DNA of 40,988 nt from a bacterium (GTDB lineage Bacteria > Actinomycetota > Coriobacteriia > Coriobacteriales > CADBOM01), in NCBI GenBank assembly GCA_024698685.1, contig JAILQZ010000067.1, positions 73,787-114,774 of the forward strand, in the 5' to 3' direction. Positions 1 to 40,988 of this stretch are shown here, piece after piece; positions within the stretch are counted from its first letter, which is position 1, and each line of letters opens with the position of its first letter. Position numbers and translations under genes: made by a program. The notes below the pieces were generated by a model. It had not been told where the DNA came from and made no database searches. It saw only the letters and a program-made list of their open reading frames with translations.

Positions 1-1
1 G

Positions 2-820
2 GGCATCATCGCGGACACTCACGAGTACATCCAGACTGCGGCCGAGGACTCCAAATTCGGCACCTCGATCGCGGAAGGGGAGTCGCTCGCCGCGATCAGG
101 ACGATCCTGGCCAGCGACAACCTCAACCTCAAGGGCTACCAGTTCCATATCGGCTCGCAGATCTTCAACATCGAGTGCTTCGAGCGCGCCTTCGAGGTGA
201 TGTTCGAATTCATGCAGGAGATCAAGCAGACCCTGGGATTCGAAGCAGATGAGATCGATCTCGGAGGTGGCCTCGGCATCGCCTATACGAAGGCAGACCG
301 CCCGACTTCCATCGAGGATTTCACCAGCAAGATCTGCGACATCGTGCTCGGGCTTTGCGAGAGCCATGGCCTCGATGAGCCGTTGATTGCCGTGGAGCCT
401 GGACGTTCCGCCGTAGGCAACTCCGCTGTCACGCTCTATACCGTTGGAACCATCAAGGAGATCGACGGAATCAGAACCTATGTGGCGCTCGACGGCGGCA
501 TGGCCGACAACATCCGCCCCGGCCTCTACGGTGCCGTTTACGAGGCATTCGTAGCGAACAGGGCCGCAAATCAGCGCGATATGCTCGCAACGATTGTCGG
601 CAGGTATTGCGAGAGCGATGTTATCATCGAGAGTGCGTCCATCCAGGAGGTGCAGCCCGGCGACATCGTGGCCGTGCTGGCCACCGGAGCATACTGCTTC
701 TCGATGTCGATGAACTACAACATGGCGATGAGACAGCCTGTCGTATTCGTCAAGGATGGAAAGTGCAGGCTGGCCGTTCGCAGGCAGACCCTGGAGGACA
801 TGATTGCCTGCGAGGTTTGA
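2..820 (+). CDS. lysA: Diaminopimelate decarboxylase, 5'-truncated by the window edge
   Basis: This is the C-terminal 272 or so residues of a PLP-dependent decarboxylase that converts meso-diaminopimelate to L-lysine, the last step of lysine synthesis in the cytoplasm. The reading frame is already open at base 2, so the start and the PLP-binding lysine region lie outside the window. Visible family motifs are THEY followed by KFG near the start of the visible part, HIGSQI, the phosphate-binding glycine stretch DLGGGLGI, and EPGRS, followed by the C-terminal GAYCFSMSMNYN segment that carries the active-site tyrosine region in this fold-III family. LysA-type motifs, rather than those of arginine or ornithine decarboxylases, fit the context: hom, another aspartate-pathway gene, follows 53 bases downstream on the same strand, so the two are probably cotranscribed. 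Confidence 0.93.
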   Translation, partial: GIIADTHEYIQTAAEDSKFGTSIAEGESLAAIRTILASDNLNLKGYQFHIGSQIFNIECFERAFEVMFEFMQEIKQTLGFEADEIDLGGGLGIAYTKADRPTSIEDFTSKICDIVLGLCESHGLDEPLIAVEPGRSAVGNSAVTLYTVGTIKEIDGIRTYVALDGGMADNIRPGLYGAVYEAFVANRAANQRDMLATIVGRYCESDVIIESASIQEVQPGDIVAVLATGAYCFSMSMNYNMAMRQPVVFVKDGKCRLAVRRQTLEDMIACEV

Positions 821-873
821 TTCGTGAATTGCAAGGGTCGCGCTGCGGCCATTGATCTTGGAAAGGATAGGAT

Positions 874-2154
874 ATGCGTCCAGTAAACGTTGGAATCATC
901 GGACTTGGAACCGTGGGTGCCTCGGTCGCAAAGATGATCCTCACGCACGGCGAGGATTACAAGAGGTATTACGGCCTTGACATCAGGCTCGTAGCAGCTG
1001 CGGCGCTTGATGACACTGCAGTCAAGGAGCTCGGGATCGAGGACGTCTTCACCTTCGACGGAAACGATGTCATCGACAACCCCGACGTCGACGTGGTTGT
1101 CGAGCTCATCGGAGGCACCGGCATCGCCAAGAAGTTCGTACTCAAGGCTCTCAACGCCGGCAAGCACGTCGTCACCGCCAACAAGGCTATCATGGCATCA
1201 TGCGGCCAGGAGATTCTCGAAACCGCCAAGGCCAACGGAGTCAGCATCATGTACGGCGCTTCCGTCGGCGGCGGAATCCCGATCATCGGGCCGCTGAAGC
1301 GCTCGCTTGACTGCAATGAGATCTCCGATGTGATGGGCATCGTCAACGGCACCACCAACTACATGCTCACAAGGATGAGCGACGATGGCATGGATTATGG
1401 AGCTGCGCTCAAAGAGGCCCAGGAGAAGGGATTTGCCGAGTTCAACCCCGCAGGAGACGTCGAGGGACTCGACGCCGCCAACAAGATCGCCATCCTCGCA
1501 TCCATCGCTTTCCATAGCAGGGTGACCATCGACGATGTCTACGTCGAGGGCATCACCAAGATCGAGCCGATCGACCTCGATGTCGCACGTGACATGGGCT
1601 ACTGCATCAAGCTCCTTGCAATTGCCAGGCGCACCGAGAACGGAATCGACGTCAGGGTTCATCCGACGATGCTTCCGCTGTCACATCCGCTTGCAGGCGT
1701 CAACGGCGTCTTCAACGCGATCTACGTCGTCGGCGATTTCGTTGGCGAGACGATGTTCTTCGGCCAAGGCGCAGGCGGCGGAGCTGCCGCTTCCGCGGTC
1801 ATGGGCGACCTTCTCGAGATCGCCAGGATGCTCAACGAGGGATTCCATGAGACTCGCTGGTGCGAATGCATCGATGAGATACCTATCCTTCCGATCGATG
1901 AGCTGGAGTCCGAGTACTACCTGAGGATCCAGGTCGAGGATAGGCCAGGCGTATTTGCCAAGATCGCCGAGATCTTCGCCAAGGACGACATCTCCTTCAG
2001 GTCTGTCAACCAGCGCGAGACCATCGGCGACCTCGCCAGTATCACTGTGCTTACCCATATAACCAAGGAGAGCGCGATCCGCAGCGCACTTGATAAGATC
2101 GTGGCCACCGGAATGCTCGCAGCGGATCCGATGCTCATAAGGATCTCGAGATAG
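874..2154 (+). CDS. hom: Homoserine dehydrogenase
   Basis: A 426-residue cytoplasmic enzyme that reduces aspartate semialdehyde to homoserine with NAD(P)H, the branch point to threonine and methionine. The N-terminus has the Rossmann motif [12 protein letters not shown]. The middle carries the catalytic-domain signature around [10 protein letters not shown] and the stretch [19 protein letters not shown], which contains the conserved substrate and metal region. Residues from about 350 on form an ACT domain ([21 protein letters not shown]), the usual site of threonine feedback inhibition. The length is normal for the ACT-bearing form. The ATG is preceded by a GGATAGG-like ribosome site. It follows lysA and precedes guaB on the same strand; metX, the next methionine step, is encoded separately at 27550. 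Confidence 0.95.
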
Positions 2155-2206
2155 TCAATCAATCAACTGCCAAGTTAAGCAAGCTGGTCAGATAGGGAGT
2201 TTCAAA

Positions 2207-3724
2207 ATGGCATTCATCTACGAAGAGGTTGCGAGAACATTCAACGAATACCTGCTGGTACCGGGCTATTCTTCCTCGGAGTGCATTCCGGACAAGGTTA
2301 GCCTCAAGACCCCGCTTGTCAAATTCAAGAGGGGAGAGGAGCCTGCGATCAGCCTGAACATTCCGATGGTTTCGGCCATCATGCAGTCGGTATCGGGCCC
2401 CAAGATGGCGATCGCGCTCGCAACCGAGGGCGGAATTTCCTTCATCTATGGATCTCAAACCGTCGAGGACGAGGCCGCGATGGTAAAGAAGGTCAAGGAC
2501 TACAAGGCGGGCTTCGTCGAGAGCGATTCCAACCTCGCTCCCAACATGACGCTCCAGCAGGTTCTCGACCTCAAGGCCGAGTCCGGTCACTCCACGATGC
2601 CCGTCACCGACGACGGAAGCGCGCACGGCAAGCTCCTCGGCATCGTCACCAGCAGGGACTACAGGGTTTCGAGGATGTCCCCCGACGAGCTGGTCTCGAG
2701 CTTCATGACGCCACGCGATAGGATGATCGTGGGCAAGGCCAGCACCACCCTCAAGGAAGCCAACGACATCATCTGGGACGAGCGCCTCAACGCGCTGCCG
2801 ATCGTCGACGATGACGACCATCTGATGTACATGGTCTTCAGGAAGGACTACGACTCGCATAAGTCCAACCCGCTCGAGCTTCTCGACCAGCATAAGCGCT
2901 ACATCGTCGGCGCCGGCATCAATACCCGCGACTACGAGAAGCGCGTTCCCGCTCTCATCGAGGCAGGCGCAGACGTTCTCTGCATCGATTCCTCCGAGGG
3001 ATTCACCGAGTGGCAGAAGATCACGCTCGCATGGATCAGGGAGCACTACGGCGACAGCGTCAAGGTCGGCGCGGGCAATGTAGTCGACGCAGAGGGCTTC
3101 AGGTTCCTCGCAGAGTGCGGCGCTGACTTCGTCAAGGTTGGCATCGGCGGCGGTTCGATCTGCATCACGCGCGAGCAGAAGGGAATCGGCCGTGGTCAGG
3201 CCACCTCTCTCATCGACGTAACCAACGAGCGCAACAAGTATTTCGAGGAGACTGGAATCTACATCCCGGTTTGCTCCGACGGAGGCATCGCCCAAGATCA
3301 TCACATGACACTCGCGCTCGCCATGGGCGCAGACTTCCTTATGCTCGGTCGCTATTTCGCTCGCTTCGACGAGAGCCCGACCGCCAAGGTCAACGTCAAC
3401 GGCAGCTTCATGAAGGAGTACTGGGGCGAGGGATCGGCGCGCGCGCGCAACTGGCAGCGCTATGACATGGGCGGCAAGCAGAAGCTCTCCTTCGAGGAAG
3501 GCGTCGACTCCTACGTTCCCTATGCGGGTCCGCTCAAGGATAACGTCGCGATGACGCTCTCGAAGATTCGCTCCACGATGTGCAACTGCGGCTCGCTCAC
3601 GATCCCGGAGTTCCAGAAGAAGGCCAAGCTCACGCTCGTCAGCGCGACTTCCATCGTCGAGGGCATGCCTCACGACGTCCTGCTCAAGGATTCGTCCGGC
3701 ACCTCGACCGTATCGTTCAGGTAA
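2207..3724 (+). CDS. guaB: IMP dehydrogenase, Tritrichomonas-foetus-like type
   Basis: A 505-residue enzyme oxidising IMP to XMP, the committed step to GMP, in the cytoplasm. It is a TIM barrel interrupted by a CBS pair at about residues 105-220. The catalytic loop reads [18 protein letters not shown] with the nucleophile at Cys319, and the mobile flap carries Arg418-Tyr419 in RNWQRYD. These are the catalytic residue numbers known for the protist T. foetus enzyme, and the N-terminus ([13 protein letters not shown]) also follows that type, not the common bacterial one with GPGSICTTR. The ATG is preceded by AGGGAG. Apart from standing in a run with hom and leuS it has no purine neighbour here; purE lies far away. 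Function is secure; the subfamily assignment rests on recalled sequence. Confidence 0.94.
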
Positions 3725-3749
3725 GACTGCTAGGTTTCAGGAGGCAGCT

Positions 3750-6308
3750 TTGATTCCAGAGTACGATGCTAAGGCCATAGAGGCAAAATGGCAAAAGGTT
3801 TGGGAAGAGACCGAAGCATTCAAGGTCCAGGAGGATGAGTCCAAACCGACCAAGTACGTCCTCGAGATGTTCCCGTATCCATCGGGCGACATCCACATGG
3901 GTCATGTGCGCAACTACACGATCGGCGACGTGATCGCCCGCTATTCGAAGATGCAGGGCTTCGACGTGCTCCATCCGATGGGATGGGATGCCTTCGGCCT
4001 GCCCGCAGAGAACGCTGCGATAAAGAACAACAGCCACCCCGCCAAGTGGACCTACGCCAATATCGAGACCCAGCGCGAGAGCTTCAAGCGCATGGGCTTC
4101 TCCTACGACTGGGACAGGACCGTCGTTGCTTGCGACCCCGAGTACTACAGGTGGGGCCAGTGGATCTTCCTGCAGTTCTGGAAGAGGGGTCTGGTCGAGC
4201 GCAGGAATTCCCCCGTGAACTGGTGCCCAACCTGCGAGACCGTCCTCGCCAACGAGCAGGTCACCGAGGGCGAGTGCTGGCGCTGCCATAGCGCGGTGGA
4301 GAAGCGCGACCTAACGCAGTGGTACTTCAAGATCACCGACTACGCGCAGGAGCTGCTCGACGACCTCGAGAAGCTCGGAGGCTGGCCTGAGCGCGTCAAG
4401 CAGATGCAGGCCAACTGGATCGGCCGCTCCGAGGGCGCCGATGTCGACTTCATGCTCTGCGACATAGACGGCAACGCTCCCGCCGAGCCCAGCGAGCTCG
4501 ATACCATAACCGTCTTCACCACCAGGCCCGACACTCTCTTCGGATGCAGCTTCTTCGTCGTATCGCCTGAGTACGAGCGTCTCGATTACATCATGGAAGG
4601 CTCGCCCTTCGTTGCCGAGGTCGAGCAGCTCAAGGAGGAGGCCTCCAAGGTATCCGCCGTCGAGCGCGCTCAGGGCAATCGCGAGAAGCATGGCGTCTTC
4701 ACCGGGCGCTACGTCGTCAACCCGATCAACGGCGAGAAGGTTCCGGTTTGGGTTGCCGACTACGTTGTCGCCGACTATGGTACAGGCGCCGTCATGGCGG
4801 TGCCGTGCGGCGACCAGCGCGACTTCGAGTTCGCCCGCAAGTACGATCTGCCGATCATCCCGATCATCCTCGAGAAGGACGATCCGCTGTTCGAGAAGCT
4901 CGACGGAGTCTCCGAGCGCATCGTCGACACCGTCGATTGGGAGAACGCCTACGAGGCGGAGGGCATCCTGGTTCAGTCCGGCAAGTACACCGGCATGACC
5001 GGCGGCAAGCACTCCGAGGCCGTCGATGCCATCATCGAGGAGCTGCAGTCCAAGGGTCTCGGCCACAAGACGATCCAGTTCAGGCTGCGCGACTGGCTGA
5101 TCAGCCGCCAGCGCTACTGGGGCAACCCGATCCCCGCGATCTACTGCGAGCACTGCGGCCTCGTTCCCGTGCCCGAGGAGGATCTGCCGGTCCTGCTGCC
5201 CGACGACATCGACCTCTCCGCAGGCGAGCTCCTTGCAACGCACGAGGGCTTCGTCAACACCACGTGCCCGATCTGCGGCGCGCCGGCCAAGCGCGAGACC
5301 GATACGATGGACACCTTCACCTGCTCGAGCTGGTATTACCTCAGATACACCGATCCGCACAACGACCAGGCTCCATTCGATCCGAAGAAGGCTAACCGTT
5401 GGATGCCCGTCGACCAGTACATCGGCGGCATCGAGCACGCGATCCTTCACCTGCTCTACAGCCGCTTCTTCACCAAGGTTCTGCGCGACATGGGCATGGT
5501 CGACTTCGACGAGCCATTCACCAACCTGCTCTGCCAGGGCATGGTCAAGGATGAGAAGGGCGAGACGATGTCGAAGTCCAAGGGCAACGTCATAGCGCCC
5601 GAGGACATGATCGCCCGCTATGGTGCCGATGCGGTGAGGGCCTACATCCTCTTCATGGCTCCGCCCGACAAGGACCTGATCTGGGACGAGGGTGGTCTCG
5701 CTGGTCTTTACAAGTTCCTGAATCGCGTATGGCGCACCGTTTACCAGTTGGTTGGTTCGGAGCCGAGTGAGAGCCAAAGTGGGGCTGAGATCGCATCTGA
5801 GGAGCTTGAGAAGGCAAACAAGGCCCTCCTTAGGGAGATGCACAGGGTCATCGGCAAGGTTACGGCTGATTTCGGCCGCTTCAACTTCAACACGGCCATC
5901 GCGGCGCTGATGGAGCTCGTCAACTCGATTTCCAACTACCTCAAGGTTCCGCCCGCGCAACGCGATGCCGATCTGTGCGCTGTTGTCGCTCGCAATCTTG
6001 TCATCCTGCTCTCGCCGATAGCCCCTCATTTCTCCGAGGAGCTCTACGCCGAGGCTCTTGGCGGGGAGGGGAGCGTCGGTGACCTCGAGTGGCCCGAGTT
6101 CGACAAGGCGCTCGCCGCGGCCGATGAGATCGAGATCGTCGTCCAGATCAACGGCAAGATCAAGGGGCGCGTGACTATTCCCGCCGATGCTGCTCAGGAT
6201 GATGTGGAGCCGCTGGCCAAGGACATGCTGGCAGATCAGCTTGCCGGCAAGGATATCAAGAAGGTAATCTTCGTACCGGGCAAGCTCGTGAACATAGTTG
6301 CGAAGTAG
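3750..6308 (+). CDS. leuS: Leucyl-tRNA synthetase
   Basis: An 852-residue class I aminoacyl-tRNA synthetase that charges tRNA-Leu. The HIGH-type motif is [11 protein letters not shown] near residue 45, followed by a zinc-type pair (CPTC and CWRC, residues about 157-180), the CP1 editing domain with [10 protein letters not shown] and GTGAVMAVP, and the KMSKS-type loop TMSKSKGN near residue 608. The C-terminus contains the usual anticodon and tRNA-binding region ending in [12 protein letters not shown]. The length is normal for bacterial LeuRS. The start is a TTG at 3750, chosen because CAGGAGGC lies a proper distance upstream and the protein begins [15 protein letters not shown], the expected family start. 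The gap to guaB is 25 bases, too short for a T-box leader. The next gene starts 9 bases after the stop. Confidence 0.97.
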
Positions 6309-6317
6309 GGGAGCGAT

Positions 6318-6815
6318 ATGAGCCAGATTCTAAGCATCGATGGACAGCAGATCTCAGTTGGAACAGACGAGGGCGGAATCATCGTCGTAGGCCCAGAGGC
6401 ATTCAATTATCCCAATCCGATGGTTGGCGATTGGGTGAACATCTACCGCGATGGCGAGAGAGTCGTCATCGCCATGACCGACGATCCTGCGGCCTATTAC
6501 CAGGACAGCAATCCCTATTCGAGCTATGAGCAAGTTACCTCAAGGGTCTACGGAACAGGGAAGCAGGTTGAGGTGGAAGGCACCTCTATCAACAAGCATG
6601 TCTTCGTATGGATCGGAAATTTCCTGTTCGGCATGCTTGGAGTCGACAGGTTCCTTCGCGGCCAGATCGGCCTCGGCATCCTGAAGCTCTTCACTGGAGG
6701 CGGCTTGGGGATCTGGGCGCTCGTCGACTGGATCATTTCGATCACGAAAGCATACGGCGGCGCGTTCATCAACAACCAGAATCTCATCTTCGTCGATGGG
6801 AAGTACTCCCGATAG
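6318..6815 (+). CDS. TM2-domain membrane protein
   Basis: A 165-residue protein of unknown role. Residues 1-90 are soluble, with no motif I recognise. From about residue 93 a TM2 domain starts ([20 protein letters not shown], then a second hydrophobic segment [20 protein letters not shown]), giving two membrane helices joined by a short charged turn with the family's D-R-F motif. It lies 9 bases after leuS and shares its direction, so it is probably translated from the same message, although no functional link to leucyl-tRNA synthetase is evident. A ribosome site GGGGAGCG precedes the ATG. TM2 proteins are widespread in bacteria and mostly uncharacterised, so no function is assigned. Confidence 0.85.
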
Positions 6816-6856
6816 GGGAGCAGATAGCGTACCGATCAGCTAATCGATCTAAAAGT

Positions 6857-6884
6857 GCGGGCGTCGGAGAATTTCGACGCCCGC
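6857..6884. terminator. Ten-base-pair stem-loop between convergent genes
   Basis: A perfect inverted repeat GCGGGCGTCG / CGACGCCCGC encloses an 8-base loop. It lies 41 bases after the TM2 gene. On the + strand no U-tract follows; on the - strand the stem is followed by ACTTTTAG. It may serve the rightward leuS/TM2 transcript, the leftward marR transcript, or both. Confidence 0.6.
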
Positions 6885-7134
6885 GTCATGTGAATCACTA
6901 TTCGATGCAATGAATTCGCTTGCGCGCGCGGGCGAATCAGAATAACTGAAACGCTAATTCTCCAAGAGGGGAAGTGGCCTTGAAAGTCCATTTCCCAGCC
7001 TCGTACCTGACTATCATTCATAACTTTACATAACATATATTATCGAGTTAATCAATATATATGCGCAGGTGAGGGGCCATATATGTAAACGCAAATAAAC
7101 GAATAAGACTCTCAAATCGATTCTGAAGCTCGAT
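6885..7134. other. AT-rich spacer, no gene seen
   Basis: About 250 bases between the stem-loop and the end of marR. The part around 7020-7110 is strongly AT-rich (repeated ATATAT, TTAATCAATATATAT, AAACGCAAATAAACGAATAAG). I see no credible reading frame, RNA or repeat. It would be the 3' untranslated region of marR if the stem-loop ends that transcript. Confidence 0.5.
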
Positions 7135-7542
7135 TTACTGTTGCCCTAACCTTCTAAGCAACGAATACAGCATCTGCCTTTCCGAATCATCCAAACCCTT
7201 TAGCATTTCCTGTTCCCATGACTCATATAGATCCGCTACCTCGCTGTAGCATTTCTTGCCAGCCGGCGTCAGATTGATCAGATATACCCGCTTATCCTGA
7301 ACCTGCCTTTGCTTGGTGCACATGCCGCACTCGATCATCTTGTTTACAGTGCGCGTGGTATGCCCATTGTCAGCATTGAGCGCCGTGGAAAGCTCGCCTG
7401 GCGTGCAGTTAGGATGCGTTCCCAAGTACTCAAGGAACGAATACTGTGCATATGACAACCCATAGCTCTCTAGCCTAACCATGCAATACGAGACAAAACC
7501 TTCATTCAGGTTGCCTATGAAATCTGATAAGTTGGCACTCAT
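7135..7542 (-). CDS. MarR-family transcriptional regulator
   Basis: A 135-residue winged-helix repressor-type protein. The segment LSYAQYSFLEYLGTHPNC, followed by TPGELSTALNADNGHTTRTVNKMIECG, is the MarR helix-turn-helix, and KRVYLINLTPAGKKCY is the wing and following strand. N- and C-terminal helices would form the dimer interface. Its ATG is preceded by GGAG at five bases. It diverges from hsp20 across an 85-base spacer holding two inverted repeats TTGAC-N3-GTCAA, each overlapping promoter elements of both genes. The protein probably represses both itself and hsp20. The inducing signal is not visible. The second half of the protein contains three cysteines nowhere in a clear redox motif, so oxidation sensing cannot be claimed. 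Confidence 0.92.
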   Translation of the reverse strand: MSANLSDFIGNLNEGFVSYCMVRLESYGLSYAQYSFLEYLGTHPNCTPGELSTALNADNGHTTRTVNKMIECGMCTKQRQVQDKRVYLINLTPAGKKCYSEVADLYESWEQEMLKGLDDSERQMLYSLLRRLGQQ

Positions 7543-7560
7543 ATTTTCTCCAAAAAGTAC

Positions 7561-7603
7561 TTGACTAGGTCAAACGATACTCATATAATTTGACTTGGTC
7601 AAA
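7561..7603. promoter_or_regulatory. Symmetrical divergent promoter with two MarR-type operators
   Basis: Rightward promoter for hsp20: TTGACT (7561-7566), 17-base spacer, TATAAT (7584-7589), a near-consensus sigma-70-type site. Leftward promoter for marR: TTGACC (7602-7597), 17-base spacer, TATCGT (7579-7574). Two palindromes coincide with these elements: TTGACTAGGTCAA (7561-7573) and TTGACTTGGTCAA (7590-7602), centres 29 bases apart. Each palindrome contains the -35 box of one promoter and lies just past the -10 box of the other, so one bound dimer pair would close both. Confidence 0.85.
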
Positions 7604-7627
7604 GAATAACACAGCAAGGAGGCAACC

Positions 7628-8062
7628 ATGTACGAGATTTGCACAAGACGACCCAAGTATGAGGCCAGGCCCTTCAGGCCGTTCGATATCTTCAACGATT
7701 TCGAGAGGCAGTTCTTCAGCGAAAGCGGCCTTATCCCCTATCGCACCGATATCAAGGACGAGGGCTCTAAGATCATCATCGAGTCCGAGCTCCCAGGCTT
7801 TGACAAGAGCGAGATCGACATCAACGTCGAGGGCGACATCCTCACCATCAGCGCTTCCCATGAGGAGAGCTCTGAGGAGAAGGACGAGAAGGGCACTTAC
7901 ATCCTCAAGGAGAGGCGTTCCGGATCGTTCAAGAGGAGCTTTGACATCTCGAACATCGACTCGGATAAGATCGAGGCCAAGTACGAGAACGGAATCCTTT
8001 CGCTCGATATGCCTAAGAAGGGCGATGAAGTACCGGTAAGCAAGAGACTTGAAATCGCATAG
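7628..8062 (+). CDS. Hsp20/alpha-crystallin small heat-shock protein
   Basis: A 144-residue ATP-independent holdase chaperone that would form cytoplasmic oligomers and bind unfolding proteins. The N-terminal arm has RPFDIFNDFERQFF. The alpha-crystallin domain runs from about residue 42 (DIKDEGSKIIIESELPGF) through the conserved core ILKERRSGSFKRSF to YENGILSLDMPKK near residue 130, and the C-terminus ends with a short tail lacking a clear IxI motif (PVSKRLEIA). The ATG has AAGGAGG five bases upstream. Unlike many small heat-shock genes, no CIRCE or HspR-type site is visible; the promoter is instead flanked by the MarR operators, which suggests control by a chemical or oxidative signal and not only by heat. 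Confidence 0.95.
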   Translation: MYEICTRRPKYEARPFRPFDIFNDFERQFFSESGLIPYRTDIKDEGSKIIIESELPGFDKSEIDINVEGDILTISASHEESSEEKDEKGTYILKERRSGSFKRSFDISNIDSDKIEAKYENGILSLDMPKKGDEVPVSKRLEIA

Positions 8063-8153
8063 CGCACAAGCATATACCCGATAACTCCTTAACTTCCTTT
8101 CCTTTTCAGCAGCAACCAGAACATCGAAAGCGACAATACCAAGTCTCAAAGCG

Positions 8154-8190
8154 GAGCGGCTACCGAACCAACGGTAGCCGCTCTTTCGTT
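8154..8190 (+). terminator. Intrinsic terminator after hsp20
   Basis: A perfect 12-base-pair stem GAGCGGCTACCG / CGGTAGCCGCTC with loop AACCAA, followed by TTTCGTTT. It lies about 90 bases after the hsp20 stop, just before the end of the convergent thioesterase gene. Confidence 0.85.
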
Positions 8191-8206
8191 TCGCTATTGT
8201 TCGGGG

Positions 8207-8626
8207 TCAATCCATTCGCTTGCCCACGACGCTAGCCTTGGCTATGAGACTGCCCAGGTTGTCTTCGATATCGATCTCATAGAAGACCATCGTACCTCCG
8301 ATCTTCAAGGGCCTGGTGCTGGCTATGACGCGTTCTCCCTTGCAGGCTTCGAGGAAATCCACGTTGATGTTGACGGTCACAGTGTGGCAATGGTCGGAAT
8401 TGGTGGATACGGCGAAGGCGAAGTCGGCAAGCGCCAGCACAGCGCCGCCCATGAGCCGCTCCATCGCATTTTGGTGTTGCCGCCCGATCGTGAAGGAGCA
8501 TACAGAGGCGTTCTCGCCGAGCTCGTCGATGGATGCCCCAACGAGCTCGGTGGCGAATCGATCGCTAGAGAAGAAACTGCGGGCAGAATCGATATCTTCG
8601 AAGTTGAGACGCTGAGTAGTTCCCAT
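8207..8626 (-). CDS. PaaI-type hotdog-fold thioesterase
   Basis: A 139-residue single hotdog-domain protein that probably hydrolyses a thioester such as an acyl- or aryl-CoA. The motif HQNAMERLMGGAVLALADFA corresponds to the family's HxNxxGxxHGGxxxxLxD pattern, here with M-G-G where H-G-G is usual, and the second half (TVNINVDFLEACKGERVIA) matches the central sheet of PaaI proteins. The exchange of His for Met next to the GG is a deviation from the commonest form, so substrate and rate are uncertain. The gene starts 6 bases after the degV stop, which strongly suggests one transcript and a shared role in acyl or fatty-acid metabolism. Confidence 0.85.
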   Translation of the reverse strand: MGTTQRLNFEDIDSARSFFSSDRFATELVGASIDELGENASVCSFTIGRQHQNAMERLMGGAVLALADFAFAVSTNSDHCHTVTVNINVDFLEACKGERVIASTRPLKIGGTMVFYEIDIEDNLGSLIAKASVVGKRMD

Positions 8627-8632
8627 GCTCCC

Positions 8633-9520
8633 CTATTCTCCCCTTTCGTCCCCCCAGAAGAAGAGCGCAACGGTTCCGGGGCCGGTGTGAGAGCCGATGG
8701 TTGTTCCGACGTAGTTGATGGTGACTTTGCCATCCATCTTGGCGAATTTGGACTCGATCGCCTTGGCGACGTCGAGCGCATCCTCATAGCAATCGGATTG
8801 AGAGATGAAGACCTTGCCGCTGTAATCGATGCCATCGACAGCATGCTCGATCATCTTCTTGACGATGCGCTCCTTGACAAGCTTCATGCCTCGGACCTTG
8901 TAGCGCGGAATGAGCCTGCCGAGGTTGTCCATGTTGAGAAGCGGGCAGATCTTGAGCAGAGTGCCGAACCATCCTGATGCAGAGGAGATCCTGCCGCCCT
9001 TTACGTAGAAGCTGAGGTCAGTTGAGAAGAACCAATGATGGAGGTTGAGCTTGTGCGCCTCAACCCACTCATGGATCTCGTCGATGCCCATTCCATCTGC
9101 GCGAAGCGTCGAAAGATGGTCCATCAGCATGCCATAGCCAGCGGATGCGCCAAGCGAATCAACGACGTAGATCTTGCGCTCGGGGTACTTCTTGATGAGC
9201 TCGTCGCGCGCTATGCAGGCCGAGTTGTATACGCCGGAAATGCCGCTTGAAAGCGAAACGTGCAGGATATCCTGGCCATTTTGCAGGAACTTCTCGAAGT
9301 AATCGATGAACTCTCCCTCGTTGACCTGGGACGTCGAAGTTTCGGCACCATCGCGCAACGCATTGTAGAAGTCCTTGTAAGTCATCGATTTGCCAAGGTC
9401 GTCATCATATTGAACGCCATTCACGAAGAAATGGAACGGAATGAACTCGACGTCTATCGCCGCGAGCTGCTCAGGGGTCAAATCTGCAGTTGAACAGCAA
9501 CTCAAAATGTACTCTTGCAC
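8633..9520 (-). CDS. DegV-family fatty-acid-binding protein
   Basis: A 295-residue two-domain protein of the DegV/FakB fold, which binds a fatty acid and, in characterised cases, presents it to a fatty-acid kinase. Visible motifs: the N-terminal STADL loop, the segment TSQVNEGEF, LHVSLSSGISGVYNSA (fatty-acid carboxylate-binding loop) and VVDSLGASAGYGML. Later come FYVKGGRISSASGWFG and a C-terminal ISQSDC and GTTIGSHTGPGTVALFFWG, the typical end. I place the start at GTG 9520, seven bases after AGGAG, giving the expected MQEYILSCCSTADL start; an upstream in-frame GTG at 9535 lacks such a site. No FakA kinase gene is in the window. It is the first gene of an operon with the PaaI-type thioesterase. 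Confidence 0.9.
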   Translation of the reverse strand: MQEYILSCCSTADLTPEQLAAIDVEFIPFHFFVNGVQYDDDLGKSMTYKDFYNALRDGAETSTSQVNEGEFIDYFEKFLQNGQDILHVSLSSGISGVYNSACIARDELIKKYPERKIYVVDSLGASAGYGMLMDHLSTLRADGMGIDEIHEWVEAHKLNLHHWFFSTDLSFYVKGGRISSASGWFGTLLKICPLLNMDNLGRLIPRYKVRGMKLVKERIVKKMIEHAVDGIDYSGKVFISQSDCYEDALDVAKAIESKFAKMDGKVTINYVGTTIGSHTGPGTVALFFWGDERGE

Positions 9521-9535
9521 AGTATCGCTCCTCAC

Positions 9536-9691
9536 AGAGTATCTCTCTAAACAATCTCGTAGTACATATTAGATTGACAAGTCAATTGTAAACTGTTGGT
9601 TCGAACTTCGAACGAGGAGCGCTATGTTCTTCGCAAATGGCTATCGCCAGCCGCTTTGCGGAATATTTCCAGAAAGCGTGGCAGCGCTTTT
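9536..9691. other. Spacer holding a short hairpin after the Pit gene
   Basis: The bases directly after the Pit stop form AAAGCG (9673-9678) and CGCTTT (9685-9690), a 6-base-pair stem with no strong U-tract; a weak terminator is possible. A small palindrome TTCGAACTTCGAA sits at about 9600. The part next to degV (9540-9590) is AT-rich and presumably holds its promoter. Confidence 0.4.
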
Positions 9692-10747
9692 CTAGATTAA
9701 GACGATCATGAAGAGCTTGGCTAGACCGAAGGCGATGAGGCCGCATCCAGGGAAAGTCAGAATCCAAATGACGAATAGATCGCGTGCGGTTTCCCACTTA
9801 ACCGAGCTTACGCGCTTGGCTGACCCAACACCCATGATGGCGGTTGTAGCAACATGGGTCGTTGAGATTGGCAGGCCTGAAATCGTCGCTATGAATGTTC
9901 CAAGGAACGAAGAGAGCGAAGCCGAGAACCCCTGCCACTTCTCCATGTGCACCATGTTGATTCCGATCTTCTTGATGATGCGCTTGCCGCCGATGGCGGT
10001 CCCTACGCAAAGGCAAAGGGAGCATACAAGCATGACCCAGAACGGGAATTTGACAATCTCGGTATCCGTTCCGCCCATGGCGAATACGATGCCTAGTAGG
10101 CAAACGCTCATGAATTTCTGCCCATCCTGCGCGCCATGCATGAATGCTGTGAGCGCAGAGGTCATGATCTGCAATCTGCCGAAGGTATTCAGGGTCTTCC
10201 TGTAGACCATATCGCGGCAGATCAAGACTATGAGTTTGGAAAAAAGCCATCCGAATCCGAATCCCATGCCAACAGAAGCAAGAAGTCCGTATATGACCTT
10301 GAGCCACTCGTGCCAATTGACGGCATCAAAGCCTCCAATGAGCGCTATAGATGCGCCGGTGAGACCAGCAATCATACAATGAGATTGGCTTACGGAAATG
10401 CCAAAAAGCCAGTTTCCTACGCTCCAGACAATGATGGAAATCATCGCAGCAAAGAGCGCAATCAGAGCCAAATGGCTATCACCTCCAAAATCGACCATGT
10501 TCATGATCGTATGGGCGACAGCCGTTGAAACGAATGTCATTAGGGTTACGCCTAGGAAATTGCATATCGAGGCCATGACGATGGCCTTGCCAGGGGAAAT
10601 AGAGCGCGCTCCTACTGCTGCAGCAATGGCGTTCGGTGCATCTGTCGCACCGTTTATGAGGATGATTCCAATGGAAAGGAGCAATATGATCAAAAGGATC
10701 GGATTGTGAAGAATTTCAGGCAAAACTGTAACAAAACTGAGTTCCAA
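9692..10747 (-). CDS. pit: Pit-family inorganic phosphate transporter
   Basis: A 351-residue inner-membrane carrier of the PiT family, which brings in phosphate (often as a metal-phosphate complex) with a cation. It has about ten hydrophobic segments arranged as an inverted repeat. The family signatures are GATDAPNAIAAAVG near the N-terminus and SQSHCMIAG in the first half, echoed by PISTTHVATTAIMG in the second half. Start: a TTG at 10747 is preceded at five bases by AAGGAG, whereas the in-frame ATG at 10807 has no ribosome site and would add a non-hydrophobic 20-residue extension. It stands alone and diverges from the glycyl-radical gene. No PhoU-like partner is adjacent. Confidence 0.9.
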   Translation of the reverse strand: MELSFVTVLPEILHNPILLIILLLSIGIILINGATDAPNAIAAAVGARSISPGKAIVMASICNFLGVTLMTFVSTAVAHTIMNMVDFGGDSHLALIALFAAMISIIVWSVGNWLFGISVSQSHCMIAGLTGASIALIGGFDAVNWHEWLKVIYGLLASVGMGFGFGWLFSKLIVLICRDMVYRKTLNTFGRLQIMTSALTAFMHGAQDGQKFMSVCLLGIVFAMGGTDTEIVKFPFWVMLVCSLCLCVGTAIGGKRIIKKIGINMVHMEKWQGFSASLSSFLGTFIATISGLPISTTHVATTAIMGVGSAKRVSSVKWETARDLFVIWILTFPGCGLIAFGLAKLFMIVLI

Positions 10748-11041
10748 AATTGCTCCTTGTGAGAAAACGCCCCTTCCCCCCCATTTAACCTCATAGTATT
10801 TGAACATTCATTATTTTGACGATTAATAATTCTAAAATTATTTGTTAACGGTAGAATTAATCGGCTTAAAGCACTTTTGTAGCAAATTAGTTCTCATCTA
10901 TCTCAAATCAATCGAAAGTATAAAAATGTGTCACTTTAAGACAAATTTAAAGCTAATATATTAAGTTGGAATAAACAAAGCATAGACGGGAAGCCATATG
11001 CTTCGACATTGTACGAATCAAGGCTAAGAAGGAGGAAGTTC
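10748..11041. promoter_or_regulatory. AT-rich divergent control region of pit and the glycyl-radical gene
   Basis: The core at 10800-10990 is far richer in A and T than the flanking genes and holds no reading frame. It must contain promoters for both divergent genes. I could not find an unambiguous -35/-10 pair or a clear FNR-type inverted repeat by eye. AAGGAGGAAG at 11030-11039 is the ribosome site for the glycyl-radical gene. Confidence 0.5.
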
Positions 11042-13579
11042 ATGTTCACACCTGCACCAATCAGCCAGAGGGTCAAGGATCTGAAGATCAAGCGCAAGGA
11101 GCATGATCAGGGCCACGTGATCCTCAACATGGAGCGTACCAAGATCTACACCGATTACTACAAGCTTCACGAGTGGGAGCTGCCGCTGCTCAAGCGTGCA
11201 GGCGCTCTCAAGACCTGGTGCGAGAACTGCACCGTCCGCCTCGAGGATGACGAGATCTTCGTCGCCAACCTCGGTCCGGATTGGCGTTGCACCAGCCCCT
11301 ACGTCGAGTGGGGCGTCGGCTGGATGAAGGAGGCTCTCGCGCTTCCCGAGGATGTCTGGTATCGCGAATGGGGCTGCGATGGCGTATTCGCCTATGTCTC
11401 CCCCGAAGCCAAGAAGATCTGGCAGGATGCCGTAGAGTACTGGGAGCCCCGCACCATCCAGGCAACCACCCTTGGCGATCAGCCCGAGGGCATCTACAAC
11501 CTCATCGGCGACAACTGCACCTCGTTCGGCAACCGCAGCCGCGCCAACAACATCTCCGCCAATCCCATCCCGCCTAGCGAGAGGGTGCCCGAGCTCGCGA
11601 ATATAATGCGCGCTTCCGACATCTGCCAGGGCCACTACAGCCCCGACTACAAGAAGATCATCGATCGCGGCTGGAAGTCGCTTCGCGACGAGGCCCAGGC
11701 GCACATGGATGCCATCGAAGGCAAGGTCTTCCACGATGACGCCTCCAAGTACGTCTTCTGGCGCGCGATGGTACGCGTTGCCGAGGGCGGCATGATCCTC
11801 ACCAAGCGCTATGCAGACCTTGTTGCCAAGGCAGCCGAAGAGGCTCCCGAGGGCGCACGCAAGGATGAGCTTGCGAAGATGGCCGATGGCCTCTACAACA
11901 TCGTCGAGAACCCGGCTCGCAACACCTGGGAGTCGATGCAGTGCACGCTGATCTACCAGCTCATGCTTCATACTGATGGCCAGTCCCACGGCATCACCCT
12001 TGGCCGCATGGACCAGTACCTGGGCAAGTTCGTCGAGCAGGAGCTTGCCGATGGCGTTTACACCGAGGAATCCCTGCAGGAGCTCACCGACCTCTTCATC
12101 CTCAAGCTCGGCGACTATTTCTCAGTCATGCGCGTAGTCACCGCTCCAACTGGCACTCTGGCCACAAAATCGGCTTACAACTATGTCTGCGGCGGCCAGC
12201 ACTTCACCGTCGGCGGCGTCACCCCCGAGGGCGAGGATGCCACCAATCCGCTGACCCTTACCTTCCTGCAGACCTATGCGCGCCTGTATCTCATCGACCC
12301 GTCGATCTCCGTCCGTATGCATGATGGCACCCCGTATGAGGTTTGGGAGGCAGCGATCGAGTCCTCGAAGATCTCCGGCGGCATGCCTATCCTCGAGAAC
12401 GACAACGTCATCATCCCGGCTCTCGAGTCCAAGGGAATCAGCCACGAGGATGCAAACGATTACGCCATCATCGGTTGCGTCGAGCCTGCAATCGGCGGCA
12501 AGGAGTGGTCTGCATCCGGCTCCAACGGCTGCGAGAGCTTCGTCAACCTTGTCGGAATCATGAACATGGCAATCCACAACGGCCGTAACCCGATGCCTCA
12601 GGGCCTCACCCCCAACGGAAACGATTTCGGACCGAAGACCGGCGACCTCCGCGACATGAAGTCGTTCGAGGAGCTCAAGGAAGCCTTCGTCAAGCAGATC
12701 GAGTTCTGGGTTGATTGGCATGTATCCTACGTCAACTTCTACGAGCTGGCCTATGGCGAGTTCTTCCCCTGCGTCAGCGCCTCGCTCACCATGGAGGGAT
12801 GCATGGATAGCGGTAAGGACGTTCTGCGTGGTGGTTCCAAGTACAACAGCACCGGACTCACCGGCGCCGGAATCGGCAATGTTGCAGACTCGCTCTGCGC
12901 CATCAAGAAGCTCGTCTTCGAGGACAAGACCGTTACCGCGGATGAGCTCCTCGATGCCCTTAATAAGAACTGGGAGGGCTATGAGGAGCTGCAGCAGTAC
13001 ATCGACAACGAGCTGCCGCACTACGGAAACGACATCGAGGAAGTCGACGAGATCGCAGCTTGGGCGATGGGCGTCTTCTGCGACAAGGTCAACAGCTCTT
13101 GGGGACCGCGTGGTCCTTGGCGTCCCTCGACCTTTACGATGACCGTTCACATCGACTTCGGCCGCCAGACCATGGCAACCCCGGACGGCCGCTTCCTCGG
13201 CACTCCGCTGGCAGAGGCGATCTCGCCGCGCCAGGGCTTCGACAAGAACGGCCCCACCGCATACCTCACCTCCGCCGCAAAGCTTCCGCAGGTCAAGCTC
13301 GGAAACGGCGACCAGTGCAACATCAAGTTCACTCCATCTGTCTGCCAGGGCGAGCAGGGCACGCGTCATCTGCAGCAGCTGATCTCGACCTACTTCGATC
13401 AGGGTGGCATGCAGGTTCAGTTCAACGTCGTCGGCGTAGATACGCTCCACGATGCGCAGGAGCATCCTGAGGATCACCAGAACCTCATCGTTCGCATCGC
13501 CGGCTTCTCCGCGTACTTCGTCGAGATGCCAAAGGTGCTCCAGGATGATTTCATCACCCGCACCGAGCACGAGGGCTAA
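11042..13579 (+). CDS. Glycyl-radical enzyme of the PFL2 superfamily, substrate unknown
   Basis: An 845-residue oxygen-sensitive enzyme. The thiyl-radical cysteine is Cys479 in IIGCVEPAIGGKEW, with Glu481 two residues on; this C-x-E pattern occurs in glycyl-radical eliminases (choline lyase, diol and hydroxyproline dehydratases, isethionate lyase) and in arylacetate decarboxylases, and not in true pyruvate formate-lyase, which has adjacent cysteines. The radical loop is RIAGFSAYF with Gly821. Substrate-determining residues do not let me choose among reactions. The ATG at 11042 follows AAGGAGGAAG; an in-frame TTG at 11009 has none. No radical-SAM activase, microcompartment or transporter gene is adjacent, so the activase must be elsewhere. 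A strong terminator follows, making this a one-gene transcript. Confidence 0.92.
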   Translation: MFTPAPISQRVKDLKIKRKEHDQGHVILNMERTKIYTDYYKLHEWELPLLKRAGALKTWCENCTVRLEDDEIFVANLGPDWRCTSPYVEWGVGWMKEALALPEDVWYREWGCDGVFAYVSPEAKKIWQDAVEYWEPRTIQATTLGDQPEGIYNLIGDNCTSFGNRSRANNISANPIPPSERVPELANIMRASDICQGHYSPDYKKIIDRGWKSLRDEAQAHMDAIEGKVFHDDASKYVFWRAMVRVAEGGMILTKRYADLVAKAAEEAPEGARKDELAKMADGLYNIVENPARNTWESMQCTLIYQLMLHTDGQSHGITLGRMDQYLGKFVEQELADGVYTEESLQELTDLFILKLGDYFSVMRVVTAPTGTLATKSAYNYVCGGQHFTVGGVTPEGEDATNPLTLTFLQTYARLYLIDPSISVRMHDGTPYEVWEAAIESSKISGGMPILENDNVIIPALESKGISHEDANDYAIIGCVEPAIGGKEWSASGSNGCESFVNLVGIMNMAIHNGRNPMPQGLTPNGNDFGPKTGDLRDMKSFEELKEAFVKQIEFWVDWHVSYVNFYELAYGEFFPCVSASLTMEGCMDSGKDVLRGGSKYNSTGLTGAGIGNVADSLCAIKKLVFEDKTVTADELLDALNKNWEGYEELQQYIDNELPHYGNDIEEVDEIAAWAMGVFCDKVNSSWGPRGPWRPSTFTMTVHIDFGRQTMATPDGRFLGTPLAEAISPRQGFDKNGPTAYLTSAAKLPQVKLGNGDQCNIKFTPSVCQGEQGTRHLQQLISTYFDQGGMQVQFNVVGVDTLHDAQEHPEDHQNLIVRIAGFSAYFVEMPKVLQDDFITRTEHEG

Positions 13580-13610
13580 ATCCAAGGCTCGGCACATCAG
13601 CGCTTGAAGG

Positions 13611-13648
13611 GAGGCGCTCCGCTGGAGACGGCGGGGCGCCTCTTTCAT
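13611..13648 (+). terminator. Intrinsic terminator of the glycyl-radical gene
   Basis: A 12-base-pair stem, GAGGCGCTCCGC with GCGGGGCGCCTC (one T-G wobble), loop of 8 bases, followed by TTTCAT. It begins 31 bases after the stop codon. Confidence 0.85.
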
Positions 13649-13831
13649 ACCGCCTTCCATCTATGTCGAGTCCAGACATGAATTGCCGTCCATAACGCAC
13701 ATCCGCCACTCATATGCATTTTTATGCAGCAATTATGTGGTTTTAGCGCTCAATACCCGCTTCTCCCCTGTCAGAACGCCTATTCATCACCGCGCTGTTA
13801 TATAATTAGCGGTTGAGAATTAGGAGGTTTT
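13649..13831 (+). promoter_or_regulatory. Upstream region of the penicillin-binding protein gene
   Basis: TATAAT at 13801-13806 is a plausible -10 box about 25 bases before the ATG; no good -35 box is 17 bases upstream. A small inverted repeat TGCAT-TTTT-ATGCA sits at 13715-13728. TAGGAGG at 13821-13827 is the ribosome site. Confidence 0.45.
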
Positions 13832-15934
13832 ATGTCTTCACGAACTCGAATGCACAATCGCAGCAGAGGGGGTTTGGTCATAAAGACCCTGGGCGCGATC
13901 TTCGTCATTGCGCTCGTCATGGTGACCGTAACCGTTGCTGCAGGCTATTCGTTGGCGAAGTCATGGCTTACCGATTTGCCAGACTATGAGTCCGCTTCTG
14001 CGTTCAACGTAGCCCAAAAGACAAAGATATACGCAAGCGACGGAAAGACACTTCTCGCAGAGCTCTACCTCGAAGATCGTGAGCCGGTAGAGTCCGATCA
14101 GGTGTGCCAGTACATGAAGGACGCAACGGTCGCAGTCGAGGACGAGCGATTCTACGAGCACAATGGCGTCGACCTGTTCGGTATCGCCCGTGCGGCGTTC
14201 ATCGACCTGATCACGATGTCGACTGCTGAGGGCGCATCAACGATCACACAGCAGTTCGTAAGGAATACCCTTCTGCTGGATGAGATGAACGAGATCTCCC
14301 TCAAGCGCAAGGTTCGCGAGGCCTATATCGCACTTCAGGTAGAGAAGACCTATACCAAGGACGAGATACTCATGATGTATCTCAACACCATCAACTATGG
14401 CGATGGTGCCTATGGTATCGAGTCTGCAGCGAGGCATTACTTCAACAAGCACGCCTCCAAGCTTACGCTTCCCGAAGCCGCGCTTATCGCCGCTATCCCG
14501 CAAGCGCCAACAGCGAACAACCCGCTCAGGAACCCCGAGACCGCTCTCGAGAGGCGCAATCTGGTTCTCCGACGCATGCTCTCCAACCAATACATCACGC
14601 AGGAAGAGTATGACGAGGCTGTGGCCACCGACCTCAATCTCAACCCGCCCAAGAACAAGCGCGACGACGGCATTTACAAGTATCCGTACTTCACTAGTTG
14701 GGTACGCAGGCTGCTTCTCAACGAATACTCCTCGGACGAGGTCTTCAAGGGCGGCTTGACGGTCATCACCACTCTTGACGTCGATATGCAAAAGGCAGCC
14801 GAAGACGTTTGCTACGCCAAGCTCGACAACCTTCCGAGCGACGTGGATATCTCGTTGACCGCCATCGAACCCGACACCGGATACGTCAAGGCGCTCTTCG
14901 GCGGAAAGAACTACAACAAAGACCAGTTCAATCTAGCCACGCAGGCTGAGAGGCAGGCCGGTTCCTGCTTCAAGATGTTCACGCTGGTCGCTGCCATCGA
15001 AAATGGCGTCAATCCCGCTACTCCGATCAGCGCATCCTCCCCCGTCAAGATCGGCGACTGGAAGGTCGAGAACTACGGAGGCGCCTCTTATGGAACAGTT
15101 AGCATCCAGCAGGCGACCCAGATGTCCTCGAACACCGCCTATGCGCGCCTGATCGATGCAGTTGGTGCCGATAAGGTAGTCGATGTCGCTCACCGCATGG
15201 GAATCACAAGCGACCTCAAGCCCTATAATTCGCTCACTCTCGGCGCTCAGGGTGTCAATACCTTGCAAATGGCCTCTGCCTATGGAACGCTTGCAACCGG
15301 CGGCGTCTACCATGAGCCCAAGTTCATCTTGAAGATCCTCGATGCGGACGGCAACGTTCTCTACAACGCCGAGGACCATCTCGAAGGCGTTCAGGCCATC
15401 TCGCCCGAGGTTGCATATGCCACCACCAACGTTCTCAAGTCCGTTGTAACCGGCGGAACCGCAACCAGGGCACGGCTCCCAAATCAGGTTTCCGCAGGAA
15501 AGACAGGCACCTCGCAGAACTTCCGCGACTCCATGTATTGCGGCTATACCCCTCAGCTCTCTTGCTCCGTTTGGATTGGTGCTAGGGCTGAGCGTCCGGT
15601 TGCCGATAACATGGGTGGCTCTAACTGCTGTCCGGTTTGGAAGAACTTCATGACTCGCGCACTTAAGGGCTACAAGACGAGGGACTTCCCCAAGGCGAAC
15701 AATCCTCCGTACAACAACAACATCGACCTTGACAAGTACAAGGGAGAAGATGAGGAGGAAGAAGAGGAAGAGGAAGAAGAGCCAAAGAAGGAGAACAAGC
15801 CAGCTCCAAAGGAAAACGACGATACTCCTACGCAGCCCGATACTCCCTCCGAGCCGGACACTCCCGATCCGCCTGTCAACCCGGATGACCCCACTCCCCC
15901 AGATGATGGAGGCGGAGACGGTGGTGAAGGCTAA
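13832..15934 (+). CDS. Class A penicillin-binding protein (transglycosylase/transpeptidase)
   Basis: A 700-residue bifunctional peptidoglycan synthase anchored by one N-terminal membrane helix (about residues 18-40). The GT51 glycosyltransferase domain shows EDERFYEHNGVD (catalytic Glu near residue 102), GASTITQQFVRN and the RKVREAY...EILMMYLN region. The transpeptidase domain shows all three motifs: SCFK (Ser near 378), SSNTAY (near 432) and KTGTS (near 557). It polymerises lipid II and cross-links the stem peptides outside the membrane. The last 65 or so residues form an extracellular low-complexity tail: a run of glutamates, a lysine/proline patch, then Asp-Pro-Thr repeats ending in glycines. 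Such tails occur in other actinobacterial PBP1 proteins, but the long poly-Glu run is unusual. The gene is monocistronic, between two terminators. Confidence 0.95.
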   Translation: MSSRTRMHNRSRGGLVIKTLGAIFVIALVMVTVTVAAGYSLAKSWLTDLPDYESASAFNVAQKTKIYASDGKTLLAELYLEDREPVESDQVCQYMKDATVAVEDERFYEHNGVDLFGIARAAFIDLITMSTAEGASTITQQFVRNTLLLDEMNEISLKRKVREAYIALQVEKTYTKDEILMMYLNTINYGDGAYGIESAARHYFNKHASKLTLPEAALIAAIPQAPTANNPLRNPETALERRNLVLRRMLSNQYITQEEYDEAVATDLNLNPPKNKRDDGIYKYPYFTSWVRRLLLNEYSSDEVFKGGLTVITTLDVDMQKAAEDVCYAKLDNLPSDVDISLTAIEPDTGYVKALFGGKNYNKDQFNLATQAERQAGSCFKMFTLVAAIENGVNPATPISASSPVKIGDWKVENYGGASYGTVSIQQATQMSSNTAYARLIDAVGADKVVDVAHRMGITSDLKPYNSLTLGAQGVNTLQMASAYGTLATGGVYHEPKFILKILDADGNVLYNAEDHLEGVQAISPEVAYATTNVLKSVVTGGTATRARLPNQVSAGKTGTSQNFRDSMYCGYTPQLSCSVWIGARAERPVADNMGGSNCCPVWKNFMTRALKGYKTRDFPKANNPPYNNNIDLDKYKGEDEEEEEEEEEEPKKENKPAPKENDDTPTQPDTPSEPDTPDPPVNPDDPTPPDDGGGDGGEG

Positions 15935-15959
15935 GCCACTGGCTTCCAGATGAAAGATT

Positions 15960-15995
15960 AGGAGCATCGTCGATATGGCGATGCTCCTTCTATAT
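15960..15995 (+). terminator. Intrinsic terminator of the penicillin-binding protein gene
   Basis: AGGAGCATCG pairs with CGATGCTCCT (10 base pairs, extendable by two wobbles), followed by TCTATAT. It lies 25 bases after the stop and 30 bases before the end of the convergent gene, so it may serve both strands. Confidence 0.75.
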
Positions 15996-16018
15996 GCTTG
16001 CGATTCTCCCCGGCCCTG

Positions 16019-16420
16019 CTATGGCTGCCATACGAACAGGCCCTCGGCAGGTGCGATTGCCATAACCATTTCCAAGAGACTCTCGCTCGGGTTGAAGATC
16101 GTCATATAGGTGTCATTTGGCTCGGAGACAATCATCGCTTCATCTATCATGATGCATAGGCGCCCGTTGAACATCTTGTCTTCAATGCAGTCCGGAGAAG
16201 GATTGACGCACGAACCTTCGTCGAGCGAGATGTCGAAATAGCAGTTCAGCTTGAGCACCACGTTGATGTGCCTCTGCTTGATCGCTGCCATGCTCTCGGC
16301 TTTCAAAAAGTGTTTCTCCACAGCGAAATACTGCCCGGCGCCCTCAGCAGGAACCTGCTTAGGCAGGATATCGATGATCCAGTATGGGGTTTGGAACAGC
16401 TCTTCCAGGTCTTCAGTCAT
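16019..16420 (-). CDS. Conserved small protein of unknown function, downstream of glmM
   Basis: A 133-residue soluble protein that I cannot assign to a named family. The N-terminus has the distinctive stretch TPYWIIDILPKQVPAEGAGQYFAVEKHFL, which looks like a conserved core because it combines invariant-type Trp, Pro and Gly residues. A middle part LKLNCYFDIS and a C-terminal hydrophobic helix-like stretch SLLEMVMAIAPAEGLFVWQP follow. No signal peptide, membrane segment or metal motif is clear, although three cysteines are present. It begins 50 bases after the glmM stop on the same strand and probably shares its transcript. An unrelated function cannot be excluded. Confidence 0.75.
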   Translation of the reverse strand: MTEDLEELFQTPYWIIDILPKQVPAEGAGQYFAVEKHFLKAESMAAIKQRHINVVLKLNCYFDISLDEGSCVNPSPDCIEDKMFNGRLCIMIDEAMIVSEPNDTYMTIFNPSESLLEMVMAIAPAEGLFVWQP

Positions 16421-16470
16421 CGTTTCACTTCGCTATGGTCTGCAAATGGATAGAATGCGTCTGAGAGCCC

Positions 16471-17808
16471 CTACAGCGCCCTTATAGCCTCGGCAATGCG
16501 GTTCGCGTACTCTGAAGCGAGTTGCTCGTCATCGGCGTCCACAGTGACTCTGAGAAGCTCCTCGGTGCCGGACTTCCTTACGAGTATCCGTCCGCGATCC
16601 CCCAGATCTGCCTTTGCGGCATCTATAGCGCTTGCCAGCGCAGGCGAGGCTATCGCGCTCTCCTTGTCTGACACAGGTACGTTCACTAGCGATTGCGGCA
16701 GCTTGCGCATGCCCTTGGCCAGCTCGTCGAGCGGCTTTTCCGATCGCACTACCGCGCCGATGAGCTGCAGAGCGGTGATCAGGCCGTCGCCTGTTGAGTT
16801 GTAGTCGAGGAAGATCATATGCCCTGACGGCTCCCCGCCTATCGAGTATCCCTTCGAGAGCATCTCCTGGAGAACGTATCTGTCCCCGACATCAGTAGTG
16901 GCCACCGAGATGCCGCGCTCGCCCATCGACTTGATGAGGCCGAGGTTGCAAACGACTGTTGAGACGATCGTGTCATTGGCGAGCAAGCCGCGCTGCTTCA
17001 TATCGATGGCGCAGATAGCCTCGATCTGATCGCCGTCAACCTCGTTTCCGAATCGATCGACTGCAAGTAGCCTGTCAGCATCGCCATCATGCGCTATGCC
17101 GAGATCCGCCCCGTTTGCGACCACAGCCTCCTTGAGCTGTGAGAGGTTGGTAGACCCACATCCTACGTTGATGTTATCGCCATTCCATTGGGTATTGAGG
17201 GCGATGAAGTCCACCCCAAGCTTGCCAAGAGCCTCCGGGGTGCTCTCGAAGGAGGCGCCGAATCCGCAATCTACGACTATCTTCAGCCCCTTGAAGCGCT
17301 CGGTCACATCTGCAACAGAAGCGAGCGCGTTGCTGACGTAGAGCTCCTTGGCACCATCGAGTCTATGGCTCATGCCGATGCCCTCACCTGAGGCAACTTC
17401 GCCAGGGCATCCGGCGTCGATGTAATCCTGAATCTCATCCTCAACGCTATCTGGTAGCTTGAAGCCATCGCCATCGAAGAACTTGATGCCGTTGTACTTG
17501 GGCGGGTTGTGCGAGGCGCTGATGACGATGGCGCCATCGTATTCCCCGTTCTTGGCGATGAGGGCGGCTGCAGGCGTAGGAAGAACGCCGATGAGGAACG
17601 CATCGCCTCCCATGGCTGTGATGCCTGCAACGAGAGCCGCCTCTAGCATATCCCCGCTGCGCCTAGTGTCCTTCCCTATGACGATGCGCTTGCCGAGGAA
17701 CCTCACTGCGGCCTTTCCAAGGGCGAAGGCGAGCTCGCACGTGAGCTTCTCGTTCGCCACTCCCCTGACGCCATCGGTTCCGAACATGCGTATGCGCTGA
17801 TTCGTCAC
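16471..17808 (-). CDS. glmM: Phosphoglucosamine mutase
   Basis: A 445-residue cytoplasmic enzyme converting glucosamine-6-phosphate to glucosamine-1-phosphate, on the way to UDP-GlcNAc, peptidoglycan and other envelope sugars. Family motifs: N-terminal MFGTDGVRGVAN, the phosphoserine loop VISASHNPPKYNGIKFF, the metal loop GIAHDGDADRLLAVD, the sugar-binding stretch GGEPSGHMIFLDY and the C-terminal phosphate-binding loop RILVRKSGTEELLRV. Length is typical. The start is GTG at 17808 with GGAGG six bases upstream. It follows rplM-rpsI on the same strand but is separated by a terminator, so it probably has its own promoter. The small unknown gene at 16420 lies downstream. Confidence 0.96.
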   Translation of the reverse strand: MTNQRIRMFGTDGVRGVANEKLTCELAFALGKAAVRFLGKRIVIGKDTRRSGDMLEAALVAGITAMGGDAFLIGVLPTPAAALIAKNGEYDGAIVISASHNPPKYNGIKFFDGDGFKLPDSVEDEIQDYIDAGCPGEVASGEGIGMSHRLDGAKELYVSNALASVADVTERFKGLKIVVDCGFGASFESTPEALGKLGVDFIALNTQWNGDNINVGCGSTNLSQLKEAVVANGADLGIAHDGDADRLLAVDRFGNEVDGDQIEAICAIDMKQRGLLANDTIVSTVVCNLGLIKSMGERGISVATTDVGDRYVLQEMLSKGYSIGGEPSGHMIFLDYNSTGDGLITALQLIGAVVRSEKPLDELAKGMRKLPQSLVNVPVSDKESAIASPALASAIDAAKADLGDRGRILVRKSGTEELLRVTVDADDEQLASEYANRIAEAIRAL

Positions 17809-17846
17809 CTAACACCTCCATTTGCGACCTTGTATCCAAACTACAG

Positions 17847-17875
17847 CAAAACGGAGGCCGATATACGGCCTCCGT
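17847..17875 (-). terminator. Intrinsic terminator of rplM-rpsI
   Basis: On the - strand ACGGAGGCCG pairs with CGGCCTCCGT (10 base pairs, 5-base loop) and is followed by TTTGC (the bases AAAA at 17848-17851 on the + strand give the U-tract). It sits about 45 bases after the rpsI stop and before glmM. Confidence 0.85.
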
Positions 17876-17918
17876 CCTAGTTTCACAGCAATTCCACAGC
17901 GTGCGTGGAGATTCGTGA

Positions 17919-18314
17919 TTAGCGCTTCGAGAACTGCGGGCGCTTGCGAGCCTTCTTCAGTCCGTACTTCTTGCGCTCGACCATTCTGGAATCGCGGGTG
18001 AGATATCCAGCCTTCTTGAGATCTGCGCGATAGTCGCCAGCCTCGAGAAGGGCGCGCGCGATGCCGAGGCGAACTGCTCCAGACTGGCCGGAGATTCCTC
18101 CGCCATTGCAGGTGGCGATGACATCGAAATGATTGACGGTGTCGGTGACCCTGAACGGTGCGGTGGCATAATCGACGAGAGCCTGACGGCCGAAGTACTC
18201 CTTGGCGTCGCGCTTGTTGATGGTGACCTTGCCCGTTCCGGGGACGATCCTCACGCGTGCAACCGCATTCTTGCGGCGACCGGTTCCGTAATATACTGCG
18301 TCGTTGTTAGCCAT
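17919..18314 (-). CDS. rpsI: 30S ribosomal protein S9
   Basis: A 131-residue ribosomal protein whose C-terminal tail reaches the decoding site of the small subunit. It has the family signature [19 protein letters not shown] at about residues 70-90 and the universally conserved basic C-terminus [12 protein letters not shown]. The N-terminal [16 protein letters not shown] is also characteristic. Only three bases separate it from the rplM stop, and its ribosome site GGAGGG lies within the end of rplM, so translation is likely coupled. This is the standard bacterial rplM-rpsI pair. Confidence 0.98.
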
Positions 18315-18317
18315 CGT

Positions 18318-18752
18318 TTAGCCCTCCAACTCGATCTTGCGGGGATGCTGCGCTGCATGGGGATGATCAGGGCCTGCATAGACCTTGAGCTTCATGCCCT
18401 GGGCGCGTCCAAGAGTGTTCTTCGGAAGCATTCCCTTGACGGCGTGCTCGATGACGCGCTCAGGATGCTTGGCCATGGCCTCTGCGAAGGTCTCGGACTT
18501 CAATCCACCTGGGTGGCCGGTGTGATGGTAGTAGATCTTGTCAGTGAGCTTCCTGCCGGTAACCTTGACCTTGTCAGCGTTGATGACGATGACGAAGTCG
18601 CCGGTGTCGACATGCGAAGTGAATTGGGGCTTGTTCTTGCCCCTAAGGATCTTTGCGACTTCGGATGCAAGGCGACCGAGGACAACGCCGTCAGCGTCGA
18701 TAAGCAACCACTCGCGCTCAACCTCTCCAGGCTTTGCGTAATAAGTCTTCAC
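18318..18752 (-). CDS. rplM: 50S ribosomal protein L13
   Basis: A 144-residue early-assembly protein of the large subunit. Motifs include [19 protein letters not shown] at the N-terminus, [18 protein letters not shown], and the C-terminal [16 protein letters not shown] with [20 protein letters not shown] choose the GTG at 18752 as start because GGAGG lies eight bases upstream and the length then matches other L13 proteins; the in-frame ATGs at 18767 and 18803 would add 5 or 17 residues foreign to the family. It is first in an operon with rpsI. The leader between here and the YtxH-like gene has a GC-rich hairpin (18916-18946) but no motif I recognise as an r-protein-binding leader. Confidence 0.97.
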
Positions 18753-18915
18753 TGGTAGTTCCTCCATTATGTTCTCTGGACGTAGTTTCCAATAAGCGTT
18801 CACGGGGCTTCATGAAAACGAACTTTGTTATTGTATGACGCGCAAAATATGCGGTCAATCGCGGAACAATGCATAATCTAGCGAACGGATGCCAGATGAT
18901 GCCGTATAGGCATGA

Positions 18916-18946
18916 AGATGCCGCATATAAGGCTGATGCGGCATCT
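18916..18946. terminator. Eleven-base-pair stem-loop after the YtxH-like gene
   Basis: A perfect repeat AGATGCCGCAT / ATGCGGCATCT with a 9-base loop lies 33 bases beyond the stop of the YtxH-like gene on the - strand. The U-tract on that strand is poor (TCATGCC), so it may be a transcript-end stabiliser, a weak terminator, or part of the rplM leader. Confidence 0.55.
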
Positions 18947-18978
18947 AATTTGGCGGAATATCGGCGCGAATGGCGCAA

Positions 18979-19698
18979 TCAGAAGCGAGACTCCACTGCA
19001 GCACGGATATCGGGATCGATGTCATCGGGGTTGAACGGCGGCAACTCGACCGCAGGTGCCGCAGCAGCCTCGGCTGATTCGGCTGGCTTCTCCCCGACTG
19101 CCTCTGACTCGACGGCGATGCTCTCCGCAACCTCTGCAACGGCATCGGCAAGCTGATCGCCGACGTCAGCAGCTGCTGCGCGAATGCCTTCGAAAGCCTT
19201 CTCGAGCTTGCCGTCGATAGCCGCCTTGGCCGAAGCCAAAGTGTTGAGAACCCTATCGACGGCCTCTCCTATAGAGACGTCATCATCCTCCTCGCCTTCA
19301 CCCTCGCTGCTCTCGGAATCGGAAGCGAAGTCGGCGATGCGCTCCTCGATGTCGGCTTTCTTCTCTTCGATGATCTCAGCTGCGATCGCTGCGTTCTCGG
19401 CGATGGTTTGCTTTGCCTCCGAGGCGTTCCTGGCAACCTGATCGGCGATGATCTGGCGAGCAACCTCGATCTTGGATTGCAGCTGCTCTGCACCCTGGCT
19501 GATGGCGGGACGAGCGGAGAAGACCGTGGACTGGAACTTCTGAGCGCCCTTCTGAGCATAATCCTTGCCCTTACCGTAGACACCTGAAGCCGCACCCTTG
19601 ACATCGGAGATGGTCTCCATGCCGGACTTTGGCGCGAGCAGGATGCCAGCGGCGATGCCCGCCGCAGCTCCCAGTGCGAAAACGATACCCTTGTTCAT
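18979..19698 (-). CDS. YtxH-like membrane-anchored protein
   Basis: A 239-residue protein beginning with one glycine/alanine-rich membrane segment (IVFALGAAAGIAAGILLAPK, residues about 5-23), followed by the KSGMETISDVKG stretch typical of YtxH-type proteins. Most of the rest is predicted helix: alanine-rich heptad-like repeats (residues 45-120), an acidic linker SSEGEGEEDDD, a second helical region, and a Pro/Ala/Glu tail ending DPDIRAAVESRF. It probably sits on the cytoplasmic face of the membrane with a long helical body. I start it at ATG 19698, five bases after GGAGG; an ATG at 19710 lacks a ribosome site. YtxH proteins are linked to general stress in Bacillus; no such control is visible here. 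Confidence 0.8.
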   Translation of the reverse strand: MNKGIVFALGAAAGIAAGILLAPKSGMETISDVKGAASGVYGKGKDYAQKGAQKFQSTVFSARPAISQGAEQLQSKIEVARQIIADQVARNASEAKQTIAENAAIAAEIIEEKKADIEERIADFASDSESSEGEGEEDDDVSIGEAVDRVLNTLASAKAAIDGKLEKAFEGIRAAAADVGDQLADAVAEVAESIAVESEAVGEKPAESAEAAAAPAVELPPFNPDDIDPDIRAAVESRF

Positions 19699-19939
19699 AT
19701 CTACCTCCATATCTTCAAGCTGCTATCAGCGCGCCTGCGCGATTTGCAGCGATTGTCTTTCATATCCGGATGCTTATTCTACCATGCTTTGCCTTTTGAG
19801 CGCTCAATGGGAAGCCTCGACCTCAGAATTTCCATACGCAGCGCATTTAAGCCACAGATTTACCGCGCCAGGAGGCCTGTGACGAAGATGTACTAGAATC
19901 ACAACGTTTGGGATTGGAAGGACGTCGAGCGCATACCAT
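19699..19939. other. Divergent spacer between the YtxH-like and flippase-like genes
   Basis: About 240 bases with no reading frame worth reporting. It must hold promoters for both genes; no near-consensus pair stands out by eye. GCGCGCCTGCGCG near 19730 is a short GC-rich inverted repeat. Confidence 0.4.
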
Positions 19940-20938
19940 ATGAAGAAGATCATCGTACTGGTCGTTCTCCTCATCGGAATATTCATAGTCGTGCTGCGCG
20001 GCGATTCGCTTGCCCAGTTCCTTGTTGCGATAAAGGGCGCGCATATCGCCCCCCTGTTGCTCGCATTGCTCTTCCAGCTCGGAAAGTACGCGCTGCAAAG
20101 CCTCGGATTCTCGCAGTCTTTCGCAACCGTCGAGCAGAGGATCTCCCCTAAGACCACGATCAAATGGGTCTTCGGCATGTTCTTCATCAACACCACGGTT
20201 CCCTCAATCGGCGCTTCGGGGATTGCGCTCGTCGTCGACGATGCGCGCCGCGAGGGGCATGACCCTGGCAAGGCAGCAACAGCCGTGTTGCTGCTTCAGG
20301 CGCTCGTGGATTCAGGGTTCCTGCTGATATTCATCATCGGGATGATCATCTTGGCGGCTCTGGGGCAATTCCACCGGCTTTACATTCTGCTAGGACTCAT
20401 AGCGCTGGCGTTGGTCGGAATCATGGTCGCGGCTTTGGTACTCGGTGCGAAAAGGCCCGACAAACTCGATAAGGCTCTATCGTTTGCAGAGCGCGTGGCC
20501 GGGAAGGTCTGCGCAAAGTTCACCAAGAGGACGATGAGGTCTTGGCACGAATCTGCAGCCACATCGTTTTCCAATGCGGCCAAGAGCATCGCTGCAAAGA
20601 AGGGCTGCGCTGCCAAGATATTTCTCTACACATTCGCCTCTAGCCTCTGCGAGATGGCTTGCTTCTATTTCTGTTGCGTTGCGTACGGCCAAGTCACGCT
20701 CCCTGTGATCATAGGCGGATATGTGGTGGCCACCTTGTTCGCGATGGCGTCCTTCACGCCTCAAGGTATCGGATTCGTCGAGGGTTCGGTGCTGCTGCTC
20801 TTCGGAGCCTTCGGTCTCTCGGCAGCTGTCTCATCTGCGATTGTGATCACTTACCGAAGCATAGTCTTCTGGCTGCCATTCATAGTTGGAGCGATTCTGA
20901 TCAACGCCACCAAATCGTTCTCCTTGAGAGATCGATAG
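19940..20938 (+). CDS. Flippase-like integral membrane protein (UPF0104/LPG-synthase TM family)
   Basis: A 332-residue polytopic protein with about eight hydrophobic segments. It shows family hallmarks: an N-terminal helix KKIIVLVVLLIGIFIVVL, the conserved loop FGMFFINTTVPSIGASGIALVV (the F-x-N-x-x-P-x-x-x-G motif), and near the C-terminus FTPQGIGFVEGSVLLLFGAFG followed by TYRSIVFWLPFIVG. This fold forms the membrane half of lysylphosphatidylglycerol synthase MprF and occurs alone in proteins thought to move lipids. Here the catalytic C-terminal aminoacyl-transfer domain is absent, so it is not a complete MprF. A hydrophilic, basic stretch (residues about 165-215) lies between the two halves. 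It is monocistronic and ends at a strong terminator. Substrate unknown. Confidence 0.85.
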   Translation: MKKIIVLVVLLIGIFIVVLRGDSLAQFLVAIKGAHIAPLLLALLFQLGKYALQSLGFSQSFATVEQRISPKTTIKWVFGMFFINTTVPSIGASGIALVVDDARREGHDPGKAATAVLLLQALVDSGFLLIFIIGMIILAALGQFHRLYILLGLIALALVGIMVAALVLGAKRPDKLDKALSFAERVAGKVCAKFTKRTMRSWHESAATSFSNAAKSIAAKKGCAAKIFLYTFASSLCEMACFYFCCVAYGQVTLPVIIGGYVVATLFAMASFTPQGIGFVEGSVLLLFGAFGLSAAVSSAIVITYRSIVFWLPFIVGAILINATKSFSLRDR

Positions 20939-20988
20939 CGTATCGCTCAAGCCCTGAGGTATGAAATACAGCCTCAAAAACGCCTTGA

Positions 20989-21022
20989 GGGCCTCTGAAA
21001 TCGATTCAGAGGCCCCAATTTT
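20989..21022. terminator. Bidirectional terminator between convergent genes
   Basis: GGGCCTCTGAA pairs with TTCAGAGGCCC (11 base pairs, loop ATCGA). On the + strand CAATTTTC follows; on the - strand a TTTTTG run lies a few bases after the stem. It can end both the flippase-like gene and the ATP-grasp gene. Confidence 0.85.
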
Positions 21023-21063
21023 CAAATAATCAGTACAGACATGCAAATAAGCGAAACTGGATT

Positions 21064-22041
21064 CTAAGAGCGTTTGACGGCCTTGTCGAGCAAGCTGGAG
21101 AGCACCTCTCCAAGGGTGAGGCCTGCTGCCTTGCAGGCAGTTGGGAAGAACGAGCGCTTGGTCATGCCAGGAGAGACATCGATCTCGAGGATCTTGGGTG
21201 CGCTGCCGTCCCATATCATGTCGACGCGAGCAAGGTCCCTGCAACCGAAAGCCTTGAATGTCTCGATTGCCGCGGCGTTGATTTTCTCTATGGCCGCTGG
21301 ATCGGCAAGCTGCTCGCTCTTGGGCGGAGCAAAGAATTCGACTCCATCGGAATCCATTCGGTCGCTCGTGTCGAAGAACTCATGGGAAGAGCAGATCTCG
21401 ACGGGAGGAAGCACGAGCACGTTGCCATCGGCATCCTCGATCATCGAGACGCCAAGCTCAACGCCGTTTACCCACTCCCCCACGATGACCTCATCGTCGA
21501 ATGAGAGCGCATCCAGGATGCCCGAAGCGAGTTCATCGAAGCTGTGAACCTTGTGCAGGCCCATCGCTGAACCGCCGCAAGCCGGCTTAACGACCATCGG
21601 ATAGCCGGGAATGTGCTCCTCGTAGCTCTTGAGCGCGCATGCTGCTCCCATGCTCTTGAAGGCATCGACGGAAAGGCACATCTGCGCCGGCCAGCAAGCC
21701 GATCCGGATTCGCCAATGCGATGCGACGAGATGACGTGCGGAATGTTCGACTTGTTCCTTGTAACCCTGCATACGGGAGCCGTGCAGCCAACGTATGGGA
21801 TATTGAGGAACTCGAGCAGCGATTGGATGGTTCCGTCTTCGCCATGCTTTCCATGAAGTGCGATATACGCAACGTCGACGTTCTCGCTCTTGAGCGTGTC
21901 GACCAGGTCCGAAACCGTGTCGAGCGGCAGGACCTCATGGCCCATCTCCTCGAGCACCTGGCAAACAAGTTTTCCGCTTTCAAGGGAGAATTCGCGCTCG
22001 AAGGACTGGCCTCCCATGAGCACCGCTACCTTGTAACCCAT
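21064..22041 (-). CDS. D-alanine-D-alanine-ligase-like ATP-grasp ligase with altered substrate loop
   Basis: A 325-residue ATP-grasp protein of Ddl architecture: VLMGGQSFEREFSLESG (N-terminal substrate glutamate), ALHGKHGEDGTIQSLLE, a lysine ATP ligand in MVVKPACGGSAMGL, and C-terminal LEIDVSPGMTKRSFFP. Classic Ddl joins two D-alanines for peptidoglycan. Several positions differ from the usual pattern. The omega-loop K-Y pair that selects D-Ala is replaced by R-M in EFFDTSDRMDSDG, the metal-binding E-x-N-T reads E-I-D-V, and the central linker (TRNKSNIPHVISSHRIG) is unlike the usual S-x-D-K region. It could be the cell's Ddl in a divergent lineage or a ligase for another amino acid. Start: ATG 22041 after AAAGGGG. 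It follows the aminotransferase gene by 11 bases. Confidence 0.82.
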   Translation of the reverse strand: MGYKVAVLMGGQSFEREFSLESGKLVCQVLEEMGHEVLPLDTVSDLVDTLKSENVDVAYIALHGKHGEDGTIQSLLEFLNIPYVGCTAPVCRVTRNKSNIPHVISSHRIGESGSACWPAQMCLSVDAFKSMGAACALKSYEEHIPGYPMVVKPACGGSAMGLHKVHSFDELASGILDALSFDDEVIVGEWVNGVELGVSMIEDADGNVLVLPPVEICSSHEFFDTSDRMDSDGVEFFAPPKSEQLADPAAIEKINAAAIETFKAFGCRDLARVDMIWDGSAPKILEIDVSPGMTKRSFFPTACKAAGLTLGEVLSSLLDKAVKRS

Positions 22042-22052
22042 CAAAACCCCTT

Positions 22053-23300
22053 TCAGTACTTCAGAGCTCCGGCATTGACGAATGCGCGGCAAAGCTCGAC
22101 CCTGTCTTCGATAACGCCAGCAAGTCGCCTTATTGCCTCTGCGATGGCATCGGGCTCCTCGTAGCAGAAGGCGATGCGCATTGAATTGCGCCCCTCGCCA
22201 TTGGGATAGCAGCCATCTCCGGGCACATATGTGACTCCGCTGTCGAGTGCGAGCGAGAGCATCTGGCCCGTGTCGACGTACTTCGGCAGCGTGACCCAAA
22301 GGAAGAAACCGCCATCTGGATGCGTATAGCTCGCCTCGGGCGGGAAATGCTCGTTCAGAGCCGCCATCATGGCATCCTTGCGCACGCTGTAGGCTGCAAT
22401 GAGCCTTTCGAGCGTCTTGCGCCATGGCGTATCGTTGAAGTAATGCTCGACGACAACCTGGTTAAGCGCAGATCCGCAGAGGTCCGTCCCCTGCTTGGCG
22501 AGGTTGATCTTGTTGAGGATAGGCTGGGGCGCGATGATCCAGCCTGTACGGAGGCCCGGCGCGAAGACCTTGGAGACCGTGCCGAGATAGATGACGTTCT
22601 CGTCGAGCTTTCGCAGGCAGGGCACCGGCTCGCCGCTGTAGCGGAGCCTGCCGTAGGGATCGTCCTCGATGACCAGCACTCCGAACCTGTTGGCGAGTTC
22701 AAGGAGCTCCTTTCGGCGCTCGAGAGACATCGTAACGCCTCCAGGGTTTTGGAATGTCGGAATCGTGTAGATGAACTTCGGCAGGCTCTCCCTGTTCGAT
22801 TCGAGCGCTTCCTCGAGAAGATCCGTTCGCATGCCGTCGTCATCGAAGGGAATGCCGACGATACTAGGCTCATATGCGGAGAATGCCTGCAGCGCGCCAA
22901 GGTAGGTAGGCGCCTCGGTGATGATCGTGTCACCTGGGTTGATGAAGGTCTTCCCGAGGAGATCGAGAGCTTGCTGAGCGCCAGCTGTGATGATGATGTC
23001 GTCAGGCGTGACCTCGATTTCGAAGTCGCGCATGAGCATGCAGATGATCTCCTTGGTTTGGATGCGTCCATCAGTGCTGCCATACTGCAACGCGGAGATG
23101 CCCTCCTCGTCAATGGCGGCCGCGACGGCCTTGCTGACAAGGTCGAGTGGGAGTTTGCCTATGTCGGGCATACCGCCTGATAGCGAGATGATGTCGGATC
23201 TTGAGGCCGCAGCGAAAAGGTCCCTCACTGCGCTTCTGCGCATCGTCTGCATGCGCGAGGAGTAGCTTGAGCCCCATTCGTCGAAAACCATCCGTGTCAT
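22053..23300 (-). CDS. PLP-dependent class I/II aminotransferase (2-aminoadipate/LysN-like)
   Basis: A 415-residue cytoplasmic fold-I aminotransferase. The N-terminal ISLSGGMPDIGKLP and YGSTDGRIQTKEII, then ITAGAQQALDLLGKTFINPGD (PLP phosphate site), TIPTFQNPGGVTMS (conserved Asn), VIEDDPYGRLRY (conserved Asp and Tyr) and LGTVSKVFAPGLRTGWI (Schiff-base Lys) are all in place. This pattern matches the MocR-related LysN group acting on aminoadipate, aromatic or branched amino acids; no DNA-binding domain is fused. The ATG at 23300 is preferred; a TTG at 23330 and an ATG at 23291 are alternatives since no ribosome site decides. It is directly upstream of the Ddl-like ligase and could supply or recycle that enzyme's amino acid. 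Confidence 0.9.
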   Translation of the reverse strand: MTRMVFDEWGSSYSSRMQTMRRSAVRDLFAAASRSDIISLSGGMPDIGKLPLDLVSKAVAAAIDEEGISALQYGSTDGRIQTKEIICMLMRDFEIEVTPDDIIITAGAQQALDLLGKTFINPGDTIITEAPTYLGALQAFSAYEPSIVGIPFDDDGMRTDLLEEALESNRESLPKFIYTIPTFQNPGGVTMSLERRKELLELANRFGVLVIEDDPYGRLRYSGEPVPCLRKLDENVIYLGTVSKVFAPGLRTGWIIAPQPILNKINLAKQGTDLCGSALNQVVVEHYFNDTPWRKTLERLIAAYSVRKDAMMAALNEHFPPEASYTHPDGGFFLWVTLPKYVDTGQMLSLALDSGVTYVPGDGCYPNGEGRNSMRIAFCYEEPDAIAEAIRRLAGVIEDRVELCRAFVNAGALKY

Positions 23301-23361
23301 TTCGTGATTCCAATCATCTGAATTCCCCAAGCGCCCAACCTGCTTGGCGCTTCTCAGTCAA

Positions 23362-23805
23362 TCATTGTACGCCAATTGAAGCGGCAAGTTCGCTTATGAG
23401 CCCACAAGCATCGCATACGGCTTTGAAGCATTCAGAGCTGTTTGAAGAGGAGATTGTAAGGCGCGTTAACCCAGTGGCCCTGTCCAGCCAGACCGTGTAT
23501 CCGGCGAATGCGGTTGTGGACGACGGGTTAGCTTCCCTATCGCGTTCAACGAGAATGTCCAGCGCAACGTGCTCGAGTGCATGCGCGAGCGATGTGCCGG
23601 CAAGTCCCTCGCCGTGATCGGAGCAAGCATGCTTGGCGAGAGCTGGCCTGGCAGATAGCAGAGCTTCGGAGAGCTCAGGACTCGTAGTTGTGCGATCGCC
23701 AACTATGCGAACCTTGAAGTCGGTGGCCGATTCGCGCTCACGAATGTCCTCTATGTAAAAAACCCCACTTTCAAAGCGGGGTTTCGAAACGGTCATATCA
23801 TCCAT
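23362..23805 (-). CDS. Stand-alone protein resembling the N-terminal domain of cyanophycin synthetase
   Basis: A protein of about 147 residues. The segment RPALAKHACSDHGEG, then GTSLAHALEHVALDI, corresponds to the core of the CphA N-terminal domain (pattern P-x-L-x-x-H-x-C, then G-T-x-x-x-H-x-x-E-H-V-A-L-E). A strand-rich end (AFAGYTVWLDRATGLTRLTI) then fits its GVYxVVxEY region. The ATP-grasp and Mur-ligase domains of real CphA are absent: the frame ends after about 65 further residues. In CphA this domain holds the enzyme together and binds polymer. Start is uncertain (ATG 23805 or 23796), 5 bases after the RlpA-like stop, suggesting translational coupling. An intrinsic terminator lies inside its first codons. 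Codon use and frame are convincing after that point. Confidence 0.72.
   Translation of the reverse strand: MDDMTVSKPRFESGVFYIEDIRERESATDFKVRIVGDRTTTSPELSEALLSARPALAKHACSDHGEGLAGTSLAHALEHVALDILVERDREANPSSTTAFAGYTVWLDRATGLTRLTISSSNSSECFKAVCDACGLISELAASIGVQ
23757..23784 (-). terminator. Intrinsic terminator inside the start of the CphA-N-like gene
   Basis: On the - strand, AACCCCGCTTT and AAAGTGGGGTT pair (one G-U wobble, 3-base loop) and run straight into TTTTTT. It lies 27 bases after the stop of the RlpA-like gene, a normal place for its terminator, but spans codons 8-17 of the following reading frame. Confidence 0.8.
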
Positions 23806-23810
23806 TTGAA

Positions 23811-24440
23811 TCAAGCATATCTCCATTGAAGGGTGACGACCGTGTTGCCGATGCCCAAGGCGTTGGCAACTGCAGGCTGGAGGTCGAAGGTTCTTCCGTA
23901 CTGCTCGAAGTTTCCACGGTCGCAGACGGTCGCGATGCAGGTCTTCCCGTTGTAGGAGAGCTCGATCTGAGTGCCCAGTGGAATCCAGCTGGGAGCAGCG
24001 ATGCCCATTGAGCTTTCGGTAACGACGCTGCCATCTGCGCAAGTCTCATAGAGGAAGCCGTCGCCGATTCCATAGACGCTGGCAGATGCATCGACCCAGC
24101 CGTTCTCGTCCTTGTTGACAACAACCGCGAACGGGGCCGCGTCCACCTTCTCCTCGACGGTTTCGATGGCCTCGGTCCTGCTGATAGGAGCCTCGAGTTG
24201 GATTAGGTTGGAAGTGTCGACATCCTGCGTCTCGACCTTGATCTTATCGGCGGCCTTGGCGTCGGTCTCGACGAAATATCTGCTCTGATGGGTGGTGGTG
24301 ATGCCCAGGGTTGCGCTAGAGCCGGTGAACGATGCGACCGCCAGCGGCACTGCCGCAGCTAGCATCAGGCATGCGATGAGTGCAACAGCCATAACCCTGG
24401 CTGCGCTCTTCTTACCTATGTTGTTCCTACCCTTGCTCAT
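23811..24440 (-). CDS. Secreted RlpA-like double-psi beta-barrel protein
   Basis: A 209-residue exported protein. A signal or anchor segment (residues about 14-37, VMAVALIACLMLAAAVPLAVA) follows a basic start, then a variable stretch to about residue 115. The C-terminal 90 residues form an RlpA-type barrel: WVDASASVYGIGDG, MGIAAPSWIPLGTQIEL, CIATVCDRGNF and GRTFDLQPAVANALGI, with the catalytic-type Asp in CDRG and the DLQPAVA helix. RlpA and related 3D-domain proteins act on or bind peptidoglycan glycan strands outside the membrane. Two cysteines, in YNGKTCIATVC, could form a disulfide in the barrel. It is followed by the CphA-N-like frame and the terminator. Enzymatic activity is not assured. 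Confidence 0.85.
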   Translation of the reverse strand: MSKGRNNIGKKSAARVMAVALIACLMLAAAVPLAVASFTGSSATLGITTTHQSRYFVETDAKAADKIKVETQDVDTSNLIQLEAPISRTEAIETVEEKVDAAPFAVVVNKDENGWVDASASVYGIGDGFLYETCADGSVVTESSMGIAAPSWIPLGTQIELSYNGKTCIATVCDRGNFEQYGRTFDLQPAVANALGIGNTVVTLQWRYA

Positions 24441-24939
24441 CTACGCTTCCGAACCCAAAGAGGTTATGAGAGCAACGAACCTGGCAGACAATCCATTGTC
24501 TGCGACAGCTAGGGTGTTTGGGGTGTGATTCTGTCGTTCGACGCAGCTAGCGGTTCACAAAGCTGCTATGTCTCAATTCGATCTGCTAACCTCGTAAGAG
24601 AAGCCGGTCCATATGTAGAGACAACCCCTTGCAGATCTGAACTCCGTCCGGCATATACGGAGTCGAAAGGGAAAGTGCTAATTACTTTACTACAAACTTG
24701 CCAAAATGCGTTTGAAAAATACGTCAAATCAAAAAACAATTTGAAGGAAACGCATATCAAATGCATATTTGCTTTGAATTATGAATAACATAGCACAAAT
24801 ATTCAGAATTCTAGAAATCTTCACAAGAAGACCATAGGCATTAGATTTCACGCTAGAATGCTGAAATCAAGGCCGGTCCAGGGCTGAAATAGCCCTTCAA
24901 ATCAGCAAAATAGCCCTATCGTTCATGAAGTGCGAAGAG
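24441..24939. other. 500-base gene-free region
   Basis: No convincing gene. A frame of 87 codons on the + strand (24525-24788) lacks a ribosome site and the local codon style. The stretch 24660-24840 is AT-rich, unlike its surroundings. A 7-base inverted repeat ACTCCGT / ACGGAGT lies at 24641-24663. Near 24881-24918 the short motif AAATAGCCCT occurs twice, once within the 5-base-pair hairpin GGGCT-GAAAT-AGCCC. The promoter of the RlpA-like gene and the end of the CNNM transcript must fall here. Confidence 0.5.
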
Positions 24940-26262
24940 TCACTTCTCGTCAACATCTTGTGGTGCGGGATTTGCAGGTTCAAGTTTATGCACGTTGAGC
25001 AGGGAAATCCTTCTTCTTCGCATAGCCTGTACTGTGAAGGCATACCCATCGATCTCGAACCGCTCGCCCGTTGACGGGACAAAATCGACCGCATCCATAA
25101 GCCAGCCGGCGATGGTGTCGTATTCATCCGACTCCACGACGGGAAAACCCTCTTCGATGGCGTCGTCGACCGGGAATCGACCATCGATGAGCCACTCGTC
25201 CTCGGAAAGGCGCGTGATGTACTTCCGGTCGGGGTCGTACTCGTCTGCGATCTCCCCTACCACTTCTTCGACGATATCCTCAATGGAGAGGATGCCGGCG
25301 GTTCCACCATACTCGTCCACTACTATGACGAGCTGATTGTGCTCGTTTTGCATCTCCTGGAGAAGCGGGAGGATTCCCTTGGTTTCGGGAACGAAGATAG
25401 GTTCGCGCATGAAGTTGACGATGAGCTCGTCCTCCCTATCGTCCATAAGCGGAACCAACAGGTCCTTGACCATGGTAACGCCGATGATCTTGTCGTGGTC
25501 ATCATGGAAGACCGGTAGTCTCGAGAAGCCGGTGCCGCGCATCCTGTCGATAACCTGCTTGACAGTCATGGTGTCCTCAGCGAGGACCATGTCTACACGC
25601 GGAACCATGATCTCTCGGGCAACCGTGTCGCCCAGATCGAAGATCTCCTCGATCATTCGCTTCTCCTCATCGAGCAGCGTATCCTGGTTGTTCACGAGCA
25701 TTATGATCTCATCCTCGGAAACAGGTTCGGGCTCATCTCCGGACTTCACATGGAATATCCGAGCAAGCAGATTGGTAGATGCCGACAGGAATCTGACGAT
25801 AGGCCTGAAGACCTTCTCGAAGCCGATCAGAAAGCCTGCGACGCGCATGGCGACCTTTTCAGACGATGCCATTGCGATGCGTTTCGGGAACAGCTCGCCG
25901 AGTATGAGCGAAACGTAAGCCACAAGCAAGGTGATGAGCGCAACGGCGATGAAGCTGCTCGCCTTGGTGAGCCAGGGGATGCCGAAGCTGGCAAGCCAAT
26001 GGGCAACGGGATCGGAGATCGTGGTTGCGGCGACCGCCGATGTCGCGAAGCCTACGAGCGTGATGGCAACTTGGATGGTCGCGAACAGGTTATCGGTTTC
26101 GGAGGCGAGCTGCAGGGCCTCCTTTGCATGGGGAACTCCTTCGTCAACGGCTTGCTGGAGCTTGGTCTTCCGTGCATTGACAAGCGCCATCTCCGACATG
26201 GAGAAATAACCGTTGAGGATAACGAGCAGTATCGTGATGATTATGCAAATCGCTGTGAGCAT
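24940..26262 (-). CDS. CNNM/CorC (hemolysin C) family membrane protein
   Basis: A 440-residue membrane protein. An N-terminal DUF21/CNNM region (residues 1-190) has four hydrophobic segments and the conserved NGYFSMSEMALVNARKTKL, ATTISDP and LILGELFPKRIA motifs. A CBS pair follows (residues about 200-330; REIMVPRVDMV, GFSRLPVF, IIGVTMVKDLL, QLVIVVDEYGGTAGI). A C-terminal CorC_HlyC domain (about 350-425, WLIDGRFPVDD) completes the standard order. Family members export Mg2+ or Co2+ or resist them; the hemolysin label is historical. The ATG at 26262 has only a weak ribosome site. It lies 174 bases after yqeY on the same strand, so it may have its own promoter. Confidence 0.93.
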   Translation of the reverse strand: MLTAICIIITILLVILNGYFSMSEMALVNARKTKLQQAVDEGVPHAKEALQLASETDNLFATIQVAITLVGFATSAVAATTISDPVAHWLASFGIPWLTKASSFIAVALITLLVAYVSLILGELFPKRIAMASSEKVAMRVAGFLIGFEKVFRPIVRFLSASTNLLARIFHVKSGDEPEPVSEDEIIMLVNNQDTLLDEEKRMIEEIFDLGDTVAREIMVPRVDMVLAEDTMTVKQVIDRMRGTGFSRLPVFHDDHDKIIGVTMVKDLLVPLMDDREDELIVNFMREPIFVPETKGILPLLQEMQNEHNQLVIVVDEYGGTAGILSIEDIVEEVVGEIADEYDPDRKYITRLSEDEWLIDGRFPVDDAIEEGFPVVESDEYDTIAGWLMDAVDFVPSTGERFEIDGYAFTVQAMRRRRISLLNVHKLEPANPAPQDVDEK

Positions 26263-26436
26263 CTGCTTTCAGGCATCGCGGCATATCGAGCTCGATGCCA
26301 GGTTCCCCCTATCTTCGCTTTTCCAAAATGATCGGAACAATGATACATGCCGATACAACCCCAAATTGCAGAGCATATGGGGTTTTCGGGGAGTTGATAT
26401 GTCGACTTGTTCGCATAAAGGCGCGAAGCTCACAGG

Positions 26437-26880
26437 CTACGAGAGCATGGATTGCAGCTTCTTTGCGGCCGATGCCTTGTCGAAGTTGCCGCCCGTGCGA
26501 GCGTTGATGGCGCCCATCACCTTCCCCATGTCCTTCTTTGTGGTTGCGCCCAACTCGGCTACAACCTCTCCGATGAGCCGTTCGAGAGCCTCTCCGGCTA
26601 GCTGCTCAGGCAGGAGCGATTCGAGAATGTCGACTTGCGACGAAAGCAGAGCGGTGCGCTCCTCGTCGTTTGCAGCCGCAATCGACGCATCCAAGGTCTC
26701 CTTGGTTTGCTTGAGCACCCTCTTGATCATCGCGTCGACATCAGCCTCGGAAACATCGCGCCTCTCGTTGACTTCGATGTTCTTGAGCTCGCCGTTTACT
26801 TGTCGAAGGATCGAAAGCCGGGGCTTATCCTTCGCCTTCATCGCAGATTTGATCTCTTCGAGAAGAGCTTCCTTCAGCAT
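26437..26880 (-). CDS. yqeY: GatB/YqeY domain protein
   Basis: A 147-residue protein equal to the C-terminal tRNA-binding domain of GatB standing alone (YqeY). Motifs: MKAKDKPRLSILRQVNGELKNIEV at the N-terminus, QLAGEALERLIGEVVAELGATTKKDMGKVMGAI in the second helical domain, the usual two-part arrangement. The function of YqeY proteins is not established; a role in tRNA handling or amidotransfer is supposed. Its ATG follows the stop codon of purE with no bases between, and the ribosome site (GAGGAGG) lies in the end of purE, so translation is coupled to purE. Confidence 0.93.
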   Translation of the reverse strand: MLKEALLEEIKSAMKAKDKPRLSILRQVNGELKNIEVNERRDVSEADVDAMIKRVLKQTKETLDASIAAANDEERTALLSSQVDILESLLPEQLAGEALERLIGEVVAELGATTKKDMGKVMGAINARTGGNFDKASAAKKLQSMLS

Positions 26881-27339
26881 CTACTGTGCCAGCCTCCTCT
26901 TGTAATGGACGATCTTGCGCCTGTACTCATCGTCTCCCACTGCGAGGATCTGAACTGCGAGGATAGCTGCGTTCTTGGCTCCATTGATAGCGACGGTTGC
27001 AACCGGCACTCCCCTGGGCATCTGGACTATTGAGAGCAGGGAGTCAAGGCCGCCAAGATCGTTGGTCTGGATCGGCACGCCGATTACCGGCAGAGGCGTG
27101 TAAGAGGCTACTACACCAGGGAGGTGAGCAGCCTTGCCGGCAGCGGCGATGATAACCAGCATGCCGCGCTCGGCAGCGCTCTTGGCCCATTCGTGCACCT
27201 TGTCGGGGCAGCGATGCGCTGATGCCACGATGAGCTCGTAATCGATCTCGAACTCATCGAGCATGTCGGTGCATGCCGTCATGACGCCTTGGTCCGACTG
27301 GGACCCGACGATGATTCCAACCAGCGGGCTATCGTTCAT
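26881..27339 (-). CDS. purE: N5-carboxyaminoimidazole ribonucleotide mutase
   Basis: A 152-residue enzyme of purine synthesis that shifts the carboxyl group of N5-CAIR to CAIR. Class I PurE signatures: [13 protein letters not shown] at the N-terminus (GSxSD), [15 protein letters not shown] (catalytic His), [16 protein letters not shown], and [26 protein letters not shown]. The SAHR and AAGxAAHLPG loops are intact, so it should be active. In other bacteria purE is commonly followed by purK; here yqeY follows and no purK is in the window. A hairpin lies 20 bases upstream of the start, directly before the ribosome site AAAGGAG. Confidence 0.96.
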
Positions 27340-27358
27340 GCCAAACTCCTTTCAAGGT

Positions 27359-27379
27359 TGCCAGCTTGGAGAGCTGGCA
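27359..27379 (-). promoter_or_regulatory. Leader hairpin upstream of purE
   Basis: TGCCAGCT pairs with AGCTGGCA (8 base pairs, 5-base loop) in the purE leader, ending 20 bases before the ATG and close to the ribosome site. A role in message stability or translation control is possible; no U-tract follows, so it is not an intrinsic terminator. Confidence 0.45.
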
Positions 27380-27464
27380 CTTATGGCATACGCAGCGCGT
27401 CTCTTCCGCGCATTGTCTATATATGTGTGCCTTCTGACGTTTTCGCCCCCTATGATGTGGGCAT

Positions 27465-27488
27465 ATGGCATCATCATGATGATACCAT
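27465..27488. promoter_or_regulatory. 24-base palindrome between purE and metX
   Basis: A perfect core ATCATCATGATGAT (27470-27483) is flanked by ATGG and CCAT, giving a 24-base palindrome with one mismatched pair. It is centred about 73 bases before the metX ATG and 137 bases before the purE ATG, the position of an operator for one or both divergent genes. The binding protein is unknown. Confidence 0.55.
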
Positions 27489-27549
27489 GTTAGCCTGAAT
27501 GTGTAGCAAGCATTCCAGAAGATTTCACCAATAGTTAATTGGGAGTGCG

Positions 27550-28716
27550 ATGGCGAAAGAGATCGTGATAACGCCTGAGATCGAGGCATACCGAAGAGAG
27601 GTTGCCGAGATACCCTATGTCAGCTCGAAGCTTACACTCGACAAGCCCATCGAGCTGTCTTCGGGCGACGTCCTGGATGGGGTCGAGATAGCCTACGACA
27701 CCTGGGGGACGCTCAACGACGACAAGAGCAACGTGATCCTGATCGAACACGCGCTCTCGGGCAATTCGCATGTCGCAGATGCCTACAGGAAGGGGCGATT
27801 CGCAGAGGGCTGGTGGAACAGGATGGTCGGCCCTGGCAAGGCCATCGACACTCGCAAGCATTATGTGATCTGCACCAACGTCATCGGAGGATGCTCTGGC
27901 TCGACTGGCCCCTCCTCCATCATCCCCGGCACAGATCGTTGCTACGCGATGGACTTTCCGGTTCTGCTCGTCAAGGACATGGTGGATGCGCAGAAGGCGT
28001 TCCTCGACCAGCTCGGCATCGAGAGGATCGAGGCGGTGGTCGGAGGATCTCTTGGTGGAATGCAGGCGCTCGTCTGGGCCAAGCGCTACCCCGACATGGT
28101 GGAGAGGTGCATCGCCGTCGCCACGACTTGGAGAACTTCGGCTCAATCGATCGCCTTCGATGAGGTTGGACGCAGAGCCATCATCAACGATCCCAAGTTC
28201 AACGATGGGCATTACACCAAGGAAGATCCGCCAGCCCATGGCCTTGCCATAGCGCGCATGATCGGGCACATCACCTATCTTTGCGACGAATCCATGACGC
28301 GCAAGTTCGGCCGCACCCTCATAGGCGACAACATCGACTTCACCATGAAGAAGGATTTCCAGGTAGAGAGCTATCTCGAGCACCAGGGCTACAAGTTCGT
28401 GGAGCGCTTCGATGCAAACACCTATCTGTACATCACGAGGGCCATCGACTACTTCTCGCTCAGCCATTCGCTTGAGGGTGTCACCAAGCGCTTCAAGGGC
28501 ACTAAGACGAAATTCCTGCTACTCTCCTACTCCACCGACTGGCTCTTCACCACCAGCCAGATGCGCGAGCTCTCAGATGCGCTCGTTCGCGCCGGTGCGC
28601 ACGTGACATTCGCTGAACTCACCTATCCGTTCGGCCACGACTCATTCCTACTGGAGGAGGATGTCCAGGCAAGGTACTTCAAGGCTTTCCTGGAAGGAGG
28701 CGAAGATGACCGATAG
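27550..28716 (+). CDS. metX: Homoserine O-acetyltransferase (MetX family)
   Basis: A 388-residue alpha/beta-hydrolase-fold enzyme that acylates homoserine, probably from acetyl-CoA, opening the methionine branch. Landmarks: LIEHALSGNSHVAD, GWWNRMVGPGKAIDT, CTNVIGGCSGSTGP, the nucleophile elbow VGGSLGGMQALVW (Ser), the aspartate in SYSTDWLF and the histidine in YPFGHDSFLLE. Acetyl versus succinyl donor cannot be told from sequence alone by eye. The ATG has GGGAG upstream. The last 11 bases overlap metW, forming the well-known metXW pair. Confidence 0.94.
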   Translation: MAKEIVITPEIEAYRREVAEIPYVSSKLTLDKPIELSSGDVLDGVEIAYDTWGTLNDDKSNVILIEHALSGNSHVADAYRKGRFAEGWWNRMVGPGKAIDTRKHYVICTNVIGGCSGSTGPSSIIPGTDRCYAMDFPVLLVKDMVDAQKAFLDQLGIERIEAVVGGSLGGMQALVWAKRYPDMVERCIAVATTWRTSAQSIAFDEVGRRAIINDPKFNDGHYTKEDPPAHGLAIARMIGHITYLCDESMTRKFGRTLIGDNIDFTMKKDFQVESYLEHQGYKFVERFDANTYLYITRAIDYFSLSHSLEGVTKRFKGTKTKFLLLSYSTDWLFTTSQMRELSDALVRAGAHVTFAELTYPFGHDSFLLEEDVQARYFKAFLEGGEDDR

Positions 28717-29368
28717 CGAGCTTGCAGCAAGCCGTTCGCTCCTAGAGCGCGCCGGAATCGAGATGAACTCCAGGCCCGATCTCATCTTCATCTCCGAGCA
28801 GGTGCCCGAAGGAGCCTCAGTCCTCGACCTTGGTTGCGGAGACGGACTGCTGCTCCAGTGGCTGCATGACACAAAGGACTGCAGCGTATTCGGCGTCGAG
28901 ATCGACGAGGATGAGGTGATCGAGACCATCGGCCGCGGAATTCCGGTTCTGTGCCACGACCTCGACGAAGGGCTCGAGATGTTCGAGGACTCCTCCTACG
29001 ACATAGTCGTCCTCTCGTCCACGCTGATGCAGGTCAAGAGCCCAGGCAAGCTGATGGATGAGATGCTACGCATCGGCAAGACAATCATCGTCACCTATCC
29101 GAACTTCGCCTATTGGAAGATCCGATGCTATCTTCTGCTGCGCGGAAGGATGCCCGTCGGCTCCACGATTCCATACACATGGCATCAGACGCCGAACATC
29201 CACCACACCACGTTGAAGGACTTCAGGGACTTCACCGAGGAGTTCGGTGCTTCGATACTGAGCGAATCCTATCTCAAGCACGATTCTAACGGCGTGCTGA
29301 AGGAGGTCTCCTTCGCTCCCAACATGCGCGCCGAGACCGTCATAACGGTCATAAAGAGCAATCGCTAG
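28706..29368 (+). CDS. metW: Methionine biosynthesis protein MetW
   Basis: A 220-residue protein of the SAM-methyltransferase fold that accompanies MetX in many bacteria and supports its activity. It shows VLDLGCGDGLLLQWL (SAM-loop-like motif), GVEIDEDEV, HDLDEGLEMFEDSSYDIVVL, and the family-specific GRMPVGSTIPYTWHQTPNIHHTTLKDF. The start at 28706 overlaps the metX stop by 11 bases and has GGAGG upstream (in GGAGGCGAAG). No methyl acceptor is known for this family. No terminator is obvious in the 63 bases after it. Confidence 0.94.
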   Translation: MTDSELAASRSLLERAGIEMNSRPDLIFISEQVPEGASVLDLGCGDGLLLQWLHDTKDCSVFGVEIDEDEVIETIGRGIPVLCHDLDEGLEMFEDSSYDIVVLSSTLMQVKSPGKLMDEMLRIGKTIIVTYPNFAYWKIRCYLLLRGRMPVGSTIPYTWHQTPNIHHTTLKDFRDFTEEFGASILSESYLKHDSNGVLKEVSFAPNMRAETVITVIKSNR

Positions 29369-29431
29369 TACAGAGCAATAGATCGGGCAAATAGGGCCTC
29401 AGAGGCGATCCTGTGCGGTCTGGGCGATATT

Positions 29432-30736
29432 TCAGCGCGGACATCCAGCTCCGAAAAGAAGCTCGCGCTCTTCCTCAGGCAAAGCAGCGCGCGCAGCATC
29501 GCGGATGCTGTTGACGCCGATGAAGAACTCACGCATCATCGCGACGATGAGGTAGCGGCCCTTGGCGGTCAGCGTTATCTGATGCTCGTCATCTACGTCG
29601 AAAGCGCCCACCGCCTTCATGTACGCGTATTCGGCGGGAATTCCCCGCTCGACACTGCAGCCGAAGTCAGCCTTGAAACCGTCCTTATCCAAGCGCATGC
29701 CGAAGAGCTGCATCATGAACCTGTAGCGCATGCGATCGCGCTTGGAGAACTTGCGCGAGCCCATTACCGAAAGCGCACCGGAACCTATGCGCTCGCCATA
29801 TTCTCGTAGCGAGAATGTGTTGATGAAGAGTCTCCCGTCGAGGTATGTGATGCCTCCGGAGCCGATAGCCGGATACTCCTCGTAATCGACGATGTACTCG
29901 TCGATCATCTCGTTGCGTTTGGCATTGAAGGTCCAAGCGCTGCTGTGCGTGAATGCGGGATTCTCCCCTCCGCTGAGCACTTCGCCGATGATACGGTAGT
30001 AGCGTTCCTCGCGAGAATAGTCGACCTCCCCTACCGTCCGCTTCAGACTGGCTGCAACCGAGGGCGATGCCATCAGCGGATAGAAGGTCACCTGCGTGGC
30101 ACCGGTTTTGGCCACGGACTTCAGATCCTCGAAGAGCATGTCCTCCGTCTGGGACGGGAAGTTGAAGATCATGTCGACATTCAGGCTATCGAATAGCCCC
30201 TGGACTGATTGCAGCCTCTCGATGATCTCCTCGGATGAGCCGTACTTGTCGTAGCGGTCCATCTGCTTGAGAAGCCCGTTATCGAAGCTCTGAACTCCAA
30301 CGCTGAGGCGCTGTACTCGGCCAACGAGGTCCTTGAGAACCTCGGGAACAAGGTGGTTGGGGTTAGTTTCGCTTGAAACGTCCTTCACGCCGAAGAGCTG
30401 TTCTGCAAGATCGAGAGAACGTACAAGCTCCTCCATCAGGATCGTGGGCGTTCCGCCCCCTACGTAGACAGTTTCGAACGTGAATCCCCTGTCAGCCAAC
30501 ATGCGCATCTCCTCACGCATCCTTGAGAAGTAGCTGCGCGCGGCATCCTCGGCGTACGGGAAGCGGTTGAACGAGCAATAGGGGCAGAGGCGCTCGCAGA
30601 AAGGCACATGCATGTAGAGCATGTAGCGTTGGCCGGGAATCGGTGCGGGGTAGTCGGAGCCATCGCTGGGACTGAACCTCAGCGTGGTCTTGTTCATGGT
30701 TCTGACAACCTTCGAGAGCAGTCGCTCCTCTAGCAT
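29432..30736 (-). CDS. HemN/HemW-family radical SAM protein
   Basis: A 434-residue radical SAM enzyme. The cluster motif is YMHVPFCERLCPYCSFNRFPY (C-x3-C-x2-C with Tyr-x-x-F context typical of the coproporphyrinogen dehydrogenase family). Next comes VYVGGGTPTI (SAM-binding GGGTP), then SSETNPNHL, RLSVGVQSFDNGLLKQMDRYD and DMIFNFPSQTEDM, all hallmarks of the HemN/HemW/ChuW group. The second half differs from both HemN and HemW: the usual HemW tail with its EEF-type helix is replaced by a domain with NTFSLREYGERIGSGA and FMMQLFGMRLD. It may be a heme chaperone, an anaerobic heme-degrading or porphyrin-acting enzyme. Start: ATG 30736 with GAAGGGA five bases upstream. Convergent with metW, divergent from the HAD gene. 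Confidence 0.85.
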   Translation of the reverse strand: MLEERLLSKVVRTMNKTTLRFSPSDGSDYPAPIPGQRYMLYMHVPFCERLCPYCSFNRFPYAEDAARSYFSRMREEMRMLADRGFTFETVYVGGGTPTILMEELVRSLDLAEQLFGVKDVSSETNPNHLVPEVLKDLVGRVQRLSVGVQSFDNGLLKQMDRYDKYGSSEEIIERLQSVQGLFDSLNVDMIFNFPSQTEDMLFEDLKSVAKTGATQVTFYPLMASPSVAASLKRTVGEVDYSREERYYRIIGEVLSGGENPAFTHSSAWTFNAKRNEMIDEYIVDYEEYPAIGSGGITYLDGRLFINTFSLREYGERIGSGALSVMGSRKFSKRDRMRYRFMMQLFGMRLDKDGFKADFGCSVERGIPAEYAYMKAVGAFDVDDEHQITLTAKGRYLIVAMMREFFIGVNSIRDAARAALPEEERELLFGAGCPR

Positions 30737-30810
30737 GTCCGTCCCTTCGAATGTCTTGCCATCACCTCGATTATACAACGGCGATGCTATGCGAACGATG
30801 CAGCAGATGG

Positions 30811-30827
30811 TCGAGTGCTATACTCGA
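30811..30827 (+). promoter_or_regulatory. Inverted repeat over a putative -10 box of the HAD gene
   Basis: TCGAGT-N5-ACTCGA at 30811-30827 overlaps TATACT (30819-30824), a possible -10 box about 35 bases before the HAD ATG. The -35 region is poor, as often in regulated promoters. Confidence 0.4.
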
Positions 30828-30860
30828 ATGCGTTTTGGATTGCGAACGATTGGATGCACG

Positions 30861-31751
30861 ATGGAAAGCAAGATCTTGAGCTTAGACAGCGATGCCGCGT
30901 TTGAAGCCCTCTCGAAGATCAAGGTCATCTACACCGACCTCGATGGAACCCTGTTCGCCCCTGGCGGTAGGCTGCTGGTAGACTACAGCGGCAAGCCATC
31001 GTTCGCTACAGCCGAGGCCATCGTCAAGCTGCAGCAGATTGGCATTAGAATCGTCATCATCACCGGCAGAAGCAGAAACCAGGGCAACGAAATCATCAAG
31101 ATACTCAATGCCGACTGCTTCATCGGGGAAATGGGAACAACAAAGCAGAAAGACCAGAATAGACCGCACGAAATCGTATACGATACGGGCGATTACGAAT
31201 GGGATAGCGAGCGCTTTGCGACACCTCACGATGCCATTGAAGCAAGCGGTGCCATCGATGCGCTTCTTGAGCGCTATCCGGGCAAGATAGAGCCCAATCT
31301 GCCATGGAGCCTAGGCCGCGACGTAACCGTTTCCCTGCGCGGATGCATAGATATGGAGGATGCACGCACGTTCCTCAAGGAGCGCGGATTCGCGCTCGAT
31401 ATCCTCGACAACGGCGCTATGACCAACGTCAAGCACACCCTTGTCGATTGCGAGACAGTCAACGGATTCCACATCGTTCCGGCGAATACCTCGAAGGCCC
31501 TCGGAGTTATGCGCGACATGGCGCAACACGGATACTCACCAGATGAGGTGGTTTCCATCGGCGATGGCTATTCGGATGTGATGATGGGTGACTATACCGG
31601 CAGCTTCGTGCTCATGTCAAATGGCGCTGACAGGCCGCGCAACGTCGAGTGCGCAGAGCAGCTGTCCTGCAACGTCTTCAAGACTACGAGAAGGTGCTGC
31701 GATGGCTGGGTCGAGTTCGCAAACGCGATTCTGTCAGCCAGGCAGGCTTGA
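30861..31751 (+). CDS. HAD-superfamily hydrolase, Cof-type (class IIB)
   Basis: A 296-residue phosphatase-like protein. Motif I is VIYTDLDGTLFA (nucleophile Asp near residue 25), motif II IVIITGRSRNQG, and motif IV SIGDGYSDVMMG (metal-binding Asp), in the Cof order with a cap between. The catalytic lysine of motif III is in TSKALGVMRDM. Substrates of Cof-type proteins are sugar phosphates and similar small phosphoesters; none can be named here. The start at 30861 is followed by MESKILSLDSDAAF; in-frame ATGs upstream (for example 30828) cannot be excluded because the ribosome site is weak. It ends 49 bases before a strong terminator, back to back with a tRNA. Confidence 0.9.
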   Translation: MESKILSLDSDAAFEALSKIKVIYTDLDGTLFAPGGRLLVDYSGKPSFATAEAIVKLQQIGIRIVIITGRSRNQGNEIIKILNADCFIGEMGTTKQKDQNRPHEIVYDTGDYEWDSERFATPHDAIEASGAIDALLERYPGKIEPNLPWSLGRDVTVSLRGCIDMEDARTFLKERGFALDILDNGAMTNVKHTLVDCETVNGFHIVPANTSKALGVMRDMAQHGYSPDEVVSIGDGYSDVMMGDYTGSFVLMSNGADRPRNVECAEQLSCNVFKTTRRCCDGWVEFANAILSARQA

Positions 31752-31800
31752 CAATGCTTTGGATGTGCGGGTTCGAGTTTCGTTGCTGTATGGAATTAGA

Positions 31801-31830
31801 AAGGCACCCGAATCGGGTGCCTTGACTTTT
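31801..31830. terminator. Terminator between the HAD gene and the tRNA
   Basis: AAGGCACCCG pairs with CGGGTGCCTT (10 base pairs, 3-base loop AAT), followed by GACTTTTT on the + strand for the HAD gene. On the - strand it directly follows the tRNA (TCTAATT after the stem), so it may end both. Confidence 0.85.
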
Positions 31831-31905
31831 TGGAGCGGGCAACGGGACTCGAACCCGCGAATGGTAGCTTGGGAAGCTACTGCCTTACCACTTGGCTATG
31901 CCCGC
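31831..31905 (-). tRNA. tRNA-Gly (anticodon CCC)
   Basis: On the - strand the acceptor GCGGGCA pairs with TGCCCGC, followed by discriminator T and an encoded CCA (31833-31831). The D arm contains AGCCAAGTGGTAAGGC, the anticodon arm is GTAGC-TTCCCAA-GCTAC with anticodon CCC, and the T arm holds GGTTCGAGTCC. All stems are intact, so it is functional. It reads GGG glycine codons. Confidence 0.96.
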
Positions 31906-31984
31906 CTGTTGAGACACATAGATTCTAGCATATGAGCCAAACCGTCTAGAGAGGCTTTTCGGCTATGGCTGCTGTGCTGAGGCA

Positions 31985-32659
31985 TCAGAGCCAGATGTTA
32001 TCCAGGATCGTCCTGACGTCATCGACAAGCTGGTATTCGCAGATGAAGAGCACCTCGTCACCTGGAAAGATGAAGGTGTCGCCGCTGATGATCTCGAGAT
32101 GCTCGCCGCGCTTGATTGCGATGAGCAGGCTTCCCTTAGGGAGCTTGATATCCCTGACGCGCCGAGCCATGGAAGGATCATCGGTGGTGAGCGGAATGCG
32201 CAGGCTCAGCATGTCAACGTTGTTGCTCCTAAACGTAGTGATGGTCTGGATCGTACCAGCCATCGCCTCCTCCTCGATCAGCCTCGCGATAACAGTGGTA
32301 GAGGAGACGGATTCGATGCCAACCCTGCGGAAGATGCGCTCGTTCTTCGGATTGTTGACCCTGGCTATGCAGCGTGGCACGTCATTTACCATCTTGGCGA
32401 TCTCGCAAGCAACCAGATTGTCGTCATCCTTGCCCGTGACGGAGGCGAAGATGTCGGCATGGTCGGCGCCGGCATCCATCTGTATGGCAGAGTCGCAACC
32501 ATCGCCATGGATTATCAGAAGCGATGAGGGCAGTTCCTTGGTGAGTCTGAAAACTTCGGCAGAGTCCATCTCGATGATCGCGACGCTATGGCCGCTGTTG
32601 ATCAGCTTAGATGCCAGGAAGCTTCCGACCTTTCCGCCGCCATTGATGATGATGTGCAT
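31985..32659 (-). CDS. TrkA/RCK-type potassium channel regulatory protein (copy 2)
   Basis: A 224-residue cytoplasmic protein with an N-terminal NAD(H)-binding RCK domain (MHIIINGGGKVGSFLASKL, VAIIEMD, IIHGDGCD, DIFASVTGKDDDN) and a C-terminal TrkA_C domain from about residue 140 ending in VLFICEYQLVDDV. Such proteins gate Trk/Ktr potassium transporters on the membrane. It lies 36 bases after a paralogue of the same layout, so the two probably act as a hetero-oligomeric ring. No TrkH/KtrB channel gene is in the window. Its Rossmann loop reads GGGKVG where the usual pattern is GxGxxG, still within the family range. Confidence 0.93.
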   Translation of the reverse strand: MHIIINGGGKVGSFLASKLINSGHSVAIIEMDSAEVFRLTKELPSSLLIIHGDGCDSAIQMDAGADHADIFASVTGKDDDNLVACEIAKMVNDVPRCIARVNNPKNERIFRRVGIESVSSTTVIARLIEEEAMAGTIQTITTFRSNNVDMLSLRIPLTTDDPSMARRVRDIKLPKGSLLIAIKRGEHLEIISGDTFIFPGDEVLFICEYQLVDDVRTILDNIWL

Positions 32660-32695
32660 CGATATACCTGCTATCCGAAGTCGTTTACGCCGATG

Positions 32696-33349
32696 CTATC
32701 GCATGTATCTCTTGAACGAGTCGATCAAGTCGTTGCGCACGCAAGCCATGACCGTGTCGCCGTTATAGAGGATGCTGTCCTTGGTTGGAATCGACGAGGC
32801 GCTTGCATCCTTGCGCTCGAAGGCGATGATGCGGATGTCATGGTCGCGCTCTAGCTCCGACACCTTGATCGTCTTCTTGCGGTCTAGCGTAAGGTTGAGC
32901 GAGAAGCGCAGAACCTCGAATTCGCCGAAAGTGCCGATATGGCTGCCATGGCCGGAGAGCACCTTGGCGAATATCTCATCTGCCACAAGCGAGGTTCCGC
33001 ATGCGAAGTCGATTCCAAGCTGCGAATACGCGGATTCCCTCTCCGGGTTGAAGAGCCTGGCTACGACATGGCGCACTCCGAAGAGCTTGCGCGCCACCTC
33101 GACGACCATGAGGTTTGCGTTGTCGGAACTGGTGACAGCAGCCACAACATCGGAATGGTCGACGCCAGCTTCTGCGAGAACCTGCTCGTCATAGCCGATT
33201 CCCTCGACGAAACGGCCGTTGAAGCCGCTGCCTAGCGCAGAGAAGGCCTTGGCATCCTTGTCGATGACAGTGACGTTGAAGCCATTGTCCGCAAATAGAT
33301 TAGCGAGTTTGGATCCTACCCTGCCGCAACCAACAACGATGATATCCAT
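32696..33349 (-). CDS. TrkA/RCK-type potassium channel regulatory protein (copy 1)
   Basis: A 217-residue RCK protein: MDIIVVGCGRVGSKLANLFAD (GxGxxG), VTVIDKD, FVEGIGYD, VVAAVTSSDNANLMVV and ARLFNPERESAYSQLGI, then a TrkA_C domain from about residue 135 (VLRFSLN, ILYNGDTVMACV). It precedes its paralogue by 36 bases. It begins 27 bases after the stop of the M28-like gene on the same strand, suggesting one transcript for all three. The partner membrane channel is not seen. Confidence 0.93.
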   Translation of the reverse strand: MDIIVVGCGRVGSKLANLFADNGFNVTVIDKDAKAFSALGSGFNGRFVEGIGYDEQVLAEAGVDHSDVVAAVTSSDNANLMVVEVARKLFGVRHVVARLFNPERESAYSQLGIDFACGTSLVADEIFAKVLSGHGSHIGTFGEFEVLRFSLNLTLDRKKTIKVSELERDHDIRIIAFERKDASASSIPTKDSILYNGDTVMACVRNDLIDSFKRYMR

Positions 33350-33376
33350 CGAATGCTTCCAATCTCCGATTCAAGA

Positions 33377-36043
33377 TCAGACGTTCTTGATAACTTCGAG
33401 CAGGAGGCTGTAGACATCCTCAAGATTCTCCTCGTCGATGAGGTCGAGCGTGTCGTCCGACCACTTGAGACCAGGAGTGGATTTCTTGTTCAGCGCTATG
33501 AGCGAAACGGCATGCGCTCCCCTTCCGACTACGCCGGAAGCTTCGGTTGTGCGCCACGAGAGCTTTATGTCCTCGCACTCGACGCCAGAGTTGTCGATAG
33601 CCTTGTCGAGCATCTTCAGAGCACGCGGGCTCATCTTCTTGGGGATTAGCGGGTTTTCGGACTTGGTCATCCAAAGGTCGCCGGATCCGACTCCCTCTAT
33701 GTTGATGATGACAGAGTTCCTGATGTCGGATCCCCTCGTCTTCGAGAAGTTGCGCATGCCCGCGCTAGACGCATCTGAGGCGCCCAGAGCAACGAACCAG
33801 ACTTCCTTGTTCAGCAGCTCGTCAGAGAGCTTGGTGAGAGCCATCGAGTTCTCGAGGTCGTCCTCTCCACCGAATGCGCCGCCCTTCCAATCGGGATCGT
33901 CATCGTCGAAGTTATCCCAAGAACCGATGTTCGCGCCCTCGCTGCGGGCGTTGTAGTTCTTGTCGACGCCAAGCCACTCGTTAGCGGAAACGTCATCGCC
34001 CTTTCTCTTGTTCTTCTTGCGCCTCTTGAAGACGCCGAGGCGGTTCTCGGGCATATCGACGGTGGGCATCGAAGCGTATGCACCAGTTGCGCTGTACTGG
34101 TTCTCGAGTCCAGACTGGTCGACGTCATCGACATAGATGTTCTCGTCCTCGGCCTTATGCTGCTCGAGCATGTCGGCAGTGACGGGCTGCATTGCGCCAG
34201 TAGCTCCAAGCGGGGCGAAGGCGCCTGTCAGGTTGGATTGGTCGCCAACGAGCGGCAGCTCGCCACCGAAACCAGCCTGAGAGGTGCTTCCATCGATGGA
34301 GATGTCAGTTGCCGAGCTTCCGATGATCGGAAGGTTGAGAAGTGCCTCGCGCGGTGAATGAGCAGGTTCGGCAGCGGGCTCCTCATCGATGACAGCGTCG
34401 GAGACCGAAGGCAGAGGCTCTGCCTCGACAGCAGGTGCAGCATCCTCGGCAACGGGCTCAGCCGTAGCATCGCCGCGCCTTGCAGCGACGGATGCGAGGA
34501 TCTCCTCAACGGTAGCGGGCTTGTAGGCCATGGTCTCGTTTGGATTGATCGAAACGCGCTCTTCGGCCTTGTCGAAATCGAAGAGTGGCGCAGGCTCGGA
34601 TTCCTCGACAACGGGAGCCTCAGACTGCTCATCGATCGAAGGCTCGGCCTCGACTAGCGCCTCGACTTCTGCCGGGACCTCAGTAGCGGTTTCTTCTTCG
34701 ACAGCCTCGGGTTCCATTACGGGCTCGGGTTCCGGTTCGGGTTCCGGCTCGGGCTCAACATAATACGCAGGAGAATCTGCATATCTTGACCTGAGGATGT
34801 TGGAACCATCGATCTCATCCTCATGGGTGGCCTGAGCCTTATCCTCCTCGAACTTGGTCCACCAGCTTGGCTTGGCCTTGGGCTTTGCAGTCTCTTGCAC
34901 TGCCTCGGACTCGGGAGCGATCTGAGCCTCTTCCTCGGAATTAGCTGCGTGCTCGGCAAGCTCGGCCTCGAGCGCTTCGGCTTGCGATGCGTTCGAAGAT
35001 GCGCGAGGGATCACCTTGTAGCCGCGGAAGTTGGAATAGCCAACCGGGACGTTGTCGACGCGTCTGAGCTCCTCCTCGGTCTGGGCGTCGATAGCAGACT
35101 CCTGCTCGGCCATCTCCTCCTCGGGCTCGTGAAGCTGCTTGGAATTGCGACGGCCAGCGAGTCTTTCCCTGATGGAGAGATCCTGCTCTTCAGGCTCGTC
35201 AGCAGGCGGTAGAGCCGCAAGATCATCGTCCTCATCCTCGAGTTCGTCGAGCTCCTCATCGTATTCGCGATCAGAGCGCCTGACCCTCTGGCTCGGATCG
35301 AAGTCGTAAACGCAGGGAGCTCCCTGCTCGGCGCAGATGAGCTTCTCTGAGAGGGCGAGCATGATGGCTACGCCGGAAGCATTGTTGTTAGCTCCCTTGG
35401 AAGCCTTGGTGAACATGCCGAACAGCAGATCGATGATTGCGATCAAGTCGATGACTGCGCAGATGATCAGAATGATTCCGAGGATGGTGCCGAGAATCTC
35501 GGGGATCTCGAATGCCATGATCAGGCTGCAGATCGGTACGAGGATCGTGGCGCCGATGATGATCCAGCGTATGATCGGGAAGAAGTTGCGCAAGAGAGGC
35601 ATATGGAAGAGCGACTTGCGCTTGACGTCATAGTGAGCAGTGACGATGATCTTCGTCTTCTTGCTGTTGCCCTCGGCATTCAGAGGAATGTAGCGCGCGA
35701 TCACATTGCTGGACTTCTGCATTCCAAGGAACATCGCCAGTACATCGCTCTTCCAATAGGACATCACCAGAAGCGCCGCGCCTACAATGGAGAGTATCAG
35801 TGCGAATATGGCCATTCCCCCACCGAATCTAGCAATGAAAGCGGAGATCGCTATGAGGGCGAAGTAGATGATCCTGGCAAGCCTGATGTTGCTGGGGAAC
35901 GAGAACTCGTCAACATCGACGTCGAGCCCCATATCATAGAACCTCTTCGACAATTGGTCGGATGCAAGCCTCTCTCCACGAGCGCCCGCTTCGCGAACTG
36001 GACCAACAGTCAATTCCCGAACCAGCGATTTGATATTAGCCAT
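33377..36043 (-). CDS. M28-peptidase-like membrane protein with large acidic insert, probably catalytically dead
   Basis: An 888-residue protein. An M28-type fold is split by two pairs of membrane helices (residues about 56-97 and 160-210) and a 500-residue acidic disordered insert (about 245-740). AHYDV (about 137-141) keeps the His-x-Asp metal ligand, but the bridging Asp of GAxDNASG is Asn (GANNNASG, near 221). The catalytic Glu-Glu is Ser-Asp (LGASDASSAG, near 755), the INxD aspartate is Glu (INIEGVG), and the last His before D-D-T is Trp (LKWSDDT). It is likely a pseudo-peptidase that binds rather than cuts. The insert is rich in Glu, Ala and Pro with an EP repeat. ATG 36043 is preferred to 36046 because of the distance to GGGAGGA. 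Confidence 0.78.
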   Translation of the reverse strand: MANIKSLVRELTVGPVREAGARGERLASDQLSKRFYDMGLDVDVDEFSFPSNIRLARIIYFALIAISAFIARFGGGMAIFALILSIVGAALLVMSYWKSDVLAMFLGMQKSSNVIARYIPLNAEGNSKKTKIIVTAHYDVKRKSLFHMPLLRNFFPIIRWIIIGATILVPICSLIMAFEIPEILGTILGIILIICAVIDLIAIIDLLFGMFTKASKGANNNASGVAIMLALSEKLICAEQGAPCVYDFDPSQRVRRSDREYDEELDELEDEDDDLAALPPADEPEEQDLSIRERLAGRRNSKQLHEPEEEMAEQESAIDAQTEEELRRVDNVPVGYSNFRGYKVIPRASSNASQAEALEAELAEHAANSEEEAQIAPESEAVQETAKPKAKPSWWTKFEEDKAQATHEDEIDGSNILRSRYADSPAYYVEPEPEPEPEPEPVMEPEAVEEETATEVPAEVEALVEAEPSIDEQSEAPVVEESEPAPLFDFDKAEERVSINPNETMAYKPATVEEILASVAARRGDATAEPVAEDAAPAVEAEPLPSVSDAVIDEEPAAEPAHSPREALLNLPIIGSSATDISIDGSTSQAGFGGELPLVGDQSNLTGAFAPLGATGAMQPVTADMLEQHKAEDENIYVDDVDQSGLENQYSATGAYASMPTVDMPENRLGVFKRRKKNKRKGDDVSANEWLGVDKNYNARSEGANIGSWDNFDDDDPDWKGGAFGGEDDLENSMALTKLSDELLNKEVWFVALGASDASSAGMRNFSKTRGSDIRNSVIINIEGVGSGDLWMTKSENPLIPKKMSPRALKMLDKAIDNSGVECEDIKLSWRTTEASGVVGRGAHAVSLIALNKKSTPGLKWSDDTLDLIDEENLEDVYSLLLEVIKNV
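34721..34756 (-). repeat. Hexanucleotide repeat coding for (Glu-Pro)n
   Basis: Tandem six-base units of the type GAACCC/GAGCCC/GAACCG on the coding strand encode EPEPEPEPEP in the insert of the M28-like protein. The repeat is imperfect at third positions but could change length by slippage without breaking the frame. Confidence 0.75.
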
Positions 36044-36146
36044 CATTCCTCCCGATCTTTAGGGAATTCACCAAACGACAGACAACCAAGCCATTCGTTC
36101 AATATCCAACCGAATATTTTACCAGCATATAACCGAAAAAGCGCGA

Positions 36147-37358
36147 TCATTCATCGGTTGACGAGTCCTCTTCCGCCCCACTGGACAATCCGCGGGTGCT
36201 AGAGAGCACCTCATCGAGCTCATTGACGTCTGTAACGCCCAGATAATCTCTCAAAACCACGTCGGCTTCCGCCGCCCTCTGCCTGGCTTCGTTGTATTGC
36301 GCGCGCAAGTTGAGAGTGTTGTTCTCGAACGCATCGAGAATGGGCTGGAGTATGTTCTTGGGAAGCTTGGAAGCAGCTTCGGCGGCCTTCGCCTCCTCTG
36401 CCTCGAAGAGCTTGTTCTGCTTCTTAGCCTCTGTGGTGTCGGCCTTTTGGATGGCCTCGTCGGTCGCCATAGCGTAGGAAGCTGCCTTGGTCTTGTGGTC
36501 GAGATAGTTCTCAAGAACGCTGAAATCGGCCGAAGGATAGCACTGCTTGGCCTTCGATAACGCTTCGGAGGCAGATTTCAGCTTGCTCTGAGCCTTCTTG
36601 TCGTATGAGATAGAATCTGCGATCACGCCGTTGCCCGCATTTGCCGCGGATTTGCGCATGAGGTCATCCGCCTCGATGATCAGGGCATAGGTGTTGTTGA
36701 GCTCGGTAGCGGAATTGAACGCGTCGATATCGTTTTGGATGAGGTTTCTGCCATAGTTGAGCATCTCGCTGCGTGCATCGGAGGCTTCTTGGGCGGCCAG
36801 CGCCACCTTCTTCTTATCTTGGGAGCTTATGCCATCCACTGCCTCGGTTGCCTGCTTGTAAGCGTTGGATAGCTTTTCCTTGGTTGCCGGGATCCCATCG
36901 ATGAGACCCTGCAGGAAATCTATGCGATCTGAAGTGACCTCCTCGTCTATTGCGTTATCGACTTCGACTACTATCGCATCGCACTCCTGGATAGTGGCTA
37001 CGGAAGCATCCAGCATCTCGAGCGATTTCGTTTCGCGCATCTTGAAGTAGAGGAATGCACCCCCGGCTCCGAGTGCGATGAGGACGACCAGCACTACGAT
37101 TATCGTCGTGCGGATGCGCTTCTTGCGCTTCTTGGAAGCTTCGGGGTCGAGCGGCTGCTTGCTATTCGCTCCCTTCTTGGATTTTTCATGAGAATGCAAG
37201 CCATTTTTGGCCAGCTGTTTGCTGCCATCGATGGTTGCAAGTGCAGAACCGCTGTCCTTAGGCTCTTGCGATTCCGATTTAGACGATGATGTGGGGGCTT
37301 CGGTACTGCTTGCCAACCGCACATGCTTGCCTTGTTGTATGTTGTCTCTCTTACCCAA
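36147..37358 (-). CDS. Membrane-anchored coiled-coil protein of unknown function
   Basis: A 403-residue protein that I do not recognise. Residues 1-80 are polar, rich in Ser and Lys; a strongly basic patch (EASKKRKKRIRT) precedes one membrane helix (TIIVVLVVLIALGAGGAFLYF, about residues 86-106). The remaining 290 residues are almost entirely predicted helix, rich in Ala, Glu and Lys, with no cysteine-rich or catalytic motif; the C-terminus is acidic and Ser-rich. By the positive-inside rule the N-terminus is cytoplasmic and the helical body outside. Start: TTG at 37358 preceded by AGGAG, giving MGKRDNIQQG; an ATG at 37388 has no ribosome site. It lies 103 bases upstream of the M28-like gene on the same strand and could be its partner. 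Confidence 0.72.
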   Translation of the reverse strand: MGKRDNIQQGKHVRLASSTEAPTSSSKSESQEPKDSGSALATIDGSKQLAKNGLHSHEKSKKGANSKQPLDPEASKKRKKRIRTTIIVVLVVLIALGAGGAFLYFKMRETKSLEMLDASVATIQECDAIVVEVDNAIDEEVTSDRIDFLQGLIDGIPATKEKLSNAYKQATEAVDGISSQDKKKVALAAQEASDARSEMLNYGRNLIQNDIDAFNSATELNNTYALIIEADDLMRKSAANAGNGVIADSISYDKKAQSKLKSASEALSKAKQCYPSADFSVLENYLDHKTKAASYAMATDEAIQKADTTEAKKQNKLFEAEEAKAAEAASKLPKNILQPILDAFENNTLNLRAQYNEARQRAAEADVVLRDYLGVTDVNELDEVLSSTRGLSSGAEEDSSTDE

Positions 37359-37491
37359 GAAACTCCTGCATAATCGGCATGCGCCCATGCAAGCCCAATC
37401 GGCATTAAGCAGTAATATGCTAGCATAACAGGCGAATCATTTGAATTTTCATCCATCTTGCGCGCCGTATGCGCGAGCTGGGAGGCTCCAT
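37359..37491. other. Divergent spacer between the coiled-coil gene and the WYL pair
   Basis: About 130 bases with no gene. It must contain both promoters. TATGCTAGCATAAC around 37418-37431 is a near-palindrome (ATGCTAGCAT core) placed where an operator or -10 region could lie. GGGAGG at 37480-37485 is the ribosome site for the first WYL gene. Confidence 0.45.
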
Positions 37492-38460
37492 TTGGGCGAA
37501 GGAATGCGAAACGACGCTCATATCGGCTCGGTAACCAGGCTAACCAACCTTGCCATTGCATTGCTCAAGAGCGAAAACGGGCTGACCGGTTCGCAGATCG
37601 CCGAGCGTGTCGACGGCTACTCGACCGATGAGCCGCGAGATACCTTCGACAAGCGCTTCAGGCGCGATAGAACCAAGCTCGAGGCAGCAGGATTGCCTGT
37701 GATTGCCGATGATTCATCCCCGAAGAGATATCGCATAGAATCATCCGATGTCGCACAGGAAGAAGTATCGCTGAGCTTCAAAGATCGCTGCGCGCTGTCC
37801 ATGGCTGTGCAGGCAGCTCTCTCCGATGATGGTTTCTTCCTGAAAGAGGATCTTCTAAATGCTGCAAGAAAACTCGGTATCGATCTCCCTGAGATGGAGA
37901 TCGAAGCTTCAAATACAGATGCTTCCGAAACTGCTTGGCTGATAGCCGATGCGAAGTCGCGAGGAAGATCGATCGAATTCGAATACGAACCGGCTGGAAG
38001 GAAGGGTTCGAGGCTGAGATATGCAATGCCGATCTCGCTATTCACCTATCACGGGGATTGGTACTTGAGCGCACTCGATTTGGATATCGACGAACTGCGA
38101 ACCTTCAAGCTCGCGCGCATGAAGTCGATCGCTATCGGCGTGCGTTCGGATGCTGTAGCCCAAGCTGATAATCCGATTCTCTTCCCCTTCCAAATCGGAA
38201 CGGAGGGTTTTAACGCAAAGATCTTCATCGGTGGCGAACTCGCGAATAGGATTCCCGCGATCACCTGGGGCAAGGGGGATGTCGAATGGCAATCAAGCGG
38301 AGCACTATGGACCATAGAGGCGCGAGATTCCCATGCGCTTGCAAGCTGGGTTCTGGAGAATGGTCCAGGGATCATGCTGCTCGAGCCTAAGCCCATCGCC
38401 GCTTCGGTAGCAGAGCACCTTCGCAGCATCATAAGCAGCTTGGGGGCAGAAGATGACTAG
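37492..38460 (+). CDS. WYL-domain transcriptional regulator, PafB-like
   Basis: A 322-residue regulator with an N-terminal winged helix (VTRLTNLAIALLKSENGLTGSQIAERVDGYS) like that of PafB. A linker with FDKRFRRDRTKLEAAGLPVI follows, then a WYL domain around residues 135-215 (RSIEFEYEPAGRK, GDWYLSALD, RTFKLARMKSI) and a C-terminal WCX part. PafB and PafC pair up in actinobacteria to switch on DNA-repair genes; the WYL fold is thought to sense a nucleic-acid ligand. Start: TTG 37492 with GGGAGG six bases upstream; the ATG at 37504 directly abuts GAAGGA and is less likely. Its end overlaps the second WYL gene by 8 bases. Confidence 0.88.
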   Translation: MGEGMRNDAHIGSVTRLTNLAIALLKSENGLTGSQIAERVDGYSTDEPRDTFDKRFRRDRTKLEAAGLPVIADDSSPKRYRIESSDVAQEEVSLSFKDRCALSMAVQAALSDDGFFLKEDLLNAARKLGIDLPEMEIEASNTDASETAWLIADAKSRGRSIEFEYEPAGRKGSRLRYAMPISLFTYHGDWYLSALDLDIDELRTFKLARMKSIAIGVRSDAVAQADNPILFPFQIGTEGFNAKIFIGGELANRIPAITWGKGDVEWQSSGALWTIEARDSHALASWVLENGPGIMLLEPKPIAASVAEHLRSIISSLGAEDD

Positions 38461-39415
38461 GCCGAACGAGCTCTCCAGGCTCAAACGCATGCTAAGCGCC
38501 ATCCATGCGCTGGAGGCTGATCGAGCCTATTCGTTCAACGAGCTTTCGGAGCTGTTCGGTTGCGACGAGGCGGAGGTCAAGCGTCTTCTCGCAGATCTAG
38601 CGGGCTGCTGCATCGATGGCAGATTTCTCGAGTTCTTCTACTTGGATTCTCGCGAACTGCCCCCAGATGGCGGCATTCTCACCACTGGAGACTTCGAGGA
38701 GCTCAGCGTGCCGAAGCGCCTTTCGAGAGATGAGAGCCTGGCTCTGGTATGCGCGCTCGATTACCTCAACGACCCTGTAACAAGCGAATTGCGCGGAAAG
38801 CTCGCTGGCAGCTGCCTAGCCAAGGGTAGCGATCCAAACTCGATCAAGCTCTTCATTTGCTCAACCAGCGCGATGCACGTTGTCGGGCAACTTGCCCTCC
38901 TGTGCGAGCAAAGGCGATATTGCACAATCGAGTATGCGAAACCTGGAGAGGAGCCCGCGTTTCGAACTTTGCAGCCTCTGCAGCTATATTTCTCAGAATC
39001 CGGTGTTCAGTACCTTTACGCATATGAAGATGAGAGCGAATCACCAAAGATGTTCAGGGTTGACAGGATTCTTGGCGTCGAACCTCTGGCAAGGCATTTC
39101 AAAGAATCTGGCTATCCCGCTCCCGAGCTGTTGAAACTGGCAGAAAGCGATAGCATCGTGATCCAAGTTCAGCCCGGCGCAACATTCGACGAGCGGGAAT
39201 GGACTGGGGCGAACGAGCTCTCCCCCATCGGCCCGATACGCAGGTTCGAGATTCCCATGGTTGACGATCCAGCATGGATTGCCCGTAAGATCGCTTCGAG
39301 CTTTGGCAGCATCGCCGTAGAAGGCAATCTGCCCGACTCTCTAGCACGATGCATTGCAAGCTTCGTCCACGAGGCCCTTAACGATATCGAAAGGCTGCAA
39401 GCAGAGTTCTCATAG
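38453..39415 (+). CDS. WYL-domain transcriptional regulator, PafC-like
   Basis: A 320-residue regulator, second of a tandem pair. The N-terminal helix-turn-helix is RLKRMLSAIHALEADRAYSFNEL with FGCDEAEVKRLLADL, shorter than in its partner, as in PafC. A WYL-type core follows around residues 155-215 (RRYCTIEYAKPGEEP, QYLYAYEDE, KMFRVDRILGVEP), then a WCX tail. The start codon overlaps the end of the first WYL gene by 8 bases, so the two are translationally coupled and likely form a heterodimer. It is followed by a 151-base spacer and the molybdoenzyme gene. Confidence 0.87.
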   Translation: MTRPNELSRLKRMLSAIHALEADRAYSFNELSELFGCDEAEVKRLLADLAGCCIDGRFLEFFYLDSRELPPDGGILTTGDFEELSVPKRLSRDESLALVCALDYLNDPVTSELRGKLAGSCLAKGSDPNSIKLFICSTSAMHVVGQLALLCEQRRYCTIEYAKPGEEPAFRTLQPLQLYFSESGVQYLYAYEDESESPKMFRVDRILGVEPLARHFKESGYPAPELLKLAESDSIVIQVQPGATFDEREWTGANELSPIGPIRRFEIPMVDDPAWIARKIASSFGSIAVEGNLPDSLARCIASFVHEALNDIERLQAEFS

Positions 39416-39566
39416 TGGTTTACATTAGTAAATTATCCTAGGAAAAGGACACTGTTTTCCATGCATATAGCCTTCCAATTGACCTATAGTTTAATCGAAG
39501 CGAAAAAGCGTGCTTCTGCTAATATTGCGCTTCGAGCTTCAGGGAAGAGAAGGAAGGGAGAAGCTT
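39416..39566 (+). promoter_or_regulatory. Spacer upstream of the molybdoenzyme gene
   Basis: AT-rich for its surroundings. GGAAAA (39441-39446) and TTTTCC (39455-39460) form an inverted repeat that could end the WYL transcript or bind a regulator. TTGACC at 39479-39484 resembles a -35 box, but no good -10 lies 17 bases after it; TAATAT at 39520-39525 is an alternative -10. GAAGC/GCTTC repeats at 39497-39516 could form a leader hairpin. AGGAAGGGAG at 39551-39560 is the ribosome site. Confidence 0.45.
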
Positions 39567-40988
39567 ATGGAATTCAAATCCGATATAGGGAAGCCATATC
39601 GCTATGAAGAAGATGGCTTCGAAGTGGTTCGCACCTCGATGTGGTCGCCTCCGGGTTGCCATCCCAATGGCTGCGGACTAAAGCTCTATGTGAAGGATGG
39701 AAGGCTCGATCATGTCGAGGGCGATGAGAACAACCCGATTACAAAGGGCCGTCTCTGCCCGAGATGCCTTGCCCTCAAGGATTACGTCTACAATCCGAGC
39801 CGTGTCGTCTACCCGATGATGCGCGACCCCAAGGATCGCGGCAAGCACGATGCATGGAAGCGCTGCACTTGGGACGAGGCCTATGCCCTGATCAAGGAGA
39901 AGGTCGAGTTCTTCAAGAAGGAGTACGGCCCTGAGTCCATCGCGGTATTCTCCGGCACCGGACGTTCCGGCGGAATCATGTGCCAAGAGATGGCGCAGAC
40001 CGTTCTCGGCACGCCCAATGCATGTTACACCCAGTCCGGATTCGCATGCTATCAGCCCCGCTCCGCTGCTTGCTCTCACGTTCTCGGCGCCTACTACCCC
40101 GAGATCGACTACGCAGGCGGACTCGAGGGAACCTACGACAATCCGGCGTGGAAGTGCCCTGAGGTCATCGTGGTTTGGGGCAAGATGCCGCTGGCCTCCA
40201 ACGGCGATGGTCTTTGGGGCCATTCGGTCCTCGAGATCATGAAGCGTGGAGCAAAGCTCATCACCGTCGATCCACGTGTCACATGGCTCTCCACCCGTTC
40301 CGAGATCCAGCTTCGCTGCCGCGTGGGAACCGATGCCGCGATGATCATGGCATGGCTTTGGGTCATCATCAACGAGGATCTCTACGATCATGACTTCGTA
40401 GAGAAGTGGACCTATGGATTCGAGGAGTTCAAGGCGCGCATCAACGATCCCGTTTACGGCGTCACTCCCGAGAAGGCTGCTGATATCTGCGAGGTCCCGG
40501 TCGAGAAGATCTACGCCGCCGCGCGCATGTATGCCAATGCCAAGCCCGCCACCATCGCATGGGGCCTTGCATTCGACCAGAACCAGAATGGCAACCAGGC
40601 TGGCCATGCGCTGCTCGCCATGATGGCCATCTGCGACAACGTCGACGTTCCCGGAGGACAGATCATCGCCGAGATTCCGCCGATGCCTGGTCTCGAGGAG
40701 CATGGGACCGAGATGGCCGAGGGCAACTGGGAAGATGGAGATGCAGCATCCGTCGTCAACTTCGGTGGAGCAATCGATGATGGCGAGACCGATGTCGACC
40801 GCTTCCAGCTCGACGAAGGATGGTCGGGAATCGGCCTCGAACTCACCCGCAAGGCCATTGGCTACGACAAGTACCCGCTTTACTGCGAGAACATCCACAT
40901 GGCTCATGCGGATTGCATGCTCGACACGCTGCTCACCGACGAGCCCTACAAGATCCACATGGGGTGGATACAGTCTACCAACCTGCTC
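39567..40988 (+). CDS. Molybdopterin-dependent oxidoreductase, catalytic subunit, 3'-truncated
   Basis: The first 474 residues of a DMSO-reductase-family enzyme; the rest lies beyond the window. The iron-sulfur segment near the N-terminus reads PPGCHPNGCGLKL, then GRLCPRCLAL, with Cys31, Cys36, Cys64 and Cys67: only the last two canonical ligand positions (C36-x27-C64) match the usual C-x2-C-x3-C-x27-C. Later motifs fit MGD binding: AVFSGTGRSGG, VVWGKMPLASNGDG, KLITVDPRVTWLS, RVGTDAAMIMAWLWVI and DNVDVPGG. The region AVCYTQSG-like (NACYTQSGFACYQPR) should hold the metal ligand, which I cannot decide. There is no twin-arginine signal, so it is probably cytoplasmic, unlike most respiratory relatives. 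Acetylene-hydratase or catechol-dehydroxylase-like chemistry is possible; substrate unknown. Confidence 0.88.
   Translation, partial: MEFKSDIGKPYRYEEDGFEVVRTSMWSPPGCHPNGCGLKLYVKDGRLDHVEGDENNPITKGRLCPRCLALKDYVYNPSRVVYPMMRDPKDRGKHDAWKRCTWDEAYALIKEKVEFFKKEYGPESIAVFSGTGRSGGIMCQEMAQTVLGTPNACYTQSGFACYQPRSAACSHVLGAYYPEIDYAGGLEGTYDNPAWKCPEVIVVWGKMPLASNGDGLWGHSVLEIMKRGAKLITVDPRVTWLSTRSEIQLRCRVGTDAAMIMAWLWVIINEDLYDHDFVEKWTYGFEEFKARINDPVYGVTPEKAADICEVPVEKIYAAARMYANAKPATIAWGLAFDQNQNGNQAGHALLAMMAICDNVDVPGGQIIAEIPPMPGLEEHGTEMAEGNWEDGDAASVVNFGGAIDDGETDVDRFQLDEGWSGIGLELTRKAIGYDKYPLYCENIHMAHADCMLDTLLTDEPYKIHMGWIQSTNLL

Follow-up and report, generated by a model that had tools for sequence, protein, structure and literature searches.

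What does a stand-alone relative of the N-terminal domain of cyanophycin synthetase do beside an aminotransferase gene and a divergent D-Ala-D-Ala ligase gene in a member of the Coriobacteriia? Cyanophycin synthetase combines an N domain, an ATP-grasp G domain and a Mur-like M domain in one protein, and the first-pass annotation of the 40,988-nucleotide stretch of DNA analysed here (the window) had proposed that the locus encodes a split version of this enzyme, in which a CphA-N scaffold works with a separate ligase. Our comparisons of sequences and gene neighbourhoods lead us to favour, with somewhat more belief than doubt, a different reading, namely that an orphaned CphA-N-type metallopeptidase lies beside an aminotransferase-ligase module, the two forming separate functional units within a conserved neighbourhood of envelope genes.

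Layout of the locus and its neighbourhood

Four closely spaced genes were confirmed on the minus strand of the window, at nearly the limits first assigned to them, and their domain assignments (RlpA-like, CphA-N-like, aminotransferase and Ddl-like) were supported as well. The gene at 23811..24440 encodes an RlpA-like secreted protein with a signal-like hydrophobic N-terminus and a C-terminal double-psi beta-barrel; its Pfam match to DPBB_1 is weak (E 1.1e-3; 19.6 bits against a curated cut-off of 28.8), and that of a homologue (L047) lies above the curated cut-off at 37 bits. Five nucleotides past its stop codon lies the ATG of the second gene (23362..23805), the product of which is a stand-alone CphA1-N-type protein of 147 aa, here called CphN, with a match to the PF18921 profile (see below) and the motif H-A-C ... 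H-A-L-E-H. It is followed by a gene for a class I/II PLP-dependent aminotransferase of the LysN / kynurenine-aminoadipate type (AT; 22053..23300), the start of which was deduced from homologues, the likely ATG being that at 23300 or 23291 and the end lying at 22053. The last gene, encoding the D-Ala-D-Ala-ligase paralogue DdlX (21064..22041; Dala_Dala_lig_C, E 1.3e-35), starts 11 nt past the AT stop codon; a 453-aa open frame from 22425 was rejected for DdlX in favour of 22041-21064. An Rfam scan over the locus gave no match.

On the same strand, a YtxH-like envelope protein (18979..19710) is encoded by a conserved neighbour downstream of the block, and a CNNM/CorC-type membrane protein (24940..26262) by the upstream neighbour in the window. 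CphN lies directly before AT-DdlX in the window, in Eggerthellaceae and in several other Coriobacteriia families, and the gene order, which the first-pass annotation had set as a test, is conserved across the class. Upstream of CphN, the window and the non-Coriobacteriales orders have the RlpA-like gene; Eggerthellaceae have SerS and a membrane protein in its place, and two families of the order that lack AT-DdlX at that site have a CNNM/CorC-type gene immediately before CphN. The presence in the block of SerS, YtxH, PRC-barrel and CNNM genes, the roles of which are unrelated, would fit a loose but stable neighbourhood, its order preserved by vertical inheritance, with DdlX as a back-up for D-Ala-D-Ala ligation and AT as an aminotransferase for housekeeping. 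We return to this explanation below, together with the behaviour of AT and DdlX.

CphN has a conserved active site and is present across the class

The window CphN by itself scores 24.4 bits against PF18921, the cut-off being 27. A chance match was ruled out by family-level evidence, since 38 of 39 CphN homologues match PF18921 (best E 2.9e-16) and a profile of the CphN family, searched against the PDB, finds solved CphA1 (E 3e-10 to 5.7e-14). In the N domain of SuCphA1, the residues H57, C59, H79, E82 and H83, together with T75 and T101, make up a zinc-peptidase site and its surroundings, the site being the one that makes the primer for cyanophycin synthesis (PMC9262961). The columns corresponding to SuCphA1 H57, C59, T75, H79, E82, H83 and T101 are invariant among 39 CphN-family proteins that share 22-31% identity with the window CphN, and HxC...HxxEH is found in 39/39 aligned and 93/93 inspected CphN proteins. 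CphN and the CphA1 N domain (PF18921; SuCphA1 7LG5/7TXU) thus have in common the C-H-H metal ligands, the HxxEH motif and the second-shell H57, T75 and T101. They differ in that CphN is a free-standing protein of about 140 aa without G or M domains, in which the side chains contacting cyanophycin are mostly lost (S60 kept in 1/39, E90 in 0/39 and Y110 in 9/39, with a gap at R70 in 39/39). The motif spacing is Cx13HxxEH in the window CphN, Cx18 in most relatives and Cx19 in CphA1, and in the window protein five residues are missing from the loop that precedes HxxEH and F67 is lost.

The AF2 model of CphN (pLDDT 90.7) places the motif on a single long helix. A fold search of this model against the PDB returned no significant match, CphA included, and the CphN-CphA fold link therefore rests on sequence profiles. 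M16 inverzincins combine HxxEH with a downstream third metal ligand and a large bilobal fold; this identity was rejected for CphN, in which the candidate third ligand is the upstream Cys, the length is only 147 aa and no M16 Pfam match was obtained. No signal peptide was seen in the window CphN, a plasmid search with CphN found none, and PHROGs gave no match for CphN or DdlX.

CphN is present in 294 of 300 Coriobacteriia genomes, nearly always in single copy and usually beside AT-DdlX, and is kept in genomes without AT and DdlX; DdlX is absent, for example, from G022, G040 and G137. Sampling covered Actinomycetota, so that stand-alone CphN may also occur in other phyla, and a related-locus search with a narrower CphN alignment reached almost only Eggerthellaceae. 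Our literature searches turned up no description of free-standing CphA-N proteins from Coriobacteriia and, to our knowledge, the CphA1-N zinc-peptidase domain is known only from the cyanophycin-making enzyme.

Could CphN serve DdlX as a scaffold or regulator without being a catalyst itself? The two adjoin, and in four genomes a degenerate DdlX is still found beside CphN, as if in a structural role. However, CphN evolves fast except at its catalytic residues, which are better conserved than any other part of it, and it is present where DdlX is not. We regard such a role as very improbable, and CphN is better read, from its residue conservation, as an enzyme than as a scaffold. Its predicted substrate is not cyanophycin, considering the loss of most contact residues and the gene content of the window genome, in which no cyanophycinase was found and a search for cyanophycin synthetase (TIGR02068) gave only partial Mur- or carbamoyl-phosphate-synthase-like matches, none above the cut-off.

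DdlX is a paralogue of the canonical Ddl and is retained together with AT

Comparison with Ddl (PRK01372/TIGR01205; E. coli DdlB 2DLN/1IOW) revealed about 30% identity, the same fold and the same ATP/Mg and first-substrate residues, DdlX keeping E15, H63, K97, K144, S150, R255, D257, E270 and S281. DdlX is a Ddl-type ATP-grasp enzyme and not a CphA G domain. Its substrate lid differs from that of canonical Ddl, which agrees with the divergence first ascribed to the ligase: E148, Y212 and K215 are changed, in the window also Y216 and N272 (E148G, Y212T, K215R, Y216M and N272D in E. coli DdlB numbering). K215 is present in every canonical Ddl of our residue table, whereas intact DdlX proteins have R or M, and all intact DdlX proteins beside AT in Eggerthellaceae combine R at 215 with a non-Tyr residue at 216. 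Since Y216 is mostly kept in non-Coriobacteriales orders and outgroups, a changed substrate is less certain there. DdlX scores below the NCBIfam cut-offs and is split from canonical Ddl in our tree by a branch with support 100/99.

The window genome encodes a second, canonical Ddl (G000:C50), which is cut by the contig end and carries the lid sequences YDFEAKY and ETNTIPGMT; a canonical Ddl is likewise found in every checked genome with intact DdlX, and DdlX as the sole Ddl was rejected. With the order conserved class-wide and a canonical Ddl beside intact DdlX, neither observation named beforehand as speaking against the split-synthetase idea was made. The idea was rejected on other grounds, because the ligase is of the Ddl type, neither CphA nor cyanophycinase was found in the window genome, and in many genomes CphN and DdlX occur uncoupled from each other. 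CphN keeps a peptidase site and occurs without DdlX, and AT-DdlX travel as a pair away from CphN and exist in other Actinomycetota, in which CphN was not found.

AT matches Aminotran_1_2 in Pfam (E 7.8e-31), and its nearest PDB chains are the P. horikoshii multi-substrate/kynurenine-type and the LysN-type 2-aminoadipate aminotransferases (E down to 1.7e-109; 3AOV, 1X0M, 1WST and 2EGY), its closest solved relatives by sequence. This family is promiscuous and hence does not fix the AT substrate. Unlike LysN/kynurenine-type enzymes, AT always accompanies intact DdlX in the sampled genomes: an AT orthologue was detected in 7/7 genomes with intact DdlX and in 0/15 in which DdlX is absent or degenerate. 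At CphN loci, all ten core residues are present in DdlX beside AT (53/53), and several are lost in 4/5 without AT. Some of the AT and DdlX losses are phylogenetically linked, and the four degenerate DdlX proteins may form one clade.

AT and DdlX also relocate jointly, away from CphN (G057, G044, G194 and G105). In Actinomycetota outside Coriobacteriia they are adjacent at ten loci and within about 1.3 kb of each other at five more, sometimes with a PhzF-family gene in between, and the adjacency is kept across several families of the phylum; we found no literature account of an AT-PhzF-Ddl module. AT-DdlX is a unit separate from CphN, ancient and much older, and what links the two is adjacency, broken in several lineages. 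The joint retention, loss and relocation, the phylum-wide adjacency and the systematically different lid all count against the loose neighbourhood with a back-up ligase described above, which we consider distinctly unlikely.

Proposed functions and comparison with known systems

In the two-unit reading that we favour, CphN would be a free-standing cytoplasmic metallopeptidase, probably with Zn bound by Cys-His-His and Glu as general base, and may cleave a non-cyanophycin peptide or isopeptide. AT would supply (or consume) an amino acid that DdlX, at the expense of ATP, would join into a dipeptide distinct from the D-Ala-D-Ala of canonical Ddl; the product of AT-DdlX is probably such a non-standard dipeptide. 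The products may serve the envelope, and CphN may act on or near the AT-DdlX product. In a tighter version, AT-DdlX would make a peptide and CphN would trim or recycle exactly that peptide, by analogy with VanHAX or with CphA1, in which the N domain cuts the product of the ligase domains. The position of CphN directly before AT-DdlX and its invariant metallopeptidase site would suit such coupling, but CphN persists in genomes without AT or DdlX, and AT-DdlX is found where CphN is missing (outside the class) or at a distance from it (within the class), and we think this version unlikely.

That the N domain of CphA1 is catalytic has been known only since 2022, and its activity was linked to the priming of cyanophycin. 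The same invariant site in a free-standing protein, carried by nearly all members of a class of gut and environmental bacteria (Eggerthella, Gordonibacter and Slackia among them), points to a general enzyme family that would act on a core substrate. We tentatively put forward, as possible though short of probable, that the CphA1-N-type peptidase is an independent, near-universal and probably essential Coriobacteriia metallohydrolase acting on a non-cyanophycin (iso)peptide, alongside an ancient AT(-PhzF)-DdlX pathway to an undescribed envelope dipeptide; if true, the N domain of CphA1 would be one branch of a larger family of enzymes. For Actinomycetota, AT-DdlX offers a concrete starting point in the search for a dipeptide pathway beside Ddl, which is an antibiotic target.

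From general knowledge, two systems invite comparison. In the bacilysin BacF-BacD type, an aminotransferase and an ATP-grasp amino-acid ligase yield a dipeptide, a pairing logic like that of AT-DdlX; DdlX, however, belongs to the Ddl family and BacD to another ATP-grasp family, and no antibiotic cluster was seen around DdlX. In VanHAX, a variant Ddl and a zinc dipeptidase are encoded together, as are a variant Ddl and a zinc-peptidase-type gene here. CphN showed no relation to VanX in family scans and, unlike VanX, is a chromosomal core gene found also without the ligase, and in the AT-DdlX locus an aminotransferase takes the place of the dehydrogenase.

Organisation and conservation of the locus

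The four same-strand genes that the first-pass annotation had described as a cluster lie where it placed them: a gene for an RlpA-like protein (24440-23811, minus strand), cphN for the stand-alone protein of the CphA1 N-domain type (23805-23362, minus), the gene for the aminotransferase AT (stop at 22053, minus) and ddlX for the Ddl paralogue (22041-21064, minus). Since only 5 nt separate the RlpA stop from the CphN start and 11 nt the AT stop from the DdlX start, the four are likely co-transcribed. A 453-aa open frame for the ligase was rejected as an over-long call; DdlX homologues begin MGYKVAVLMGG. We also observed a terminator-like hairpin followed by a T run, AACCCCGCTTTGAAAGTGGGGTTTTTT (23785-23757, minus), within the first CphN codons and shortly past the RlpA stop, with an RNA fold of -16.3 kcal/mol (z -1.8). 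By attenuation, this hairpin could lower read-through into cphN-AT-ddlX.

Across the class, cphN is preceded by CNNM, by RlpA or by SerS plus a membrane protein, and followed by (AT-DdlX) and then YtxH, PRC-barrel, VTT or polysaccharide deacetylase genes. Because several of these neighbours have envelope character, an envelope role is suggested. The conserved order passes a check that the first-pass annotation had set for its proposal of a split system of CphA-N scaffold and separate ligase, but the locus consists of two units, CphN and AT-DdlX, each occurring without the other. Each of its proteins falls in a known fold family. A direct relation, with CphN cleaving a putative DdlX product, is possible.

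CphN and its metallopeptidase-like site

Taken alone, window CphN gives a weak PF18921 match (24.4 bits against a cut-off of 27), but a profile built from 27 relatives finds the solved cyanophycin synthetases (E 5.7e-14 and 3.3e-10). This profile matches 294 of 300 sampled class genomes, each at least 90% complete and many of them Eggerthellaceae by named loci (Gordonibacter, Eggerthella, Paraeggerthella, Slackia, Adlercreutzia and others), nearly always in one copy. Going by these genus names, the class is probably Coriobacteriia. In the phylum draw, nearly every match outside the class belongs to an open frame as long as full CphA (about 920-1330 aa); the exceptions are two shorter frames of 235 and 262 aa, one ending in masked sequence. 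Because matches elsewhere are mostly full-CphA-sized, the free-standing form is a trait of this class among the Actinomycetota sampled. No stand-alone CphA-N enzyme from the class came up in the literature searched.

The CphA1 N domain carries a cryptic metallopeptidase-like site, Cx19HxxEH, which cuts cyanophycin into primers (PMC9262961). We aligned 39 CphN proteins (22-31% identity to window CphN) and found two HxC-motif residues, one Thr, the H/E/H of HxxEH and one later Thr to be invariant, aligning to H57, C59, T75, H79, E82, H83 and T101 of the structurally solved SuCphA1 (each 39/39), while the E87 position is D/E in 37. HxC...HxxEH was present in all 93 proteins inspected, with Cx18 spacing in most and Cx13 in the window. 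In contrast, the cyanophycin-contacting side chains S60, R70, E90 and Y110 of SuCphA1 are mostly lost. From invariant site residues combined with lost contacts we infer that CphN is probably a metallohydrolase acting on a substrate other than that of the CphA1 N domain; neither CphA nor cyanophycinase was found in the window's genome. AF2 modelled CphN with confidence (pLDDT 90.7, pTM 0.87), placing the motif on a single long helix; a PDB fold search with this model returned no significant match. CphN, near-universal in the class and independent of the ligase, is probably catalytic. In two families of the order, f2 (L044-L046, L057, L194) and f4 (L189-L193), CphN ends in a long tail that is acidic or of low complexity. 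At most of these loci a CNNM/CorC gene immediately precedes cphN.

DdlX and its dependence on the aminotransferase

The first-pass annotation had asked whether a second, canonical Ddl exists, and one does: every sampled genome with intact DdlX carries another Ddl besides, which within the class is the canonical enzyme; that of the window's genome is a fragment at a contig end. A branch supported at 100/99 separates every DdlX in the tree from canonical Ddl, from E. coli DdlB and from Van-like ligases. Residues follow E. coli DdlB numbering, and the sequence used for it is consistent with the PDB family matches. Intact DdlX retain E15, H63, K97, K144, S150, R255, D257 and S281 and mostly E270 and N272/D, f2 copies deviating at 270 and 272; however, position 148 is G or Q and position 215 is R or M, and neither window nor Eggerthellaceae DdlX has Tyr at 216. 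A hand count puts DdlX in about 86 of the 201 class genomes sampled, comprising most genomes of other orders, many Eggerthellaceae, some of f2 and none of f4. Separately, some genomes of the order hold extra VanG/VanC-like Ddl paralogues (L199, L200, L202), two of which carry E and K in place of residues 215/216.

AT and DdlX are mutually dependent. Among 22 chosen genomes, an AT orthologue was present in 7/7 with intact DdlX versus 0/15 in which DdlX is absent or degenerate, and at CphN loci ten core residues are intact in 53/53 DdlX adjoining AT, whereas several are lost in 4/5 without it. Fisher's p is ~1e-5 for each association, the losses not all being independent because the four degenerate copies possibly form one clade in the tree. 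At L069, L073, L179 and L181, a degenerate DdlX that has lost several catalytic residues still adjoins CphN as an open frame, without AT; these could be pseudoenzymes. One Eggerthellaceae genome, G191, has two DdlX genes (G191:C9 and G191:C86, the latter L247), the second without adjoining AT and lacking H63 and S150.

The AT-DdlX pair across the phylum

The pair lies apart from CphN in G057, G044, G194 and G105, and in other Actinomycetota we read 15 AT-DdlX loci, 10 directly adjacent and 5 within ~1.3 kb, several also flanked by YtxH and PRC-barrel genes. The AT-DdlX pair is the older of the two units, a module of the phylum that can do without CphN. Two of the five non-adjacent loci bear a PhzF-family gene between AT and DdlX (L239:6141-7058 and L241:4126-5031; PF02567, E 1e-76 and 7e-56), and a third has an intervening protein similar in sequence; no AT-PhzF-Ddl module was found in the literature searched. 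As PhzF proteins share the diaminopimelate-epimerase fold, the AT-PhzF-DdlX arrangement hints at an isomerised amino acid. A geranylgeranyl-reductase-like gene lies near the PhzF-family gene in L239 and L241.
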